DNA of 64,000 bases. Origin: Anaeromyxobacter sp. Fw109-5. Lineage in GTDB: Bacteria; Myxococcota; Myxococcia; Myxococcales; Anaeromyxobacteraceae. Where the stretch lies: positions 620,001 through 684,000 of the forward strand of contig NC_009675.1 in the NCBI RefSeq assembly GCF_000017505.1, given 5' to 3'. Position numbers and translations under genes: made by a program. Positions 1-64,000 of this stretch are shown piece by piece; position 1 is the stretch's first letter; the number at the start of each line of letters is the position of its first letter. The notes below the pieces were generated by a model. It was not told where the DNA came from, searched no databases, and saw only the letters and a list, made by a program, of their open reading frames with translations.

Positions 1-1
1 G

Positions 2-976
2 GCCGCGCCGCCCAACGTGGCGGTGGCGGTCCCGCGCGCGGCGAGCCGCGACGGCCTGCCGCCCGCCGTGCCGGCCGGGGCGGAGGCGACCTCCGGCCTG
101 CAGCCGCCCGCCTCCCCGGGGTTGGCCGCGAGCGTGGAGCCGCTCGCCGCGAAGGGGATCCTGGTGGTCGTGCCCGACGCGCGGCTCGCCGCGACCGTGG
201 AGGCCGTGGCGCGCGACCGCGGCTTCGCGGTCTGGCAGGCGGACGCCTCCGACGCGGTGCGCACCGCGCGCGAGCGGCGGCCGGACGGCATCGTGATCGA
301 GGTCGGCGCGGCGGCGGGGCCCGAGTGGTCCGTGCTCGAGCGGCTCAAGGAGGACCACGACACGCGCGAGATCCCCCTGCACGTGCTCGCGGCGCCGGCG
401 CCGGCGGCGGAGGAGATGGCCGCGGCCGGCGACGGCGCCTCCGCCCCGCCGCCCGCGCGGGCGGCCGGCGAGCACGCCGCCGACGAGGTGGCGCTGTTCC
501 TCCACCGCGTGGACGCCGAGCTCCCGGAGCGCAAGCGCGCGCTCGTGCGGGCCGCCACGGCGGACACCTCGCTCGTGTCGAAGAAGATCCTCATCGTGGA
601 CGACGACGTGCGGAACGTGTTCGCCATCACGGCGCTCCTCGAGCAGCACGGGGCGAGCGTCGTCTACGCGGAGAACGGGCGGCGCGGGCTCGAGGTGCTG
701 AAGGCCAACCCGGGGGTGGACCTCGTCCTCATGGACGTGATGATGCCGGAGCTGGACGGGTACGAGACGATGCGCGCCATCCGCCACCTGCCCGAGTTCG
801 AGCGCCTGCCGATCATCGCGCTCACCGCCAAGGCGATGAAGGGGGACCGCGAGAAGTGCGTCGAGTCCGGCGCCTCCGACTACGTGACGAAGCCGGTGAA
901 GGCCGAGCAGATCCTGTCGCTGCTGCGGGTGTGGCTGTACCGCCGGCCGGAGCCGCGCGGGGAGGCGCGCGTCTGA
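2..976 (+). CDS. Hybrid sensor histidine kinase, C-terminal receiver domains (5' end outside window)
   Basis: The reading frame is open to the first base, so this is the C-terminal part of a longer protein; the GTG at 17 is unlikely to be the real start. The last ~120 residues form a complete response-regulator receiver. Its acidic pocket is the DDD near nt 599-607, the phospho-acceptor Asp is in the [11 protein letters not shown] stretch (nt 734-736), and the Thr of ALTAKA and Lys of VTKP follow. Before it lies a second receiver-like segment (nt ~150-400) that lacks the phospho-acceptor Asp and looks degenerate. CheR follows after 1 nt, so this is probably the phosphorelay end of a chemotaxis-like hybrid kinase. 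The kinase core itself is not visible. Confidence 0.75.
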
Positions 977-977
977 G

Positions 978-1814
978 GTGAGGACCGGCGCCGACGAGGA
1001 CGCCGCCGAGCGGGGCGAGCTCGAGGCCCTCCTCGAGGCGATCCACCGGCGGTACGGGCACGACTTCCGGGGGTACGCGCGCTCCTCGGTCGCGCGGCGC
1101 CTGCGGGAGGTGCTCCGCGCCGAGCGCGCGGGCTCCTTCTCGGAGCTGCAGGCGCTCGTGCTGCGAGACCCGGCGGCGATGGAGCGGATGCTGTCGACGC
1201 TCTGCGTCCACGTCACCTCGATGTTCCGGGATCCCACCTTCTACCTGGCGCTCCGGCAGAAGGTGCTCCCGGCGCTCCGGCGCGCGCCGCTGATCCGCGT
1301 CTGGCACGCGGGCTGCGCGAGCGGCGAGGAGGCCTACTCGGCCGCCATCCTCCTGGACGAGGAGGGCCTGCTGGAGCGCTCGCGCATCTACGCCACGGAC
1401 CTGGCGCCCGCCGCGCTCGAGACCGCGCGCGCCGGCGTGTACCCGGCCGACCTCGTCCAGGAGTACACCGCCAACTACCTGCGCGCGGGCGGCCAGCGGT
1501 CGCTGTCCGATCACTACGTGGCGCGCTACGACTCGGTCATCCTGAAGGAGCGGCTGCGCAGGAGGATCGTCTTCTCGCGGCACGACCTCGTCACCGGCGA
1601 CGTCTTCAACGACTTCCACCTCGTGCTGTGCCGCAACGTGCTCATCTACTTCGAGCCGCCGTTGCAGGGGCGCGTCCACCGGCTGCTGCTCGCGAGCCTG
1701 CGCGGCGGCGGCTTCCTCGGGCTCGGCCGCAGCGAGGCCCTGCCGCCGGACCTCCGCGATCGCTACGAGGAGCTCGACGCGCGCGAGCACCTGTACCGGC
1801 GGCGGGAGCCGTGA
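978..1814 (+). CDS. cheR: CheR-type protein-glutamate methyltransferase
   Basis: 278 aa, the normal CheR length. The N-terminal all-alpha domain is followed by a SAM-binding fold with the HAGCASGEEAYS glycine-rich loop (residues ~109-120), the FRDPTFY segment just before it and the CRNVLIYF motif near residue 218. CheR enzymes methylate glutamates on chemoreceptors using S-adenosylmethionine. The GTG start lies 1 nt after the stop of the hybrid kinase, so the two are co-transcribed. Stand-alone CheR genes beside hybrid kinases also occur in non-flagellar signalling systems. No cheB, cheA or receptor gene is adjacent inside the window. Confidence 0.88.
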   Translation: MRTGADEDAAERGELEALLEAIHRRYGHDFRGYARSSVARRLREVLRAERAGSFSELQALVLRDPAAMERMLSTLCVHVTSMFRDPTFYLALRQKVLPALRRAPLIRVWHAGCASGEEAYSAAILLDEEGLLERSRIYATDLAPAALETARAGVYPADLVQEYTANYLRAGGQRSLSDHYVARYDSVILKERLRRRIVFSRHDLVTGDVFNDFHLVLCRNVLIYFEPPLQGRVHRLLLASLRGGGFLGLGRSEALPPDLRDRYEELDAREHLYRRREP

Positions 1815-1817
1815 CGC

Positions 1818-2483
1818 TCACGGCACCGGCGCGCCGTGCACCTTCGCGCGGAGCCCCACGAACCAGTCGTTCACCGTCCCGTGCACGTCCTCGGGACCCT
1901 GGTCCGCGCGGCTCGACGTGTCGAGGTGGCAGACCAGCTCCAGCGCCGTGACGCCGTCGCCGGCGTCGTAGGCGACCAGCGAGCCGGACTGCACGCGGAT
2001 GTCCTCGATCCCCTCCACCTTCTGGTAGCGGAACCCGAGCTGCTGCGGCGCCTCCACCGTGCCGAGGAGCGCCCCGCCGCGGTACAGGATGGTCCAGCGG
2101 CCCTTGTAGATGGCGGGGCCGGCCGCGTAGCGGATCGAGAACGAGATGGGGTACTCGGGCTCGACGTTCGGGGTGACGTCCCAGCTGTCGGTCTGGTGGA
2201 TGCGGCTCACGCGCGGGTCCCGCAGCGCCTCGAGGACCTCGGGCAACGTCGCGTGGAGGTACCCTGCTCCGTGCGCGTAGGCGAGCCTGCCCTCCCGCCA
2301 GTCGGACACGATCTGGATCTCCTCGGGGTGCGGATCCCCCGCGGTGGCGGGCGGGAACGCCGCCGTGCAGGGCTCGATGGGCTGGAACCCGTCGGCCGGA
2401 TCGAACGGCGTGCGGGTGGTGTCGGGGCACCCGGCGAACACGATCACGGCCCCGAGCACCGCGAGCGCGCGAGGGAAGCGCAT
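1818..2483 (-). CDS. Lipoprotein of unknown function
   Basis: 221 aa starting at MRFPRALAVLG, which begins a typical lipoprotein signal peptide with the lipobox VFAGC (Cys ~19). A longer in-frame extension upstream is ignored because it would bury this signal. The mature part reads as a beta-rich domain. It has the flavour of START/SRPBCC-like ligand-binding proteins (long strands such as ISFSIRYAAGPAIYKGRWTILY), but I cannot assign a family. It converges on cheR with only 3 nt between the stops. Probably anchored on the periplasmic face of a membrane. Confidence 0.72.
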   Translation of the reverse strand: MRFPRALAVLGAVIVFAGCPDTTRTPFDPADGFQPIEPCTAAFPPATAGDPHPEEIQIVSDWREGRLAYAHGAGYLHATLPEVLEALRDPRVSRIHQTDSWDVTPNVEPEYPISFSIRYAAGPAIYKGRWTILYRGGALLGTVEAPQQLGFRYQKVEGIEDIRVQSGSLVAYDAGDGVTALELVCHLDTSSRADQGPEDVHGTVNDWFVGLRAKVHGAPVP

Positions 2484-2634
2484 GGCCGGCCTCCGTCCCT
2501 GGCATAGCGCCGCCGCCGGGCCGTGGCGCTCTCCTGGTGGCGCAGCCCCGAGCGGGAGGCCTCGAATCGGCCGGTTGACGCAGGGCGCGTGCGGTGGTGC
2601 GCTCGCCGGTGAGTCTCCCTCACGCGAGGTCACC

Positions 2635-3309
2635 ATGCGGAAGCTCCTCTCCCTCACGATCGCGCTCGCCGTGCTCGCCGGGTGCGGCGACGACGACGAC
2701 GGCGGCGGCGGTCCGGCGCTGACCGGGAAGCTTCACGGAGAGACGTTCGACCCCGCGGAGGTGGTGTTCGCGGGGCCGCGGCAGTCGGCGAGCTGCGAGT
2801 TCCCCGGCTTCCCGATCACCTACGGGATCGGGGACGCCCTCATCGCGTTCTCCCCGGAGGCGGGCGGCGGATGCGCCCTGGCCGATCCGTGCGCGGGGCG
2901 GCGGAGCTTCACGTTCGTGGCGGGGCTGCTCGCGCACGCGGAGGTGCCGGCCCCCGCCGCGGCCCCCGCGCTGGATGGCGGCTCGTACGCGGTGTACGGC
3001 TCGCTCGACGAGGCCGTCCCCGCGCTCGCGACGAGCGGGGGCGGTTCGATCCGGACCGCGCTGCTCGCGGCCCAGCAGACGGACGCGCAGTGCGCGCCGG
3101 TGGCCGCACCGCCGAGCGCCTCCGGCACGATCCGCCTCGACGCGGTGAGCGCGACGGAGCTCCGCGGGCAGATCGACGTCTCGTTCGCCGACGGCCAGGG
3201 CGGGTTCCTGCGCGGACAGTTCACCGCGCGGCCGTGCCCGGCCGTCACCTTCGACGCCTGCTTCAGCGACGCCGGCCTGACGTGCTCCGGGACCCCGTCC
3301 TGCCAGTGA
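2635..3309 (+). CDS. Lipoprotein of unknown function with acidic linker
   Basis: 224 aa. MRKLLSLTIALAVLAGCG is a clean lipoprotein signal (Cys ~17), followed by a DDDDGGGG linker typical of myxobacterial surface lipoproteins. The rest contains several Cys residues, including four in the last 20 residues, suggesting disulfides in the periplasm or outside. No known domain recognised. The ATG at 2635 follows GAGGT with good spacing. The next gene starts 26 nt downstream, so they may be co-transcribed. Confidence 0.75.
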   Translation: MRKLLSLTIALAVLAGCGDDDDGGGGPALTGKLHGETFDPAEVVFAGPRQSASCEFPGFPITYGIGDALIAFSPEAGGGCALADPCAGRRSFTFVAGLLAHAEVPAPAAAPALDGGSYAVYGSLDEAVPALATSGGGSIRTALLAAQQTDAQCAPVAAPPSASGTIRLDAVSATELRGQIDVSFADGQGGFLRGQFTARPCPAVTFDACFSDAGLTCSGTPSCQ

Positions 3310-3335
3310 TCGGACCGCGCAGTCGTCGCCTCGCG

Positions 3336-4208
3336 ATGCGCCTCCTCGCCCTCCTCCTCGCCCTCGCCGCCGCGCCGGCCGGAGCGGCGGAGGGTCCCCT
3401 CCTCGGGCCGCAGTTCCGCTGGTCCGAGATGCCGGTGCTCCAGCGGGTGGTGCGCGACGTGGTCGCCATCCCCGCCAACGCGCCGCGGTGGAGCGCGGGA
3501 GACTGGGCGCAGCTCGCGCTCTGGTCGGGGGCGGTCGGCGCGCTGATGGTCCCGCTCGACGATCCGCCCGACGCGCGGCTCGATCGGTGGATGCGGGAGG
3601 AGCTCGACCCGCGCCTCCCGACCGTCTGGAACGACTGGATGCAGCCGCTCCTCTGGGGAGGGCTCGCGGTGGGCAGCCTCGGCTCCTGGTGGTGGGCCGC
3701 GTCCACCGGGAACGACCACGTCGCGCAGGGCTGCTCGCTCATGGGCGAGGCGCTCGCCGTGTCGCAGGTCTATCACCTCACGCTCAAGCTCGCCCTCGGC
3801 CGGGACGGCCCGAGCGACGGCGACGGGACCGCGGACATCAAGGGGCCGGCGAACGCGATCCGCGTCTACCCCGCCGGAACGCCCTCGGGGCACGCGGCGA
3901 CGCTCTTCAGCCTCACCACCGCCGGCCTCGCGTACTTCCGCCCGCCGGCGTGGTTCCAGGCGCTGGGGTACGGCGTGACGGGCGGCCTCGTCGCGTTCCA
4001 CGTCATCGACCACCGCCACTTCCTGTCGGACTCGGTGTGGGGCGCGGCGATGGGCTTCTACGTCGCGCAGTGGGTGGTCAAGAACCGCGCGTCGCCGCTG
4101 CCCGGCGACGCCGGCCGCGCCGAGCGCGCGCCCGGCGGCGGCCACGTCGTGGTCGTTCCGCTGGCGTTCCCGGGCGGCGCGGGGCTGGCGCTCGTCGGGC
4201 GCGGCTGA
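3336..4208 (+). CDS. PAP2-superfamily phosphatase, exported
   Basis: 290 aa with a signal peptide (MRLLALLLALAAAPAGAAE). Membrane-like stretches surround the three phosphatidate-phosphatase motifs: K-x6-RDGP near residue 150, PSGHAATLF near residue 185, and HVIDHRHFLSD near residue 225, which supplies the catalytic histidine and aspartate. PAP2 enzymes remove phosphate from lipid phosphates (phosphatidate, undecaprenyl diphosphate) at the outer face of the inner membrane. The exact substrate cannot be read from the sequence. Begins 26 nt after the preceding lipoprotein gene. Confidence 0.82.
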   Translation: MRLLALLLALAAAPAGAAEGPLLGPQFRWSEMPVLQRVVRDVVAIPANAPRWSAGDWAQLALWSGAVGALMVPLDDPPDARLDRWMREELDPRLPTVWNDWMQPLLWGGLAVGSLGSWWWAASTGNDHVAQGCSLMGEALAVSQVYHLTLKLALGRDGPSDGDGTADIKGPANAIRVYPAGTPSGHAATLFSLTTAGLAYFRPPAWFQALGYGVTGGLVAFHVIDHRHFLSDSVWGAAMGFYVAQWVVKNRASPLPGDAGRAERAPGGGHVVVVPLAFPGGAGLALVGRG

Positions 4209-4293
4209 GCGCGGTCGAGCGGGCGTCCTCCCCGGGTGGGGGATGCCGACCCGCGCCGTTGCGGAGCGGCGGGCGCGGTGGTTTGTCTGCCGC

Positions 4294-5250
4294 ATGCGCG
4301 CGTTCACCCGCTTCGCCTGGGCGGTGCTCGGCTACAACCTGCTCGTCGTCGCGTGGGGCGCCTTCGTCCGCGCCACCGGCTCGGGCGCGGGCTGCGGCAA
4401 GCACTGGCCGATGTGCAACGGGGCGGTGGTGCCCCGGGCGCCGGCGGTCGAGACCGTCATCGAATTCACGCATCGTGCCACGAGCGGCATCGCCCTCCTG
4501 CTCGTCGTGGCGCTGGTGGCGTGGGCCGTCCGCGCGTTCCCGGGCGGTCATCCGGCGCGGAAGGCGGCGTGGGCGTCGCTCGGGCTCATGATCCTCGAGG
4601 CGCTGGTGGGCGCCGGGCTCGTCCTCTTCGGCTGGGTGGCGAAGGACACCTCGTTCGCCCGCGGCTGGGTGATGGGCGTCCACCTCACGAACACCTTCCT
4701 CCTCCTCGGCGCCCTCACCCTCACCGCCGACTGGAGCGCGCGGCCAGGCGGCATGCGCTTCGGCGAGCGCGGCGTCGTCGCCGGCGCGCTCTGGCTCGCC
4801 TTCGTGACGGTGATCCTCGCCGGCGTCACCGGCGCGATCGCCGCGCTGGGCGACACGCTCTTCCCGACGACGAGCTTCGCCGAGGGGCTGCGCCAGGAGC
4901 TCTCGACCGAGGCGCACGTGCTCCTCCGCCTCCGCATCCTGCACCCGTTCGCCGCCGTCGCGGCGGCCGCGGTGCTGCTGCTCGTGGCGCGCATGGCGCT
5001 GCGACATCGGCCCGATCCGCGCGTGCGCCGCGCCGCCCTGTCCCTCCTGCTGCTCGTCGCGATCGAGCTCCTGGCGGGCGCGGTCAACGTGCTGCTGCTC
5101 GCGCCGGTGTGGCTGCAGCTCGTCCACCTGCTGCTGGCGGATCTGGTCTTCGTGTCGCTCGTGCTCCTCGCGGCGGCGAGCCTCGCCCCCGGTGAGGTGG
5201 AGGTCCCGGCGGGGACGCCCGGCCCCCTGCCGGCCAGCCTTCAGAGCTAG
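4294..5250 (+). CDS. ctaA: Heme A synthase (CtaA/COX15 family)
   Basis: 318 aa with about eight membrane helices. The four conserved heme-ligand histidines are visible: H60 (EFTHRATSG), H130 (GVHLTNTF), H217 (RILHPF) and H278 (QLVHLLLAD). The extracytoplasmic Cys pair C34/C41 of CtaA is also present. The enzyme oxidises the C8 methyl of heme O to make heme A for aa3-type cytochrome oxidases. The start at ATG 4294 is preferred over one 51 nt upstream because MRAFTRFAWAV leads directly into the first helix. No cytochrome oxidase or heme O synthase gene is adjacent. Confidence 0.88.
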   Translation: MRAFTRFAWAVLGYNLLVVAWGAFVRATGSGAGCGKHWPMCNGAVVPRAPAVETVIEFTHRATSGIALLLVVALVAWAVRAFPGGHPARKAAWASLGLMILEALVGAGLVLFGWVAKDTSFARGWVMGVHLTNTFLLLGALTLTADWSARPGGMRFGERGVVAGALWLAFVTVILAGVTGAIAALGDTLFPTTSFAEGLRQELSTEAHVLLRLRILHPFAAVAAAAVLLLVARMALRHRPDPRVRRAALSLLLLVAIELLAGAVNVLLLAPVWLQLVHLLLADLVFVSLVLLAAASLAPGEVEVPAGTPGPLPASLQS

Positions 5251-5385
5251 CCCAGGCCTTCCTGGCGTTGGGTCCGGCGCTCCGACCGGGTAGACTGCCG
5301 CCGCGTCCCGTTCGTGCGGTCGGGGGGCGGCGCTCGTGTCGGGCGTCGGCTCGGCTGCCGGGCAACTGAAAGGGAGAACTCGAAA

Positions 5386-6003
5386 ATGCACCTCCGGTCC
5401 AACCGGGTCATCGCGCTCGCGACCCTCGTCACCCTCATCGGCTGCGGCACCGCCGGAAAGCGCACCGCGATCGGCGGCGGCGCGGGCGCGGCGCTGGGCG
5501 CCGGAATCGGCGCGCTCGCGGGCGGCAAGAAGGGCGCCCTGATCGGCGCCGGCGTCGGCGCCCTCGCCGGCGGCTCCGTCGGGCTCTATCTCGACAAGCA
5601 GCACAAGGAGCTCGAGAAGGTCGCCGAGACGAAGCGCACCGAGAACGGGATCCTCGTCAACATGAAGAACGACATCCTGTTCGACACCAACAGCGCCGAC
5701 CTCAAGGGCGAGGCCGTGACGCAGCTCACGCAAGTGGGCGACATCCTCGCGAAGTACGCGGACGACCGGATCCGGATCGAGGGCCACACCGACTCCTCCG
5801 GCTCCGACTCGCTGAACGAGGCGCTCTCCCGCAAGCGCGCCGACTCGGTGCGGACGGTGCTCGTCTCCCGCGGCGTGCGCGAGGAGCAGATCACCGTGGT
5901 CGGCAACGGCGAGACGAAGCCCATCGCCGACAACGCGACGAAGGAAGGGCGGGCCAAGAACCGCCGCGTCGAGCTGCACATCGACGTGCCGAACCCCAGT
6001 TAG
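5386..6003 (+). CDS. OmpA-family lipoprotein with glycine-zipper segment
   Basis: 205 aa. Lipoprotein signal with Cys20 in LIGC, then a glycine-zipper region (residues ~30-65, repeated GxxxG as in GAGIGALAGGKKGALIGAGVG). A C-terminal OmpA/MotB domain (~85-200) carries the peptidoglycan-binding signature around IEGHTDSSGSDSLNEALSRKRA. Such proteins anchor the outer membrane to peptidoglycan. The ATG follows AAGGGAG with good spacing. A very stable hairpin lies just after the stop. Confidence 0.88.
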   Translation: MHLRSNRVIALATLVTLIGCGTAGKRTAIGGGAGAALGAGIGALAGGKKGALIGAGVGALAGGSVGLYLDKQHKELEKVAETKRTENGILVNMKNDILFDTNSADLKGEAVTQLTQVGDILAKYADDRIRIEGHTDSSGSDSLNEALSRKRADSVRTVLVSRGVREEQITVVGNGETKPIADNATKEGRAKNRRVELHIDVPNPS

Positions 6004-6006
6004 CAC

Positions 6007-6054
6007 GGGGGCAGCGCCCCCGCCCCGACGACGGCTGACCGCCGTCGTCGGGGC
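6007..6054 (+). terminator. Two adjacent hairpins downstream of the OmpA lipoprotein gene
   Basis: First hairpin: GGGGGC/GCCCCC arms with a 3-nt loop (6007-6021). Second: a 14-bp perfect stem with 5-nt loop (arms 6022-6035 and 6041-6054, CCCCGACGACGG... pairing with ...CCGTCGTCGGGG). Position right after the stop at 6003 fits a terminator, but no T-run follows, as is usual at this GC content. Confidence 0.55.
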
Positions 6055-6074
6055 CCCACCTTCTCCGGCGGGCG

Positions 6075-6175
6075 TTCGCGCGGGGCCCCTCCCGCGGTGA
6101 TTCGCGCGGGGCCTCCACGCTGTGATCCGAGCGGGGCTGCTCCGCGGGGATTCCGCGCCGGCCCTGCCGCACAGC
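6075..6175. repeat. Degenerate ~25-bp tandem repeat, about four units
   Basis: Units start at 6075, 6101, 6126 and 6151 (lengths 26, 25, 25, 25). The first three share TTCGCGCGGGGCC or TCCGAGCGGGGC followed by CTCC, GCGG and an end in GTGA or GGGA. The fourth is more diverged. The clear part is units 1-3; unit 4 is my extension. Confidence 0.5.
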
Positions 6176-6307
6176 GGGCGGGCAAGCTCACCGCTCGTCC
6201 GGCCAGACTTCGCTCGCTCGACCGCTTCGGGCTCCACCTGGCGCTAGCGTCCGGGCTCCTCGGTTGCCCAGCTTGATGGGCACGCGAAGCACGCGAGGAG
6301 GGGACCG

Positions 6308-7264
6308 ATGCGCGATCACATCGCCTGGCCGGAGCTGCCGCTGGCGCGCTGGCGTGGCACCTGCGAGACGCTGCACATGTGGACGCAGGTCATCGGCAAG
6401 GTGCGCCTCGCCTCGACGCCGCTCGTGAACCACTGGTGGAACGTGCCGCTCTACCCGACGGCGCGCGGGCTCACCACCTCGCTCATGTTCCACGGGCCCA
6501 CGGGCTTCGAGATCGCGCTCGACCTCCTCGACCACCAGCTCGAGGTCACCACCAGCGACGGGACGTTCGGGGCGATGCCGCTCGTCCCGCAGACGGTCGC
6601 GCAGTTCCACGCGCGTCTCATGGGGATGCTGCGCGACCTCGCGATCGACGTGCCCATCCGCACGACGCCGGTGGAGATCCCGAACCCGATCCCGTTCGAG
6701 AAGGACGACGTGCACGCCTCCTACGACGCGGAGTGGGCGCAGCGCTTCTGGCGGGTGCTGCTCGCCTCGAGCCGGGTGCTCGGGGAGTTCCGGGCTCGCT
6801 TCATCGGCAAGGCGAGCCCGGTCCACTTCTTCTGGGGCAGCTTCGATCTCGCGGTCACGCTCTTCTCCGGGCGCCGCGCGCCGGAGCGGCCGGGGGCGGA
6901 CGGCATCACGCGCGAGGCCTACTCGCACGAGGTGGTGTCCTTCGGCTTCTGGCCGGGCGGAGGCGTGATGGACGACGCCGCCTTCTACGCGTACGCCGCG
7001 CCGGAGCCGGCCGCGTTCGCCGACGCCCCGGTGCGCCCCGCGGAAGCCCACTACCATCGGGCGCTGCGCGAGTTCATCCTGCCCTACGCCGCCGTCCGCG
7101 CCGACGCGGAGCCGGAGCGGCGCCTCATGGAGTTCCTCGAGACGACCTACGAGGCGGCGACCGAGCTCGGCGGCTGGGATCGCGCCGCGCTCGAGCGCGG
7201 TGAGCCGGCCGCCGTCGAGGCGGCGCCGCGAGGGGAGCGGCCGGAAGCGCCGCCCCTGCATTGA
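6308..7264 (+). CDS. DUF5996 family protein
   Basis: 318 aa, soluble, no signal peptide. The pattern WPELPLARWRGTCETLHMWTQVIGKVRLA at the start and NHWWNVPLYPTARGLTTS shortly after are the hallmarks of the DUF5996 family as I remember it. The length and the HFFWGSFDLAVTLFSGR segment also fit. Function is unknown; conserved Trp/His residues suggest a binding or catalytic pocket. ATG follows GAGGAGGGGACCG. It appears to be a single-gene unit. Confidence 0.8.
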   Translation: MRDHIAWPELPLARWRGTCETLHMWTQVIGKVRLASTPLVNHWWNVPLYPTARGLTTSLMFHGPTGFEIALDLLDHQLEVTTSDGTFGAMPLVPQTVAQFHARLMGMLRDLAIDVPIRTTPVEIPNPIPFEKDDVHASYDAEWAQRFWRVLLASSRVLGEFRARFIGKASPVHFFWGSFDLAVTLFSGRRAPERPGADGITREAYSHEVVSFGFWPGGGVMDDAAFYAYAAPEPAAFADAPVRPAEAHYHRALREFILPYAAVRADAEPERRLMEFLETTYEAATELGGWDRAALERGEPAAVEAAPRGERPEAPPLH

Positions 7265-7380
7265 GCGCGAGGCATCACCCCGTCCTGGCGGGTGGGGGAG
7301 GTCGCCCCCGGGCGGGCGTTGAGGTGCGCGCGCCCGCCGGGAATGGGAGAGCGCGCGATCATCCGGACGAGGAGGCGGTC

Positions 7381-7788
7381 ATGGTGGAGACGCACGCCTG
7401 GAACGAGAAGCTCGACGTCGGCCACGAGGCGATGGATCACGATCACCACCTGCAGATCGGGCTCGTGAGCGCCTTCGTGGACGCGGTCGAGCGCGGTCGC
7501 CCGTGGATGGCGCGCCGTCTCGCGGACCAGCTCCTCGCCTACAGCGTCGCGCACTTCGGCAGCGAGGAGCTGCTCATGGAGGGCAGCGCGTTCCCCGAGC
7601 GCGACGCGCACGCGGGCGAGCACGGCGCGTTCCTCGAGCAGATGCGCGAGCTGCAGCGCTCGTTCTCGAGCGGGGACGAGGCGCTCGCCACGACCTCCGC
7701 GCTGGAGCTGCGCGGCGCGCTCGCCGCGCACATGAACGGCGCCGATCGCCGGCTCGCGGCGCACGTCTCGCCCCTCACCCGCGGCTGA
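7381..7788 (+). CDS. Bacteriohemerythrin
   Basis: 135 aa four-helix hemerythrin domain. Diiron ligands can be placed at H22 (MDHDHH), H58 and E62 (HFGSEE), H77 and H81 (HAGEH), and the terminal His/Asp pair in HMNGADR. Hemerythrins bind O2 reversibly and can also handle NO. The protein is a single cytosolic domain without a signalling partner. ATG at 7381 is preceded by GAGGAGG. Confidence 0.85.
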   Translation: MVETHAWNEKLDVGHEAMDHDHHLQIGLVSAFVDAVERGRPWMARRLADQLLAYSVAHFGSEELLMEGSAFPERDAHAGEHGAFLEQMRELQRSFSSGDEALATTSALELRGALAAHMNGADRRLAAHVSPLTRG

Positions 7789-7912
7789 GCGGACGGAGAC
7801 TTCACGGGAGTGCTGGTGCTTCTGGCACCCGCTCCCCGGAGCCCTGCGACTGGCCCTCCGGTACGAAGGGCGCCCGTTCACGCATACATGGCAGCGCGCT
7901 GGGTCGGGTGTG

Positions 7913-7967
7913 CCCCGTCCTGACGGGGTGGGGCACGTTGACCCGACGCAATATCGACCCCTACCAT
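7913..7967 (+). promoter_or_regulatory. Likely promoter and palindrome upstream of the M43 protease gene
   Basis: A near-contiguous palindrome CCCCGTC-CT-GACGGGG (7913-7928) is followed by TTGACC (7938-7943), an 18-nt spacer and TACCAT (7962-7967), a plausible -35/-10 pair ending 28 nt before the TTG start at 7995. The palindrome could be an operator or the terminator hairpin of the upstream hemerythrin transcript. Confidence 0.35.
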
Positions 7968-7994
7968 GCCTCCTCCCGACTCGAGGAGGCGTCC

Positions 7995-8924
7995 TTGCTT
8001 TCGAACCGCTCGCTGCTCGCCGTCGCGCTCGCTGCCGCCGTCCTGGCCGGCTGCGAAGGAGCCCGCACCGATCCCAACCTCGCGGCCGAGGACCAGGCCC
8101 TCGCGGCGAGCCGCCAGATCCGCAGCTGCGGCACGGAGAACCCGAGCGCCCGGGACCTGGAGCGCGTCTCCCGCGAGGTGGACGCGAAGCTCCGCACCTC
8201 GAACGCGGAGGGCGCCGCGGCGCGCGCGGCGGGCTCGGTCGCCGTCCCCGTCTGGTTCCACGTGGTGAACCGGGGATCGGGGCTCGCGAACGGGGACGTG
8301 CCGCAGGCGCTCATCGACGCGCAGCTGCGGGTGCTGAACGACGCCTTCGCGGGCCGCACGGGCGGCACGCCCACGGCGTTCACCTTCACGCTCGCGGGCG
8401 TCACGCGCACGACCAACGCCACCTGGTTCGGCTCGTGCGACGTCTCGTCGGTGGAGGCGCAGATGAAGACGGCGCTGCGCGTCGGCGGCGCGGGGACGCT
8501 GAACGTCTACAGCTGCGACCCCGGCGGCGGCCTCCTCGGCTGGGCGACCTTCCCGTGGAGCTACGCCTCGAGCCCGCGGATGGATGGGGTCGTGCTCCTC
8601 TACTCCTCGCTGCCCGGTGGCGGCGCCGCCCCGTACGACGAGGGCGACACCGGCACGCACGAGGTCGGGCACTGGCTCGGCCTCTACCACACGTTCCAGG
8701 GCGGGTGCCCGAGCGGCGACAGCGTCACCGACACCAACGCCGAGCGCTCCGCGGCGTACGGTTGTCCGACGGGACGCGACACCTGCAACGGGAAGCGCTA
8801 CCCCGGTCCCGATCCCATCACGAACTTCATGGACTACACGGACGACGCCTGCATGTTCCACTTCACGTCGGGTCAAGCGTCTCGCGCCGACGCGCAGGCG
8901 GCGACGTACCGGCCGGCGCCCTAG
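7995..8924 (+). CDS. Secreted M43 (pappalysin/cytophagalysin-like) zinc metalloprotease
   Basis: 309 aa from a TTG start chosen because GAGGAGG lies 5 nt upstream and the next residues form a lipoprotein-type signal (AAVLAGC). The catalytic motif HEVGHWLGLYH matches HExxHxxGxxH. The GGC...TDTNAE spacing and the NFMDYTDDACMFHFTSGQ segment, with the Met-turn, match M43 metzincins. The enzyme would cleave proteins outside the inner membrane. Multiple Cys in the mature domain suggest disulfides. No C-terminal sorting domain is seen. Confidence 0.88.
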   Translation: MLSNRSLLAVALAAAVLAGCEGARTDPNLAAEDQALAASRQIRSCGTENPSARDLERVSREVDAKLRTSNAEGAAARAAGSVAVPVWFHVVNRGSGLANGDVPQALIDAQLRVLNDAFAGRTGGTPTAFTFTLAGVTRTTNATWFGSCDVSSVEAQMKTALRVGGAGTLNVYSCDPGGGLLGWATFPWSYASSPRMDGVVLLYSSLPGGGAAPYDEGDTGTHEVGHWLGLYHTFQGGCPSGDSVTDTNAERSAAYGCPTGRDTCNGKRYPGPDPITNFMDYTDDACMFHFTSGQASRADAQAATYRPAP

Positions 8925-9093
8925 CGCGTTCCCCCCGCGCGCGAGCGGCCGTCGCGGCGGGGCGGCGAAGACGAGCCGTGCGCGGCGAGGCGCCGGGCGA
9001 GGGCTCGCTCGCCGCCCGCGATCGCCGGCTTTCGACGGGAGGAATGGCGACGAGGTGCGAGCGGTTCGATCCCTCGTCCTCCCGGAGGTGTTC

Positions 9094-9249
9094 GTGACCA
9101 CGTTCCTCGCCGCGCTGATCGCCGTGTCGCTCCTCGTGCTCGCGGGCCTCGCCCTGGCTCGTCGAAACGGACAGGCTCGGCTGGCGGCGGTCCCGGTGCC
9201 TGCGCGCCTGCGGCGCGCGCCGCGCTCCAGCCGGCGCCGCGGCCGCTGA
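9094..9249 (+). CDS. Small single-span membrane protein (hypothetical)
   Basis: 51 aa from GTG 9094, preceded by GGAGG. The sequence begins with a strong helix (TTFLAALIAVSLLVLAGLALA) and then a very basic tail rich in Arg. Layout and ribosome site suggest a real small inner-membrane protein, but there is no family evidence and the Arg-rich tail may be an artefact of GC-rich non-coding DNA. Confidence 0.4.
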   Translation: MTTFLAALIAVSLLVLAGLALARRNGQARLAAVPVPARLRRAPRSSRRRGR

Positions 9250-9658
9250 TCCCGCGGCCGGCGCCGCGAGCGGCTCCGCCCCCCTCTTCACCGCCCAAAC
9301 GGACTGGCGACCCACCCCCGGTCGCCGGCGCTCCGGTGAACGTGCGTTCAAGTCGTCGCGCGTGGGTCGCCTCGGCCGGTCGCCACTTCGCCCCGCACAC
9401 GAACGTCCCCCGCCCGCGGGACGGCGCCCCCTCGTTGCATTCACGGAAAGTGCGACCGGACGCCTGCGTGGCGCTCCCACGTGAACGTGCTCGCAGCGGG
9501 TCCGGGGCGAACGGGGGAGATGGTGGGGGGTGATACGTGCCGCCGCCGCACGTGGGCCGCCGCCGGGACGAGGAGGCGCTCCCAGGTTCGGATCCCCCCG
9601 GTGAGCGAGTTCGCCCGGCGCCAGCGCCGCGCGCATCTTCTCGACGAGGAGGTCCGCC
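9250..9658. other. Gene-free 409-nt stretch
   Basis: No convincing gene in either direction; a 65-codon frame at 9336-9533 has no ribosome site and a composition typical of random GC-rich sequence. Two small palindromes are visible: TGAACG-TG-CGTTCA at 9337-9350 and ACGTGC/GCACGT arms at 9535-9553. The stretch probably carries the control region of the downstream reductase. Confidence 0.5.
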
Positions 9659-10690
9659 ATGACGCGCCGAGAGTTCCTGGAGCTGGCCGCAGCGGCGACG
9701 TTCGTGCCGCTCGCCGCCTGCGGCGGCCACACCCAGACCGCCCACGGCGGAGTGGAGGAGGGGACGCCCGACGCCCCCGCGGGCGCGGGGCCCCTGCCAG
9801 AGCGGATGCTCGGCCGCACGGGCGTCGCGGTCTCGATCGTCGGGCTGGGCGGCTACCACATGGGAACGCAGGAGACGGAGGAGGAGAGCGTCCGCATCGT
9901 CCGGACCGCGATCGACGGCGGGATCACCTTCCTCGACAACTGCTGGGACTACAACGACGGCGAGAGCGAGCGGCGGATGGGGAAGGCGCTCCAGGACGGC
10001 TACCGGGAGAAGGTCTTCCTCATGTCCAAGATCGACGGCCGCGACGCGGTGACCGCGGCGCGGCAGATCGACGAGTCGCTCCAGCGCCTGCGCACCGACC
10101 GCGTGGAGCTCATGCAGATCCACGAGGTGATCCGGCCGACCGACCCCGAGCGCTGCTTCGCCGCGGGGGGCGCGGTCGAGGCGCTCGTCGCCGCCCGGCA
10201 GGCGGGCAAGATCCGCTTCATCGGCTTCACCGGGCACAAGTCGCCGCGCTGGCACCTCGAGATGCTGCGCGTGGCGGAGGAGCACGGCTTCGCGTTCGAC
10301 ACCGTGCAGATGCCGCTCAACGTCCTCGACGCGCACCACGACAGCTTCGAGCGGAACGTCCTGCCGGTGCTGGTCCAGAAGAACATCGGGATCATCGGCA
10401 TGAAGCCCATGGCAGACGCGCGGATCGTCAAGCGGGGCATCGCCTCCCCCGAGGAGTGCCTCGGCTACGCGCTGAGCCTGCCCGCGAGCGTGGTGGTGAC
10501 CGGCTGCGACTCCGTCGAGCGCGTCGAGCAGGCGCTGCGGGTCGCGCGGGCGTTCCAGACGTTCCCGGAGGAGCGCGTGGACGAGCTGCTCGCCCGCACC
10601 GCCCCGGCGGGGCAGGGAGGCGCGAACGAGCTCTACAAGACCACCGAGGAGTACGACGGGACGACCCAGAACCCGCACTGGCTGGGGTAG
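9659..10690 (+). CDS. Exported aldo/keto reductase (Tat signal)
   Basis: 343 aa. N-terminus TRREFLELAAAATFVPLAAC combines a twin-arginine motif with a lipobox-like Cys, so the protein is probably folded in the cytosol with cofactor and exported. The body is an AKR barrel. The catalytic tetrad can be placed in FLDNCWDYN (Asp, Tyr), SKIDGR (Lys) and QIHEV (His), and GLGGYHMG is the typical first strand. It would reduce carbonyls with NAD(P)H; the substrate is unknown. Some Tat-exported AKRs act as iron-sulfur-free periplasmic oxidoreductases. ATG follows GAGGAGG. The gene is convergent with the nuclease downstream (11 nt between the stops). Confidence 0.85.
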   Translation: MTRREFLELAAAATFVPLAACGGHTQTAHGGVEEGTPDAPAGAGPLPERMLGRTGVAVSIVGLGGYHMGTQETEEESVRIVRTAIDGGITFLDNCWDYNDGESERRMGKALQDGYREKVFLMSKIDGRDAVTAARQIDESLQRLRTDRVELMQIHEVIRPTDPERCFAAGGAVEALVAARQAGKIRFIGFTGHKSPRWHLEMLRVAEEHGFAFDTVQMPLNVLDAHHDSFERNVLPVLVQKNIGIIGMKPMADARIVKRGIASPEECLGYALSLPASVVVTGCDSVERVEQALRVARAFQTFPEERVDELLARTAPAGQGGANELYKTTEEYDGTTQNPHWLG

Positions 10691-10701
10691 CGCTCACACC
10701 G

Positions 10702-11559
10702 TCAGCGGCCGGCGGCGCCGAGCCGGACCGCTCGCGCCGCCGCGATCCGCTCGAGGAGCGCGGCGAGCCGGACGCCGGCCTTCTGGAGCTGCAGCTCCGT
10801 TCGCGCTCGCTGCCGGTCCGCGTACTCGCGCGGCAGGAGCACGATGCGCCCGTCGCGCGGGAGCGGCCCGAGCTCGGCGTACAGCGCGCGCGCGAGCGCG
10901 TGCGACTCGTCCGCCCACTCGGCGGGCGAGGGGCGCGCGGCCCAGCGCGCCGCCTCCGCGGGTCCGATGTCGCGGGCGAGCGCGCGGGCGGCGGCGACGG
11001 TGCCGCGCCGCCGGAGGATCGGCCCGAGCACGTCCTGATCCCACACGCGGTGGAACGGGCGCGGCTGCCCGCGGGCGCGCTCGCGCCGCGTCGGCAGGTC
11101 GTTGCCGCCGCGGTCGCGCCCGTCGCCCGCGTGCAGCGGCTGGTGGACGTCCGCGACGAGGTGCACGAGCCAGCGGAACGCGTCCGCGCGCCGGGCCGCG
11201 CCCTCGCCGTCGCGCAGCTCGGCGATCGCGCGCTCGAGCGCGGCCACCACGCACGCCTCGCGCGGGCAGTCGCGGGCGGGGTCGAACGCCGCGGCGAGGG
11301 GGATGTTCACGTAGTGCCAGGCCCTCGTCGCGGGATCGCGCTGCGCGTCGGCCCAGCCGGCCACGTCGGCGTTCGACATGGGCGTGGCGCCGAGGACCTC
11401 CCGCACGAGCCGCCGCGCGGAGGGGCCGAGCCGCTCCTCCGCGATCGCCGCCACGATCCGGTGCCCCGGCTCGGACCAGGCCGCCGCCGTCGCGGGTGCG
11501 GTCGCGACGGCGGCGGCGGCGAGACAGAGGAGAGGCAGGGCGGCGTTCGTGCGGGGCAT
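10702..11559 (-). CDS. Secreted S1/P1-family zinc nuclease
   Basis: 285 aa. The signal peptide ends in AAA, giving a mature protein that begins with Trp, which in this family uses its N-terminal amine as a zinc ligand. The other ligands are in place: H of WSEPGH, D of NADVAGWAD, H of RAWHYVN, the H..D..H run in HLVADVHQPLHAG and the H/D of FHRVWDQD. These trinuclear zinc enzymes degrade single-stranded DNA or RNA and release 5'-nucleotides. Likely periplasmic or extracellular, for nutrient scavenging. Confidence 0.88.
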   Translation of the reverse strand: MPRTNAALPLLCLAAAAVATAPATAAAWSEPGHRIVAAIAEERLGPSARRLVREVLGATPMSNADVAGWADAQRDPATRAWHYVNIPLAAAFDPARDCPREACVVAALERAIAELRDGEGAARRADAFRWLVHLVADVHQPLHAGDGRDRGGNDLPTRRERARGQPRPFHRVWDQDVLGPILRRRGTVAAARALARDIGPAEAARWAARPSPAEWADESHALARALYAELGPLPRDGRIVLLPREYADRQRARTELQLQKAGVRLAALLERIAAARAVRLGAAGR

Positions 11560-11661
11560 CGGACCTCGGCGGCGGCGGGTGGACGGGGAGCCTACCGCGC
11601 CGCGCCGACGCCGAGGGTCCCCTCCATTTCCGAGCCCGCGGGTGCGCGCCGGGCCGAGGCG

Positions 11662-12660
11662 CTACTTGGCCTCGGCGCTGCCGGCGCCCTTCAGCGCCTT
11701 CGACCAGCGCGCCACCTCGCTCTCGACGAGCTTGCGCAGCCCCTCCGGCGTCTGGGCGTCCTCGTTGGAGAGGTCGCCGCCGAGGTCGAGGAGACGCTTC
11801 CGCGTGCCGGGATCCTTGAGCGCCTTCACGAGCGCGCCGTTGAGCTTCTTCGTGACCTCGGGGGGCGTCCCCTTGGGCGCGAAGATCGCGTTCCAGGCGC
11901 TCACCTGGAACTCCGGCAGGCCGGCCTCCTTGGTGGTGGGAACGTTCGGCAGCGCCGGGGAGCGCTCGGGCAGCGCCACCGCGTACGCCTTGATGGTCCC
12001 CGCCTGGATCTGCGGCACCAGGCTCGGGATCTGATCGCACATGTAGTCCACCTGTCCGGCGACCAGGTCGTTCAAGGCGGGGCCGGTGCCGCGGTAGACC
12101 ACGCGCGTCGGCTTCACGCCGACGAGCGAGTTGAAGACCGTGCAGGTGCTGAAGGAGACGGAGCCCACGCCCGCGTGCGCCTCGTTCAGCTTCGAGCCGT
12201 TCTGCTTCGCGTACGCCATGAACTCCTTCAGGTCCTTCGCCGGGAAGTCCTTGCGGGCGACGATCAGGATCGGCGTGCCGGAGGCGAGGCCGATGGGCGC
12301 GAAGTCCTTCACCGGATCGTACTTGAGGTTGGGGTAGACGGCGGGCGCCGCCCCGTGCGTGCCCATGTGGCCCATCATGATGGTGTAGCCGTCCGGCGGC
12401 GCCTGGGACGCGCGCGTGATGCCGGTCGTGCCGCCCGCGCCGGCGACGTTCTCGATCACGATCTGCTGACCGAGGGTGCGCGACATGTCGTCGGCGACGA
12501 TGCGGGCGACGACGTCCGTCGGACCGCCCGCGGCGAACGGGACGATCATGGTGATGGGCCGCTCGGGGTAGGCGGCCCGCGGCGAGGCGGGTGCGAGCAG
12601 CGCCGCGGCGGCCACCGCGGCGAGCAGCGTCTTCACGAACCTCCACACTCTCGGCTCCAT
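11662..12660 (-). CDS. tctC: Tripartite tricarboxylate transporter substrate-binding protein (TctC/Bug family)
   Basis: 332 aa with an N-terminal signal peptide. Typical Bug-family segments are visible: YPERPITMIVPFAAGGPTDVVARI after the signal, VENVAGAGGTTG, and the ATGSVSFS-equivalent HAGVGSVSFST ligand loop. The periplasmic protein captures a carboxylated solute and passes it to TctA/TctB. Last gene of the tctB-tctA-tctC operon, 34 nt after tctA. The ligand cannot be predicted. Confidence 0.9.
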   Translation of the reverse strand: MEPRVWRFVKTLLAAVAAAALLAPASPRAAYPERPITMIVPFAAGGPTDVVARIVADDMSRTLGQQIVIENVAGAGGTTGITRASQAPPDGYTIMMGHMGTHGAAPAVYPNLKYDPVKDFAPIGLASGTPILIVARKDFPAKDLKEFMAYAKQNGSKLNEAHAGVGSVSFSTCTVFNSLVGVKPTRVVYRGTGPALNDLVAGQVDYMCDQIPSLVPQIQAGTIKAYAVALPERSPALPNVPTTKEAGLPEFQVSAWNAIFAPKGTPPEVTKKLNGALVKALKDPGTRKRLLDLGGDLSNEDAQTPEGLRKLVESEVARWSKALKGAGSAEAK

Positions 12661-12694
12661 CGAGACTCCTCCCTCGCGCCCACCCTGGGCGCGC

Positions 12695-14197
12695 TCACTC
12701 CACGAAGACCTCGTCGCGCTTCTTGCGCAGCGAGGGGACCACGGCGAGGATCAGGACCAGCGCCGCCACCGCCAGCAGCGCGGCGCTGACCGGCCGCTGG
12801 ACGAAGACGGCGGGATCGCCGCGCGCGATGGCGAGCGCGCGCCGCAGGTTCTCCTCCATGAGGCGCCCGAGCACGTAGCCGAGCAGCAGCGGCGCGGTCT
12901 CGAAGCCCAGCTTCGTGAGCGCCCAGCCGATCACGGCCAGCCCCGCGGTGAAGAGCACGTCCGCGGGCGAGTTGTTCACCGAGTAGATCCCGATGCAGGA
13001 GAACACCAGGATGGCCGGGTACATCAGGCGGTAGGGCACCTTCACGAGGCGCACCCACACCCCGACGAGCGGGAGGTTGATGACGAGCAGCATGAGGTTG
13101 CCGATCCACATGCTCGCGACCACGCCCCAGAACAGCGAGGGGTTGCGGGTCATCACGAGCGGCCCGGGCACGATGCCGTGGATCGTCATCGCGCCGACCA
13201 TGAGCGCCATGACCGCGTTCGGCGGGATGCCCAGGGCGAGGAGCGGGATGAACGAGGTCTGCGCGCCCGCGTTGTTGGCCGACTCGGGCCCGGCCACGCC
13301 CTCGATGGCCCCGCGCCCGAAGCGGCGCGGGTCCTTCGCGAGCTTCTTCTCGAGGGCGTAGGAGGCGAAGGGGCCGAGCACGGCGCCGTTGCCGGGCAGG
13401 ACCCCCAGCGCGGAGCCGAGGAGGCTGCCGCGCACGATGGGGCGCGCCGACTGGCGGAGCTCGGCCATGGACGGGAGCACGCGTCCGATCGGCCTCTTCA
13501 CCACGTCGCGGTGCTCGGTCACCTCCAGGTTCCGCAGCACCTCGGCGAGCCCGAAGATGCCCATGGCGAGCACCGCGAAGTCGAGCCCGTCCGCCAGGGG
13601 CGCGTACCCGAAGGTCATGCGCTCGACGCCCGTCTCGAGGTCGGTCCCCACCGTGGAGAGGAGGAGGCCGACGAGGATCATCCCGATCGCCTTGAGGAGC
13701 GAGCCGCGCGCGAGCACGATGGCGAACACCAGCCCGGCCGCCATGAGGGAGAAGTACTCGGCGGAGCCGAAGAGCAGGGCGACGCGCGTGAGCGGCACCG
13801 CGGCGGCGGCGACCACCAGGGTGGCCACGCAGCCGGCGAAGAACGACCCCAGCGCCGCGACGCCCAGCGCGGCGCCGGCGCGGCCCTGCTTCGCCATCTC
13901 GTGCCCGTCGAGGGTGGTGACCACCGCGGTCACCTCGCCCGGGATGTTCACCAGGATGGCGGTCGTCGAGCCGCCGTACTGCGCGCCGTAGTAGATGCCC
14001 GCGAGCATGATGATCGCGCCCACCGGATCGAGGCCGAACGTGACCGGCAGCAGCATCGTGATGGTCGCGATGGGGCCGACGCCGGGCAGCACGCCCACGA
14101 GCGTGCCGACGAAGCAGCCCGTCAGCGCGAGCAGCAGGTTCTGCGCGGAGAGCGCGACCGAGAAGCCGAGCGCGAGGTGCTGGAAGAGGTCGCTCAC
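12695..14197 (-). CDS. tctA: Tripartite tricarboxylate transporter large permease (TctA)
   Basis: 500 aa with about 12 membrane helices. Characteristic TctA segments include GTLVGVLPGVGPIATITMLLP near the start, YGAQYGGSTTAILVNIPGE, and the mid-protein LPGNGAVLGPFASYALEKK loop. It forms the cation-coupled transport channel. It lies between tctB (7 nt) and tctC, giving a complete three-gene TTT system. Start GTG/ATG choice rests on the MSDLFQHL N-terminus and the tight spacing. Confidence 0.92.
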   Translation of the reverse strand: MSDLFQHLALGFSVALSAQNLLLALTGCFVGTLVGVLPGVGPIATITMLLPVTFGLDPVGAIIMLAGIYYGAQYGGSTTAILVNIPGEVTAVVTTLDGHEMAKQGRAGAALGVAALGSFFAGCVATLVVAAAAVPLTRVALLFGSAEYFSLMAAGLVFAIVLARGSLLKAIGMILVGLLLSTVGTDLETGVERMTFGYAPLADGLDFAVLAMGIFGLAEVLRNLEVTEHRDVVKRPIGRVLPSMAELRQSARPIVRGSLLGSALGVLPGNGAVLGPFASYALEKKLAKDPRRFGRGAIEGVAGPESANNAGAQTSFIPLLALGIPPNAVMALMVGAMTIHGIVPGPLVMTRNPSLFWGVVASMWIGNLMLLVINLPLVGVWVRLVKVPYRLMYPAILVFSCIGIYSVNNSPADVLFTAGLAVIGWALTKLGFETAPLLLGYVLGRLMEENLRRALAIARGDPAVFVQRPVSAALLAVAALVLILAVVPSLRKKRDEVFVE

Positions 14198-14204
14198 CCG
14201 GCCC

Positions 14205-14726
14205 TCAGATCACGAAGCCCGGCAGGACGAGGATGGGGATGGGGAGATGCAGCGCGTACCGGAACAGCCCGATGCAGAAGGCGGTGATGACGATCGCGAA
14301 GACGACGAGCTCCTTCCAGCGCGTCTCGGGCGAGGCCGCGCCGGACACGAGCGCGACGAGGGGCCCCGCCAGCGCCAGCCCCACCGTGCGGATCGAGAGC
14401 GCGAAGGCCACCACCGCCAGGGCCACGAAGAACGGGCCGCGCAGCGGCCAGCGGCCGAGGGGGTCGCCCTCCTTCACGAGCGACAGCACCACGAGCGCCA
14501 GGCCGGTGAGCCCGACGAGGACGGTGACGGCGCGCGGCAGCATGCCGGGGCCCATCGAGCGGAGCGTCCCGGTCTCGAGCTCGGCGCCCGCCCACCAGGC
14601 GAAGAGCGCCAGGGCGACGAGGCTCGCGCCCGCCGCGAGGTTCTGGGGCGCCTGCACCCTGGGTCCCCCGGGCGTCACGGCCCCGCGTGACACGTCGGCT
14701 GCTCGTTCGGGCAATGGGACCTCCAC
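14205..14726 (-). CDS. tctB: Tripartite tricarboxylate transporter small permease (TctB)
   Basis: 173 aa with four predicted helices; LAAGASLVALALFAWWAG and the GPGMLPRAV loop are typical for TctB. It partners TctA in the inner membrane. The GTG at 14726 is the longest start. A GTG at 14654, with GGGGGA upstream, would remove a polar N-terminal 24 residues and may be the true start. First gene of the operon on this strand. Confidence 0.82.
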   Translation of the reverse strand: MEVPLPERAADVSRGAVTPGGPRVQAPQNLAAGASLVALALFAWWAGAELETGTLRSMGPGMLPRAVTVLVGLTGLALVVLSLVKEGDPLGRWPLRGPFFVALAVVAFALSIRTVGLALAGPLVALVSGAASPETRWKELVVFAIVITAFCIGLFRYALHLPIPILVLPGFVI

Positions 14727-15038
14727 TCCGCGTCACTGCCCAGCAAGGGGTAGGGATTCGAGCCGAGCGTGAAAACTCGTTGATGGCTCGCGAAAGCGGC
14801 CGTGGCACCGGCCGTTTGGGGCTGCCCGGGCGGCTCACCGGAGCGGGAGGCGACCGGCCGCGGTCGCCTCGGCGGCCGCCTCGCTCGCGGGGCCTCGTCA
14901 AGGCGTGGCCACGACGCCGCGCCGACGCTCCGCGATATCGGCGGACGTTGACTCCGCGTGCGCGCGAGACCCACCCCGCGCCCCTCGCGGCCGACACCCT
15001 GCGTGGGCTACGCTCCGCGCCGTCTCCGGGAGGGAACC
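14727..15038. other. Divergent intergenic region between tctB and the lipoprotein operon
   Basis: 312 nt with no convincing gene. It must contain promoters for both directions, but I see no clear -35/-10 pair. The local A/T-rich GAAAACTCGTTGATG near 14770 is the least GC-rich spot. A GGGAGGG ribosome site for the right-hand gene ends just before 15039. Confidence 0.45.
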
Positions 15039-15698
15039 GTGGGAAGACGCGTACTGCTGGTGATGCTGCTCGCCGCGGCCGCAGGCTGCATGCCCTATCA
15101 CCGCGCGCGCCCCGGCGCCGAGACCTGGCGGCAGGGGGTGAAGACGGTGGGCGTCCTGCCCGCGATCCGGATCCTCGAGATCTCCCCCGGGAACGTCGAG
15201 GAGGAGCACGAGGAGTGGACGGAGCAGGGAAAGCGGAACGTCGTCGCGGCGCTCTCCGACGGCCTGCGGGCGCGAGGGCTGCACCCGAAGGTGATGACCT
15301 GGAAGACCGACGACGAGCTCGACGACGTGCGGCTCCTCTACGCCGAGGTCGCGGAGGCGATCTGGCTCTACGCCTATCCGCCGTACACGTTCCCGCACAA
15401 GGTGGAGCGGTTCGAGTACGGCGTCGGCCCGATCGGCAAGATCCTCGATCGGGCCGGCGCGGACGTGCTGCTCGTCGCCGCGGGCCAGGATCGCGTCGGC
15501 TCGGACGGGCGGAAGCTCGGGATGCTCGCCGGCATGCGCGCCATGGCGCTGCTCACGCTCGGGCTCGTGGACCGGGCCGGGAACGTCGTCTGGTTCGACG
15601 TGTGGGGCGGCGCCGGGATCGACCTGCGGCAGGACGCGGACGTCCGGGAGTCCGTCGAGAAGCTCCTCTCCGAGCTGCCCGGGACGGCGGCGCCGTGA
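15039..15698 (+). CDS. Lipoprotein of unknown function
   Basis: 219 aa from GTG 15039, chosen because GGGAGGG sits just upstream and the sequence then reads VGRRVLLVMLLAAAAGC, a textbook lipoprotein signal. The mature part has alternating strands and helices with VKTVGVLPAIRILEI and ADVLLVAAGQDRVGSDGRK. This is reminiscent of small alpha/beta outer-membrane assembly lipoproteins, but I do not recognise the family. Its stop overlaps the start of the M48 protease gene (GTGA), so the two are translationally coupled. Confidence 0.75.
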   Translation: MGRRVLLVMLLAAAAGCMPYHRARPGAETWRQGVKTVGVLPAIRILEISPGNVEEEHEEWTEQGKRNVVAALSDGLRARGLHPKVMTWKTDDELDDVRLLYAEVAEAIWLYAYPPYTFPHKVERFEYGVGPIGKILDRAGADVLLVAAGQDRVGSDGRKLGMLAGMRAMALLTLGLVDRAGNVVWFDVWGGAGIDLRQDADVRESVEKLLSELPGTAAP

Positions 15699-16849
15699 CC
15701 CCCCGCGCCTGGCTGATCGCCGCCGCGGCCCTCCTCTCCGCCGCGTGCGCCGTCGCGCCGCCGCGCGCGGCGCGGCTGCCGCCCGTGTCCGCCCCGAGCT
15801 TCGCGATGGAGCGCGACGAGCGCCGCCTCTGGAAGGAGGCCGCCGAGATGGACGCCCGCGCGCGCAAGAGCGGCGCCGTGCTCGGGGAGGCCCCGCTCGA
15901 GCGCTACCTGCTCGGCGTCGCCCGCCGCCTCACGCCCGGCGCCGCGCTGGGCAAGCTGGACGTGCGCGTGCGCGTCATCGAGTCGCCGAGCCTGTCCGCC
16001 TTCGTGTCGCCCGACGGCGGGGTGTTCGTGACGATGGGGCTGCTCGCGCGGCTGGAGAACGAGGCGCGGCTCGCGGTCGTGCTCGGGCACGAGCTCGTGC
16101 ACGCCGTGAACCGGCACGCCATCGTCGAGTACCGCACCTTCAAGCACGGCGCCGCGCTCGCCTCCGCCCTGCCGTTCGGCCTGGGCGAGCTCGGCACCAA
16201 GGCGGCGGTCACCGGCTACTCGCGCGACCTCGAGCGCGAGGCCGACGAGGAGGGGCTCGCGCTCGTCGCGGCGGGCGGGTGGGACGTCGCGGAGGCGACG
16301 CGGCCCTTCGAGCACCTCGCCGCGTGGGTGAAGGAGGAGGAGATCGAGGAGCCCTTCCTGTTCTCCACGCACCCGCGCCTCGAGGAGCGGATGGAGAGCT
16401 ACCGCACGCTGCTCGCCACCCGCTACGCGGGCCGCAGCGGCGGCGACCGCGGCCGGGAGCGCTACCAGGGCGCGATCCGCGAGCTCGTGCTCGCCAACGC
16501 GCGCCTCGATCTCGCCGCCGGACGCTTCGGGCCGGCGGAGCGCGGCGCCCGCGCGTACCTCGCCCTCCGCCCCAAGGCCGCGGAGGGGCACGCGCTCCTC
16601 GGGGACGTGGCGCGGCAGCGCGGCGGCGACGGAGCGGAGGCCGGCGCGCTCGCGCACTACCGCAAGGCCGTCGAGCTCGACGCGCGCTGCCCCGAGGCGC
16701 AGCGCGGGCTCGGGCTCGCGCTCGCCAGGCGAAACGATCGCGAGGGCGCCCGGGCGGCGCTCCGCGCGTACCTGAAGCTCAGCCCGGACGCCGTGGATCG
16801 CGCCTGGATCGAGGGGGACCTCGCGGCGCTCGAGGGGAGGGGACCATGA
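15695..16849 (+). CDS. M48-family metalloprotease lipoprotein with TPR tail
   Basis: 384 aa. Starts at a GTG overlapping the upstream stop; the signal has a lipobox SAAC. The protease domain carries HELVHAVNRH (HExxH) and the downstream glutamate ligand in EREADEEG, as in BepA/LoiP-type peptidases that police outer-membrane protein assembly. The last ~120 residues form tetratricopeptide-like helical pairs (ALAHYRKAVELDARCPEAQRGLGLALARR), as in BepA. Probably a periplasmic quality-control protease attached to a membrane. Coupled to lipoprotein genes on both sides. Confidence 0.88.
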   Translation: MTPRAWLIAAAALLSAACAVAPPRAARLPPVSAPSFAMERDERRLWKEAAEMDARARKSGAVLGEAPLERYLLGVARRLTPGAALGKLDVRVRVIESPSLSAFVSPDGGVFVTMGLLARLENEARLAVVLGHELVHAVNRHAIVEYRTFKHGAALASALPFGLGELGTKAAVTGYSRDLEREADEEGLALVAAGGWDVAEATRPFEHLAAWVKEEEIEEPFLFSTHPRLEERMESYRTLLATRYAGRSGGDRGRERYQGAIRELVLANARLDLAAGRFGPAERGARAYLALRPKAAEGHALLGDVARQRGGDGAEAGALAHYRKAVELDARCPEAQRGLGLALARRNDREGARAALRAYLKLSPDAVDRAWIEGDLAALEGRGP

Positions 16850-17415
16850 GGATCCGGCTCGCGACGCTCGCGTGCGTCGCCGCGCTCGCGTCGGGGTGCC
16901 TCCACGACGAGGCGCCCTGGCGCGAGGTGGGCGGCAAGTACGACTCCGGCAACTGGTTCGGGCCGCGCATCTCCATGGTCCTCCCCGACGACTGGATGAA
17001 GCTCAACCGCGTCGAGGACGGCCTGGTCGCGACGCGCGACGGCTTCAACCTGCAGTCGATCAAGATCCGGCGGGTGGACCCCGGCAAGCCGCTGCCGCAC
17101 ACGAAGAAGACGGTGGCGGAGGGGATGCGCCCGCACGAGCTCGCCGAGGTCCTCCTCGACGACCTGCGCAGCGACGGCTCGGCGAACGGGCTCAAGGTGC
17201 TGGAGACGCGCCCGGCGACCATCGCCGGGGCGCCCGGGTTCCGCACGACGGTCGCGTTCAAGGACGCCTTCGGCCTCAAGGTGAAGGTGGTCCTGTGCGG
17301 GGTGATGATCGAGGATCACGCCTGGCAGATCGCCTACGTCGCGCCCGCGCGGCACTACTTCGAGCAGGACCTCGGCACGTTCGACGGGGCGCTGGCGAGC
17401 TTCCGGGTGCGGTGA
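16846..17415 (+). CDS. Lipoprotein of unknown function
   Basis: 189 aa with signal and lipobox SGC (Cys ~19). Starts at an ATG that overlaps the stop of the protease gene (ATGA) and has GAGGGGAGGGG upstream. The mature part begins with WREVGGKYDSGNWFGPRISMVLPDDW and contains a domain resembling small lipid- or protein-binding folds, but no named family is recognised. It is the third member of a lipoprotein/protease/lipoprotein operon and may act with the protease in the envelope. Confidence 0.75.
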   Translation: MRIRLATLACVAALASGCLHDEAPWREVGGKYDSGNWFGPRISMVLPDDWMKLNRVEDGLVATRDGFNLQSIKIRRVDPGKPLPHTKKTVAEGMRPHELAEVLLDDLRSDGSANGLKVLETRPATIAGAPGFRTTVAFKDAFGLKVKVVLCGVMIEDHAWQIAYVAPARHYFEQDLGTFDGALASFRVR

Positions 17416-17447
17416 CCGCGGGCGCCTCCGCGGGTATCGTGCCCGCG

Positions 17448-18602
17448 ATGGATCGTGAGCGCCTCGCGCTGTACGCAGGGACGGTCGCCGCCTACTCGGA
17501 CATGTACGTGACGCAGCCGATCCTCCCGCTGCTCTCGGGGGAGTTCGGCGTCGGGCCCGCACGGGCGGGGCTCACCGTCTCCGCGGTGGTCCTCGCCATC
17601 GCGGTCGCGTCGAGCCTCTACGGACCGCTCTCCGACGCGCTCGGGCGCCGCCGCGTCATGGCCGGCGCCACCGCGCTCCTCTCGCTCGCGACGCTCGCCT
17701 GCGCCGCGGCGCCGTCCTTCGGCGCGCTCGTCGCGCTCCGGGCCGCTCAGGGGGCGCTCGTGCCGGGCATGACGGCCGTGTCCATCGCGTACGCGGGAGA
17801 CCGCTTTCCTCCGGGCGAGCTCGGGCGCGTGGTCGGCGGCATCATCGCCGCCTCGGTGGTGGGAGGGCTCGTCGGGCGCGTGGCCTCGGGCGCGATCGCG
17901 GCGCACCTCGGCTGGCGCGCGGCGTTCGTGGCGTTCGCGGGCCTCACGCTCGCGGCCGCGGTGGTGCTCGCGCGCGGGCTCGCGCCGGGGACGCGCGCGG
18001 CCCGGCACGGGCTCGTCGCGGCCTACGCCGGGATGCTGCGCCACCTGCGCGATCCGCGCCTCGTGGGCGCCTACCTCGTCGGCCTCTCCCTGTTCTTCGG
18101 CTGGATCGGGATCTTCACGTACCTGCCGTACCGCCTGTCCGCGCCGCCCTACGCGCTCTCCACCGGGGCGGTGTCGAGCGTCTACCTCGTCTACGCCGCC
18201 GGGGTGGTGGCCTCGCCGCTCGCGGGCAGGCTCTCGGGCCGCGTGCCGCCGCGGCGCCTCATCGCCGTCGGGCTCGCGGGCGAGGGGCTCGGGATGGCGC
18301 TCGCCCTGGCGGGCCCGCTGCCGCTCGTCGTGCTCGGCCTCGTGGTGCTGGTGCTCGGCACGTTCACGGCGCAGGCGGTGGTCCCGGCCTTCGTGAACGC
18401 CACCGCGCGCACCGCCAAGGGCGGCGCGAGCGCGCTCTACCTCGCCTTCTACTACCTGGGCGGCACGCTCGGGTCGGCGCTGCCGGGCCTGGCGTGGCAG
18501 GCCGGGGGCTGGCCGGCGGTCGTGGCCGCGTGCGGCGCCTCGGTGTGCGTCGGGATCGTCGCGAACGCCGCGCTGTGCGGGCGCGCCGCCCGGACTGGCT
18601 GA
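17448..18602 (+). CDS. MFS transporter
   Basis: 384 aa with 12 predicted membrane helices. The loop 2-3 signature GPLSDALGRRRVMAGAT is the classical MFS motif, and YVTQPILPLLSGEFGV after helix 1 is typical of the drug:H+ antiporter / YnfM-type branch. A GTG at 17412 overlapping the upstream stop would add 12 residues; ATG 17448 (MDRERLALYAG) leads directly into helix 1 and is preferred. Fourth gene of the operon, or its own unit. Substrate unknown. Confidence 0.85.
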   Translation: MDRERLALYAGTVAAYSDMYVTQPILPLLSGEFGVGPARAGLTVSAVVLAIAVASSLYGPLSDALGRRRVMAGATALLSLATLACAAAPSFGALVALRAAQGALVPGMTAVSIAYAGDRFPPGELGRVVGGIIAASVVGGLVGRVASGAIAAHLGWRAAFVAFAGLTLAAAVVLARGLAPGTRAARHGLVAAYAGMLRHLRDPRLVGAYLVGLSLFFGWIGIFTYLPYRLSAPPYALSTGAVSSVYLVYAAGVVASPLAGRLSGRVPPRRLIAVGLAGEGLGMALALAGPLPLVVLGLVVLVLGTFTAQAVVPAFVNATARTAKGGASALYLAFYYLGGTLGSALPGLAWQAGGWPAVVAACGASVCVGIVANAALCGRAARTG

Positions 18603-18616
18603 CCGAGCCGCGTCGG

Positions 18617-19096
18617 CTACTTCAGCAGCTTCACGAACCGGAGCGCCCGGCGCCGGCGCGGCCGGGCGAGCGCCCAGGCGGGACGCTCGACCCGCCGCTC
18701 GAGGAGCTCGTGCGCGGAGATCACCCCGGGCCCGGCGGCCAGCAGGGTCGCGGCCATCCCGATGAGCGCCAGGTTGAACTCGTAGCCGCCGCTCAGGTTG
18801 GAGAAGCCCTTCGGCCCGTGCACCTTCGCGATCGCCATGGCCTGGGTCGCGAGCACCGCGAGGGCGCCGAGGCGCGTGCCGATGCCCAGGATCGCCGTCG
18901 CCCCGCCGAACACCTCCGCGAGACCGGTCACCCGCGCCCAGCGCTCGCCGGGCTTGAACCCGAGCGACTCGAACATTCCGGCGGCCTCCTCGGGGCCGCG
19001 CAGCTTCTGCGCCCCGTGGTAGAGCATCGTCGCGCCGAGCGCCGCCCGCATCGGGACGAACGCAGCCTTCTTCGTCATCGCAATCGTGGCCGTCAC
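18617..19096 (-). CDS. DoxX-family membrane protein
   Basis: 159 aa from GTG 19096, which has AGGGGGAGA immediately upstream. Four helices, with the family features LGATMLYHGAQKLRGPEEAAGMFESLGF in the first pair and a GLAEVFGGATAILGIGTRLGALAV second pair. DoxX relatives are thought to be quinone-interacting or redox-sensing membrane proteins; the precise role is not known. Convergent with the MFS gene (14 nt). Confidence 0.82.
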   Translation of the reverse strand: MTATIAMTKKAAFVPMRAALGATMLYHGAQKLRGPEEAAGMFESLGFKPGERWARVTGLAEVFGGATAILGIGTRLGALAVLATQAMAIAKVHGPKGFSNLSGGYEFNLALIGMAATLLAAGPGVISAHELLERRVERPAWALARPRRRRALRFVKLLK

Positions 19097-19240
19097 GTGG
19101 TCTCCCCCTGCCGTGAAGATGTGGTGCCCGCGCCCGCAGGGACAGGTGACGCCGCGCGGCGGCGGCCGGACCACGAGCGCCCGCGGGGCCGCGCCCGTCG
19201 CGGGCGCACGCACGCCGGGGCGCCCACCGCCGCGGTGCGG

Positions 19241-20110
19241 TCAGCGAGCCGCTCCCGGAGCGAGTGCCCGATAAGTCCGGACGGTGACCGCCGCGCGCAC
19301 CCGCACCGGCTCCCGGAGCGCGCCGAGCCGGTCGGCGACCGCGGCCGGATCGGCGTGCCACGCGCTGGGGCCCATGGCCACGAGCGTCCGCGCCTCGGCG
19401 TGCGTGAGCGCCAGCTCGCGCGCAACGTGCGCCTCGCGCGCGAGCGCGAACCGGTCACCCAGGCTTGCCGCGACGCGCTCCGCCTTCTCGGGATCGACGG
19501 ACAGCAACCCCAGCGCGGCCACGAGCTCGTGGAGGTGCTCGGGCGCTGGGGTGACCACCACGAGCGCGCCGTCCTGCCCGAGGACGCGCGCGAACTCGGG
19601 GCCGTTCCGCGGGGCGAAGACGTTCAGGAGGAGCCGCGCCGCCCCGTCGGCGAGCGGCAGGCGGCCCCAGGTGTCGCAGTGCGCCGCCGCGGCGCGCGGG
19701 TGCGCCCGGGCAGCGCGACGGAGCGCCGGCTTCGACACGTCGAGGGCGAGCCCGACGGCGTCGGGCAGGGCATCGAGCACCGCCGCGAGGTGCTGCCCCG
19801 TGCCCGCGCCCGCGTCCACCACGAGGCGTTGGCCGTCGCCGCCCCAGCGCTCGCGCACCGCCGCGACGATCGCCTCGGAGACGAACGCGTAGTGCCCCGC
19901 GCCGAGGAACGCCTCGCGCGCGGCGATCATCTCGGCCGAGTCGCCCGGGTGCGACCGCCGCCCCGTGTCGAGGCTCGCGTAGCCCTGGCGGGCGACGTCG
20001 AAGGCGTGGCCGGACGGGCAGCGCAGCGCGTGGCCGGTGCCCGACGCCTCCTCCTCGAGCGCCAGCGCGCACAGCGGGCAGCGCAGCGCGGCGAGCACTT
20101 TCGACAGCAT
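19241..20110 (-). CDS. RlmA-like 23S rRNA (guanine-N1) methyltransferase
   Basis: 289 aa. An N-terminal zinc-binding knuckle has C11, C14, C31 and H35, spaced like RlmA. The SAM-binding domain starts with VVDAGAGTGQHLAAVLDALP, and LLNVFAPRNGPEFARVL is the equivalent of the catalytic loop. RlmA enzymes methylate G745 or G748 in helix 35 of 23S rRNA; in some species this changes sensitivity to macrolide-type antibiotics or mycinamicin. Which position is modified here cannot be told. Single-gene unit on the minus strand. Confidence 0.82.
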   Translation of the reverse strand: MLSKVLAALRCPLCALALEEEASGTGHALRCPSGHAFDVARQGYASLDTGRRSHPGDSAEMIAAREAFLGAGHYAFVSEAIVAAVRERWGGDGQRLVVDAGAGTGQHLAAVLDALPDAVGLALDVSKPALRRAARAHPRAAAAHCDTWGRLPLADGAARLLLNVFAPRNGPEFARVLGQDGALVVVTPAPEHLHELVAALGLLSVDPEKAERVAASLGDRFALAREAHVARELALTHAEARTLVAMGPSAWHADPAAVADRLGALREPVRVRAAVTVRTYRALAPGAAR

Positions 20111-20290
20111 CGGACCCGATTAGCAGAACTCCGGGGCGCAGCGCGACCCTTCTCTCTCCGCGACGCCCGAGGACCGGATGACCGCCCCCTCCTTCCTCGC
20201 GCCGCGGCGGCGTGGGGCCGGATGGCTTCCTGTCCCGCTGCGTCGCCCGGCGCGCGTGCCGATGTTGCAGCTTTCCGGGAGGAGAGCGAC

Positions 20291-21505
20291 ATGCGCGCAG
20301 TGGTGTGGAAGGGGCCGGGGAAGGTCGCGGTGGAGAAGGTCGAGGATCCGCGCATCGAGAGCGCGACCGACGTGCTGGTGCGCATCACCACCGCCGGCAT
20401 CTGCGGCAGCGACCTGCACATGTACGAGGGCCGCACCGTCGCCGAGCCGGGGGTGGTGCTCGGGCACGAGAACATGGGGGTCATCGAGGAGGTGGGCAGC
20501 GCGGTGCAGCAGCTGCAGAAGGGCGATCGCGTGGTCCTGCCCTTCAACGTCGCCTGCGGGACCTGCTTCAACTGCTCGCGCGGCTACACCAGCGCCTGCC
20601 TGGTGACGAACGAGGAGGGGGCCGGGGCCGCGTACGGCTACGTGGGGATGGGGCCGTACCGGGGCGGACAGGCCGAGCTCTTGCGCGTCCCGTGGGGCGA
20701 GGCCAACTGCATCAAGCTGCCCGGCGAGCCGGGCGACGAGCTCGAGGACGACTTCCTGCTCCTCTCCGACATCTTCCCCACCGGCTACCACGCCGCCGAG
20801 ATGGCCAAGGTGCAGCCCGGCTCCACGGTGGCGATCTTCGGCGCCGGGCCCGTGGGCCTGCTCGCCGCGTACAGCGCGATGCTGCGGGGCGCCGCCGAGG
20901 TGTACGTCGTCGACGCCATCCCCGAGCGGCTGGAGAAGGCGCAGCAGATCGGGGCGATCGCCATCGACTTCCGGCAGGGCTCGCCCGCCGAGCAGATCCG
21001 CGACCTGCGCCTCGGGAACCCGCTCGTGCGCGGCTCGATGCGCCGCGGCGAGGAGAAGATGGCGGGCGTCATGTGCGGCATCGACGCGGTCGGCTACCAG
21101 GCCAAGGACTTCGAGGATCCGAGCAAGGAGCAGCCGACCTCCCTCACCGAGCAGCTCGTGGAGATCATCAACCCCACCGGCGCGCTCGGCATCATCGGCG
21201 TCTTCCTCCCGCAGGATCCGGGCGGCAAGGACAGGGCGGCGAAGCGGGGGGCGTACACGCTGCCGTGGGGCAAGCTGTGGGAGAAGGGCATCCAGCTCGG
21301 CATGGGGCAGACGCCGGTGAAGAACTACAGCCTCGTGCTCCGCGATCTCGTCGTGGCCGGCCGGGCGAAGCCGAGCTTCATCGTCTCGCGGCGCATCCCG
21401 CTCAGCGAGGCGCCGGACGCCTACCGGCGCTTCGACCGGCGCGAGCCCGGGTACACGAAGGTCCTCATCAAGCCGGGCGAGGAGGCGACGGCGGCGACGC
21501 ACTGA
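20291..21505 (+). CDS. Zinc-dependent alcohol dehydrogenase, formaldehyde dehydrogenase-like
   Basis: 404 aa medium-chain dehydrogenase. Catalytic-zinc residues occur in GICGSDLHMYEGR and GHENMGV. The structural-zinc set is CGTCFNC...C (C-x2-C-x2-C-x7-C). The NAD-binding loop is GAGPVGLLAAYSAM. The extra length and the insert after GYVGMGPYRGGQAELLRVPWG match the glutathione-independent formaldehyde dehydrogenase/dismutase branch. Substrate remains a guess. ATG follows GGAGAG. Followed by a strong bidirectional hairpin. Confidence 0.85.
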   Translation: MRAVVWKGPGKVAVEKVEDPRIESATDVLVRITTAGICGSDLHMYEGRTVAEPGVVLGHENMGVIEEVGSAVQQLQKGDRVVLPFNVACGTCFNCSRGYTSACLVTNEEGAGAAYGYVGMGPYRGGQAELLRVPWGEANCIKLPGEPGDELEDDFLLLSDIFPTGYHAAEMAKVQPGSTVAIFGAGPVGLLAAYSAMLRGAAEVYVVDAIPERLEKAQQIGAIAIDFRQGSPAEQIRDLRLGNPLVRGSMRRGEEKMAGVMCGIDAVGYQAKDFEDPSKEQPTSLTEQLVEIINPTGALGIIGVFLPQDPGGKDRAAKRGAYTLPWGKLWEKGIQLGMGQTPVKNYSLVLRDLVVAGRAKPSFIVSRRIPLSEAPDAYRRFDRREPGYTKVLIKPGEEATAATH

Positions 21506-21512
21506 GAGGGCA

Positions 21513-21555
21513 GCGGACGCGGGCGCTCGCGGGCAGCCGCGAGCCCCGCGTCCGC
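21513..21555. terminator. Long bidirectional hairpin between convergent genes
   Basis: Outer arms 21513-21523 and 21545-21555 pair perfectly over 11 bp (GCGGACGCGGG). Inner arms 21526-21532 and 21537-21543 pair over 7 bp (CTCGCGG) with a GCAG loop, separated by a small bulge. It lies between the stops of the alcohol dehydrogenase and the cupin gene and can serve both. Confidence 0.6.
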
Positions 21556-21568
21556 CACGGCTTCCGGA

Positions 21569-22057
21569 TCAGTGCGCGGTCCCCTGGTTTCGCGGATCGT
21601 CCTCGGGGTTCGCGTAGGTGATCGCGAAGGGCCCGACGGCCTCCACCTGGAAGACGGTGTCGTCCGTGCTCGCCCACGCCCAGTGGAACTGCTCCTTCGG
21701 CAGGAACGCGTAGTCGCCCGGCTCGAGCGCCCTCGCGGCGCTCCGGTCGAGCGTCCTCCCGTTGCCGAGGTGCAGGCGCCCCGAGATCACCGTCACGTGC
21801 TCGTCGAAGGGATGGCTGTGCGGCGCGAAGACGTAGCGGTCGCCCACCTTGAGCCGCACCGAGAACAGGCGATCCGCCCCCGGGTCCCCGTGGAGGACGC
21901 AGAACTGACAGCCCGACGGGAAGACGTCGGGCGCGGGCCCCCAGCGCATCTCGTCCTTCGCGATCAGCGCGGGATCCTCGCCCTGCGAGGACCGCCCGCT
22001 CTCCGTCCCGCGCGCCGCGGCTCCGACCTGCTGGCCCTCTTGCATCGACACCGCCAT
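21569..22057 (-). CDS. Cupin-domain protein
   Basis: 162 aa, cytosolic. The single cupin barrel holds HSHPFDEHVTVISGRLHLGNG, i.e. the H-x-H...E...G metal-binding first motif, and LPKEQFHWAWAS as the second motif with its His. The N-terminal ~45 residues are low-complexity. Proteins of this type can be metal-dependent dioxygenases, isomerases or simple ligand binders. The ATG at 22057 follows GAGGAGG. Upstream lies the MBL-fold gene on the same strand, 131 nt away. Confidence 0.75.
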   Translation of the reverse strand: MAVSMQEGQQVGAAARGTESGRSSQGEDPALIAKDEMRWGPAPDVFPSGCQFCVLHGDPGADRLFSVRLKVGDRYVFAPHSHPFDEHVTVISGRLHLGNGRTLDRSAARALEPGDYAFLPKEQFHWAWASTDDTVFQVEAVGPFAITYANPEDDPRNQGTAH

Positions 22058-22188
22058 GGCTACCTCCTCCTCGACACGCGTGCGTCGAGGCCGACATCCA
22101 CGGGAGCTAGCCGTCCACCGCGGCGTCGTCGCGCAGATGCGCAGGCGCCTCGCGGGGCGCTCGCCGGCGGCCGAGCGCTCGCCGGGCG

Positions 22189-22935
22189 TCACACGTCGTA
22201 GGCGCGCCCCTGCTCGAGGGGCTCGATCCCGCAGGCCGAGAGATCCAGCTGATCCGGGAAGTGCGCGAGGCGCAGCCGGGCGCGCAGCTCCGGGGGCAGC
22301 GCCGCGAGCCGCTCCAGGGGCGTGTGGATGCCGAAGCCCGCCTCGTGGACCACGAGGTCGGCCTCGGCGAGCCAGGCGACGAGCGCGGGATCGAACGCGG
22401 TGTCCGCGCTGCACGCCACGCGCCGGCCTCCCGCGGCGATCCGGAACGCCGTCGTCGGGAGGGGGTGACGCGTGAAGCGGCACTCGATCTCGAAGGGGCC
22501 GACGCGCACCGCGCCGCGCTCGTCGAGCGGGACGAGCTCGAAGAAGTCCTCGAGGCGCGCGGAGACCGGCGCGCCGCTGCCGAGCGCGACCTGCTCCATC
22601 CCCGCGGCGAGGTGCCCGTCCCAGAGCCGGCGCGCCACCTCGGGGTGGGCGGCCACCCGCGCCCGGCGACCGAGCGCGAAGTGGCTGAAGTACGCGAGCC
22701 CCTCGAGACCCGAGGCGTGGTCGGCGTGGAGGTGCGTGAGGGCGACCGCCTCGACGCGGTCGACGTCGAGCTCCAGCCCGCTCCGGAGCGAGGCCTCGCG
22801 CATCATCTTGCGGATGGGATGGGGGCAGTCCACGAGCAGCCAGCGGTCGCCGGCGCCGAGCGCGAGGCAGGTGGAGTAACGCTCCGCGGAGAACGCGTCG
22901 CCGACTCCGAGGGGGACGAGGCGGAGGGCGCTCAC
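22189..22935 (-). CDS. Metallo-beta-lactamase-fold hydrolase (RNase Z-like)
   Basis: 248 aa. Metal ligands are visible in LTHLHADHASGLEG (HxHxDH), RFTRHPLPT, ACSADTAFD and the final HFPDQ. The overall pattern, with an LGVGDAFSAERYSTC first strand, resembles RNase Z/cAMP-phosphodiesterase-type members rather than lactamases. It starts with GTG only 57 nt from the divergent senA start, and a TAGGAT box 6 nt upstream implies a leaderless transcript. A link with selenium metabolism is possible only by position. Confidence 0.78.
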   Translation of the reverse strand: MSALRLVPLGVGDAFSAERYSTCLALGAGDRWLLVDCPHPIRKMMREASLRSGLELDVDRVEAVALTHLHADHASGLEGLAYFSHFALGRRARVAAHPEVARRLWDGHLAAGMEQVALGSGAPVSARLEDFFELVPLDERGAVRVGPFEIECRFTRHPLPTTAFRIAAGGRRVACSADTAFDPALVAWLAEADLVVHEAGFGIHTPLERLAALPPELRARLRLAHFPDQLDLSACGIEPLEQGRAYDV

Positions 22936-22940
22936 GCCCG

Positions 22941-22985
22941 TATCCTAACCGTCCACGGCAGACGCGCCGCCGCGTGTCTAGGATC
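22941..22985. promoter_or_regulatory. Divergent promoter region of senA and the MBL-fold gene
   Basis: A 57-nt gap holds two mirror-image -10-like boxes: TAGGAT reading right at 22979-22984 (8 nt before the senA ATG) and TAGGAT reading left at 22947-22942 (7 nt before the MBL GTG). Transcription start sites would fall at or next to the start codons, implying leaderless mRNAs. No convincing -35 boxes are seen. Confidence 0.4.
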
Positions 22986-22991
22986 TCGACC

Positions 22992-24266
22992 ATGGGGGAG
23001 ACGCTCACCGGATGGGTCGCGGACGCCAGGCGCAGGACGCTGGAGCTCGCCTCGGCGCTGACCGAGGAGCAGCTCCTCGGGCCGCGGCTGGCGATCGTGA
23101 ACCCACCTCTGTGGGAGCTCGGGCACGTGGCCTGGTTCCAGGAGCGCTGGGTGCTCCGCCACGGGGCGGGGCGTCCGCCGCTGCGCGCGGACGGCGACGC
23201 CCTCTACGACTCCTTCGCCGTGGCGCACGACACCCGCTGGTCGCTGCCGCTGCCCGGATTGGCCGAGACCATCGACTACCTGCGGGGGGTGGAGGCCGGC
23301 GTGCTCTCGCTGGCCGGGCGCGGAGAGGCGGACCCGTATCTCGTCCGGCTCACCGTCTTCCACGAGGACATGCACTTCGAGGCGATGGCGTTCACGCACC
23401 AGACGCTCGGGTACGCCGCGCCGGTGGTGTCGGGCGCCGCGCCGGCGGAGGCGGGCGGCGGCGACCTGCCTGGCGACGTCGAGGTGCCGGGGGGGACGCT
23501 CCGGCTCGGCGCGGAGCGCGGAGAGGGCTTCGTGTTCGACAACGAGAAGTGGGCGCACGCCGTGGAGCTCGCCCCGTTCCGGATCTCGCGGGCGCCCGTC
23601 ACGCAGGCGCGCTTCGCCGAGTTCGTGGAGGACGGCGGTTACCGGCGCCGGGAGTGGTGGACCGAGGAGGGGTGGCGCTGGCGGGAGGCGACCGGGGCGG
23701 GCGCGCCCGCGTACTGGGAGCGGCGCGGCGGGAGCTGGTTCCGGCGCGACTTCGACCGGTGGGTGCCGCTCGAGCCGCATCGACCGGTAGTGAACGTGAG
23801 CTGGTTCGAGGCCCAGGCCTTCTGCCGCTGGGCGGGCCGGCGGCTGCCGACGGAGGCGGAGTGGGAGGCGGCCGCGGCCGGCGAGCCGGGGGCGGACGGC
23901 CGGCTCGCGCCGCGAAAGCGCCGGTTCCCCTGGGGCGACGCGCCGCCCGAACCCTCGCGCGCGCACCTCGGCGTCCCCGCGCTCGGCGCCCTCGACGTGG
24001 GCGCGCTCTCCGCGGGCGACAGCGCCTTCGGCTGCCGGCAGCTCCTCGGCAACGTGTGGGAGTGGACCGCGAGCGACTTCCTCCCGTATCCGGGCTTCTC
24101 GCCGGACGCGTACCGCGAGTACTCGGAGCCGTGGTTCGGCACGCACAAGGTGCTGCGGGGAGGGAGCTTCGCGACCCAGCCGCGCCTCGCCTGGAACACC
24201 TTCCGCAACTTCTACACGCCCGACCGCCGCGATCAGTGGGCCGGATTCCGCACGTGCGCCGTCTGA
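22992..24266 (+). CDS. senA: Selenoneine synthase SenA (EgtB-like nonheme iron enzyme)
   Basis: 424 aa. N-terminal DinB-like helical domain with the three iron-binding histidines H45 (WELGHVAW), H124 and H128 (HEDMHFE). C-terminal FGE-sulfatase-type domain with GNVWEWT (~353) and LRGGSF (~390). This is the EgtB/OvoA/SenA superfamily. The neighbouring SenB decides the call: SenA joins a selenosugar to trimethylated histidine (hercynine) and, after C-Se cleavage, selenoneine results. ATG 22992 is chosen over an in-frame GTG 18 nt earlier because it sits directly behind the likely promoter. The gene overlaps senB by 13 nt. If the SenB call were wrong, an ergothioneine-type EgtB would be the alternative. 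Confidence 0.85.
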   Translation: MGETLTGWVADARRRTLELASALTEEQLLGPRLAIVNPPLWELGHVAWFQERWVLRHGAGRPPLRADGDALYDSFAVAHDTRWSLPLPGLAETIDYLRGVEAGVLSLAGRGEADPYLVRLTVFHEDMHFEAMAFTHQTLGYAAPVVSGAAPAEAGGGDLPGDVEVPGGTLRLGAERGEGFVFDNEKWAHAVELAPFRISRAPVTQARFAEFVEDGGYRRREWWTEEGWRWREATGAGAPAYWERRGGSWFRRDFDRWVPLEPHRPVVNVSWFEAQAFCRWAGRRLPTEAEWEAAAAGEPGADGRLAPRKRRFPWGDAPPEPSRAHLGVPALGALDVGALSAGDSAFGCRQLLGNVWEWTASDFLPYPGFSPDAYREYSEPWFGTHKVLRGGSFATQPRLAWNTFRNFYTPDRRDQWAGFRTCAV

Positions 24267-25246
24267 CGATCTTCGTGGTCACGCCCGCGCGGCGCGGCTC
24301 GCACAAGGGCAACCGCGTGACGGCGATCCGCTGGGCCGGCCACCTCCGGGCGCTCGGCCACCGCGTCGCGCTCGCCGAGGGTTGGGACGGGCAGCGCTGC
24401 GACCTGCTCGTCGCGCTCCACGCCACGAAGAGTCACGCCTCCGTCGTCCGCTACCGCGAGCGCCGCCCCGACGCGCCGCTCGTGGTGGGCCTCGCCGGCA
24501 CCGATCTGTACCAGGATCTGCCCGCGTCGCCGGAGGCCCGCCGCTCGCTGGAGCTGGCGACGCGCCTCACCGTGCTCCAGCCCCTCGGGATCGAGGCGCT
24601 GCCGCCGGCGGTCCGCCACAAGGTGCGGACCATCTTCCAGTCGGCGCACCCGGTCCGCCCGCAGCCCGCGGAGGACGGCACGCTCCGCGTGTGCCTGCTC
24701 GCCCATATCCGCGAGGTGAAGGACGCCTTCCTCGGCGCGGAGGCGGTGCGCCGCCTCCCGCCCCGCTCGCGTGTGCAGCTCGTCCACCTCGGCGCCGCGC
24801 TCGACGCCGGCGCGGACGCGCGCGCCCGCCGCGAGATGGAGGGGAACCCCCGCTACCGCTGGCTCGGCGAGCGCCGTCGCTCCGAGGCGCTCGCGACGCT
24901 CGCGGGCAGCGCGCTGCTCGTCGTGACCTCGCGCCTCGAGGGGGGCTCGAACGCCGTCTCGGAGGCGCTCGCGTCGGGCGTCCCGGTGCTCTCGACGCGG
25001 ATCGCCGGCTCCATCGGGGTGCTCGGTCCCGATTACCCCGGGTTCTTCCCGGTCGGCGACGCCGGCGCGCTCGCCGAGCTCCTGCGGCGCGCCGAGGAGG
25101 ACGCCGCGTTCCTCGCCGCGCTGCGCGCGGGCGTCGAGCGCGTCCGCCCCCTCGTCGCGCCCGAGCGCGAGCGGGAGGCATGGCGCGCGCTGCTCGCGGA
25201 GCTCGTGCCGGGGAAGCCTGGGGACGCCCAGCCCAACCGCCGGTGA
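24254..25246 (+). CDS. senB: Selenosugar synthase SenB (glycosyltransferase)
   Basis: 330 aa from a GTG inside the end of senA. The N-terminus contains PARRGSHKGNRVTAIRWA (residues 11-28), the fingerprint I remember for the TIGR04348/SenB family. A GT4-like C-terminal half carries the EGGSNAVSE stretch (E-x7-E, ~231-239) that binds the nucleotide sugar. SenB forms a C-Se bond between selenophosphate and UDP-N-acetylsugar, giving the selenium donor used by SenA. The third enzyme, SenC/SelD (selenophosphate synthetase), is not in the window and must be elsewhere in the genome if the pathway works. Tight overlap with senA indicates one operon. Confidence 0.87.
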   Translation: MRRLTIFVVTPARRGSHKGNRVTAIRWAGHLRALGHRVALAEGWDGQRCDLLVALHATKSHASVVRYRERRPDAPLVVGLAGTDLYQDLPASPEARRSLELATRLTVLQPLGIEALPPAVRHKVRTIFQSAHPVRPQPAEDGTLRVCLLAHIREVKDAFLGAEAVRRLPPRSRVQLVHLGAALDAGADARARREMEGNPRYRWLGERRRSEALATLAGSALLVVTSRLEGGSNAVSEALASGVPVLSTRIAGSIGVLGPDYPGFFPVGDAGALAELLRRAEEDAAFLAALRAGVERVRPLVAPEREREAWRALLAELVPGKPGDAQPNRR

Positions 25247-25252
25247 CGGGCG

Positions 25253-26500
25253 TCACGCGGGCCGCGGCACGAGCTTCAGCAGCGCGAGCGCGGCGAGGAG
25301 CGCCAGCGCGCCGGAGCCGGCGAACGCGACGGCGCTGCCCAGCGCGTCCCAGACGAAGCCGAAGGTCGTGCTCGCCGCGAGCGCCGCGAGCCCGACGAGC
25401 ATGTTGTAGACCCCGAACGCCTTGCCGGTGGCGTTCCCGGCGGCGAGCTCGGCCACCAGCGCGCGCTCCGCCCCCTCGACGAGGCCGTGGGAGATCCCGT
25501 ACACGGCGCCGAGGACGAAGAGCGCGGGCACGGTCTCGGCGAAGCCGATCGCGGACCACGCGACGGCGTAAACGGTCCAGCCGAGCGCCAGCGCGTCGCG
25601 CTTCCCGTACCGGTCGGCGAGCCGCCCGCCGGCGGTGGCGGTGGCGGCCTTCACCACGTGCAGGGCGAGCCAGAGGAGCGGGGCGAGGATGGGGGCGCCG
25701 CCGAGCCGCGCCAGCTTCACGAGGATGAAGGCGTCGGTCGCGTTCGCGAACGCGAACAGCCCGAGGGGCACGAGGGCGCGCCGCAGGGCGGGCGGGAGGC
25801 GCCCGTCCCGCCGCGCGCGCGGACGGGGCGCCGCGCGCCGCGGCTCGGGGGTGAGGGCGAGCGCGATCACCGCGAGGACGCCCGGCACCGCCGCCCAGAG
25901 GAAGACCGTGCGCAGCTGCTCCGCCGTCGCGGCCTGCGCGCCCCGCGCGCCGAGCGACCAGAGGATGCCGGCCCCGAGCAGCGTGCCGACGGCCGCGCCG
26001 GCGTGGTCCATGGCCCGGTGGAAGCCGTAGGCGCGCGCCCGGATCGAGGGCTCCGCCGCGGCCGCGATGAGCGCGTCGCGCGGGCTCGTGCGCACCCCCT
26101 TCCCGACGCGGTCGACCAGGCGGACGGCGAGCACGTGCCACGGGACGGCCGCGAAGGCGACGAGCGGCCGGGCCGCGGTGGAGAGCACGTAGCCGGCGAG
26201 GACCAGCGGCTTCAGCCGCGCGCGCCGGTCGGCGAGCAGGCCGGTCGCGTACTTGAGCGAGTTCGCGACGAGCTCCGCCGCCCCCTCCACGAGGCCGATG
26301 AACGTGTTCGAGGCGCCGAGCGTCGCGAGGAACGCCGGCAGCAGCGGGAAGATCGCCTCGCTCGAGGCGTCGGTGAGCAGGCTCACGAGGCCGAGGCCGA
26401 CCACCGCCCTCGGCAGGGCCGCGCTCGCCTTCGAGCCGGCCGGCGGCTCCGGCGCGGCGCGGGCGGCGACGGGGGCCTCGCCCTGCTCGCCCGCGCTCAC
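25253..26500 (-). CDS. MFS transporter, last gene of the efflux operon
   Basis: 415 aa with 12 helices. GLVSLLTDASSEAIFPLLPAFLATLG and the loop YATGLLADRRARLKP, then VDRVGKGVRTSPRDALIA, mark a distinctive MFS subgroup often found beside RND systems. The GTG at 26500 overlaps the TGA of the outer-membrane channel gene (GTGA), so I prefer it to a start 51 nt upstream. Translational coupling places it in the RND operon. Substrate unknown. Convergent with senB (6 nt). Confidence 0.85.
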   Translation of the reverse strand: MSAGEQGEAPVAARAAPEPPAGSKASAALPRAVVGLGLVSLLTDASSEAIFPLLPAFLATLGASNTFIGLVEGAAELVANSLKYATGLLADRRARLKPLVLAGYVLSTAARPLVAFAAVPWHVLAVRLVDRVGKGVRTSPRDALIAAAAEPSIRARAYGFHRAMDHAGAAVGTLLGAGILWSLGARGAQAATAEQLRTVFLWAAVPGVLAVIALALTPEPRRAAPRPRARRDGRLPPALRRALVPLGLFAFANATDAFILVKLARLGGAPILAPLLWLALHVVKAATATAGGRLADRYGKRDALALGWTVYAVAWSAIGFAETVPALFVLGAVYGISHGLVEGAERALVAELAAGNATGKAFGVYNMLVGLAALAASTTFGFVWDALGSAVAFAGSGALALLAALALLKLVPRPA

Positions 26501-27948
26501 GTGCCGCTCGTCGCGGTCTCCCCGCCGCTCGGGGCGGAGCGCTCGCGCCACCCTCCGCCGAGCGCCCGGTACAGGTCCACCAGGTTCACGAGGCGCGCGA
26601 GGCGCGACTGGATGAGGAGCTGCCGCGCCGCGAACAGCTCGCGCTGGGCATCGAGCACGCCGAGGTAGCTGTCCACGCCCTTGCGGTAGCGGAGCTCCGA
26701 CAGGTCGTACCGCCGCTGCTCCGCCTCGGTGCGCGCCCGCTGCGCCTCGAGCTGCTCGTCGAGCGCCGCCCGCGCCACGAGCGCGTCGGCCACCTCGCGG
26801 AACGCGCCCTGGATCGCGCGCTCGTACTGCGCCACCTCGATGGACTTCCGCAGGTGCGCGACGTCGAGGCTCGCCCGGAGCGCGCCGCCGGTGAAGAGCG
26901 GGAGGTTCACCCGCGGCGTGAAGCTCCAGGTCGTGGCGCCGGCGCCGAACAAGCCCGAGAGCTCGGGGCTCGACGTCCCGCCGAACGCGGTGAGCGAGAT
27001 GGAGGGGAAGAACGCCGCGCGCGCCGCTCCGATGCTGGCGTTGGCGGACCGGAGCGCGTGCTCGGCGGCGAGGATGTCGGGGCGCCGCCGCAGGACCTCG
27101 GACGGCACGCCGGGCGGGAGCTCGGCGAGGAGCGCCTGCGTCTCGAGCGGCTGGGGCGGAGGGAGCTCCGCCGGCAGGGCCTCCCCCACGAGCAGCACGA
27201 GCGCGTTCTGCGCCTGCGCCCGCAGCAGCAGCGCGCGGGACAGGTTGAAGCGAGAGGTCTGGACCTGGGCCTCGGCGATGCGCAGGTCGAGCTCGGAGGT
27301 CTTGCCCGCCTCGAAGGTGCGCCGGGTGAGGGCGAGCGCCGACTCCACCGTCTCGAGCGTCTGGCGCGCGAGCGCGACCTGGTCGTCGAGGGCGCGCGCG
27401 GAGAGGTACTGGGTCGCGACCTCCGCCACGAGCGAGAGGTGCGCGGCGCGCCGCGCCTCCTCGGTCGCGAGGTACCGCTCGAGGGCCGCCGCCGACAGGC
27501 TGCGCACGCGGCCGAAGAGGTCCAGCTCGAACGCGGCGACCCCCACCCCCACGGTGTAGCCGGTGGTGGTCTGGGCCTCGCCCGTGGGGCTCAGGTCCTC
27601 GCCGAGGTGCTGGCGCGTGACGCTGGCGGACGCTCCGACCGCGGGGAGCAGCTCCGCCCGCTGGATCCGGTGCTGCGCCCGGGCGAGCTCCACGTTCAGC
27701 GCGGCCACGCGGAGGTCGCGGTTGTTCTCGAGCGCGAGCGCCACCAGGGCGCGCAGCCGCTCGTCCCCGAACACGTCGCGCCAGCCGAGGTCGGCCGCGG
27801 CGGGACCCGCGGCGGCCGGGGTCGAGCCTGCCTCCCAGGCCTCCGCGACCGGGGCCGGCGGGCGCTGGTAGCGCGGCGCCAGCGTGCAGCCCGCCAGGAG
27901 GACGGCGGCGGCGCCGAGCGCGGCGCGCGCGTGCGGGGCGCTACGCAT
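26497..27948 (-). CDS. RND efflux outer-membrane channel lipoprotein (OprM/NodT family)
   Basis: 483 aa. Lipoprotein signal with Cys21 (LLAGC), mature start TLAPRYQRP as in OprM. Two OEP repeats follow, with [14 protein letters not shown] and [21 protein letters not shown] segments. Trimers form the exit duct of tripartite pumps. The start overlaps the pump gene's stop by 8 nt, and the stop overlaps the following MFS gene. Confidence 0.92.
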
Positions 27949-30900
27949 GGGCCGCGTCCTCCCTGACGTCCTCGGCGCCGGACGCGTCCTCGGGCGGCAC
28001 CCCGGCCGGCGCGGGCGCCCTGCGCGCGATGAGCACGAAGAACAGCGGCACGAAGAGGATCGCGAGCGCGGTCGCGGAGAGCATGCCGCCGATCACCGCG
28101 AACCCGATGGCGTTCTGGCTCCCGGCGCCGGCGCCGCTCGCGAGCGCGAGCGGCAGCACGCCCAGGACGAACGCCAGCGACGTCATGAGGATGGGCCGGA
28201 GCCGCATGCGCGCCGCCTCGAGCGCCGCCGCCGGGGCGGATCTGCCGCGATCGTGCAGCTCGCGCGCGAACTCGACGATGAGGATGGCGTTCTTGGCGGA
28301 GAGGCCCACCGTCGTGAGCAGGCCCACCTGGAAGTACACGTCGTTCGGGAGGCCGCGCAGGCTGGACGCGATCACCGCCCCGATCACGCCGAGCGGCACG
28401 GCCAGCAGGACGGACACCGGGATGGACCAGCTCTCGTACAGCGCGGCGAGGCAGAGGAAGACCACGAGGATGGAGAGCGCGTAGAGCGCCGGCGCGTTCG
28501 CGCCCGAGAGCCGCTCCTCGTAGGAGAGCCCGGACCAGTCCGCCGCGACGCCGCTCGGGAGCTGGCCGACGATCTCCTCGAGCGCCGCCATCGCCTCGCC
28601 CGAGGAGTGGCCCGGCGCCGGCTCGCCCTGGATGGCGACGGCGGGGAGCCCGTTGAACCGCTCGAGCTTGGGGGACCCCATGGTCCAGCTCCCGGTGGCG
28701 AACGCGGAGAAGGGGACCATCTCGCCCCCGCGCTGGCGGACGTACCAGCGGCCCACGTCCTCGGGGTGCATCCGGAAGGGCGCGTCGGCCTGCAGGTAGA
28801 CGCGCTTCGTGCGCCCCTTGTCGATGAAGTCGTTCACGTAGCTGACGCCCCACGTCGAGGCGATCGTCGCGTTCACGTCGGCGAGCGAGATGCCCAGGGC
28901 GGCGGCCTTCTGCTGGTCGACGTCGATCTTGAACTGCGCGGTGTCCTCCAGCCCCGCGGGGCGCACCTTCGCGAGCCGGGGGTCCTTCTGCGCGAGCCCG
29001 AGGAGCTGGTTCCGCGCGTCCATGAGCGCGTCGTGCCCGAGGCCCGCGCGATCCTGGAGCTGGAGCTCGAAGCCGTTCGCGTTCCCGAGCTCGCTCACGG
29101 CGGGCGGGGTGAACACGAACACGTTCGCCTCCTTCAGGGTCGAGAAGGCGCGCATCGCCCGCGCCGCCATCGCGTCCGCCTTGAGGTGCTTCCCCTCGCG
29201 CTCGTCCCAGGGCTTGAGCCGGATGAAGGCGACGCCCGTGTTCTGGCCGCGCGCGCTGAAGCTGAACCCGGCGATGGACATCACCGACTCGACCGAGTCC
29301 TTCTCCTCGGTGAGCAGGTGGTTCGAGACCTTCTCGAGCACCTCGCGCGTGCTCTGCAGCGTGCTGCCGGGCGGCAGGAGGATCTGGGCGAACGCGGTGC
29401 CCTGATCCTCGGCCGGCAGGAAGCCCGTGGGCATGCGCGCGAAGAGCCCGGCGAGCGCGGCCACGATCACGCCGTAGGCGATCAGCGCCCGGACGCGCCG
29501 GCGCATGAGGAACCCGACCACGCGCCCGTAGCGCCCCGCGCCCCGGTCGTAGAGGCGATTGAACGCGCCGAAGAAGCCGCCGCGCGCGAGGCCGTGCCCG
29601 CGCTCGACCGGCTTCAGCAGCGTGGCGCACAGCGCCGGCGTCAGCGTCAGGGCCACGAGCACGGACAGCGCCATCGAGGCGACGATGGTGATGGAGAACT
29701 GCCGGTAGATGACGCCGACGGAGCCTCCGAAGAAGGCCATGGGCACGAAGACGGCCGAGAGCACGAGCGCGATGCCGACGAGCGCCCCGGTGATCTGGCT
29801 CATCGACTTGCGCGTGGCGGACTTGGGCCGCAGCCCCTCCTCGCTCATCACGCGCTCGACGTTCTCGACCACCACGATGGCGTCGTCGACCAGCAGGCCG
29901 ATGGCGAGCACCAGCCCGAACATGGTCAGCGTGTTGATGCTGAACCCCGCCGCGGCGAGCACGCCGAAGGTGCCGAGCAGCACCACCGGCACGGCGATGG
30001 TCGGGATGAGCGTCGCGCGGAAGTTCTGCAGGAAGAGGTACATCACGAGGAAGACGAGGACGATCGCCTCCGCGAGCGTGATCACGACCTCCTCGATCGA
30101 GAGCCGCACGAACGGCGACGTGTCGACGGGATAGACGGCCTTCAGGCCGGGCGGGAAGAACTTCGAGAGCTCGTCCATGCGCGCCCGCACCGCGCCGGCG
30201 GTGTCGAGCGCGTTCGCGCCCGCGGCGAGCCGGACGCCGATGCCGCTCGACGGGCGCCCGTTGAAGAAGGTCTCGATCTCCGAGCTCTCGCCGGCGAGCT
30301 CGACGCGCGCGACGTCTCCGAGCCGGACCTGCGAGCCGTCGGGGTTCACGCGCAGGAGAATGTTCCTGAACTCCTCCGCGGTCTGGAGGCGCGTCTGCGC
30401 GGTGATGGTGGCCGTGAGGCGCTGCCCCTCGACGGCCGGGAGGCCCCCGAGCTGACCGCCGGAGACCTGGGCGTTCTGCGACTGGACGGCGCTCGACACG
30501 TCGAGCGGCGTCAGCCGGAAGCTCGTGAGGCGGTCGGGATCGAGCCAGATGCGCATGGCGTACTGCGAGCCGAAGGTCTGGACCTCGCCGACGCCGTTGA
30601 CCCGGCTGATCTGATCCTGGATCGAGGCGTAGGCGTAGTCCGAGATGTCGTTGCGGGTCATCGACCCGTCCTCGGAGACCAGGCCGATGATGAGCAGGAA
30701 GCTGGCCGCCGACTTCACCACCCGCACGCCCTGCCGCTGGACGTCCTGCGGGAGCTGCGGCATCGCGAGCTGGAGCTTGTTCTGGACCTGCACCTGCGCG
30801 ATGTCGGGGTTCGTGCCGGCCTCGAACGTCAGCGTCAGCTGCGCGTTGCCGGACGAGTCGCTCGACGACGACATGTACCGCAGCCCGTCGAGGCCGGTCA

Positions 30901-31105
30901 TCCGCTGCTCGATCACCTGCGTGACCGTGTCCTCGAGCGTCTTCGCGGACGCGCCGGGGTAGCTCGCGATGACGCTCACCGTCGGCGGCGCGATGGCGGG
31001 GTACTGCGAGACGGGCAGGGTGAGGATCGAGAGGGCGCCGGCCAGCATCACGATGATGGCGACGACCCACGCGAAGATCGGACGATCGATGAAGAACTGG
31101 GCCAC
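27941..31105 (-). CDS. RND multidrug efflux pump, HAE1 (AcrB/MexB-like) inner-membrane subunit
   Basis: 1054 aa, the normal size. Starts [23 protein letters not shown] at a GTG preceded by AGGAGCAC. Helix 4 carries the proton-relay Asp pair in [15 protein letters not shown], and the C-terminal half repeats the fold ([19 protein letters not shown]). The pump exports hydrophobic drugs using the proton gradient. It lies 29 nt after the adaptor gene and overlaps the channel gene. The promoter upstream of the adaptor carries a TetR-type operator. Confidence 0.95.
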
Positions 31106-31134
31106 GGGTGCTCCTGATGCGGCGGGATCGGCGC

Positions 31135-32280
31135 TCAGCGGACGGCGTGCTTCGGGCCGGCCACCGGGACGGGCTTCACCTCCGCGCCGGGCCGGACCTT
31201 CTGCAGCCCCTCCACGATCACCTGCTCCCCGCGGGAGAGCCCGGAGGTCACGAGCCAGGCGTCGCCGATGGCGCGATCCGTGACGAGCTGCCGGCGCTCG
31301 ACCTTCCGCTCCGCGTTGACCACGAGCGCGGTGGGCTGCCCCTTCTGGTCGCGCGCGACCGCCTGCTGCGGCACGAGCAGGGCCTCCGGGTTCACCCCCT
31401 CCTGCAGCCGCGCGCGCACGAACATGCCCGGCAGGAGCTCGCCGCGCGGGTTCGGGAACAGCGCGCGCAGCCCGATCGAGCCCGTGCTCGGATCGACCGT
31501 GACGTCCGCGAACTGCAGCGTCCCGTCCAGCCCGTAGGGCCGGCCGTCCTCGAGCACGAGCTGCACCTTCGCCTGCCCCTGGCCGGCGCGCTGCAGCTTG
31601 CCCTCGGCGTGGTCGCGCCGCAGCCGCAGCGCCTCGGTGCTCGACTGCGTGAGATCCACGTAGACGGGGTCGAGCTGCTGCACGGTCGCGAGCAGCGTCG
31701 CCTGGCCCTGCTGGACGTAGGCGCCCTCCGTCACCGCGGAGCGGCCGATGCGCCCGGTGAGCGGAGAGGTGACGGTGGTGTAGCCCAGGTTGATCCGCGC
31801 GGTCTGCACGGCGGCGCGCCCGGCCGCGACGTCCGCCTCCGCCGCCTTCAGCGCGGCCACCGCGTCGTCGGCCTCCTGCTTGCTCACCGCGTTCTCGGCG
31901 ACGAGCTCGGTGTACCGCTGCGCCTGCATCCGGGCCGACGCGACCCTCGCCTCGGCGCGGGCGAGCTGCGCCTTCGCTCCCTCCAGCGACGCCTGGTACT
32001 GCGCAGGATCGATGACGAAGAGGGGCTGCCCGGCCTTGACGTCGGCGCCCTCGGTGAAGAGCCGCTTCTGGACGATCCCGTTGACGCGGGCCCGCACCTC
32101 CGCCACGCGGAACGCGGACGTGCGGCCCGGCAGCTCCTTCGTGAGCGTCACCGACGTGGGCGCGAGCGTCACGACGCCGACCTCCACCGGGCCGCCGGAC
32201 GCCTTGGCCCCGGACTTCTGGCCACACGCGGAGAGGAGCGCCAGCCCGAGTACGAGGGAGGTCGAGAGGTGTGTGCTCAT
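31135..32280 (-). CDS. RND efflux membrane-fusion protein (AcrA/MexA-like)
   Basis: 381 aa. Lipoprotein signal with Cys19 (LLSAC), N-terminal lipoyl half-motif [13 protein letters not shown], a long coiled hairpin (residues ~95-160, rich in Ala/Glu/Arg), then the second lipoyl half [11 protein letters not shown] and beta-barrel region. It links pump and outer-membrane channel. First gene of the four-gene operon; the divergent tetR starts 95 nt away. Confidence 0.93.
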
Positions 32281-32343
32281 TCGCGCCTTTTCTTAGGAGA
32301 GGATGGGGGGTGCGGCTGGCTCGCGCACGCCCGGGCTTGACGG

Positions 32344-32372
32344 ACCATACTGAACGGTTCAGTCTAGGTCAA
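32344..32372 (-). promoter_or_regulatory. Promoter of the efflux operon with embedded TetR operator
   Basis: On the minus strand TTGACC (32372-32367), exactly 17 nt, then TATGGT (32349-32344) form a near-consensus promoter about 64 nt from the adaptor start. The spacer contains the perfect palindrome ACTGAAC-G-GTTCAGT (32349-32363), a typical TetR-family site that would block polymerase when bound. A TTGACG at 32337-32342 faces the other way and may be the -35 of tetR. Confidence 0.8.
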
Positions 32373-32374
32373 TC

Positions 32375-33004
32375 GTGAGTGACCGCGCCGACGTGGGCGA
32401 ACCCGAAGCGGTACCGGCCAAGCGCCGCCAGATCCTGGTCGGCGCACGGCGGACGTTCGGAGAGCTGGGCTTCGAGCGGGCGAGCGTCGATCTGATCGCC
32501 GCCCGGGCGGGCGTGTCGAAGGCGACCGTCTACCACCACTTCGAGGACAAGCAGGCGCTGTTCGTCGCCTGCGCCCTCGAGGAGGCGGAGGCCATGCGCG
32601 CCGGGCTTCGCGCCTGCCTCGACCAGCCCGCCGGCGACGTCGAGCAGGGGCTGCAGCGCATCGGCGAGAAGGTGATGCGGGTGCTGCTCTCGCCCGCCGT
32701 CGTGGGCCTCCACCGCCACGCCATCGCGGAGGCGGGGCGCTTCCCGGAGGTCGGCCGGACCATCTTCGATCGCGGTCCCCGCCTCACCCAGGAGCTCATC
32801 GCCGCGCACCTCGAGCGGTGGGATCGGAGCGGCGCCCTCCGCATCGACGACCCGCGCTCCGCGGCCGTGCAGTTCGTGGCCCTCTGCCAGGGCGACCTCC
32901 TCGCCCGCGCGCGCCTCGCCATGCTCGAGTACCCGGCCGACGAGCAGGTGCGCGAGACGGTGAGCCGCGCGGTGCGGACGTTCGTGCGCGCCTACCGGCC
33001 CTGA
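32375..33004 (+). CDS. TetR-family repressor of the efflux operon
   Basis: 209 aa. N-terminal helix-turn-helix with AARRTFGELGFERASVDLIAARAGVSKATVYHHFEDKQALF, the canonical TetR DNA-binding domain (residues ~18-62). The C-terminal ligand domain resembles the AcrR-type TetR_C branch. GTG 32375 begins 12 nt after the operator palindrome with no ribosome site, so its mRNA is probably leaderless and autoregulated. By position it represses the divergent pump operon and is released by a pump substrate. Confidence 0.9.
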   Translation: MSDRADVGEPEAVPAKRRQILVGARRTFGELGFERASVDLIAARAGVSKATVYHHFEDKQALFVACALEEAEAMRAGLRACLDQPAGDVEQGLQRIGEKVMRVLLSPAVVGLHRHAIAEAGRFPEVGRTIFDRGPRLTQELIAAHLERWDRSGALRIDDPRSAAVQFVALCQGDLLARARLAMLEYPADEQVRETVSRAVRTFVRAYRP

Positions 33005-33061
33005 GAGGGCTGTCCAGGGCTCTCCCGCCGCCGGGTGAACGTTCCGCGAGCGACGGCCGCC

Positions 33062-34036
33062 TCAGGCGCCCGACGAGGTCGCGGCGGGAGCCGCCCCGCC
33101 ATTCGCGCGGCGCACGCCCGCGCCGGCGCGGCCCAGGCGCTCCCGGTCGCGTCGACCCTTCGTGAACCGTCGCCGGAGCGAGCGCACGACGCGCTCCTCC
33201 CGCCAGCGCTCGAGCTCTTCGGCCAGGGCGCGCCGCTGGCGGGCCCGGTCGTGGCGGAGCCACGCGAGCAGCGTCCGCGCCTCGCGCCGCTCGCGCCTGG
33301 CGCCGTCCCGCAGCAGCGCCGAGAGCCGCGCGATGCGCACGTCGCAGTCGTGCAGCGTCCCGAGCCTCTCCTGGAGCGGCGCGAGCGCCTCGACCACGCG
33401 CTCCGCGCCGGCGGGGAAGCCCGGCCGTGCGACCTCCGCCACGTACCTGAGCTTCTTCGCGGCGATCCGCAGCCGGTGGGCGGTGCGGGGGTTGGGCGCC
33501 TTCCGCGCCGCCGCGAGTCGCCGCTTCAGGGTGCGCAGGCGGTCCTTCACCTCGCGCGCGATGCGCCTCCCCCCGAGGCGACCCTTCCCAGGCGCGGCGG
33601 AGGCGGCGCGCTCGATCTCGGGCGCGACGGCGGCGTCGAAGGCGCGGACCGCGCGGCGCAGCCGCTTCACCGCGCGCGGCAAGCCCGCCTCCGCCCACCG
33701 GACGAGCGCGCGGGTGCCGCCGTCCGCGCCGCGCTCCAGGAGCCAGGCCCGCTGCACCTGCGGGTCGCGGACGTCGCCGAGCGCGTCCTGCAGCGCCTTC
33801 ACCTCGTCCTCGAGGTCCGCGAGGTCTCCGCGCCCGAAGAGCGCCATCGCGGCGCGCAGCCGCCGCGCCGCGACGCGCATGTCGTGCACGGCCTCCACGT
33901 CGGGCTCGCCCTCGTCGACCGAGACCGCGGCCTCGTACTGGCGGACGTCCTCGAGGCGGCTGCGGACGAGGAGCGGCGCCGCGACCGAGACGGGCGTGTC
34001 GGGCGCGAGCCCGGGGACTTCGGCCGGCTTCGCCAA
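33062..34036 (-). CDS. CHAD-domain protein
   Basis: 324 aa, all-helical and very basic. The CHAD hallmark VEAVHDMRVAARRLRAAMALFG (residues ~52-73) with conserved His and Arg is clear, and a second copy-like segment TAHRLRIAAKKLRYVAEVA lies in the C-terminal half. CHAD domains bind inorganic polyphosphate along a basic groove. The TTG at 34036 is chosen because GGGGGATA lies just upstream and the pyrophosphatase gene stops 2 nt earlier, making a two-gene operon. The divergent ppk1 supports a role on polyphosphate granules. Confidence 0.85.
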   Translation of the reverse strand: MAKPAEVPGLAPDTPVSVAAPLLVRSRLEDVRQYEAAVSVDEGEPDVEAVHDMRVAARRLRAAMALFGRGDLADLEDEVKALQDALGDVRDPQVQRAWLLERGADGGTRALVRWAEAGLPRAVKRLRRAVRAFDAAVAPEIERAASAAPGKGRLGGRRIAREVKDRLRTLKRRLAAARKAPNPRTAHRLRIAAKKLRYVAEVARPGFPAGAERVVEALAPLQERLGTLHDCDVRIARLSALLRDGARRERREARTLLAWLRHDRARQRRALAEELERWREERVVRSLRRRFTKGRRDRERLGRAGAGVRRANGGAAPAATSSGA

Positions 34037-34038
34037 GG

Positions 34039-34542
34039 CTATCCCCCGAGCAGCCGCTCCGCCGCCTCGGGGCCGCGCCACCCGAGGACGCGGGGATCCT
34101 TCGGCTCGAAGAACACCGACGAGGTGAAGAAGTGCTCGATCTCCTCGAGCACGCGGCGGTCGAGGTCCGCGTGCGTGTGCAGCCCCGCGCCCCGGGGGTT
34201 CGCGAGCGGAAGCGCCAGGATCCGATCGTTCCGCTCGCGCCCGCCGCCCTTCGCGTCCTGCTCCAGCTCCAGGACCCCGAGCGCGCGGCAGCGGATCACC
34301 ACGCCCGGGTAGCTCGCCACCTCCCAGTAGACGAGGGCGTCGACCGGGTCGCCGTCGGCCGCCTTCGTCCCCGGGACGAATCCCCAGTCGTAGGGGTAGG
34401 CGAACCCGAGCGGGAGCGGGCGGTGAGCGAACATGACGTCGAGCGCGGGGTCGTGCTTCAGCTTCACGGTCGCGCCGCGCGGCGCCTCGACCACGACGTG
34501 GAAGCCGCCCGCCGTGCGCGCCCGGACGGAGGAGATGGGCAT
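34039..34542 (-). CDS. ppa: Inorganic pyrophosphatase (class I, soluble)
   Basis: 167 aa. The signature ADGDPVDALVYW holds the Asp triad (D-x-D-P-x-D) that binds catalytic Mg, and YPYDWGFVPGT is the family's preceding strand. The glutamate normally found in the KYE segment appears replaced (KLKHD), so the active site may be slightly divergent. The enzyme hydrolyses PPi to two phosphates. ATG 34542 (MPISSV) is preferred; an in-frame start 90 nt upstream would add a basic tail. Operon with the CHAD gene. Confidence 0.85.
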   Translation of the reverse strand: MPISSVRARTAGGFHVVVEAPRGATVKLKHDPALDVMFAHRPLPLGFAYPYDWGFVPGTKAADGDPVDALVYWEVASYPGVVIRCRALGVLELEQDAKGGGRERNDRILALPLANPRGAGLHTHADLDRRVLEEIEHFFTSSVFFEPKDPRVLGWRGPEAAERLLGG

Positions 34543-34639
34543 GCCTCGAATGTGCGACTCGCCGCGCCCGCGCGCCATGGAGGCGAGGGCGCGCCTCGCT
34601 ACACGTCCGAGGTGCCGGACGGCCTGCGACATCGCGCGC

Positions 34640-34660
34640 CGTCACGCGTTCGTCACCGCG
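34640..34660. promoter_or_regulatory. PHO-box-like direct repeat between ppa and ppk1
   Basis: CGTCAC at 34640-34645 and again at 34651-34656, exactly 11 bp apart. PHO boxes bound by PhoB are 11-bp direct repeats of CTGTCAT-like half-sites; here the TGTCA core reads CGTCA. It lies ~98 nt upstream of ppa and ~72 nt upstream of ppk1. Confidence 0.4.
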
Positions 34661-34731
34661 CCGGGGCGTGCACTCCGAAGGCGGGGGCGCTAGGCTCCGC
34701 CATCGAGTCGAGAGGTCGTCGCGGAGGTCCG

Positions 34732-36963
34732 ATGCAGAGCCCGGCGGAACCCGCCGTTCCCCCGGAGGTCGTCAGCCCGCGCGCGGGGGGTGACGGCGCG
34801 CCCGCCGCCGGCGTAGCAGCCGACGCGGCGGCCGCGGTCGCGCGCGACCTCGCGGCGGACACCGCGAAGCTCGACCCCGGCCTCCTCGTGAATCGCGAGC
34901 TCTCGCTCCTCGCCTTCCAGTGGCGCGTGTTCGAGGAGGTCAACGACCCCTCGAACCCGCTCCTCGAGCGCGTCCGCTTCCTGTCGATCGTCGCGGCGAA
35001 CCTCGACGAGCTCTTCATGATCCGCGTCGCCGGGCTCGAGCAGCAGGTGGCCGCCGGCTTGACCGAGCCGTCGTCCGACGGCCTCACCCCCCTCCAGCAG
35101 CTGACCGAGCTGCGCCGCGAGACGCTCCGGCTCACCCGCGCGCTCGGCGCCGCCTGGCAGGACGAGCTCCTGCCCGCCCTCGACGCGGCCGGCATCCACG
35201 TCCTCGATCACCCTCAGCTCGACCCCAAGCAGGCGAGCTGGGCGCGCACCTACTTCGACGAGATGGTGATGCCGGTGCTGACGCCGCTCGCCTTCGACCC
35301 CGGCCGGCCCTTCCCGCACATCTCGAACCTGAGCCTGAACCTCGCGGTGCTGGTGGAGGACGAGGGCATCGATCGGTTCGCGCGCATCAAGGTGCCGGAC
35401 ACGCTCCCGCGGCTCGTGCCCATCGGGCGTGCGACCGGCGGGCTCGACGGGTCGGGAACGGCGCACCGTCACCACGCGTTCGTCTGGCTGGAGCAGCTCG
35501 TGGCGGCGCACGTGGAGCGGCTCTTCCCGGGAGTGAAGGTGAAGGGGGTCCACCCCTTCCACGTCACGCGTGACGCCGAGATGGAGCTCCAGGAGCTGGA
35601 GGCGGCGGACCTGCTCGCCTCCGTGGAGCACGGCGTGCGGGAGCGGCGGTTCGGCTCGGTGGTGCGGCTGGTGGTGACGCCGGGGATGCCGGATCACATC
35701 CGCGATCTCCTCGTGCACAACCTCGAGATCCAGCCGCGCAACATCCACGTGGTGGAGGGCCCGCTGGCGCTCTCGGGAGTGTCCTCGCTGGCGTCCGTGG
35801 AGCGCAGCGATCTCAAGTTCCCGCCGCTGTTCCCGGCCGTGCCGGCCGCGCTGCGAGGGGACGACGACGTCTTCGCCGCCATCCGGCGCCGGGACGTGCT
35901 CATCCACCATCCGTTCGAGTCGTTCGGGCCCGTCGTCGAGTTCCTGAGGGCGGCGGCCCGCGATCCCGACGTCCTCGCCATCAAGATGACGCTGTACCGC
36001 GTGGGGCGGAACTCGCCCGTCGTCGAGGCGCTCCTCGAGGCGAACCAGAACCGCAAGCAGGTGGCGGTGCTGGTGGAGCTGAAGGCGCGCTTCGACGAGG
36101 AGAGCAACATCGGGTGGGCGAAGGCGCTCGAGGCGGACGGCGTCCACGTCATCTACGGGCTCCTCGGCCTGAAGACCCACTCGAAGATCGCGCTCGTCGT
36201 GCGGCGCGAGGGCGAGCGGCTCGCGCGCTACGTCCACCTGTCCACGGGGAACTACAACCCGTTCACCGCCGCCGTGTACACGGACCTCGGGCTCTTCACG
36301 GCGGACGAGGAGATCGGCGAGGACGCGACGCAGCTCTTCAACTACCTCACCGGCTACGCGCACCCCCGGGAGTTCCGGCGCCTGCTCGTCGCGCCGGTGA
36401 ACCTCCGCGAGCGGCTCGTCGAGCTCATCGAGCGTGAGACCGAGCACGCGCGCGCGGGGCGCGGCGGCCACCTCGTGTTCAAGGTGAACGCGCTCGCCGA
36501 CGAGCGGATGGTGGAGCCGCTCGTGCGCGCCTCGCGGGCCGGAGTCCAGGTGGACCTCCTCGTCCGCGGCATCTGCTGCCTCCGCCCGGGCGTCCCGGGC
36601 GCCACCGAGAACGTGCGCGTGACGAGCGTCGTGGGGCGGTTCCTCGAGCACAGCCGCATCTTCTGGTTCCGGAACGCCGGCGCCGAGGAGGTCTACCTGG
36701 GCAGCGCAGACCTCATGCGGAGGAACCTGTCGCGCCGCGTCGAGGTGCTGTTTCCGGTCACTGATCCGGCGCTCGTGCGCCACCTGCGCGACCGCGTGCT
36801 CGCCACGTACCTGGCGGACAACCGCCGGGCGCGCAGGATGCGGGCCGACGGCGAGTACGAGCGGATCCGGCCAGCCGACGGAGAGCCGCCCGTGGATGCG
36901 CAGGCGCGGCTGCTCGCCTCGCCCTCGGCGCCCGTCCCGCCCGACGGCCGCGACGGCCCCTGA
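34732..36963 (+). CDS. ppk1: Polyphosphate kinase 1
   Basis: 743 aa. After a ~45-residue low-complexity N-terminus come the PPK N domain (LLVNRELSLLAFQWRVFEEV), the middle domain and the C1/C2 catalytic domains. The auto-phosphorylated His is H483 (GLKTHSKIALV) and the second catalytic His is H640 (FLEHSRIFWF); HLSTGNYNP is also conserved. The enzyme reversibly makes polyphosphate from ATP at the inner membrane. ATG follows GGAGG. It sits amid ppa-CHAD and ppx, i.e. a polyphosphate metabolism locus. Confidence 0.95.
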   Translation: MQSPAEPAVPPEVVSPRAGGDGAPAAGVAADAAAAVARDLAADTAKLDPGLLVNRELSLLAFQWRVFEEVNDPSNPLLERVRFLSIVAANLDELFMIRVAGLEQQVAAGLTEPSSDGLTPLQQLTELRRETLRLTRALGAAWQDELLPALDAAGIHVLDHPQLDPKQASWARTYFDEMVMPVLTPLAFDPGRPFPHISNLSLNLAVLVEDEGIDRFARIKVPDTLPRLVPIGRATGGLDGSGTAHRHHAFVWLEQLVAAHVERLFPGVKVKGVHPFHVTRDAEMELQELEAADLLASVEHGVRERRFGSVVRLVVTPGMPDHIRDLLVHNLEIQPRNIHVVEGPLALSGVSSLASVERSDLKFPPLFPAVPAALRGDDDVFAAIRRRDVLIHHPFESFGPVVEFLRAAARDPDVLAIKMTLYRVGRNSPVVEALLEANQNRKQVAVLVELKARFDEESNIGWAKALEADGVHVIYGLLGLKTHSKIALVVRREGERLARYVHLSTGNYNPFTAAVYTDLGLFTADEEIGEDATQLFNYLTGYAHPREFRRLLVAPVNLRERLVELIERETEHARAGRGGHLVFKVNALADERMVEPLVRASRAGVQVDLLVRGICCLRPGVPGATENVRVTSVVGRFLEHSRIFWFRNAGAEEVYLGSADLMRRNLSRRVEVLFPVTDPALVRHLRDRVLATYLADNRRARRMRADGEYERIRPADGEPPVDAQARLLASPSAPVPPDGRDGP

Positions 36964-36980
36964 GGCGGGGACGCCGCCTC
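36962..36980. terminator. Hairpin between ppk1 and the convergent 65-aa gene
   Basis: GAGGCGG (36962-36968) pairs with CCGCCTC (36974-36980) around a 5-nt loop, starting inside the ppk1 stop codon. Position between convergent stops suits a bidirectional terminator. No T-run. Confidence 0.4.
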
Positions 36981-36986
36981 GGCGGA

Positions 36987-37184
36987 TCAGGCGCCGCTGA
37001 CCGCGGCGTGGCCTGCGTCGACGGACTCCACGTGGATGTCCGACACGCGCACGTCCCCGACGTCCTGCTCGATCTCGCTCGCGAACAGCTCGGCCGCCTC
37101 GCGGTCGTCCCAGGCGAGGACGTGGGCGACGTGCTCGGTGTCGCCGGAGCCGTACCTGCAGAGGAAGACCGATTCGCGGAGCAT
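36987..37184 (-). CDS. Small conserved-looking hypothetical protein (65 aa)
   Basis: Begins MLRESVFLCRYGSG at an ATG with GGGAGGT in front. The chain alternates strand and helix and is acidic overall (DDREAAELFASEIEQDVGDV), giving a compact single domain. No family recognised. It lies between ppk1 and ppx and is divergent from ppx across a region with a PHO-box-like repeat, so co-regulation with polyphosphate genes is plausible. Confidence 0.6.
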   Translation of the reverse strand: MLRESVFLCRYGSGDTEHVAHVLAWDDREAAELFASEIEQDVGDVRVSDIHVESVDAGHAAVSGA

Positions 37185-37265
37185 GCGCACCTCCCGGCGT
37201 GAGCGGATGCGGCTTTGTAGTCGCAACGGTCCGGACGCACCAGCCCCGAAGCCGGCCGCCGCGTT

Positions 37266-37287
37266 CGTCACGAAACCGTCACGTTCG
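37266..37287. promoter_or_regulatory. PHO-box-like direct repeat upstream of ppx
   Basis: CGTCAC at 37266-37271 and 37277-37282, again exactly 11 bp apart and preceded by TT/AC. It lies 82 nt upstream of the 65-aa gene and 113 nt upstream of ppx, in the second divergent region of this cluster. Confidence 0.4.
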
Positions 37288-37398
37288 CGTCGCCGAGACG
37301 CCACGCCAGGCGCGGCGCCCACCCGGTCGCCTGGACGCCGGGCGCGGGCCGCTCCGCCCCCGAGCGCACGTCCGAGTGCGCGGCTACACTCCTTCGGC

Positions 37399-38934
37399 GT
37401 GAAGAGCTCCCACCCCGACGTCGTCGCCGCGATCGACGTCGGCACGAACGCCATCCGGCTGGAGATCGCGCGCGCGGGCCCGGGCGAGTCGATCGAGACG
37501 CTGCACCAGGAGCGCGATCCCATTCGTCCAGGGGAGGGGGTGTTCGTCACCGGCCGCATGCCGCCGGCCGTGGAGAAGCGCCTCATCTCCACGCTGCGCC
37601 GGTACGCGGCGCTGTGCCGGCGTCACTCCGCGCGCGTCCGGGCCGTGGCGACGAGCGCGATCCGCGAGGCGAAGAACGGCCCCGACGTCGTCAGGCGGGT
37701 GCGCGCCGCCGCCGGGATCGAGCTCGAGGTGGTCTCCGGTCGCGAGGAGGCCCGGCTGATCTGCGCGGGCGTCCTGCGCGGGCGTCCTCCCGATGCGCCG
37801 GCGCTCGTGCTGGACATCGGCGGCGGATCGACCGAGGTGGCGCGCGCGCTCGGCGAGGCGCCGACGGATCTCTGGTCGGTCCCGCTCGGCGCGGTCCGGC
37901 TCACGCAGATCTTCGAGACGCGCGGGCGGGTGTCTCCGGCGCGGCTCGCCGCGCTGCGCGCCTACGCCGCCGAGGAGTTCCGCGAGGCGATCCCCCACCC
38001 GCCGAGATCCGTCCGCAGGGCGCTCGGCAGCTCCGGGACCATCGGCGCGGCCGTGGGGTTCGCGGCGGACCAGGGGCGCAGCGCGACGCGCGGCGACGTG
38101 AGCCGCGCGGTGGACGCGCTCGCGGGGATGTCGCTCCAGCAGCGGGCGCGCGAGTTCGACCCGCGGCGCGCCGAGATCATCGTCGCGGGGGCGGCCATCC
38201 TGGAGGCCGCCGCGCGCCACCTCGGCCTCGAGTCGATCGTCGCCGTGGACAAGGGGCTGCGGGACGGCATCCTCGTCGAGCTGGTCCGGAGCAGCTCGGC
38301 CCTGCGCGACGCGTCCAGCGCCGAGGCGCTCGTCGGGTTCGGCCGCCGCTTCGGGTTCGACGAGGCGCACGCGACGCACGTCGCGGCCCTCGCCCTCGAG
38401 CTCCACGATCGCCTCGCGCCGCTGCACCGGCTGCCGCCCTCGATGCGGCGGGTGCTGGAGGCGGCGGCCCTCCTCCACGACGTGGGCCACGCCGTGTCGG
38501 TGCACGCGCACCACAAGCACACCTACTACCTCGTCTCGAACGCGGACCTGCCGGGCTTCTCGGATCGCGAGCGGGAGCTCGTCGCGCTCGTCGCGCGGTA
38601 CCACCGCCGGAGCGCGCCGTCGCGGGGCCGCGCGGATCTCGAGGACCTCGGGTCGGGCGAGCTCGCCGCGGTGCGGAAGCTGGTCGCGATCCTGCGCGTC
38701 GCGGACGCGCTCGACCGCAGCCACCACCAGCCCGTGCGCCGGCTCGCCACGTCGACCCGGAACGGCGCGGTCCGGATCGCGATCACCGCCCGCGGACCGA
38801 TCGATCTCGAGCTCTGGGACGCCGAGCGCGAGGCGGGGCTGTTCCGGCGGGTCTTCGCGCACCGCCTCGAGCTCGCGCGCGCGACGCGCGGCTCGGGCGG
38901 CGCCCAGGCGACGCGGCGCAGCCGAGGCGCGTGA
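37399..38934 (+). CDS. ppx: Exopolyphosphatase (Ppx/GppA family) with C-terminal HD domain
   Basis: 511 aa. Actin-like ATPase fold with the first phosphate loop AAIDVGTNAIRLEIA, ATSAIREAKNG and the second loop LVLDIGGGSTEVARA. The C-terminal third is an HD-type helical domain (LLHDVGHAVSVHAHHKHTYYLV). The enzyme releases phosphate from polyphosphate ends or hydrolyses pppGpp. The presence of ppk1 next door favours polyphosphate. GTG 37399 is the only start giving a clean N-terminus; no strong ribosome site precedes it. Confidence 0.9.
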   Translation: MKSSHPDVVAAIDVGTNAIRLEIARAGPGESIETLHQERDPIRPGEGVFVTGRMPPAVEKRLISTLRRYAALCRRHSARVRAVATSAIREAKNGPDVVRRVRAAAGIELEVVSGREEARLICAGVLRGRPPDAPALVLDIGGGSTEVARALGEAPTDLWSVPLGAVRLTQIFETRGRVSPARLAALRAYAAEEFREAIPHPPRSVRRALGSSGTIGAAVGFAADQGRSATRGDVSRAVDALAGMSLQQRAREFDPRRAEIIVAGAAILEAAARHLGLESIVAVDKGLRDGILVELVRSSSALRDASSAEALVGFGRRFGFDEAHATHVAALALELHDRLAPLHRLPPSMRRVLEAAALLHDVGHAVSVHAHHKHTYYLVSNADLPGFSDRERELVALVARYHRRSAPSRGRADLEDLGSGELAAVRKLVAILRVADALDRSHHQPVRRLATSTRNGAVRIAITARGPIDLELWDAEREAGLFRRVFAHRLELARATRGSGGAQATRRSRGA

Positions 38935-38997
38935 GGAGCGACCGGAGAGGCTGCTGGGGCCCCGGGGCGACCGGCGGACGCTCACGGCCCGGACGAG

Positions 38998-39025
38998 CCT
39001 CTCCCCCGGCGCTCCGGGGGAGAGG
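38998..39025. terminator. Perfect 12-bp hairpin between convergent ppx and OMP genes
   Basis: CCTCTCCCCCGG (38998-39009), loop CGCT, CCGGGGGAGAGG (39014-39025). Lies between the ppx stop (38934) and the barrel gene stop (39045); probably a bidirectional terminator. Confidence 0.6.
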
Positions 39026-39044
39026 AGGCGGGCCGGGAGGTGGC

Positions 39045-39677
39045 CTAGAGGTCGAACCGCCCGCGGATGCCGAGCTGCAGCCACTCGTGCATCGCCTGAT
39101 CGTCGATCTCGCCCGAGATCTCCTCGGCGCCGAGGTCCATCGACACGTTCGAGTACCGGCCGACGCTGAACCCCAGGTACGGCCCGATCGCGAACTGCGG
39201 GCTCACGGCGTAGTCCGCGCCGGCGGTGAGGTTCAGCAGCTCGAAGCCGCGGTAGGAGAGGGTGGCCTCCTGGCCGCCGGCCTCGGCCGTCAGGCTCCCC
39301 CACTCGTACCCGGCGCCGACGCCCGCGAACGGCTGGAGCCGTCCGATCGCGTCGAAGGTGTAGAGCCCCTGCACGCCGACGCGGACGACGCGCGTGGAGC
39401 AGTCGGCCCCGTCGCAGTATGCGTCGAACTCGTCGCCGGACTGGCCGAAGCCGTACGACGCGTACCCGCCGAGCGAGAGCTTCGGGGTGAGCTTGTAGCC
39501 GGCGTCGAGCTGGATGGGGATCTGGCTCTTCACGCCGTCGGACATCTTGGCGTCCTTGGCGGCGTCGCCGAGCGCCGGGGCATAGCCGAGCCGCAGGCCC
39601 AGCGAGACCTGCGCGTGAGAGGTGAAGGGGACGGCGAGCAGCGTGAGGGCGAACACCGCGGCGAGCAGCTTGCGCAT
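39045..39677 (-). CDS. Outer-membrane beta-barrel protein
   Basis: 210 aa with a signal peptide (MRKLLAAVFALTLLAVPFTSHAQ). The rest alternates strand and turn with aromatic girdles (VSLGLRLGYAPALG, LSLGGYASYGFGQSG, YEWGSL, GPYLGFSVGRYS) and ends in FDL, a typical C-terminal Phe for BAM insertion. Two Cys around DAYCDGADC probably form a loop disulfide. Likely an 8-stranded OmpW/opacity-type barrel; function unknown. Confidence 0.8.
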   Translation of the reverse strand: MRKLLAAVFALTLLAVPFTSHAQVSLGLRLGYAPALGDAAKDAKMSDGVKSQIPIQLDAGYKLTPKLSLGGYASYGFGQSGDEFDAYCDGADCSTRVVRVGVQGLYTFDAIGRLQPFAGVGAGYEWGSLTAEAGGQEATLSYRGFELLNLTAGADYAVSPQFAIGPYLGFSVGRYSNVSMDLGAEEISGEIDDQAMHEWLQLGIRGRFDL

Positions 39678-39878
39678 GGATCTCTCCTCGTGAAGGTTGA
39701 AGACCGGACCGCAGCGCGCGGCACTTCACCGCTCGTGCCACGCGGGCAGGGCGGGAGCCCTCGCAGCGATCTCGGGCGCTTCGGCGGCGTGTGCGCGGCG
39801 CGCGCCCGTGCTCGCACGTGAGCCGGGCGCACGGGCGCGGCGACTCCGCACAGGAGGGGCGATGCCGTGTGCTGCGGG

Positions 39879-40310
39879 TCAACGCGCGCGCGCGCCGCCG
39901 CGGAGCACGGCGTCGAGCGACGCCGGCCCCGGGCCTCGCGCCATCACGAACAGGAACAGGAAGCAGTACAGCGCCGCGAGCTCGCCCTTGTTCACCGAGG
40001 GCAGCCACGCGAAGTTCGCCACCGCGAGCTTCCAGTGGAACTGGGTGTACGCGACGGCCATCGTCCCGGAGGCGAGGAAGGCCGCCGCGCGCGTGAAGAG
40101 CCCGAGCGCGATGAGCGTCCCGCCCACGAGCTCGATGATCCCCCCGAACCAGAGCTGCGTGCCGAGCGCCGGTGCGGGTCCGGCGGGGAGCCAGCCCAGG
40201 ATCTTCTGGGCGCCATGGAACGCGAACATCGCTCCTGCGACGAGGCGCAGCGCGGCATAGGCAAGGGTCTCGAGGCGCGCCGCGGTCGCGGCCAGTGCAC
40301 GGGTGTCCAT
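39879..40310 (-). CDS. DoxX-family membrane protein
   Basis: 143 aa with four helices. RLVAGAMFAFHGAQKILGWL, GGIIELVGGTLIALGLFTRAAAFL and NKGELAALYCFLFLFVMARG are the core DoxX blocks. ATG 40310 (MDTRALAA) is chosen over an upstream start. The divergent ArsR-like regulator starts 84 nt away, a common arrangement in which the regulator controls the DoxX gene. Confidence 0.85.
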   Translation of the reverse strand: MDTRALAATAARLETLAYAALRLVAGAMFAFHGAQKILGWLPAGPAPALGTQLWFGGIIELVGGTLIALGLFTRAAAFLASGTMAVAYTQFHWKLAVANFAWLPSVNKGELAALYCFLFLFVMARGPGPASLDAVLRGGARAR

Positions 40311-40394
40311 GCCCGATTCCCATAAGCGTCCGCTCTCGCCTCCCGGCGAACCTTTCGGGGACGGTCCTGGCCGCAGCGCTGCCGGAGGTACGCC

Positions 40395-40778
40395 TTGACT
40401 CCCCAATCATCGACCGCTATCGATGCTGGCGGGGGGCAGGTGACCATGCCGGTCGGGCTCACGGACGAGGAATTCTGCGACATCGCCAAAGCGCTGGCGG
40501 ATCCCCAGCGCTGCGAGATCCTCGAGCGCGCGGCGGCGGCGGTGGAGCTCTCGTGCTCGGCGATCGTCGAGACGACCGAGCTCTGCCAGTCCACGGTGTC
40601 GCACCACCTCAAGGAGCTGGTGAACGCGCAGCTCCTCGAGCGTCGCCGCGACGGCCACTTCGCCTTCTACCGGTTCCGGCGCGACGTGATGGAGGCGTAC
40701 CTCGACGCGCTCCGGGCGCGGACCCTCTCGGGCGCGAACAGGCCCAAGCCCGCGGAACGACGGGCGCGCGGCCGGTGA
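40395..40778 (+). CDS. ArsR-type winged-helix regulator
   Basis: 127 aa from a TTG preceded by GGAGGT; an ATG at 40446 is an alternative. The winged helix contains DIAKALADPQRCEILERAA, then the recognition helix TELCQSTVSHHLKELVNAQLLERRRDGHFAFYRF. No Cys pair typical of metal sensors is present in the helix 3 region beyond SCSAI and ELCQ. Probably regulates the divergent DoxX gene; effector unknown. Confidence 0.85.
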   Translation: MTPQSSTAIDAGGGQVTMPVGLTDEEFCDIAKALADPQRCEILERAAAAVELSCSAIVETTELCQSTVSHHLKELVNAQLLERRRDGHFAFYRFRRDVMEAYLDALRARTLSGANRPKPAERRARGR

Positions 40779-40789
40779 GCGGATGTGGG

Positions 40790-40827
40790 TCACGCCGATC
40801 GGCGTGAAAATCGACCTCCGTCGATTT
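40790..40827. promoter_or_regulatory. Two abutting palindromes upstream of a small gene
   Basis: TCACGCCGA-TCGGCGTGA (40790-40807) is a perfect 18-bp palindrome. Directly next to it AAATCGAC-CTCC-GTCGATTT (40808-40827) has perfect 8-bp arms. A TTTAAG box follows at 40825-40830 and the ATG at 40840, so this looks like a control region with operators up against the promoter. The first palindrome might alternatively end the ArsR transcript. Confidence 0.5.
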
Positions 40828-40839
40828 AAGTAACGGGCC

Positions 40840-41073
40840 ATGAACACCTGGTCGCTCGTCCCGATGCTGCTCGTCGACCCCGCCGTGCCCGAGGAGGCGA
40901 GGCTCGCCCTCCACGCGTCGCTGCTGCTCAGCGACGCCTGCCGCGCCCGCGAGGCGCGCGCGCTCGCGGGCCGCGTGCTCGTCCAGCGCCGGAGGCTGTC
41001 GGTCCGCGAGGCGGCGGAGCTGGTCGGGGTGGAGGCCGGGGCGATCGAGTCCCGCCTGCCCTGCGCGGCGTGA
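40840..41073 (+). CDS. Small helical hypothetical protein (77 aa)
   Basis: MNTWSLVPMLLVDPAVPEEARLALHASLL followed by a basic helical segment (RRRLSVREAAELVGVEAGAIESRL) that resembles a short helix-turn-helix. Codon-position composition looks coding and the region upstream has clear regulatory palindromes. No family recognised. Start may lie on a leaderless or near-leaderless mRNA. Confidence 0.5.
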   Translation: MNTWSLVPMLLVDPAVPEEARLALHASLLLSDACRAREARALAGRVLVQRRRLSVREAAELVGVEAGAIESRLPCAA

Positions 41074-41087
41074 CGCGCGGCCCGCGG

Positions 41088-41585
41088 TCAGCTCGCGGCT
41101 CGCTCCGATCGCCAGCTCGGCGCCGCTCCCGTGCTCCCCGCGCGGCCCCTTCGCGACGCCATGAGCGTCCGGAGCCGGTCGTCGCGCAGATAGAGCCCGC
41201 TCCATAGCAGCACCCCGACGTAGCTCGGGAAGAGGACGTGGGTGAAGAGCGGATCGCCGACGCGCACGTGCGTGGAGACGGCCCCACCGAGATAGCCCGT
41301 CAGCAGGACCGCTCCGAGCAGCGAGGTCCGCGGAACGAGGGTGACGGCGATGAGCGCGAGCTCGAGCCCCCCGATCCCGCGGGCGATCGTCGCGGGATAT
41401 CCGAGCCGAGCGAACGACTCGACGACGGGGTCGAGCTTCAAGAGCTTGATGGTGCCGTCGAAGAGCAGGAACAGGACGGGGAGGGCAGTGAGGATCCGTC
41501 CAGCCCACAGCCTCGTCCTCGAGGCGTCTCCCGCGCCGTGCCCGGAGGTCGCGGAGCGTCCGATCGATGTGGCGCGCGCGCTCAT
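41088..41585 (-). CDS. DoxX-family membrane protein
   Basis: 165 aa. After a ~25-residue polar N-terminus come four helices: RILTALPVLFLLFDGTIKLLK, GGLELALIAVTLVPRTSLLGAVLLTGYLGGAVSTHVRVG and FPSYVGVLLWSGLYLRD. This is the DoxX-like subgroup often paired with YCII-domain proteins. Its ATG overlaps the stop of the YCII gene (ATGA), so they are translationally coupled. Confidence 0.85.
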   Translation of the reverse strand: MSARATSIGRSATSGHGAGDASRTRLWAGRILTALPVLFLLFDGTIKLLKLDPVVESFARLGYPATIARGIGGLELALIAVTLVPRTSLLGAVLLTGYLGGAVSTHVRVGDPLFTHVLFPSYVGVLLWSGLYLRDDRLRTLMASRRGRAGSTGAAPSWRSERAAS

Positions 41586-42367
41586 GCCCGCCTCCCCTCG
41601 GCCGCTCCCCGTCCGTGAGGCTCGACGGGGGCGAGGTCCGAGTCCTCGAACAGCGGGCGAACGTCCAGCTCGACGTCGCCGACCACGGCCGCGAAGCGCC
41701 CGGCCCAGTCGAGGAGCTCTTCGCGCGACTTCACCCGCAGCATCACGTAGCCGGCGATGAGCTCCTTCGACTCGGCGAAGGGCCCGTCGATCACGGTGCG
41801 CTTCCCCCCGCCGTACCTGAGCCGCCACCCTTCCGAGCTGGGCTTCAGCCCCTCGGTCGCGAGGAGCACGCCGGCCTTCGTCATCTCCTCGATGAGCTTC
41901 CCCATCTCCGCCATCGTCTCCGGGTTCGGCGCGGCGAAGGCCTCCGAGCTCTCGTCCGCCTTGTGCATCGCGAGGACGCGCAGCGGCACCTCTCCCGGCG
42001 GCCTCGGCGCGACGCCGAGGTCCCAGGGCTCGGTGACCGGGCCGACGTCGATCTCCACGTCGCCGACCACCTGCGCGAAGCGCGTCGCCCACGCGATGGC
42101 CTCCTCCATCGACCTCACCTTCATCAGCGCGAAGCCGGCGATGAGCTCGTTCCTCCCGACGAGCGGCCCCTTCGTCACCTCGCGCTCGCCCCGGGAGAAG
42201 TTCAGGCGCACCCGCGTCGAGCTCGGCTTCAGCCCCGCGGCGTCGAGGAACACGCCGGCCTGCACCATCTCCTGGATCAGCCTCCCCATCCCGGCGAGCA
42301 CCTCCGGGCCGGGGAGAACCCCCGCCTCGGTGCTCTCGTTCACCTTGTGCATGATCATGACGCGCAT
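41582..42367 (-). CDS. Tandem YCII-domain protein
   Basis: 261 aa made of two YCII/DGPF domains in a row (residues ~1-115 and ~128-240). Each has MxxMIMHK or VLAMHK at the start, GLKPSS in the middle, a (D/K)GP...ELIAG(F/Y) core and a WAxRFAxVVGDVE(I/L)DVxP end. The second copy keeps DGPF; the first reads KGPL. YCII proteins have a ferredoxin-like fold and are of uncertain enzymatic role, often next to ECF sigma genes. Coupled to a DoxX gene. Confidence 0.85.
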   Translation of the reverse strand: MRVMIMHKVNESTEAGVLPGPEVLAGMGRLIQEMVQAGVFLDAAGLKPSSTRVRLNFSRGEREVTKGPLVGRNELIAGFALMKVRSMEEAIAWATRFAQVVGDVEIDVGPVTEPWDLGVAPRPPGEVPLRVLAMHKADESSEAFAAPNPETMAEMGKLIEEMTKAGVLLATEGLKPSSEGWRLRYGGGKRTVIDGPFAESKELIAGYVMLRVKSREELLDWAGRFAAVVGDVELDVRPLFEDSDLAPVEPHGRGAAEGRRA

Positions 42368-42573
42368 CGCTCCGTCTCCTTGGCTGGGGCCTTAAGGACA
42401 CGACGAGCGAGGCTCCGCGAGATCGACACGGCTGCCGAGGTCCTCGCGGGCCCTGCAAACGTTCGCTTCGCCGGACGGCGATCGTCCGCGGCGTAGACCC
42501 ACCTGGTGCGGCATCCCAGCGCCGGCCGCGGTGTCAGTCCCCGTGGCCGTTCGCGCGGGGGAGAGACTGAGCC

Positions 42574-43800
42574 ATGGAACACAGGGTTTGCCGCCGGTCG
42601 TCACGGGTCGCGCTGGTCGCGTCGTTCGTCCTCGCCGCCTGCGGCGGCTCCTCGTACGGAGGAGGAGGCGGGAGTGGGGGCGGAGACGGCTACGGAGGCG
42701 ACGGTGGAGGCGGCGGTGGAGGAACCGCCGCGACGGCCCTGTGGGTCATCCCCGAATCCGCGCCCGCGCTGACGAGCGATGGCCGCGCCGCCTTCACGGC
42801 GGGAGGCCTCTACTACAACGCGCACACGGCGGCGAACACGGGCGGTGAGATCCGCGGTCAGCTCGACCACGGCGGAACGCTCCGGCTGGCGACCCTCGAC
42901 GGCGCCCAGGAGACGCCTCCGGTCACGACGGGCGCGTTCGGTGCGGGCGCGTTCACGGTAGACACGAGCACGGGGCGGATCAGGGGGCTGGTGACGACGT
43001 CGGGCCTCGTGAACGCGACCGCCGCTCACGTCCACCTGGGCGCGCGCGGCTCTCCCGGCGGCATCATCGTCCCGCTGTCGGGCGGGCCTGAGGTCTGGGT
43101 CGTTCCGGACGGCGCGGCGCAGCTCACCTCCGAGCAGATCGACGCGTTCGAGCGGAACGACCTCTTCGTGAACGTGCACACCTCCGCGAACCCGGCCGGC
43201 GAGATCCGCGGTCAGCTCGACAAGGGCGGCACCGTCCAGGTCACGTCGCTCAGCGGTGGGGAGGAGACCCCGCCGGTGACCACGAGCGGCTTCGGCGCGG
43301 GCATCCTCGTCGTGGACGACACGACGGGAGTGCCGGGTGGCTTCATCGTCGCCTCGGGGCTCACGGGCGCGAACGCCGCGCACGTCCACCTCGGCGCCAA
43401 GGGCACCCCGGGCGGCGTCATCTTGCCGCTCTCCGGCGGGCCCGGTCTATGGGTCGTTCCGGATGGCGCGGGGGCGCTCACCGCGGAGCAGCGGACCGCG
43501 TTCGCGGAGAAGAACCTCTATTACAACGTGCACACCGCCGCGAACCCGGGCGGCGAGATCCGCGGCCAGCTCGAGCAGAGAGACCTCGTCCGCATCGCCT
43601 CGCTCGACGGCGGCCAGGAGGTTCCGGCGGTGACGACGACGGCCTTCGGCGCGGGCCTGCTCGCGCTCGACGACGGGACCAGCGGCGAGGTGGGCGGGTT
43701 CCTGCTGACCGTCGGGCTGGTCGCCCCCAACGCGGCGCACGTGCACTCGGGCTCGCGCGGCACGCCCGGCGGAGTGCTCGTGCCGCTGTCGGGGCCCTGA
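42574..43800 (+). CDS. CHRD-repeat lipoprotein
   Basis: 408 aa. Lipoprotein signal with LAACGG, then a long Gly-rich linker (~30 residues). The mature protein is built of CHRD units with repeated AAHVHLGAxGxPGGxIxPLSGGP, WVxPDGA, LTxEQ and NxHTxANPGGEIRGQL blocks. The copies are arranged half-full-full-half: the first unit starts at the WVIPES block and the last ends at VPLSGP. CHRD domains occur in surface proteins; their bacterial role is unknown. Probably exposed on the outer membrane. Confidence 0.85.
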   Translation: MEHRVCRRSSRVALVASFVLAACGGSSYGGGGGSGGGDGYGGDGGGGGGGTAATALWVIPESAPALTSDGRAAFTAGGLYYNAHTAANTGGEIRGQLDHGGTLRLATLDGAQETPPVTTGAFGAGAFTVDTSTGRIRGLVTTSGLVNATAAHVHLGARGSPGGIIVPLSGGPEVWVVPDGAAQLTSEQIDAFERNDLFVNVHTSANPAGEIRGQLDKGGTVQVTSLSGGEETPPVTTSGFGAGILVVDDTTGVPGGFIVASGLTGANAAHVHLGAKGTPGGVILPLSGGPGLWVVPDGAGALTAEQRTAFAEKNLYYNVHTAANPGGEIRGQLEQRDLVRIASLDGGQEVPAVTTTAFGAGLLALDDGTSGEVGGFLLTVGLVAPNAAHVHSGSRGTPGGVLVPLSGP

Positions 43801-43836
43801 TCGCTCCCGCGGCTCGCGCGCTCACCGCTCGGAGGG

Positions 43837-44646
43837 TCAGGCCGGGATGCGCACCGTCACCGCCTGGGCATCGGCGGTGACGTCGTATCGCTGGAGCTTC
43901 CGAGTCGCGGGACCTTGCTGCACGACGCCGTCCGTCGTGTAGCGCGAGTCGTGGCACGGGCAGATGACGAGCGCGCGCCCCGCGTCGTAGCCGACGGTGC
44001 AGCCGAGGTGCGTGCAGATCGCGTCGAGCGCCGCGTACTCAAGGTCGGGGAGCGCGACCACGAGGAGCGCGAGCGGCCGGGGCGCTCCCCCGGGCCGCCC
44101 GGCGACCGAGCCTCCCGGTTGCCCGAGCTGCGGGTACTGAGCGAGCGGCAACGTCACCACGCCGGCGTCCCAGCGCGGGAACCCTTCGTCGCCGGCGACG
44201 AGGTCCACCGCGAGCTCGCCGAGGCTCGGGTCGTAGAACGCGGCGTAAGGCGTGAGGCCCTGGACCGCGGGCGGGTTCGTGACCCGCCCTTGCAGGTCGA
44301 ACGTGGACTGGTGACAGGGACAGACCACCTGCGCGCCGTCGAATCCGACCGGACAGCCCTGGTGCGTGCAGACGCTCGACATCGCCACGAAGCCGTCCTC
44401 CGTGACGCGAGCGATGAGGACCGGCTCGTCGAGGCCCGGCGCACGCGCTCGCACCGCACCGCCCACCTTCGCCAGCTCCGGGTAGCGAGCGACGAGGAGG
44501 CTCAGGCGGCCGCCGACCGGGGCCGGCACGTCCACGAGCGGCGCCGGCGATGCGTCGGGTGCGCAGCCGGGCAGGGCCGCCCCCGCGACGGCGCCGGCGG
44601 CGCCGGCGGCGGTCCTCACCAGGAAGCGACGGCGCGTGAGGCTCAT
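43837..44646 (-). CDS. Tandem Rieske [2Fe-2S] protein with Tat signal
   Basis: 269 aa. TRRRFLVRTAAG is a twin-arginine signal followed by LPGC. Two complete Rieske domains follow: ligands C93, H95, C109, H112 and again C211, H213, C229, H232, with the disulfide Cys pairs C98/C111 and C216/C231 of high-potential Rieske centres in both. The pair could form a two-centre electron relay in the periplasm. Its ATG overlaps the YceI gene's stop (ATGA). The partner oxidoreductase is not evident. Confidence 0.85.
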   Translation of the reverse strand: MSLTRRRFLVRTAAGAAGAVAGAALPGCAPDASPAPLVDVPAPVGGRLSLLVARYPELAKVGGAVRARAPGLDEPVLIARVTEDGFVAMSSVCTHQGCPVGFDGAQVVCPCHQSTFDLQGRVTNPPAVQGLTPYAAFYDPSLGELAVDLVAGDEGFPRWDAGVVTLPLAQYPQLGQPGGSVAGRPGGAPRPLALLVVALPDLEYAALDAICTHLGCTVGYDAGRALVICPCHDSRYTTDGVVQQGPATRKLQRYDVTADAQAVTVRIPA

Positions 44647-45194
44647 CGGTCCGCCTCCAGGTCGAGCTTCGCGTCGATGACGACGCGGTCGTCCACCTTC
44701 ACGAACATGAGCGAGGGCCGCTCCACGTGGTGCTCCTCGAGGCTGATCGGAAAGCTGGCCTCGGCGTGGGCGCGCTCCGCGGAGTCGAAGCGCACGGTGA
44801 GCGCCACCTCGACGGCGCGCGGCGTCTTCAGCGTGAGCACGCCGCGCAGGGCGACCCGGGCTTCGGAGGGATGGGCGTCCGGCGCGTCGAGGCGACCCAC
44901 GCCCTTGAACTCGACGTACGGGTTCTGCGCCGCGCCCGTGGCCTCCAGCATGTGCGCGTCGCGATTCGAGTTGCCGGAGTCGAACGAGTCGAGCGGCGCG
45001 CGGACCATCACCTGCACGGTCCCGTCCGGCAGCACCCGCGCCTTGCCCTCCACGGCGCGGGAGACGCCGTTCACCTCGTGGAACCTGTGGACGAGCCGGT
45101 AGGCGAGGGTGCTGCCGGGCAGGACGCTGAAGGTCCGCGGCACGGCCTCGGGTGCGGCGAGGAGGAGGGCGGCGGCGACGATCGACGCGATCAC
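44643..45194 (-). CDS. YceI-family periplasmic protein
   Basis: 183 aa from GTG 45194 with GAGGTG upstream and a short signal peptide ending near EAVPR. The lipocalin-like barrel is recognised from FSVLPGSTLAYRLVHRFHEVNG at the start, MVRAPLDSFDSGNSNRDAHMLE and the GVLTLKTPRAVEVALTVRF strand. YceI proteins bind polyisoprenoids or other amphiphiles. First gene of a two-gene operon with the Rieske protein. The divergent ECF sigma gene may control both. Confidence 0.82.
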   Translation of the reverse strand: MIASIVAAALLLAAPEAVPRTFSVLPGSTLAYRLVHRFHEVNGVSRAVEGKARVLPDGTVQVMVRAPLDSFDSGNSNRDAHMLEATGAAQNPYVEFKGVGRLDAPDAHPSEARVALRGVLTLKTPRAVEVALTVRFDSAERAHAEASFPISLEEHHVERPSLMFVKVDDRVVIDAKLDLEADR

Positions 45195-45388
45195 GGGGCA
45201 CCTCGGAGGGCCGCAACAGGGGTCGCCCCGGGCGGAGGCGCGAGGAGGAGCGGCGGCCCTCTGCCGCTTCAGACACCCGGCTCGAGCCCTCGGTGACACG
45301 CCGGGAGCAGCCGCCGTCCCGCCACCCCATTGGGCTCGGCCGCCGCGAGACACTCGCCCCTGCTCGGCGGTGTCATTACGACCGTGCG

Positions 45389-45880
45389 GTGCCTCTGGAC
45401 GAGGCGGCGGCTGCCCGGCTGTACCGGACGTACGGACCCGCCGTCTACAGACGTTGCCTGCGCCTCCTTCGCGATCGCGAGCTCGCCCGCGACGCGACGC
45501 AGGACGTCTTCGTCCAGCTCCTCCGTCAATGGACCGACTCGACGAAGCCGGAGGTGGTTCTGCACTGGATCTACCGGGTCGCCACCAACCACTGCCTCAA
45601 CCTGCTCCGCAACGCGCGACGGCACGGCGAACAGCCGCTGGAGCTCTGCCCGGTCCACGCCGTGCCGGGCTCTCCGGCCGAGCCGCAGCGGCTCGTCGCG
45701 CAGCAGGTGCTGTCGCGGTTCGACGCGGTGACGCAGGCCGTGGCGGTGGGTGTGTTCGTGGACGGGATGGAGCACGAGGAACTCGCGCGCGCCCTCGGCA
45801 TCTCCCGGCGGACGGTCAGCCGCCGGCTCGACCGTTTCGTGGAGTCGGCGCGGGAGTACCTGGCCCGAGGTGAAGGATGA
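45389..45880 (+). CDS. ECF-type RNA polymerase sigma factor
   Basis: 163 aa. Region 2 reads RLYRTYGPAVYRRCLRLLRDRELARDATQDVFVQLLRQW. Region 4 contains the helix-turn-helix HEELARALGISRRTVSRRLDRFVE. GTG 45389 is in frame with the strongest N-terminus; the ribosome site is weak. Region 4 uses HEELARALGIS..TVSRRL rather than the more usual KEIA..VG, so its promoter target may be special. Its stop overlaps the next gene (ATGA), which encodes a zinc anti-sigma-like protein. Confidence 0.85.
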   Translation: MPLDEAAAARLYRTYGPAVYRRCLRLLRDRELARDATQDVFVQLLRQWTDSTKPEVVLHWIYRVATNHCLNLLRNARRHGEQPLELCPVHAVPGSPAEPQRLVAQQVLSRFDAVTQAVAVGVFVDGMEHEELARALGISRRTVSRRLDRFVESAREYLARGEG

Positions 45881-46611
45881 CGGGCTGCCCGTCCGATCTG
45901 AGGCTGGAGGTGCTGCTCCTCGAGCCGCAGGCGCCCGAGGCGCAGCACGTCGCCTCGTGCCCGCCGTGCCAGGCGCGACTCGCCGAGATGCGCGCCGCGG
46001 GCGAGGAGTTCCAGCGCGAGGTGTACCCGGCGACGGTGGCGACCGTGACCGTCGCGGTGAGGACGCCGAGGCGCGCGCCGCCCGCACGGCGCTGGGTGCG
46101 CCTCGCCGCGCCGCTCGCCGCCGCGGCGGCGGTGATCGCGTTCCTGGCGGCGCGGTACTGGACGACCGCCGCGCCCACCCTCGCGCTCGCCGTGTACGTC
46201 GCGGATCCGTCGAGGGCGACGCCCGTCGGAGACGGCGAGCCCGTCCCCGCGGCCGCGGCCCTGCGCTTCGAGGTCCACCCGAGCTCGCCCTGCAACCTCT
46301 GGATCCTCTCGGTGGATCCGACGGGCGACATCGCGCGGCTGTATCCGCCCAAGGGCGATCGAGCCTCCGAGGCGATCGTCCACCCGGCGGAGCAGCACCT
46401 CTTGCCGACGACGGCCCTGCTCGACGGGCGGGCCGGCCCGGAGCGCATCTTCGCGGTCTGCACGAAGTCCCAGGTGCCGTGGAACACCGTGAAGCAGGCC
46501 GCTGCCAAGGAGCTGGAGAAGGGCGACGAGGCGGTGCGGCGGCTCCGCTCGATCGGCGGCCTCCCCGCGGGCTCCTCGCAGACGTCGGTGCTCATCGAGA
46601 AGCGCACGTGA
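45877..46611 (+). CDS. Anti-sigma-like membrane protein with zinc motif
   Basis: 244 aa. Near the N-terminus H24, C28 and C31 (HVASCPPC) make the H-x3-C-x2-C zinc anti-sigma motif. A single transmembrane helix lies at ~73-95. The periplasmic part (residues ~100-244) contains a DUF4384-like region with SPCNLWILSVDPTGDIARLYPPKG. Coupled by ATGA to the sigma factor, it probably binds and silences it and releases it upon an envelope signal. Confidence 0.8.
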   Translation: MTGCPSDLRLEVLLLEPQAPEAQHVASCPPCQARLAEMRAAGEEFQREVYPATVATVTVAVRTPRRAPPARRWVRLAAPLAAAAAVIAFLAARYWTTAAPTLALAVYVADPSRATPVGDGEPVPAAAALRFEVHPSSPCNLWILSVDPTGDIARLYPPKGDRASEAIVHPAEQHLLPTTALLDGRAGPERIFAVCTKSQVPWNTVKQAAAKELEKGDEAVRRLRSIGGLPAGSSQTSVLIEKRT

Positions 46612-46649
46612 CGGAGCGGGCCCCCGGGCGGCGTCCACTCCCCGCGGGT

Positions 46650-47282
46650 TCAGAAGACGAGCACCGTCATCCCGAACGTCATCGCCCCCAGCGTCGAGTA
46701 GCCGACGAGCTGGTGCGCGGTCGCGAGGTCACGCTCGGAGAGGCTCCCGGCCTGGCCGCGCGCGACGACGCCGAGGACGATCTGGGTGATCATGCCGGCG
46801 GTGGCCACGCCCATGGCGATCTTGTGCAGCAGCGCCGTGTCGAGCCGGGCCGGCTCGGAGAAGGGCTTCGGCGCGAGCACGCCGAGCAGCGCCGTCGTGA
46901 GGAACAGCGCGCTGGTGCCGTAGGCGAGGCCGGTGTGCCACCCGTGGTACTTGCCGGTGTCGCCGCCGCCGCGGAAGCGATCGTCGAAGTCGAGCTGCCC
47001 GACCGCGGTCGTCGTGGCCAGCGCCGCCCAGGTGGCGATCCCGATGCCGGTGTGCAGCGTCAGCATCTTGCGCCGGGTCTCGAGCTTCCGCTGCACCTCG
47101 GGGTTGGCCTTCTTCGCAGGCTTGCCGAGCAGATCGAAGTCCAGCTCGGGGGCCCGCGGCGACAGGTCGGGGCGCTTCTCCTCGCCCTTCCGATCCCTGG
47201 GCTCGTCGTCTGCCGCACCGGCCGAGCCGGCGCCCAGCGCCAGGGCCAGGGCAACCATCGATGCACGGGGGGTCGCTCTCAT
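46650..47282 (-). CDS. Histidine-rich four-helix membrane protein, cytochrome b561-like
   Basis: 210 aa with signal peptide, a charged periplasmic segment of ~50 residues and four membrane helices. Histidines sit within or at the ends of helices: H77 (LHTGIG), H113 and H116 (YHGWHTGLAYG), H153 (LLHKIAMG) and H190 (TAHQLVGY). This is the pattern of a membrane b-type cytochrome with two hemes. The family name is not certain. Position close to the Rieske/YceI genes suggests the membrane electron partner of that module. Confidence 0.62.
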   Translation of the reverse strand: MRATPRASMVALALALGAGSAGAADDEPRDRKGEEKRPDLSPRAPELDFDLLGKPAKKANPEVQRKLETRRKMLTLHTGIGIATWAALATTTAVGQLDFDDRFRGGGDTGKYHGWHTGLAYGTSALFLTTALLGVLAPKPFSEPARLDTALLHKIAMGVATAGMITQIVLGVVARGQAGSLSERDLATAHQLVGYSTLGAMTFGMTVLVF

Positions 47283-47517
47283 CGGCGTCTCTCGAGTCCG
47301 GTCGGGCGAACGGAGCCGCGCCCGCCTCCTCGGAGCGCGGGCCACGTCACCGTGACACCCGAGCCCGCTCGTACGCGACAGGTCGTCCCGTTCGCGGCGG
47401 TCCCTGGAGCGGTCCAGTCGGTGAAGCCGGCCCCATGCGACATCCTGTCCAGAACCGCACCGGCGTCTGGGGGCTCTCAGGCTCGATCGCTCGCGCTCCG
47501 CCGCGAAAGGACCCGCC

Positions 47518-48396
47518 ATGACCAAGCGCCTCGCCCTCGCCAGCCTCCTGCTCGCCACCTCTGCCCTCGCCGCCGACCCCCAGATGAAGCCGTTCGTGCT
47601 CGCCTCACGCGGTGCCGGCGACGTGGAGGCGGCGGCGAGCACGGCGAGGCAGAAGCTCCAGGCCGCCGGGTTCGAGATCGCCGGGAGCTACGCGCCGTAC
47701 CCCGGCGCCGTGGTGCTCGCGGTGACGAACGAGACGCTGAAGGCCGAAGGCGCGAAGACCGGGTCCGGCGGCTACGTCGCCGCCCAGCGCGTCACCATCA
47801 CGAGGGTGGGCGAGGAGGTCCAGGTCGCCTTCACCAACCCGGTGTACATGGCGGCGGCCTACCGCCTCCCCGGCGATCTCGCGCCGGTCACGGCGTCGCT
47901 CCAGGGCGCGCTGGGGAGGATCGAGGAGTACGGGCCGTCGGAGGGGAAGAGCGCGAAGGAGCTCCGCAAGTACCACTACATGGTGGGCATGGAGTACTTC
48001 GACGAGCCGTCGAAGCTCGGCCACTTCGCGAGCCACGACGAGGCGGTCAGGGCGGTCGAGGCCGGGCTCGCGGAGCGGCGCGGCGGCGCGAGCAAGGTGT
48101 ACCGGATCGATCTCCCCGGCGGGCGGCAGACGGTGTTCGGGGTGGCGCTCACCGACGGCTGCTCGGGCGACGCGCGCATCATGAAGGAGATCGACTTCAA
48201 GCCGGTCCGCTCCACCGGCCACCTGCCGTACGAGATCCTCGTCACGGAGGGTGACGTGCGGGCGCTCTACGCCCGCTTCCGGATCGCGGTGAACTTCCCG
48301 GACCTCAAGATGATGGGCTCGCACAGCTTCATGGACATCCGCTGCGCGCCCGACGCGATCGAGAAGGCGCTGAAGGCGGTGGCCGGGGCGCGGTGA
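47518..48396 (+). CDS. Secreted protein with DUF302-like domains
   Basis: 292 aa with a signal peptide (MTKRLALASLLLATSALAAD). GAGDVEAAASTARQKLQAAGFEIAGSYAPYPGAVVLAVTN and QVAFTNPVYMAAAYRL resemble the DUF302 fold, and the second half may hold another copy (YEILVTEGDVRALYARFRIAVNFPDLKMMGSHSFMDIRCAPD). Only two Cys in the mature part. No enzymatic residues can be named. Start follows GAAAGGA. Adjacent to the His-rich membrane protein, divergently transcribed. Confidence 0.65.
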   Translation: MTKRLALASLLLATSALAADPQMKPFVLASRGAGDVEAAASTARQKLQAAGFEIAGSYAPYPGAVVLAVTNETLKAEGAKTGSGGYVAAQRVTITRVGEEVQVAFTNPVYMAAAYRLPGDLAPVTASLQGALGRIEEYGPSEGKSAKELRKYHYMVGMEYFDEPSKLGHFASHDEAVRAVEAGLAERRGGASKVYRIDLPGGRQTVFGVALTDGCSGDARIMKEIDFKPVRSTGHLPYEILVTEGDVRALYARFRIAVNFPDLKMMGSHSFMDIRCAPDAIEKALKAVAGAR

Positions 48397-48401
48397 GGCG
48401 C

Positions 48402-49505
48402 CTACTCGGCGGCGGCCCGGTAGCGCTCGACCGTCGCGCCGAGCGAGTGTGACATCTCCGCGAGCGCCTTCGCCGCCTGCTCGATCCCCGCCGCGCTGCT
48501 CACCGCCGCCGAGGTCGCGGCGGAGATCTGGCCCATGGCGGCGACGATCTCGTCGATGCCGAGCGTCTGCTGCCGCGCGGCCAGCGCGATCTCCCGCGCC
48601 TCCGTGGCCGAGTCGCGCACGAGGCCCCCCAGGCTGTCGATCGCCGTCGCGGTGCTCCGGGCGAGCGCGATGACCCCGTCGGCGCGCGAGCGCCCCTCGC
48701 TCGCCGCGCTCGCGGTCCGCTCCACCCGGGCGAGCACCCCGCCGACGATCCGCGCCACCTCGACGGCGGCGCCGCGGGACTGCTCCGCGAGGGAACGCAC
48801 CTCGACGGCCACGGTCCCGAACCCGCGGCCGTGCTCGCCGGCCCGCGCCGCCTCGAGCGCGGCGTTCACGGCGAGGACGTTCGACTGCTCGGCGACGTCC
48901 TTCACGGTCTCGACGATGTCGCCGATGCGCCGCGCATCGGCCGCGAGCTCCGCGGTGGCCTGCGCGATCGATTCGACCGCGGCGGCGAGGTCCTCGATCC
49001 CGCTCACGACCCGCTCCACGGCGCGCTGCCCCTCCGTGGAGAGATCGCCGGAGCGGTCCGTCACGGCGATCACGCCCTCGGCGCGCTCCGCCGAGCGCAC
49101 CGCCATCTGGGCGATCTCCGCCGCGGACGTGGAGGTCTGCGCGATCGCGCTCGCTTGCTGCGCCGCCCCGGCGGCCTGCTCGGCGGCGCCGCCGCGGATC
49201 CGCGTCGCCTCCTCGGCCAGGGATCGCGCCGCCCCGGCGAGCTCGCCGGCGGCCCGGACGTACGCCTCGCGCCGCGCGGCGTCGATCGCGACGGCCCGGT
49301 CCTGTCGAACGCCCGCCACGCGCGCGAGCAGCGCGAGGACGAGCGGCGCCAGGGCGACGATCCAGAGGAGCGGCGACCGCAGCGCCGCGGCGAGCGCCGC
49401 GGGGCCGACGCCGCCGTGCCGCGAGGCCGCCTCCAGGACGGTGGCGATGACGGGGAAGCAGGCGCCGAATGCGGCGCCGTACCAAGCGTACCTGCGGGCG
49501 AACAT
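48402..49505 (-). CDS. Methyl-accepting chemotaxis protein with short membrane anchor
   Basis: 367 aa. Two N-terminal helices (~10-28 and ~45-65) with no periplasmic sensor domain between them, then a long coiled signalling domain. The hairpin tip reads AEQSNVLAVNAALEAARAGEHGRGFGTVAVEVRSLAEQSR (~235-275), the universal receptor tip that contacts CheA/CheW. It is likely to sense a membrane or cytosolic signal. No che genes are beside it. ATG follows GGAGGATCGGAG. Confidence 0.88.
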   Translation of the reverse strand: MFARRYAWYGAAFGACFPVIATVLEAASRHGGVGPAALAAALRSPLLWIVALAPLVLALLARVAGVRQDRAVAIDAARREAYVRAAGELAGAARSLAEEATRIRGGAAEQAAGAAQQASAIAQTSTSAAEIAQMAVRSAERAEGVIAVTDRSGDLSTEGQRAVERVVSGIEDLAAAVESIAQATAELAADARRIGDIVETVKDVAEQSNVLAVNAALEAARAGEHGRGFGTVAVEVRSLAEQSRGAAVEVARIVGGVLARVERTASAASEGRSRADGVIALARSTATAIDSLGGLVRDSATEAREIALAARQQTLGIDEIVAAMGQISAATSAAVSSAAGIEQAAKALAEMSHSLGATVERYRAAAE

Positions 49506-49637
49506 CTCCGATCCTCCGGGCGACTCCCTCGCGGAGTCGGCGCCGTGACTCTCCCGGATACGACGCCCCTCCGCAACTCGGCGTCCGCTCGCCGGCGCGA
49601 AAGCCTTCGCGCCGATCGGGTCCGACCCTGGGCGGTG

Positions 49638-49672
49638 TTGACGGCGTCGAGCGTTCAGAATAATCTGAACGC
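49638..49672 (+). promoter_or_regulatory. Promoter and operator of the GbsR/MarR regulator gene
   Basis: TTGACG (49638-49643), 17-nt spacer, TAATCT (49661-49666). Overlapping the -10 box is a perfect palindrome with 9-bp arms, GCGTTCAGA-ATAA-TCTGAACGC (49651-49672). The ATG is at 49677, so the leader is at most a few nucleotides. The same motif recurs at 50247-50268. Confidence 0.75.
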
Positions 49673-49676
49673 AACG

Positions 49677-50204
49677 ATGGCCACGACCGCTCCCGAAACC
49701 GTGCAGCGCTTCGTCGAGGCCTGGGGCGCGATGGGGTCGCTCTGGGGCATCAACCGGTCCGTGGCGCGCGTGCACGCGCTCCTCATGGCCACCGAGGAGC
49801 CGCTGCCGCTGGAGGAGATCGCGGGGCGGCTCCGGATCTCGAAGGGCAACGCCTCGATGTCGCTGCGCGAGCTGCGGACGTTCGGCGTCGTGCGGCAGGT
49901 CGAGGTGGCGGGCGATCGCAGGGACTTCTACGTCACCGAGCCCGACGTGTGGCTCATGTTCTTCCGCATCCTGAAGGAGCGGAAGCGCCGCGAGTTCGAT
50001 CCTGCCCTCGAGGCCATCCACGCCCTCGTCGACGCCCCTGGGGCGACGGGCGCCGTGCGCGGGCGGCTCGAGCAGATGGCGGACCTGCTCACCACGGTCG
50101 AGGGCGTCGTGAACCGGTTCCTCCAGGATCCGCAATCGTCCCGGTCGGCGCTGGCGTTCATCGCCGGCATGCCGTTCGGCCGAAAGCAGAACGGGAAGGG
50201 ATAG
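49677..50204 (+). CDS. GbsR/MarR-family transcriptional regulator
   Basis: 175 aa. VQRFVEAWGAMGSLWGINRSVARVHALLMATEEPLPLEEIAGRLRISKGNASMSLRELRTFGVVRQV is the GbsR winged helix. The C-terminal third is helical for dimerisation. Close relatives regulate osmoprotectant or detoxification genes; the target here is suggested by the recurrence of its own operator in front of the downstream epimerase. Start placed at ATG 49677, directly after the operator, without a ribosome site. Confidence 0.87.
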   Translation: MATTAPETVQRFVEAWGAMGSLWGINRSVARVHALLMATEEPLPLEEIAGRLRISKGNASMSLRELRTFGVVRQVEVAGDRRDFYVTEPDVWLMFFRILKERKRREFDPALEAIHALVDAPGATGAVRGRLEQMADLLTTVEGVVNRFLQDPQSSRSALAFIAGMPFGRKQNGKG

Positions 50205-50246
50205 CGCGGAGTCGCATCGGCAGATGGAGGTGTCGTCGCGTCGTAA

Positions 50247-50268
50247 GTGTTCGCAAAATTCTGAACGC
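50247..50268 (+). promoter_or_regulatory. Second copy of the regulator's operator, upstream of the epimerase gene
   Basis: GTGTTCGCA-AAAT-TCTGAACGC. The right arm is identical to the site at 49651-49672; the left arm matches 6 of 9 bases (GTGTTC/GCGTTC core). It is 28 nt upstream of the ATG at 50296. Confidence 0.65.
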
Positions 50269-50295
50269 TGGCAGATGTCACGAGGAGGGAGACGC

Positions 50296-51210
50296 ATGAG
50301 CCGCCCGCACGTCCACGCGATCACCGGAGCCTTCGGCTACAGCGGACAGGAGATCGCGCGGCTGCTCCTCGCGCGCGGCGAGCGCGTGAGGACGCTCACC
50401 GGTCACCCGGAGCGACCGGACCCGTTCGGCGGAAGGGTCGAGGTGACGCGCTTCCGCTTCGACGATCCGTCCCGGCTGCGCGACGCGCTCGCGGGCGTGC
50501 GGGTGCTCTACAACACGTACTGGGTCCGCTTCGATCACGGGGCCTCGACGTTCGCGCGGGCGGTCGAGAACAGCCGCGCCCTCTTCCGGGCCGCGGCCGA
50601 GGCGGGCGTGGAGCGCGTCGTCCACGTGTCCATCACCAACCCCGCGCCGGACTCGCCGCTGCCCTACTTCCGCGGGAAGGCCGAGGTCGAGCGCGCGCTC
50701 GGCGAATCGGGGCTCTCCCACGCGATCCTCCGCCCCGCGGTGTTCTTCGGCGGCCGGGACGTCCTCATCAACAACATCGCCTGGCTGCTGCGGCGGCTGC
50801 CGCTGTTCGGCGTGGCGTCCGGTACCTACGGCATCCAGCCGGTGCACGTGGAGGACCTGGCCCGCCTCGCCGTGGAGCACGCGGAGCGCGGCGCCGACGT
50901 GGTCCTCGACGCGGTCGGGCCCGAGGCGTTCGCCTTCGACGAGCTCGTGGGGCTCGTCCGGAGGGCCGTCCGCTCGCGGGCCGCCATCGTACGGGTCCCG
51001 CGCTGGCTGCTCCTCGGCGCCGCGCGCGCGCTCGGCGCTCCGCTCGGCGACGTGGTGCTCACCCGAGACGAGGTCCTGGGGCTGACCGGGAACCTCCTCG
51101 TCTCGCACGGAAGGCCCACCGCCGGGACGCGCTTCTCGGACTGGCTCGCCGCCCACGCGGACGAGCTCGGGGTCGCCTGGGCCTCGGAGCTGGGTAGACA
51201 CTACAAGTGA
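50296..51210 (+). CDS. NAD(P)-binding epimerase/NmrA-like protein
   Basis: 304 aa atypical short-chain fold. ITGAFGYSGQEIARLLLARGERVRTLTGHPER is the dinucleotide-binding start. VHVSITNPAPDSPLPYFRGKAEVE contains the YxxxK-type Tyr/Lys spacing (Y-F-R-G-K). Such proteins modify ubiquinone assembly, reduce quinones or bind cofactor as sensors. ATG follows GAGGAGGGAG. Transcribed after the GbsR regulator and preceded by its operator, so probably its regulatory target. Confidence 0.82.
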   Translation: MSRPHVHAITGAFGYSGQEIARLLLARGERVRTLTGHPERPDPFGGRVEVTRFRFDDPSRLRDALAGVRVLYNTYWVRFDHGASTFARAVENSRALFRAAAEAGVERVVHVSITNPAPDSPLPYFRGKAEVERALGESGLSHAILRPAVFFGGRDVLINNIAWLLRRLPLFGVASGTYGIQPVHVEDLARLAVEHAERGADVVLDAVGPEAFAFDELVGLVRRAVRSRAAIVRVPRWLLLGAARALGAPLGDVVLTRDEVLGLTGNLLVSHGRPTAGTRFSDWLAAHADELGVAWASELGRHYK

Positions 51211-51282
51211 ATTGACCGGGGGCGCGAACGCACGGAAAGCGAGGACGTCCCCGTGATGGTGGCCCTGCGGCGCCGGAGCGGG

Positions 51283-51891
51283 CTAACCGACGGCGAGGGC
51301 GAGGAGCAGCTGCCCGGCGTAATAGATCGGAAGCCCGATCAGCCGGTTGGCCAGGCCCGGCCGCACGAACCGGTCTCGCGCGACGAGCAGGTCCGAGGCG
51401 TAGAAGAGCAGCGCCCCGGCCCGGACCTCAAGCCGAGCGACCCCGAGCGCGAGCCACAGCATCACGCTGATCACGGCGCAGTACGCGACGACCGGGACCC
51501 GCATGTCGCCGAGGCCTCTCCAGAGCCAGCGGAGCGCCGCGCCCGTCGCGGCGAGGACGAGGAGCGCGAGCGCAGGCGAGGGGTGCGTCACGCGGGCGAA
51601 GGCGATCGCGTACGCGACGTGCGCCAGCAGGAACGCGACGAGCCCGCCCAGGAACGGGACCCGCCGCCCGGAGAGGAGGAGCGCGTCGCCCACGACGGAC
51701 AGGACCAGGCCCGCGAGGATCCCCCGCTCGAAGGCGCCCTCGACTCCGAGGGCGAGCGCGAGCGCCACGAACGTCGCGGAGGCGCCGAGCTTCCCCACGG
51801 CACGTGCGAGCGGCGCTCCGCGCCGGTCCGCGACGAGGTGCAGGGCGAGCAGCGCCGAGACGCACACGAAGGCGATCCACCCGGCGGGCAT
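51283..51891 (-). CDS. YhhN family membrane protein (lysoplasmalogenase-like)
   Basis: 202 aa with about eight helices. VLSVVGDALLLSGRRVPFLGGLVAFLLAHVAYAIAF holds the conserved Asp and the segment FYASDLLVARDRFVRPGLANRLIGLPIYYAGQLLLAL the second Asp set of the TMEM86/YhhN family, some of which hydrolyse lysoplasmalogens. ATG 51891 leads straight into the first helix. Myxobacteria make plasmalogen-type ether lipids, which would give such an enzyme a substrate (general knowledge, not shown here). Confidence 0.85.
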   Translation of the reverse strand: MPAGWIAFVCVSALLALHLVADRRGAPLARAVGKLGASATFVALALALGVEGAFERGILAGLVLSVVGDALLLSGRRVPFLGGLVAFLLAHVAYAIAFARVTHPSPALALLVLAATGAALRWLWRGLGDMRVPVVAYCAVISVMLWLALGVARLEVRAGALLFYASDLLVARDRFVRPGLANRLIGLPIYYAGQLLLALAVG

Positions 51892-51986
51892 CTTGGAAGT
51901 CGAGCACGACCGGGAGGCTGCGTCCACGCGCCGGGCACGGCCGGAGGGTGGTCGTGCGCGCGACCGCGAGCCGTGCGCCCGGGAGC

Positions 51987-52898
51987 TCAGCGATACCCGC
52001 TCACGTCCGCGGGCTTGCCGGCGTCCTGGACCTCGACGAGGTACCGCCACGCGTCGGGCTGGCTGCCGTCGAGATCGGTGAAGCCGTAGACCTTCGCCAG
52101 CTGGCCGCTGGACAGCGACTGACCGTTCCAGCGCGACACGTCGGGGTCGCGGGCGAGCGCGGCGACGGCCCTGCCGACGTAGGCGGGGCTCTCGGAGATG
52201 GCGAAGTGGGGCGTCGTCCTGGTCGCGTCGCGCCAGTTCGCCTCCGTGACGCCGTACGCCTCGAGCATGACCTCCGATCGCAACCACCCCGGAGTCAGCG
52301 AGACCGCCGTCGCACCGTGGGGCGCCAGCTCGTGCGCGAGCGCGAACGCCATGCGGAGGTTCGCCGCCTTGGCGAGATCGTAGAAGAAGGAGACCCGGTA
52401 GTTCGTCGCGTTGTACTCGGCCGTGCCGTCGGTGACCTCGACGACGAGGCCGCCAGGCGTCTTCAGCAGCAGGGGGATCGCGAAGTGGCTGGTGATGGCG
52501 TGCGTGTCCACGGCCAGGCGCAGCGTGTGCAGCCCGTAGTCCAGCGACGATTCCCAGGCAGTCTTGCCCCACTCCATCCTGGTGGCGCCAAAGATGTCGT
52601 TCACGAGCACGTGCAGGGCGCCTTGCTCCTCCTCGATGCGAGCGACGAGCGCGCGCACCTCGGCCGGCACGAGGTGGTCCACCTCGACGGCGATCCCGTG
52701 ACCCCCGGCCCCGTCCACGAGCGCCGCGGTCTCCTCGATGGTCTCCGGCCGGTTCATCTCCGAGCGCCGGGAGCGGGTCGTCCGCCCGGTGACGTAGACG
52801 GTCGCTCCGGCCGCGCCGAGCTGGACGGCGATCCCGCGTCCGGCGCCTCGGGTCGCCCCGGCCACCAAGGCGACCGTGCCTGCCAGCGAGGTCTTCAT
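51987..52898 (-). CDS. Short-chain dehydrogenase/reductase
   Basis: 303 aa. GATRGAGRGIAVQLGAAGATVYVTGRTTRSRR is the glycine-rich cofactor loop with two arginines that favour NADP. The catalytic Tyr and Lys are in YDLAKAANLRMA (Y-x3-K), with the Thr/Ser-rich VVEVTDGTAEYN strand before it. The long C-terminus (~60 residues beyond the usual SDR) is typical of the SDR group related to DHRS1. ATG 52898 follows GAGGA. Substrate unknown. Confidence 0.85.
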   Translation of the reverse strand: MKTSLAGTVALVAGATRGAGRGIAVQLGAAGATVYVTGRTTRSRRSEMNRPETIEETAALVDGAGGHGIAVEVDHLVPAEVRALVARIEEEQGALHVLVNDIFGATRMEWGKTAWESSLDYGLHTLRLAVDTHAITSHFAIPLLLKTPGGLVVEVTDGTAEYNATNYRVSFFYDLAKAANLRMAFALAHELAPHGATAVSLTPGWLRSEVMLEAYGVTEANWRDATRTTPHFAISESPAYVGRAVAALARDPDVSRWNGQSLSSGQLAKVYGFTDLDGSQPDAWRYLVEVQDAGKPADVSGYR

Positions 52899-53106
52899 GC
52901 GGCGGTCCTCCTCGGGGGCGCCCCGGACCGAGCGCAGAGTCACTTAGCTCCGGGGCTTCGCCTCGGCCCGCGCGCCTTTGGGTGGCTTCGTCGCGCGATG
53001 CCGGGAAGAGGCCGCCGGGGCGGGTACCCGCGCGGCCGCCGCCACCTTCGGGGCGCCGCCTCGCGAAAGAGTTCCCATTGGTGCGCCGTGTGCTAGGCCT
53101 CGATTC

Positions 53107-53406
53107 ATGCGCCCCCGCGTAGCCCGCAAGCGGTCCGACGGGATCATCCAGATCCGGCGGCGTCGACCCTCCGACGCGCTCCTCACCCGCGACGTCGCCA
53201 GGCTCGGGCTGCTGATGGGCGGGTGGGCGCTCTTCACCGCCGCGCTGGTCGGGGCGCTCCTCCTCGACGTCGGCGTGACGAGCCTGGTGATCCTGCTCGG
53301 TATCGCCGGCGTATCGGCCGCCGTGGCGATGACGAGGGCGGCGCACGTCGACGAGGCGGTCCACGGCGCGCCCACGCCGCCGCCGCCCCCGGGCCGGGCC
53401 GGCTGA
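53107..53406 (+). CDS. Small two-span membrane protein (hypothetical)
   Basis: 99 aa. A basic N-terminus (MRPRVARKRSDGIIQIRRRRPSD) is followed by two hydrophobic helices (LGLLMGGWALFTAALVGALLL and VGVTSLVILLGIAGVSAAVAM) and a Pro-rich tail. Composition is clearly membrane-like. No ribosome site of note. No family recognised. Confidence 0.58.
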   Translation: MRPRVARKRSDGIIQIRRRRPSDALLTRDVARLGLLMGGWALFTAALVGALLLDVGVTSLVILLGIAGVSAAVAMTRAAHVDEAVHGAPTPPPPPGRAG

Positions 53407-53470
53407 GGCCGCGCACGGCCTGCGCCGGAGCGGTCTCCCCGCGCGCGGGGTGCGCGTCGCGGAGGAGCAC

Positions 53471-53506
53471 GTGCATCGGTGCGCGCACCCGGTGCATCTT
53501 TGCGCG
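53471..53506. repeat. Short direct repeat with internal palindrome upstream of the EamA gene
   Basis: GTGCATCGGTGCGCG (53471-53485) and GTGCATCTTTGCGCG (53492-53506) are copies 21 bp apart, i.e. two helical turns. GGTGCGCGCACC (53478-53489) is a perfect palindrome within the first copy and the space after it. Located 59-94 nt upstream of the transporter start; possibly an operator. Confidence 0.4.
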
Positions 53507-53564
53507 AGCGCCGCGCCCCCTGACCCGCTAGAGCTACCGGCCATCCGGACGCAAGGAGGGCAGG

Positions 53565-54479
53565 GTGACGCGACGAGGCTGGCTGTTGTTCCTGGCGCTG
53601 TGCGTGATCTGGGGGATCCCGTACCTGCTCATCAAGGTGGCGGTCCGCGAGCTCACCCCGGCGAGCCTCGTCTTCCTGCGCACCGCCATCGGCGCGGCCG
53701 TGCTCCTGCCCTTCGTGCTCCGCTCCGGCGGCAACCTGCGCGCCCTCCTGCCGCGCTGGCGCCCCATCGTGCTGTTCACGGTGGCCGAGCTCGCCATCCC
53801 CTGGCTCCTGCTCTCCGACGCCGAGCGGCGGCTGTCGAGCTCGCTCGCGGGGCTCCTCGTCGCGTCCGTGCCGCTCGTCGGCGTGGTGATCGCGCGGCTG
53901 AGCGGCGTCCCGGAGCCGCTCGGAGGCCGCCGTCTCGCCGGGCTATGGGTGGGCCTCGCCGGCGTGGTCGCGCTGCTCGGGCTCGACGTGCGGGGAGGAG
54001 AGCTGCGGGCGGTGGCCGAGATGGTGCTCGTCGTGCTCGGCTACGCGGTCGGGCCGATGGTCGTGGCTCGGCGCCTCACCGGCGTGCCCACGCTCGAGGT
54101 GGTCACGGTCTCGCTCGCGCTCGGCGCGCTGGGATACGCGCCGTTCGGCCTCGCCCAGCTCCCCGCCCAGCTCCCCTCGGCGGAGGTGCTCGTGGCGGTG
54201 GCCGTGCTCGGCGTGGTCTGCACGGCGCTCGCGTTCGTGCTCTTCTTCCGGCTCATCGCCGAGGTCGGCCCGGTGCGGGCCACCGTGGTCGCCTACGTGA
54301 ACCCGGCGGTCGCCGTGGCGGCCGGCGTCGCGGTGCTCGGCGAGCCGCTCACGGTGGGCACCGTCACCGGGTTCGTGTTGATCCTCGCCGGCTCGTGGCT
54401 CGCGACCGGAGCGCCGGCGCGCGCGGCCGCCGCGCCGCAGCCGGTCCCCGTGGCGCAGGACACCCTCGAGCAGGCGTGA
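53565..54479 (+). CDS. EamA/DMT-family transporter
   Basis: 304 aa with ten helices in two EamA repeats. LFLALCVIWGIPYLLIKVAVRELTPASLVFLRTAIGA is the standard start, and the second repeat begins near AEMVLVVLGYAVGPMVVARRL. These exporters move amino acids or other metabolites. GTG follows AGGAGGG. The substrate is unknown. Its stop lies in a palindrome shared with the convergent gluconokinase gene. Confidence 0.87.
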   Translation: MTRRGWLLFLALCVIWGIPYLLIKVAVRELTPASLVFLRTAIGAAVLLPFVLRSGGNLRALLPRWRPIVLFTVAELAIPWLLLSDAERRLSSSLAGLLVASVPLVGVVIARLSGVPEPLGGRRLAGLWVGLAGVVALLGLDVRGGELRAVAEMVLVVLGYAVGPMVVARRLTGVPTLEVVTVSLALGALGYAPFGLAQLPAQLPSAEVLVAVAVLGVVCTALAFVLFFRLIAEVGPVRATVVAYVNPAVAVAAGVAVLGEPLTVGTVTGFVLILAGSWLATGAPARAAAAPQPVPVAQDTLEQA

Positions 54480-54493
54480 CGCCGGGGCGTCAC
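54476..54493. terminator. Palindrome spanning two convergent stop codons
   Basis: GTGACGCC-GG-GGCGTCAC (54476-54493): perfect 8-bp arms around a 2-nt loop. It contains the TGA of the EamA gene (54477-54479) and, on the other strand, the TGA of the gluconokinase gene (54492-54490). A possible minimal bidirectional terminator. Confidence 0.35.
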
Positions 54494-55086
54494 GGCGAGG
54501 TCGCGGTCGCCGCGGGGTCCAGCTTCAGCGCGGCCAGCGCCGCGGCGACGACCTCCTCCAGCGGGGCGGTCACGTCGATCGTGACGCCGCGCTCGTCCGC
54601 GCCGAGGGGCTCGAGGGCAGCGAGCTGCGACGCGAGCAGACGCTCCGGCATGAAGTGCCCGGTGCGCGCGTGAACGCGCTTCGCGAGGAGCTCGGGCGTG
54701 CCGGCGAGGTGGACGAACGCGAGGTGGGCCGAGGCGGCGCGAAGGACGTCGCGATAGGCGCGCTTCAGCGCGGAGCAGGTGACGACCGCGCAGCGGCCGG
54801 CGCGGTCCCGCTCCTGGATCCACGCCGCGAGGTCGCGCAGCCAGGGCCCGCGGTCGCGATCGTCGAGCGGGACGCCGGCCCTCATCTTCGCGAGGTTCGC
54901 GGCGGAGTGGAAGGTGTCGCCCTCGGCCAGCTCGCAGCCGAGCCGCTGCGCGAGCCGCTCCGCGACCGAGCTCTTGCCCGAGCCGGAGACCCCCATCACC
55001 ACGAGCTGAACCGCGGGCGTCGCGCGGACGGCGTCGGCGCGGGGCTGCGACTCGGGAGGCGTCGGGCCGTCGCTCGAGGGGCTCAT
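54490..55086 (-). CDS. gntK: Gluconokinase
   Basis: 198 aa. P-loop GVSGSGKSSVAERLA (~32-46), then AEGDTFHSAANLAKMRAGVPLDDRDRGPWL, the gluconate-kinase fingerprint, and VTCSALKRAYRDVLR as the lid region. It phosphorylates gluconate to 6-phosphogluconate, the substrate of the enzyme encoded by the divergent gnd. The N-terminal ~25 residues are polar and may be shorter if an internal start is used. Confidence 0.9.
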   Translation of the reverse strand: MSPSSDGPTPPESQPRADAVRATPAVQLVVMGVSGSGKSSVAERLAQRLGCELAEGDTFHSAANLAKMRAGVPLDDRDRGPWLRDLAAWIQERDRAGRCAVVTCSALKRAYRDVLRAASAHLAFVHLAGTPELLAKRVHARTGHFMPERLLASQLAALEPLGADERGVTIDVTAPLEEVVAAALAALKLDPAATATSP

Positions 55087-55272
55087 GGAACGGTCTCTAG
55101 CGAGACCCCGGCGCGGGCGCGTCCCGCGCGGAACGCCGGGGCCTGCCCGCCGGGCGGGCGGAGGAGCGGCCCGCGGCGGCGCGGCGCGACGGCACGTTCC
55201 CCGCTACGGAGGCTGCGGGCGCCCTCGTGAGCCTTCGGCCGCGAGCCGCCACGTCCGTGGGAGGAGCGCGTG

Positions 55273-56286
55273 ATGCAGCTCGGAATGATCGGCCTCGGCA
55301 GGATGGGCGCCAACATGGCGCGCCGGCTCCTCAGGGCGGGGCACGAGTGCGTGGTGTTCGACACGTCGCCCGCGGCCGTCGAGGCGCTGGCGCGCGAGAA
55401 GGCGGTCGGCGCCGGCTCGCTGCAGGAGCTGGCGCGCGCGCTGCGGAAGCCCCGCGCCGTCTGGATCATGGTCCCCGCGGCGGTCGTCGACCGGACCATC
55501 GCCGAGCTGGTCCCGCACCTCGAGCGCGGCGACATCCTCGTCGACGGCGGGAACTCGTACTACGTCGACGACCTCCGCCGCGCGCGCGAGCTCGCGCCGG
55601 AGGGGATCCACTACGTGGACGTGGGCACGAGCGGCGGAGTGTGGGGGGCGGACCGCGGCTACTGCCAGATGATCGGCGGCGAGGAGGAGGTGGTGCGGCA
55701 CCTCGATCCCGTGTTCGCGGCGCTGGCCCCCGAGGTCGCGTCGGCGCCACGGACGCCCGGGCGCGAGGGGCGGAGCGGGACCGCCGAGCACGGCTACCTG
55801 CACTGCGGGCCGAGCGGCGCGGGGCACTTCGTGAAGATGGTGCACAACGGCATCGAGTACGGGCTCATGGCGGCGTACGCGGAGGGGCTCAACATCCTGC
55901 GCGGCGCCTCGGTGGGGAGGCGGCGCCACGAGGTGGACGCGGAGACCACGCCGCTCCGCGACCCGGAGAGCTACCAGTACGAGTTCGACCTGGCCGAGGT
56001 GACGGAGCTGTGGCGGCGGGGGAGCGTGATCGGCTCGTGGCTCCTCGACCTCACGGCGGGCGCGCTCCTCCAGGACCCCGCGCTGGAGGGCTACGCGGGC
56101 CGCGTGGCCGACTCCGGCGAGGGGCGCTGGACCATCCACGCCGCGATCGACGAGGGCGTGCCGTCCCCCGTGCTGACCGCCGCCCTCTACCAGCGCTTCT
56201 CGTCGCGCGGCGAGGGCGACTTCGCCGACAAGGTGCTCTCCGCCATGCGCCACGCCTTCGGCGGCCACGTGGAGAAGAAGCCATGA
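55273..56286 (+). CDS. gnd: 6-phosphogluconate dehydrogenase, short (decarboxylating) type
   Basis: 337 aa, the length of the GndA/YqeC-like branch rather than the 470-aa form. [20 protein letters not shown] is the cofactor loop; [10 protein letters not shown] and [21 protein letters not shown] form the active site; [15 protein letters not shown] holds the catalytic Lys and His-Asn. It oxidises 6-phosphogluconate to ribulose 5-phosphate. Several of the short enzymes prefer NAD; this is knowledge of the family. A GTG 3 nt earlier is an alternative start. The stop overlaps zwf (ATGA). Confidence 0.92.
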
Positions 56287-57647
56287 GCGCGCGCACCGCG
56301 GACGGGCTCGTCCTCTACGGAGCGACCGGTGACCTCGCGTACAAGAAGATCTTCCCCGCCCTGCAGGCGATGATCCGCAGCGGGGTCCTGGACGTGCCGA
56401 TCGTCGGCGTCGCGAGGCGTGGCTGGACCCTCGAGCAGCTCAGAGCGCACGCGAAGGAGAGCGTGGAGCGGCACGGCGGCCTCGACGCGCAGGCCTTCGC
56501 GCGCATGGCCGAGCTGCTGCGCTACGTCCACGGTGAGTACGAGGATCCCGACACCTTCCGGGCGCTGCGCCGGACGCTGGGCGACTCCCACCGGGCGGTG
56601 CACTACCTCGCCATCCCGCAGGGGCTGTTCGGGCTCGTGACCGAGCAGCTCGCCAGGTCCGGCTGCCTCCAGGGCGCGCGGCTCGTGATCGAGAAGCCGT
56701 TCGGGAACGACCTCGCCTCGGCGAAGGAGCTGAACGCCACGCTGCACAAGGTGTTCGCGGAGAAGGACGTCTTCCGCATCGACCACTACCTCGCGAAGGG
56801 CACCGTCCAGAACCTCGTCTTCTTCCGGTTCGCCAACACGTTCCTCGAGCCGATCTGGAACCGCAACTACGTCGAGAGCGTCCAGATCACGATGGCGGAG
56901 GACTTCGGCGTCGAGGGGCGCGGCGCGTTCTACGACGGGGCGGGGACCATCCGCGACGTGGTCCAGAACCACCTGCTCCAGGTCGTCTCCAACGTCGCGA
57001 TGGAGCCGTTCCCGCGCAGCGCGGATCCCGAGACGGCGCGCGACGAGAAGGTGAAGGTGCTGAAGGGCATGCCGCCCGTCGAGCCGCAGGACGTCGTGCG
57101 CGGCCAGTTCCGCGGCTACCTGGACGAGCCCGGCGTGGCGCCCGGCTCGACGACCGAGACGTTCGTGGCGCTGCACCTGCACGTGAACAGCTGGCGCTGG
57201 CAGGGCGTCCCCTTCTACATCCGCGCCGGCAAGAAGCTCCCGGTCACGCGGACCGAGGTCGTCGTCCGGCTCCGCCAGCCGCCCACGATCGTGGAGGGGA
57301 TCGCCTTCCCGCCCAACTACGTCCGCTTCCGGCTCAGCCCCGACTTCGTCATCGCGCTGGGCGCGATGGTCCGCGCGCCGGGCGAGCGGCTCGCGGGGCG
57401 CGAGGTGGAGCTGGACGTGACGCACGTCGCGGGCAAGGACCCGCAGCCCTACGAGCAGCTGCTCGGCGACGCGCTGGTCGGCGACCCCTTCCGCTTCGCG
57501 CGGCAGGACTACGTGGAGGAGGCGTGGCGCATCGTCGATCCGGCCGTGAAGGCCGACACCCCGCTCCACGTGTACGAGCCGGGGAGCTGGGGCCCGAAGG
57601 AGGCGGAAGACATGGTCCCGGGAGGCTGGTTCACGGCCAGAGAGTAG
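56283..57647 (+). CDS. zwf: Glucose-6-phosphate dehydrogenase
   Basis: 454 aa. The cofactor loop is [26 protein letters not shown] marks the substrate lysine, and the catalytic region is [13 protein letters not shown] (Asp167, His168). The catalytic Asp-His pair is present, but the usual DHYLGKE reads DHYLAKG, an uncommon change in an otherwise invariant block. It makes 6-phosphogluconolactone and NAD(P)H. Coupled by ATGA to gnd and followed 10 nt later by a phosphatase gene. Confidence 0.9.
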
Positions 57648-57657
57648 GGGGAGCGCC

Positions 57658-58242
57658 ATGGGAGAGCTCTGGCTCATCCGGCACGGCGAGACCGAGTGGA
57701 GCCGCTCCGGCCGCCACACCGGTCGCACCGACGTCCCGCTCACCGAGCGCGGCGAGCGGCAGGCCGCGCGCCTGGGCCGGCGCCTCGCCGGGCGCGAGTT
57801 CGCGCGGGTGCTCACGAGCCCGCTGGTGCGCGCCCGCGAGACCGCCCGCCTGGCCGGGTACGGCGGCGCTGCCACGCCCGAGCCGGAGCTGCTGGAGTGG
57901 GACTACGGCACGTACGAGGGCCGCACCACCGCGCAGCTCCGGGAGGAGGTGCCGGGCTGGACCATCTGGACCGGCGGCGTGCGCGCCGGCGAGTCCGCCC
58001 ACGAGGTGGGGGCGCGCGCCGATCGCGTCATCGCCCGCTGCGCGGACGCCGGCGGCGACGTCGCGCTCTTCGCGCACGGCCACGTGCTGCGCATCCTCGC
58101 CGCGCGCTTCCTGGGGTTCCCAGCGGTCGTGGGGCGGCTCCTCGCGCTCGACACGGCCTCCCTGAGCGTGCTCGGACAAGAGCACGAGGAGCGCGTCATC
58201 CGCCTCTGGAACGAGCGCTGCGGGGCCGGGGAGGAGCCATGA
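57658..58242 (+). CDS. Histidine-phosphatase (phosphoglycerate-mutase-like) protein
   Basis: 194 aa. LIRHGETEWSRSGRHTGRTDVPLTERGERQA carries the phospho-accepting His of RHG at residue ~9; LEWDYGTYEGRT holds the acid residue and ALFAHGHVLRILAARFLG the second catalytic His. It sits between zwf and pgl and overlaps pgl (ATGA), so a sugar-phosphate substrate is plausible, though general phosphatases look alike. ATG follows GGGGGAG. Confidence 0.87.
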   Translation: MGELWLIRHGETEWSRSGRHTGRTDVPLTERGERQAARLGRRLAGREFARVLTSPLVRARETARLAGYGGAATPEPELLEWDYGTYEGRTTAQLREEVPGWTIWTGGVRAGESAHEVGARADRVIARCADAGGDVALFAHGHVLRILAARFLGFPAVVGRLLALDTASLSVLGQEHEERVIRLWNERCGAGEEP

Positions 58243-58928
58243 AGGTCGAGGTCCTGCCCGACGCCGCCGCCGTCGCGACCCGCGCCGCGGCGCTCATCGT
58301 CGCCGAGGCTCGCGCGGCGGTGGCCGCGCGCGGACGCTTCGCGTTCGCGGTCAGCCGCGGGCGCAGCCCATGGCTGATGTTGCGGGCGCTCGCCGCCGCG
58401 CAGCTCCCATGGGAGTCCGTGCACCTGTTCCAGGTGGACGAGCGGATCGCGCCGCCCGGGCACGAGGACCGGAACCTCACGCTCGTCCGCGAGAGCCTCA
58501 TCGGCCCGGCGCAGCTCGCCCGCGTCCACGCGATGCCGGTGGAGGCCGCCGACCTCGCCTCCGCGGCGGCGCGCTACGCGGAGGAGCTGCGGAGCGTGGC
58601 CGGCTCTCCGCCCCAGCTCGACCTCGTCCACCTCGGCCTCGGCCCGGACGGTCACACCGCCTCCCTCGTGCCGGGCGATCCCGTGCTGGAGGTCGCGGCT
58701 GCGGACGTCGCGGTCACCGGCGTGTACCAGGGCTGGAGGCGCATGACGCTCACGTACCCCGCGCTGGACCGGGCGCGGCGGGTGCTGTGGGTGGTCACCG
58801 GCGGCGAGAAGGCGGCGATGGTGGCGCGGCTCCGGGCGGGAGACCGGGCGGTCCCGGCGGGGCGGGTCCACGCCGAACGCGCGGTGCTGCTGGTGGATGC
58901 GACGGCGGCGGTCGGGTTCACGCAATGA
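58239..58928 (+). CDS. pgl: 6-phosphogluconolactonase
   Basis: 229 aa. FAVSRGRSPWLMLRAL, VHLFQVDERIAPPGHEDRNLTLVRESL and LDLVHLGLGPDGHTASLVPG are the SOL/DevB-type lactonase motifs, the last one with the catalytic His. It hydrolyses 6-phosphogluconolactone, linking zwf and gnd. ATGA overlaps join it to the phosphatase upstream and to the regulator-hydrolase downstream. Confidence 0.9.
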   Translation: MKVEVLPDAAAVATRAAALIVAEARAAVAARGRFAFAVSRGRSPWLMLRALAAAQLPWESVHLFQVDERIAPPGHEDRNLTLVRESLIGPAQLARVHAMPVEAADLASAAARYAEELRSVAGSPPQLDLVHLGLGPDGHTASLVPGDPVLEVAAADVAVTGVYQGWRRMTLTYPALDRARRVLWVVTGGEKAAMVARLRAGDRAVPAGRVHAERAVLLVDATAAVGFTQ

Positions 58929-60595
58929 GCCGCGGACCGAGGGCTCCGAGTGATGGGGAGGAGCCTGAGTCGATGGAACCGCCACCGAGCCTGCGGTTTC
59001 TCGGCCCGATGAGGGCCACTCGCGCCGGCCGACCGGTTCCGCTGCCGCATTCTCGGAAGACCCGGGCGCTGCTCGCGTACCTGGCGGTCACCGGCCGGCC
59101 GCACCAGCGCGACCGGCTGTGCCGGATGTTCTGGGACGTCGCGGACGATCCGCGCGGCGCGCTGCGGTGGAGCCTCAGCAGGCTGCGCGCCCTCGATGAC
59201 GAGGGTGCGCGGCGCATCCAGGCGGATCGTCACGAGGTCGCGTTCCAGGCCGCTGGCGCCAGGGTCGACGCGCTCGAGGTGCGCGCGGCCACCGCCGGAG
59301 GCCTGGGGGGACTGTCCGTCGAGGCGCTGCGCGAGCTCGTCGCCATGTTCCGCGGGGGCTTCCTCGACGACGTCGAGCTGCCGGAGTTCGGCGAGTTCCA
59401 GGCCTGGCGCGTCGCGGAGCGCGAGCAGTTCCGGAAGCTCCACCTGCAGCTCCTCCGCGAGCTCGTGGGCCGCCACGCGGCGGACCCCGAGGAGGCGCTC
59501 GGCCCGGCCCGCGAGCTGGTCCGGCTCGCGCCGGAGGACGAGTCGCTCCGCGCCGCCCTCGTCCGGCTCCTCGTCGCCGCCGGGCGCCGGGAGGAGGCCG
59601 AGGAGCACTACACCCTGGGGAGCCGGCAGCTCGAGCAGGCCGGCGTCGACCGCGGCGAGCTGCGCGAGGCCTGGCGTCACGCAGGCGCGCAGCCGCCACC
59701 GGCGGTCTCTGCCGCCGAGCTCGACGCCGTCCGCCAGCAGGTCCGGTTCTGCACCGCCCCGGACGGCGTGCGGATCGCGTTCGCGACCACCGGTCACGGG
59801 CCGCCGCTGGTGAAGACCGCCAACTGGATGAGTCACCTCGAGTACGACTGGAAGAGCCCGCTGTGGCGTCACCTCGCCCGCGACCTGGCTCGCGACTTCC
59901 TGCTCGTGCGCTACGATCAGCGCGGCAACGGGCTGTCCGACTGGGAGGTCGAGGATTTCTCTCTCGACGCCTTCGTGGGCGATCTCGAGGCGGTGGTCGG
60001 CGCCACGGGCCTGCAGCGCTTCGCGCTCCTCGGGGTGTCGCAGGGCGCTCGCGTCGCCGTCGCGTTCGCGGCCCGGCATCCGGAGCAGGTCAGCCACCTC
60101 GTCGTCTACGGCGGCAGCGCGCGCGGATGGAAGCACCGCAACCCGGCGGCGCGCGAGGCCAGGGCGAGCCTGCAGGCGCTCATCCGGCAGGGGTGGGGGC
60201 GTGACAATCCCGCGTTCCGCCAGGTGTTCACCACCCTCTTCATGCCGAACGCCTCCCTCGCGCAGACCGCCTGGTTCAACGAGCTGCAGCGCGTGTCGAC
60301 CTCGCCCGAGAACGCGGTCCGGCTCACCGAGGCGGCCGGTGAGGTCGACGTCACCGCGCTGCTCGGCGAGGTGCGGGCGCCGACGCTGATCCTGCACGCC
60401 GCCGAGGACGCGATGGTGCCGTTCGAGGAGGCGCGGATCCTGGCCGCCGGGATCCCGGGCGCCCGCTTCGTGGCGCTCGCCAGCCCGAACCACCTGCTCC
60501 TCGACGACGAGCCGGCGTTCGCCCGGTTCCTCTCCGAGATCCGCGCGTTCCTGTCGACCGAGCCCGCGGCGCTCGGCCCGGCAGCTCGTCGCTGA
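58925..60595 (+). CDS. Fusion of BTAD-type transcription regulator and alpha/beta hydrolase
   Basis: 556 aa. Residues ~20-105: OmpR-type winged helix (LRFLGPMRATRAGRPVPLPHSRKTRALLAYLAVTGRPHQRDRL). ~110-260: helical BTAD domain (bacterial transcriptional activation, TPR-like). ~275-545: alpha/beta hydrolase with nucleophile Ser372 (GVSQGA), Asp495 (HAAEDAMVP) and His523 (SPNHLLL). A regulator carrying its own hydrolase could sense a small ester or lactone; in this operon the substrate of Pgl is an attractive but unproven candidate. The ATG overlaps the pgl stop (ATGA), so it is part of the pentose phosphate operon. Confidence 0.85.
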   Translation: MSRGPRAPSDGEEPESMEPPPSLRFLGPMRATRAGRPVPLPHSRKTRALLAYLAVTGRPHQRDRLCRMFWDVADDPRGALRWSLSRLRALDDEGARRIQADRHEVAFQAAGARVDALEVRAATAGGLGGLSVEALRELVAMFRGGFLDDVELPEFGEFQAWRVAEREQFRKLHLQLLRELVGRHAADPEEALGPARELVRLAPEDESLRAALVRLLVAAGRREEAEEHYTLGSRQLEQAGVDRGELREAWRHAGAQPPPAVSAAELDAVRQQVRFCTAPDGVRIAFATTGHGPPLVKTANWMSHLEYDWKSPLWRHLARDLARDFLLVRYDQRGNGLSDWEVEDFSLDAFVGDLEAVVGATGLQRFALLGVSQGARVAVAFAARHPEQVSHLVVYGGSARGWKHRNPAAREARASLQALIRQGWGRDNPAFRQVFTTLFMPNASLAQTAWFNELQRVSTSPENAVRLTEAAGEVDVTALLGEVRAPTLILHAAEDAMVPFEEARILAAGIPGARFVALASPNHLLLDDEPAFARFLSEIRAFLSTEPAALGPAARR

Positions 60596-60753
60596 TCGGG
60601 GAGCCTCGCGCGCTCGCGCGAACCGGGCCGCGCCGCCTCGAAGCGGCTCGCCCCCGCAGGGCCGCGTCGATTCCACGGCCTCTCACACGTTCCTTCCCTC
60701 GGTCCGCGGACACCATCTCCTCGCGGCGCCGCTCGGCGCCGGAGGAGAGCGCG

Positions 60754-61863
60754 ATGGAGACGACGTCAGGCCTGTCCGTGCTCGACGGCGTGCCGGCCGA
60801 TCGCATGGAGGCGGAGCGGACGCCCCGGGCGCTCACCGCGGAGGCGGAGCACCTGGGCGAGGAGCTCGCGGCAGAGCACGGGTTCGAGGGGATCGTGGGG
60901 CGGAGCGTCGCGCTGCTGAACGCGCTCCGCGGCGTCATGCAGGTGGCGGCCACCGACGCGACGGTGCTCCTGCTCGGCGAGACCGGCACCGGGAAGGAGC
61001 TCTTCGCGCGGGCGATCCACGATCGCAGCGGGCGGCGCGGACGGCCGCTCGTGAAGGTGAACTGCGCCGCGATCCCGGCCACGCTCATGGAGAGCGAGTT
61101 CTTCGGGCACGAGCGGGGCGCCTTCACCGGCGCCACGCAGCGGCGCGAGGGCCGCTTCACGCTCGCCGACGGGGGGACCATCTTCCTCGACGAGATCGGC
61201 GATCTGCCGCTCGAGCTGCAGGGGAAGCTCCTGCGTGTCCTGCAGGAGGGCGAGTTCGAGCCGGTGGGCGGGACGCGAACGCGCAAGGTGGACGTGCGCG
61301 TCATCGCCGCGACGAACCACGACCTGCAGGAGTCCTCCCGGCGAGGGCAGTTCCGGGAGGATCTCTACTACCGGCTGAGCGTCTTCCCGCTCCGGTTGCC
61401 GCCGCTGCGCGAGCGCGGCGACGACGTGGTGCTGCTCGCGGCGGCCCTGGCGGAGCGGCTCGCGCACGCCCTCGGGAAGAGGGTCGCGGCGCCCGGCCCG
61501 GCGGACGTCGCGGCGCTCCGGGCCTATCCGTGGCCGGGCAACGTGCGCGAGCTCCGGAACGTGGTCGAACGCGCGATCATCACCTCGACCGACGGACGGC
61601 TGCACCTCGATCGGACCCTGCCGGCCCCCCACCCGTCGCGTCCGGCGGCAGCACGGCTCGACGCGGCGGCGCTCCTCCAGGGTCTGATCCTCACCGAGCG
61701 TGACCTGCGGGAGCTCGAGCGGAACAATCTCCTCGCCGCGCTCGAGCGGGCCGGGTGGCGGGTGGCGGGCACGGGCGGCGCCGCCGAGCTCCTCCAGGTG
61801 AACCCCTCCACCCTCAAGTCGCGCATGAAGGCGCTCGAGATCCGGCGTCCGGCGGCGGCGTGA
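60754..61863 (+). CDS. Sigma-54-dependent transcriptional activator lacking a receiver domain
   Basis: 369 aa. After a short 45-residue N-terminus the AAA+ domain has Walker A GETGTGKE (75-82), the sigma-54 contact GAFTGA (122-127), Walker B FLDEIGD (~144-150) and an arginine-finger region. The C-terminal Fis-like helix-turn-helix is RVAGTGGAAELLQVNPSTLKSRMKAL. Without a sensory domain it is probably constitutive or controlled by another protein. Preceded by GGAGGAGAG. No sigma-54 promoter (TGGCAC-N5-TTGC) was spotted nearby. Confidence 0.9.
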   Translation: METTSGLSVLDGVPADRMEAERTPRALTAEAEHLGEELAAEHGFEGIVGRSVALLNALRGVMQVAATDATVLLLGETGTGKELFARAIHDRSGRRGRPLVKVNCAAIPATLMESEFFGHERGAFTGATQRREGRFTLADGGTIFLDEIGDLPLELQGKLLRVLQEGEFEPVGGTRTRKVDVRVIAATNHDLQESSRRGQFREDLYYRLSVFPLRLPPLRERGDDVVLLAAALAERLAHALGKRVAAPGPADVAALRAYPWPGNVRELRNVVERAIITSTDGRLHLDRTLPAPHPSRPAAARLDAAALLQGLILTERDLRELERNNLLAALERAGWRVAGTGGAAELLQVNPSTLKSRMKALEIRRPAAA

Positions 61864-61931
61864 CGGGGCGGGCCGGGGTCTGGTGCTGCGGCGCGTGAGC
61901 GAGCAGGCCGCGGCCGCTCCCGCATGTGCCC

Positions 61932-61975
61932 TTGACGCCGGAGCCGCCCGTCCATAATTCAACCCGCAGGTTGAA
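61932..61975 (+). promoter_or_regulatory. Promoter and operator of the ArsR-SRPBCC operon
   Basis: TTGACG (61932-61937), 15-nt spacer, CATAAT (61953-61958), then the palindrome TTCAACC-CGCA-GGTTGAA (61958-61975). The TTG start codon at 61971 lies inside the right arm of the palindrome, so the repressor site, the transcription start and the start codon coincide. Confidence 0.65.
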
Positions 61976-62297
61976 CGAACGGGCCGACATCGTCTTCGCC
62001 GCGGTCGCCGATCCGACCCGGCGGGCCATCCTCGACCAGCTGGCGCGCGGGCCGGCGCGGGTGACGGACGTGGCGGCTCCGTTCGCGATGTCGCTCAACG
62101 CGGTCTCGAAGCACATCAAGGTGCTCGAGCGCGCCGGGCTGGTCCGCCGCACCCGGCGCGGGCGCGAGCACACGCTCGAGCTCGAGCCGGCGCCGCTCCG
62201 CGAGGTCGTGCGGTGGGCCTCGCACTTCGAGCGGTTCTGGACCGAGCGCCTCGATCGCATGGAGGCGTTCTTCGCGGAGAAGAGGAGGCGATCGTGA
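61971..62297 (+). CDS. ArsR-family repressor
   Basis: 108 aa from TTG 61971, giving the usual short N-terminus (LNERADIVFAAVADPTRRAILDQLARG). The winged helix contains VTDVAAPFAMSLNAVSKHIKVLERAGLVRRTRRGREHTLEL. A GTG at 61926 is possible but would lie upstream of the likely transcription start. ArsR regulators beside SRPBCC/AHSA1 proteins are a common operon type. The operator overlaps the start, pointing to autorepression. Stop overlaps the next start (GTGA). Confidence 0.88.
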   Translation: MNERADIVFAAVADPTRRAILDQLARGPARVTDVAAPFAMSLNAVSKHIKVLERAGLVRRTRRGREHTLELEPAPLREVVRWASHFERFWTERLDRMEAFFAEKRRRS

Positions 62298-62719
62298 ACG
62301 AGACGAAGACCACCGAGCTGACCGTGAAGCGCACCATCCCGGCGACCCCGGCGCAGGTCTACGACGCCTGGCTCGACCACAAGAGCCCGGGGAGCCCGTG
62401 GCACGGGACCGCCCGCGCGATCGTGAACCCGGTCGTGGACGGCCTCTTCTACCACTCGGTCGATCACGCCGGCCGCTCCTGGGCGCACTACGGCCGGTTC
62501 GTCGCGCTCGAGCCCGCGAAGCGCATCCAGCACACCTTGATGTCGGAGGCGACCCGCGGCCTCGAGTCGGTGGTGACCGTCACGCTCGAGGCGCGGGGCA
62601 GCGACACCGAGGTGACGCTGCGCCACACGAACGTCCCGGACGACGAGCTGGGCCGCATGCACGCGGAGGGGTGGGGTTACGTGCTGGGCGCGATCGCCGA
62701 GCGGTTCGCGAAGCGATAG
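62294..62719 (+). CDS. SRPBCC (AHSA1-like) protein
   Basis: 141 aa from GTG 62294, overlapping the ArsR stop. VKRTIPATPAQVYDAWLDHKSPGSPWHG opens the START-like fold; GLESVVTVTLEARGSDTEVTLRHTNVPDDELGRMHAEGWGYVLGAIAERF is the closing strand-helix set. These proteins bind hydrophobic ligands in a deep cavity. Ligand unknown. Preceded by AGAGGAGG. Confidence 0.85.
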   Translation: MNETKTTELTVKRTIPATPAQVYDAWLDHKSPGSPWHGTARAIVNPVVDGLFYHSVDHAGRSWAHYGRFVALEPAKRIQHTLMSEATRGLESVVTVTLEARGSDTEVTLRHTNVPDDELGRMHAEGWGYVLGAIAERFAKR

Positions 62720-62754
62720 GTGGCGAGCACGCCGTGGCGGAGCCGGAGGAGACC

Positions 62755-63222
62755 ATGTCCGCTGAACGAGAAGGCCGGGGCGGCGATGCGTCGGAGCGCG
62801 AGATCGTGAGCGCGCGCACGTTCGCGGCTCCGCGCGAGCGCGTGTTCGAGGCGTTCCGCGATCCGGCGCGCCTGGCGCGCTGGTGGGGACCGCAGGGCTT
62901 CCGCAGCACCTTCGAGGTGTTCGACTTTCGCCCGGGCGGCGCGTGGCGGTTCGTCATGCACGGGCCGGACGGCGTCGACCATCCGAACGAGAGCGTCTTC
63001 CTCGCGGTGGAGCCGCCTGAGCGCATCGTCTTCCGACACCTGTCGGGAGGCCACCCGTTCGAGCTGACGATCACGCTGGACGAGAAGGGCGGCACGACCC
63101 GCGTCACCTGGCGCATGCGGCACGACACCGCCGAGGACTGCGCCAAGGTGAAGCCGTTCGTCGTCCCGGCCAACGAGCAGAACTTCGACCGGCTGGCGGC
63201 GGAGCTCGAGCGGGCGGGGTGA
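62755..63222 (+). CDS. SRPBCC (AHSA1-like) protein, second copy
   Basis: 155 aa. TFAAPRERVFEAFRDPARLARWWGPQGFRSTFEVFDFRPGGAWRFVMHGPDGV is the AHSA1 signature, and the VTWRMRHDTAEDCAKV segment closes the fold. It is related to, but distinct from, the preceding protein (different N-terminus and a WWGP motif absent there). The ATG lies 35 nt after the first copy and follows GGAGGAGA, so the three genes are likely one operon. Confidence 0.87.
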   Translation: MSAEREGRGGDASEREIVSARTFAAPRERVFEAFRDPARLARWWGPQGFRSTFEVFDFRPGGAWRFVMHGPDGVDHPNESVFLAVEPPERIVFRHLSGGHPFELTITLDEKGGTTRVTWRMRHDTAEDCAKVKPFVVPANEQNFDRLAAELERAG

Positions 63223-63646
63223 GGGGTCGAGCCGTGAAAGCGCGGTTCCGGGATCGGAATCGCCGTGCGTGGCCGGCGCGCGACCGCGAGGGGCGGCGAC
63301 GTGGCTAGGGCACAAGACCGAACACGGCGACCGGCACAGTGCTGTCCGTACCCATGACGTTCCCGAGCCGATCCCCGGCGCCCCAGCACTCCGCGCCACC
63401 CTTCACGAGCGCGCACGTGTGCCACTGACCCGCCGTGATCGCCTTGGCGCCGCTCGCGAGGCCAAGAACACTTTCCTGCGCATCGCCGTCTCATATCACG
63501 AAGCGTAAAGAAGCGTGTCGCCTGCGCGGCGACGGTATGGATTGGCAGAAGAGACGATGCGTGTCAGGTCCTGGAGGCCGTCTTCAGGCGAGGTGACGGT
63601 CGAGACGGCTGTCGTCGTCGATCGGCGCGGCGAGCTCGCGTTAGAC
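63223..63646. other. Region without an intact gene; contains an RCC1-repeat remnant
   Basis: 424 nt between the second SRPBCC gene and the partial gene at the right edge. The only coding trace is the minus-strand RCC1-like fragment listed separately. The remaining ~155 nt up to 63646, a mix of less GC-rich sequence (AAGCGTAAAGAAGCGTGTCG), shows no gene. Confidence 0.55.
63305..63490 (-). pseudogene. Decayed 3' end of an RCC1-repeat (BNR-type) protein gene
   Basis: Reading the minus strand from 63490 to the TAG at 63307-63305 gives about 61 codons ending in PVAVFGLVP. They hold a recognisable RCC1 unit: VLGLASGAKAITAGQWHTCAL, then GGAECWG and the GTDSTVPV end. Upstream the frame is closed by a TGA at 63493-63491, and there is no start codon or ribosome site. 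This is the last one to one-and-a-half repeats of what is normally a 300-500 aa secreted propeller protein. The break point and the missing rest suggest deletion or recombination here. Confidence 0.7.
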
Positions 63647-64000
63647 TCAGGTCCCGCGCAGGATCTCGTAGCCGCCGAGCTCGGACCGGACCTGCCACCG
63701 CTCCAGCGAGGCGGCACGGTCGAACCCGATCCGCTCGTAGTGGGCGCGCACCGCGGTAGCCGCCTGGTCGATCGCCTCCTGGCTCTCCCAGACCGCGAGC
63801 GTCACCACGTCGAAGGCGGTCGGCCCGCCCGTCTTCCGGAAGACGAGGTGACCGCGGAAGCCGGGGAGGGTCGAGATGAAGTCCAGGTTGCGGCGGGTGG
63901 CCTCGTCGAACTCGGCCCGGGAGCAGACCCGATCCGCGCTGGCGTGAGTTGAGCTTCGCCGGCGTCGTGGCGCCGCTCTCGAGGCGGCGGGACGCAGGGC
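63647..64000 (-). CDS. Antibiotic-biosynthesis-monooxygenase-like protein (5' end outside window or lost)
   Basis: The minus-strand frame from the window edge to the TGA at 63649-63647 has 117 codons. The last ~95 residues are clearly protein-like: ATRRNLDFISTLPGFRGHLVFRK, DVVTLAVWESQEAIDQAATAV and YERIGFDRAASLERWQV, matching the dimeric alpha/beta-barrel ABM fold. The first ~20 codons (Arg/Ala-rich) look non-coding, and no ATG, GTG or TTG is visible in frame. So either the start lies beyond 64000, or the N-terminus was lost or shifted. ABM-like domains degrade heme or oxidise aromatic substrates; none is assigned. Confidence 0.6.
   Translation of the reverse strand, partial: ALRPAASRAAPRRRRSSTHASADRVCSRAEFDEATRRNLDFISTLPGFRGHLVFRKTGGPTAFDVVTLAVWESQEAIDQAATAVRAHYERIGFDRAASLERWQVRSELGGYEILRGT

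Follow-up and report, generated by a model that had tools for sequence, protein, structure and literature searches.

A GbsR-type regulator gene with putative operators before itself and before the gene that follows

Why would a regulator gene carry nearly the same palindrome twice, once in front of itself and once in front of the next gene? We address this question for a locus of Anaeromyxobacter sp. Fw109-5. The window, the 64,000-nucleotide stretch of DNA analysed here, belongs to a single-contig genome of 5.28 Mb and presents the following features:

49638-49643, plus strand: -35-like hexamer TTGACG of the predicted regulator promoter, 5/6 to TTGACA, with a 17-nt spacer
49651-49672, no strand assigned: site 1, putative operator, a perfect 9+4+9 palindrome with core GTTCAGAATAATCTGAAC at 49653-49670
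49661-49666, plus strand: -10-like hexamer TAATCT within site 1, replaced by TATTCT in most orthologues
49677-50204, plus strand: GbsR/MarR-type regulator of 175 aa (Pfam, NCBIfam, PDB, Foldseek), predicted leaderless or near-leaderless
50247-50268, no strand assigned: site 2, putative second operator copy, with core GTTCGCAAAATTCTGAAC at 50249-50266
50282-50289, plus strand: Shine-Dalgarno-like GAGGAGGG of the second gene, from the sequence
50296-51210, plus strand: NAD(P)-binding SDR-type protein (NAD_binding_10/NmrA, NDUFA9-like) of 304 aa, the presumed target

Site 1 reads GCGTTCAGA-ATAA-TCTGAACGC, letter for letter the palindrome reported in the initial annotation, and ends 4 nt before the regulator ATG. 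The annotation also placed it over the regulator's own -10 box, which holds as a prediction (TTGACG, 17 nt, TAATCT). The second copy that it described before the next gene, with an identical right arm, is likewise there: site 2 reads GTGTTCGCA-AAAT-TCTGAACGC and is identical to site 1 at 9/9 positions of the right arm and 6/9 of the left, where TTCG stands in place of an exact TTCA. The regulator and the 304-aa gene lie on the same strand, separated by 91 nt; 27 nt separate site 2 from the second-gene ATG at 50296.

Identity of the regulator and of the second gene

The regulator shares 95% identity with its counterparts in Anaeromyxobacter soli and A. terrae. It scores 26.0 bits against Pfam MarR_2, just under the cut-off of 27. 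Its best NCBIfam model is CudC (E 1.9e-13), which we take to be a GbsR-type regulator; the score of 50.6 is far under the cut-off of 218, so the protein is not CudC itself. Among solved structures, the best relative by phmmer is Mj223 (PDB 1ku9, E 1.3e-14), which served as a template for GbsR models (PMC6207618). An AlphaFold2 model (pLDDT 85.1) displays the N-terminal winged helix and C-terminal dimerisation helices of Mj223. Its top Foldseek match is again 1ku9_A (E 2.4e-8, TM 0.62/0.70), and the seven matches with E at most 0.001 are all chains of 1ku9, 5jbr and 4nb5. Plasmid homologues about 39-42% identical to the regulator are annotated GbsR/MarR. Of six plasmid loci examined, three have the homologue, annotated GbsR/MarR, ahead of cydDC or cydAB; in the other three it precedes DUF4166-SDR genes, stands alone or belongs to a record without annotation. 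Since 1ku9 comes first both by sequence and by predicted fold, and since homologues are annotated GbsR/MarR, the label 'GbsR-type' given initially is right. It does not imply membership of the choline-sensing branch. The osmostress branch of GbsR has an aromatic cage that binds choline or betaine (PMC6207618).

The second gene had been called an epimerase, which is acceptable as a fold label but not as more, given that Pfam ranks NAD_binding_10 (E 1.4e-13) and NmrA ahead of Epimerase. The nearest solved chain, PDB 9g83 (E 4e-25), is named NAD-dependent epimerase/dehydratase, and most other solved chains near this protein are complex-I NDUFA9 subunits. No cyd family was detected by Pfam among the seven proteins of the scanned region. 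On the minus strand downstream, an SDR oxidoreductase above the NF006159 cut-off (51987-52895) lies near a YhhN-family gene (51283-51900).

Conservation and distribution of the palindrome

We compared ten non-redundant loci carrying both the regulator and the SDR gene, eight of them from genomes of the family, the window included, the other two being L038 and L039; where a locus was present in duplicate, one copy was kept. Site 1 is clear in nine of them (15-17 of 17 consensus positions) and degraded in L038 (10/17). Site 2 has a counterpart in all ten, at 12-16 of 17 positions. For either site, shuffled regions average 8.6 with a maximum of 13 in 3000 trials; the three lowest site-2 scores (L036 and L037, 13; L038, 12) are therefore not significant alone, which slightly lowers our confidence in the explanation proposed below. 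Mean pairwise identity among the ten loci is 0.82 for site 1 and 0.76 for site 2, against 0.27-0.43 for the flanks. In a further locus (L086, contig C22 of genome G016), the regulator has shrunk to a short remnant at about 1336-1518, but the SDR gene is still there, and so is site 2 (L086:1464), with a score of 15/17.

The initial annotation had proposed a genome-wide scan, which would expose a randomly scattered motif. At up to three mismatches, two matches were observed in the window versus 0.06 expected from shuffles, and sites 1 and 2 are the only matches in the whole 5.28 Mb genome, with none for a reversed-pattern control. A looser 13-base pattern gave 45 genome matches versus 16 in the control; four of the 45 are the two sites read on both strands, and the best of the others, all inspected by eye only, is at C1:223146 (1 mismatch). 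The 18-mer was also run, at up to three mismatches, on 13 of the 24 family genomes. In the eight with a regulator orthologue, matches are confined to the regulator locus (to site 1 in G004 and G022); two of the five without an orthologue show one weak match each. A regulator paralogue of the same genome (43% identity, C1:4936861) lies behind a UbiA prenyltransferase gene. Neither the 9-kb stretch around it nor any of 14 further paralogue stretches, some of which overlap, contains TTCA-N8-TGAA; the search covered both strands, the motif being palindromic.

A literature search for the motif strings returned a single paper, PMC6096048, in which the Alishewanella CydE DNase footprint is TATTTCAGAAATTTCTGAAAGTTCA. 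The core of this footprint, TTCAGAA-N2-TTCTGAA, is that of the window sites, with the same spacing: site 1 agrees with the palindrome at 13/14 positions and site 2 at 12/14. CydE and CioR, both of GbsR type, repress cytochrome bd operons (PMC6096048, PMC11837568). They share with the window unit the type of protein, a regulator-first operon and autorepression, the latter predicted here. They differ in their targets, which are cytochrome bd genes, whereas the next gene in the window is of the NAD_binding_10/NmrA type. Furthermore, the second CydE footprint differs in sequence and belongs to the same promoter region as the first, whereas site 2 lies between genes.

Exact copies of the core (14/14) occur at three of the six plasmid loci: before cydDC-linked regulators on two Rhizobium plasmids and before the cydAB-linked regulator in Microvirga. 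In other families of the order, TTCA-N8-TGAA was found about 1 kb upstream in 10 of 11 fetched loci, with weak matches only in the remaining one (L018). Weaker upstream copies (11-12 of 14) are seen in L042, L043 and L067, and no clear core match in the L041, L044 and L078 homologues. The core is not universal: among the six plasmid homologues, two carry another palindrome and a third shows no clear match. A different perfect palindrome, TTTCTGTCATGACAGAAA, is centred on the ATG of Methylobacterium and Novosphingobium homologues. In L075 and L077 (about 2960), where the start codon lies at its centre, TTGAC-like hexamers stand ahead of it, and these genes would be leaderless by position too. 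In L073 (5760-7450) and L061 (2898-4368), a polyprenyl synthetase gene is followed by a GbsR-type regulator gene, with an operator behind a TTGACA hexamer; in L073 the putative operator sits between this hexamer and the gene pair. Together with the UbiA neighbour noted above, the polyprenyl synthetase neighbours suggest isoprenoid or quinone links for the GbsR-type family.

Might the palindromes belong to another regulator, or be conserved in DNA or RNA for a reason that has nothing to do with the GbsR protein encoded beside them? We regard this as very improbable. The sites track the regulator orthologue in the 13 family genomes searched, the same core is found at GbsR genes with unrelated neighbours as well as in the CydE footprint, and site 1, lying upstream of the predicted transcription start, could hardly be an RNA element. 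Because the sites are kept while their flanks diverge, the motif is limited to the locus and the core is that of the CydE footprint, a regulator with putative operators before its own gene and the next is well supported as sequence anatomy, and so, at that level, is the small autoregulated circuit that was initially put forward. TTCA-N8-TGAA would then be an operator code common to many regulators of a little-characterised family. With occurrences in Myxococcota, Proteobacteria and relatives of a Bacteroidetes metagenome-assembled genome (MAG), such a code should make regulator targets predictable from sequence.

Promoter position and the two-site layout in distant loci

In eight of the ten orthologous loci, TTGAC, TTGAT or TTGCC stands 17-18 nt before TATTCT, TATTTT or TAATCT at site 1. 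The window hexamer TAATCT matches TATAAT at 3/6 positions, and a consensus promoter scanner run over 49400-51400 returned no promoter, hence none at site 1 or site 2; the case for a site-1 promoter thus rests on conservation. Between the end of the site-1 core and the ATG lie 3-6 nt in the eight close loci and 11-12 nt in L038 and L039. Such proximity leaves no room for a Shine-Dalgarno sequence, and the regulator mRNA should, judging from the promoter position, be leaderless or nearly so. The second gene, unlike the regulator, has its Shine-Dalgarno-like GAGGAGGG. Two other choices of regulator start were considered and rejected: upstream start codons, because differences of 1-3 nt in the site-to-ATG length break the frame among orthologues, and a GTG at codon 9, which is unconserved among them.

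We then looked for the layout beyond these loci. The search covered 119 genomes of the class that includes L040, a MAG with the title Bacteroidetes; 40 had matches, and the best 30 of 43 matches were taken. It also covered 188 genomes of the phylum that includes L039, a MAG with the title Deltaproteobacteria, of which five had matches, giving 5 loci. The resulting 35 loci include L040 and L039, the latter also among the ten orthologous loci, and are related by descent, so that the counts below are not independent events. Of these 35 loci (best 30 of 43 plus 5), 30 have TTCA-N8-TGAA in the 150 nt that precede the regulator, and 22 have it in the 130 nt that follow the stop codon; the downstream site was not found in the other 13. 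Control spacings of 4-7 and 9-12 gave 0-1 of 35 loci on either side, and the background is 0.012 per 150 nt. The downstream site starts 16-20 nt past the regulator stop in 17 of the 22 loci that have it (best 30 of 43 plus 5). The genes after it vary: small proteins without Pfam match, a DCC1-like oxidoreductase, a CMAS-like methyltransferase and an NmrA-like SDR, with DUF1731 epimerases nearby downstream in three of five stretches examined.

TAnnTTTG at -7 is the promoter word of Bacteroides. In the L040 class (best 30 of 43 matches), this word begins 31-35 nt after the start of the upstream site in 19 of 26 loci (26 and not 25, the script covering a slightly different upstream stretch), whereas none was found within -50 to +100 of the downstream site in 19 loci. 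Its end lies 3-4 nt before the first in-frame ATG in 15 of the 19 loci that have it at the upstream site, and L100 and L101 would also fit leaderless spacing if the second ATG were the start; leaders under 10 nt are reported to account for only about 3.7% in B. thetaiotaomicron. The presence of TAnnTTTG at the upstream site alone points to this site as the promoter operator; the downstream site shows no such promoter.

The two-site layout is, on this comparison, apparently old and extends beyond the window locus. The 'duplicated' operator of the initial annotation therefore needs qualification: the second copy is real, but a layout found in distant homologues implies no recent copying. The circuit appears more general than the annotation had claimed, while the motif, which it offered as a means of finding other targets, led to no further one in this genome at up to three mismatches. 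Recurrence in distant bacteria suggests an old, little-studied switch for a two-gene unit, with a proposed operon plan of two operators around one leaderless gene. We found no paper on a two-site layout of GbsR genes, as judged by titles and the starts of abstracts.

Possible roles of the second site

The sites, their conservation, the family-wide core and the lack of a recognisable promoter at site 2 are observed; binding, repression, a leaderless start, a roadblock and an inducer belong to what we infer as their best explanation. We think it probable that the two genes are a self-contained unit under autorepression. Bound to site 1 as a dimer, the GbsR-type regulator would cover the -10 box and the transcription start of its own promoter. 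Transcription would start at the regulator ATG or a few bases from it, yielding a leaderless mRNA and probably a low level of regulator, and for translation of the second gene there would be an ordinary ribosome-binding site. In the intergenic region, another dimer on site 2 would act as a roadblock and halt polymerase reading through from the regulator gene. With two operators in series, both would have to be vacated for full expression of the SDR-type enzyme, as would happen when an inducer frees them.

A roadblock mode is reported for B. subtilis GbsR, and promoter occlusion for OpcR (PMC7396694). GbsR is of the same family and has an inverted-repeat operator, and our proposal would put roadblock and occlusion in one protein; GbsR and OpcR differ in their choline-linked targets, divergent regulator genes and A/T-rich operator. 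At Chlamydia trpRBA, an operator bound by YtgR between a regulator gene and its target terminates read-through (PMC6504234), as proposed here for site 2. YtgR differs in being iron-dependent and not the product of the first gene, and that intergenic region is described as also having a promoter. A leaderless, autorepressed regulator operon was shown for AcuR-AcuI-DddL (PMC3017554). Like the unit predicted in the window, it combines autorepression, a leaderless regulator mRNA, an operator over the promoter and a second gene with its own Shine-Dalgarno sequence; AcuR differs in being of the TetR family, and the accessible part of that report presents no second operator between the genes. Other papers drawn on are PMC5401885 and PMC7366714.

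Alternatively, the SDR gene could have a promoter of its own, weak or dependent on an alternative sigma factor, with site 2 as its operator; the two promoters would then be repressed separately. We hold this to be possible but rather unlikely. The -35 zone of site 2 is partly conserved (0.45 among the eight close loci), CGTGC occupies the -35 position at a single 16-nt spacing in four of the ten loci, L033 has TAAAAT inside site 2, and a weak or non-sigma70 promoter is conceivable in GC-rich Myxococcota. However, the best match to TTGACA at a spacing of 16-18 nt is at most 3/6 in all ten loci, TAnnTTTG is missing beside the downstream site in the L040-class loci described above, and the AcuR-AcuI intergenic stretch is reported without detectable reporter promoter activity (PMC3017554). 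Because no such promoter is seen downstream, and in view of the B. subtilis GbsR and YtgR reports, we prefer the roadblock, which we judge about twice as likely, to a hidden second promoter as the probable role of site 2 in the GC-rich clade of the window.

Two dimers might also join the sites by a DNA loop that strengthens repression of a single promoter. One regulator and a distance of 596 bp between the window's two sites would permit this, but GbsR is described as a homodimer (PMC6207618, PMC7396694), and the start of the downstream site 16-20 nt after the regulator stop, in 17 of the 22 distant loci that have this site, fits a local role. A loop thus seems improbable to us.

In the distant loci, the downstream site has a companion. 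An A-tract without TpA step, at least 6 long, is present at -22 to -8 of this site in 20 of 22 loci (best 30 of 43 plus 5), versus 2 of 31 upstream sites (31 and not 30, for the difference in script coverage given above) and 1 of the 13 loci that lack a downstream site; among random 15-mers the fraction is 0.059. No such tract was found beside site 2 in the window and its close relatives. An intrinsic terminator before site 2 was dismissed, as hairpin energies are no better than those of shuffles: mean z is -0.01 in the ten orthologues and -0.30 in the distant set (21 of 22 loci, one being omitted for N), with coding controls at -0.72 and -0.39. A T-tract terminator gated by the repressor and DNA shaping for the dimer would both fit the A-tract. 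With the tract 10-20 bp upstream of the operator, the 3' end of a stalled RNA would fall in or near a U-rich stretch, and a bare T-tract would so become a switchable terminator. We therefore advance, as a tentative generalisation that we consider less probable than the roadblock unit itself, that in several phyla a leaderless GbsR-type repressor gene lies between two of its own operators, the first closing the promoter and the second serving as a repressor-gated terminator; in the L040 class and the relatives of L039, its pairing with an A-tract of T6-8 or AAAAAATTTT located some 10-20 bp upstream would make a switchable, hairpin-free T-tract terminator.

Individual tracts, mostly T6-8 or AAAAAATTT, are seen 10-20 bp upstream of the second operator in L098-L106, L109, L116, L117, L120, L122, L123, L125-L128 and L130. 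Between the regulator stop and the SDR gene of L039, two more half-site-like stretches follow the second operator. Finally, a third GTTCA half-site directly after the palindrome (TGAAAGTTCA) is visible in the CydE footprint and in L022, L024, L031, L073, L102, L115, L123 and L124, and may reflect cooperative binding.
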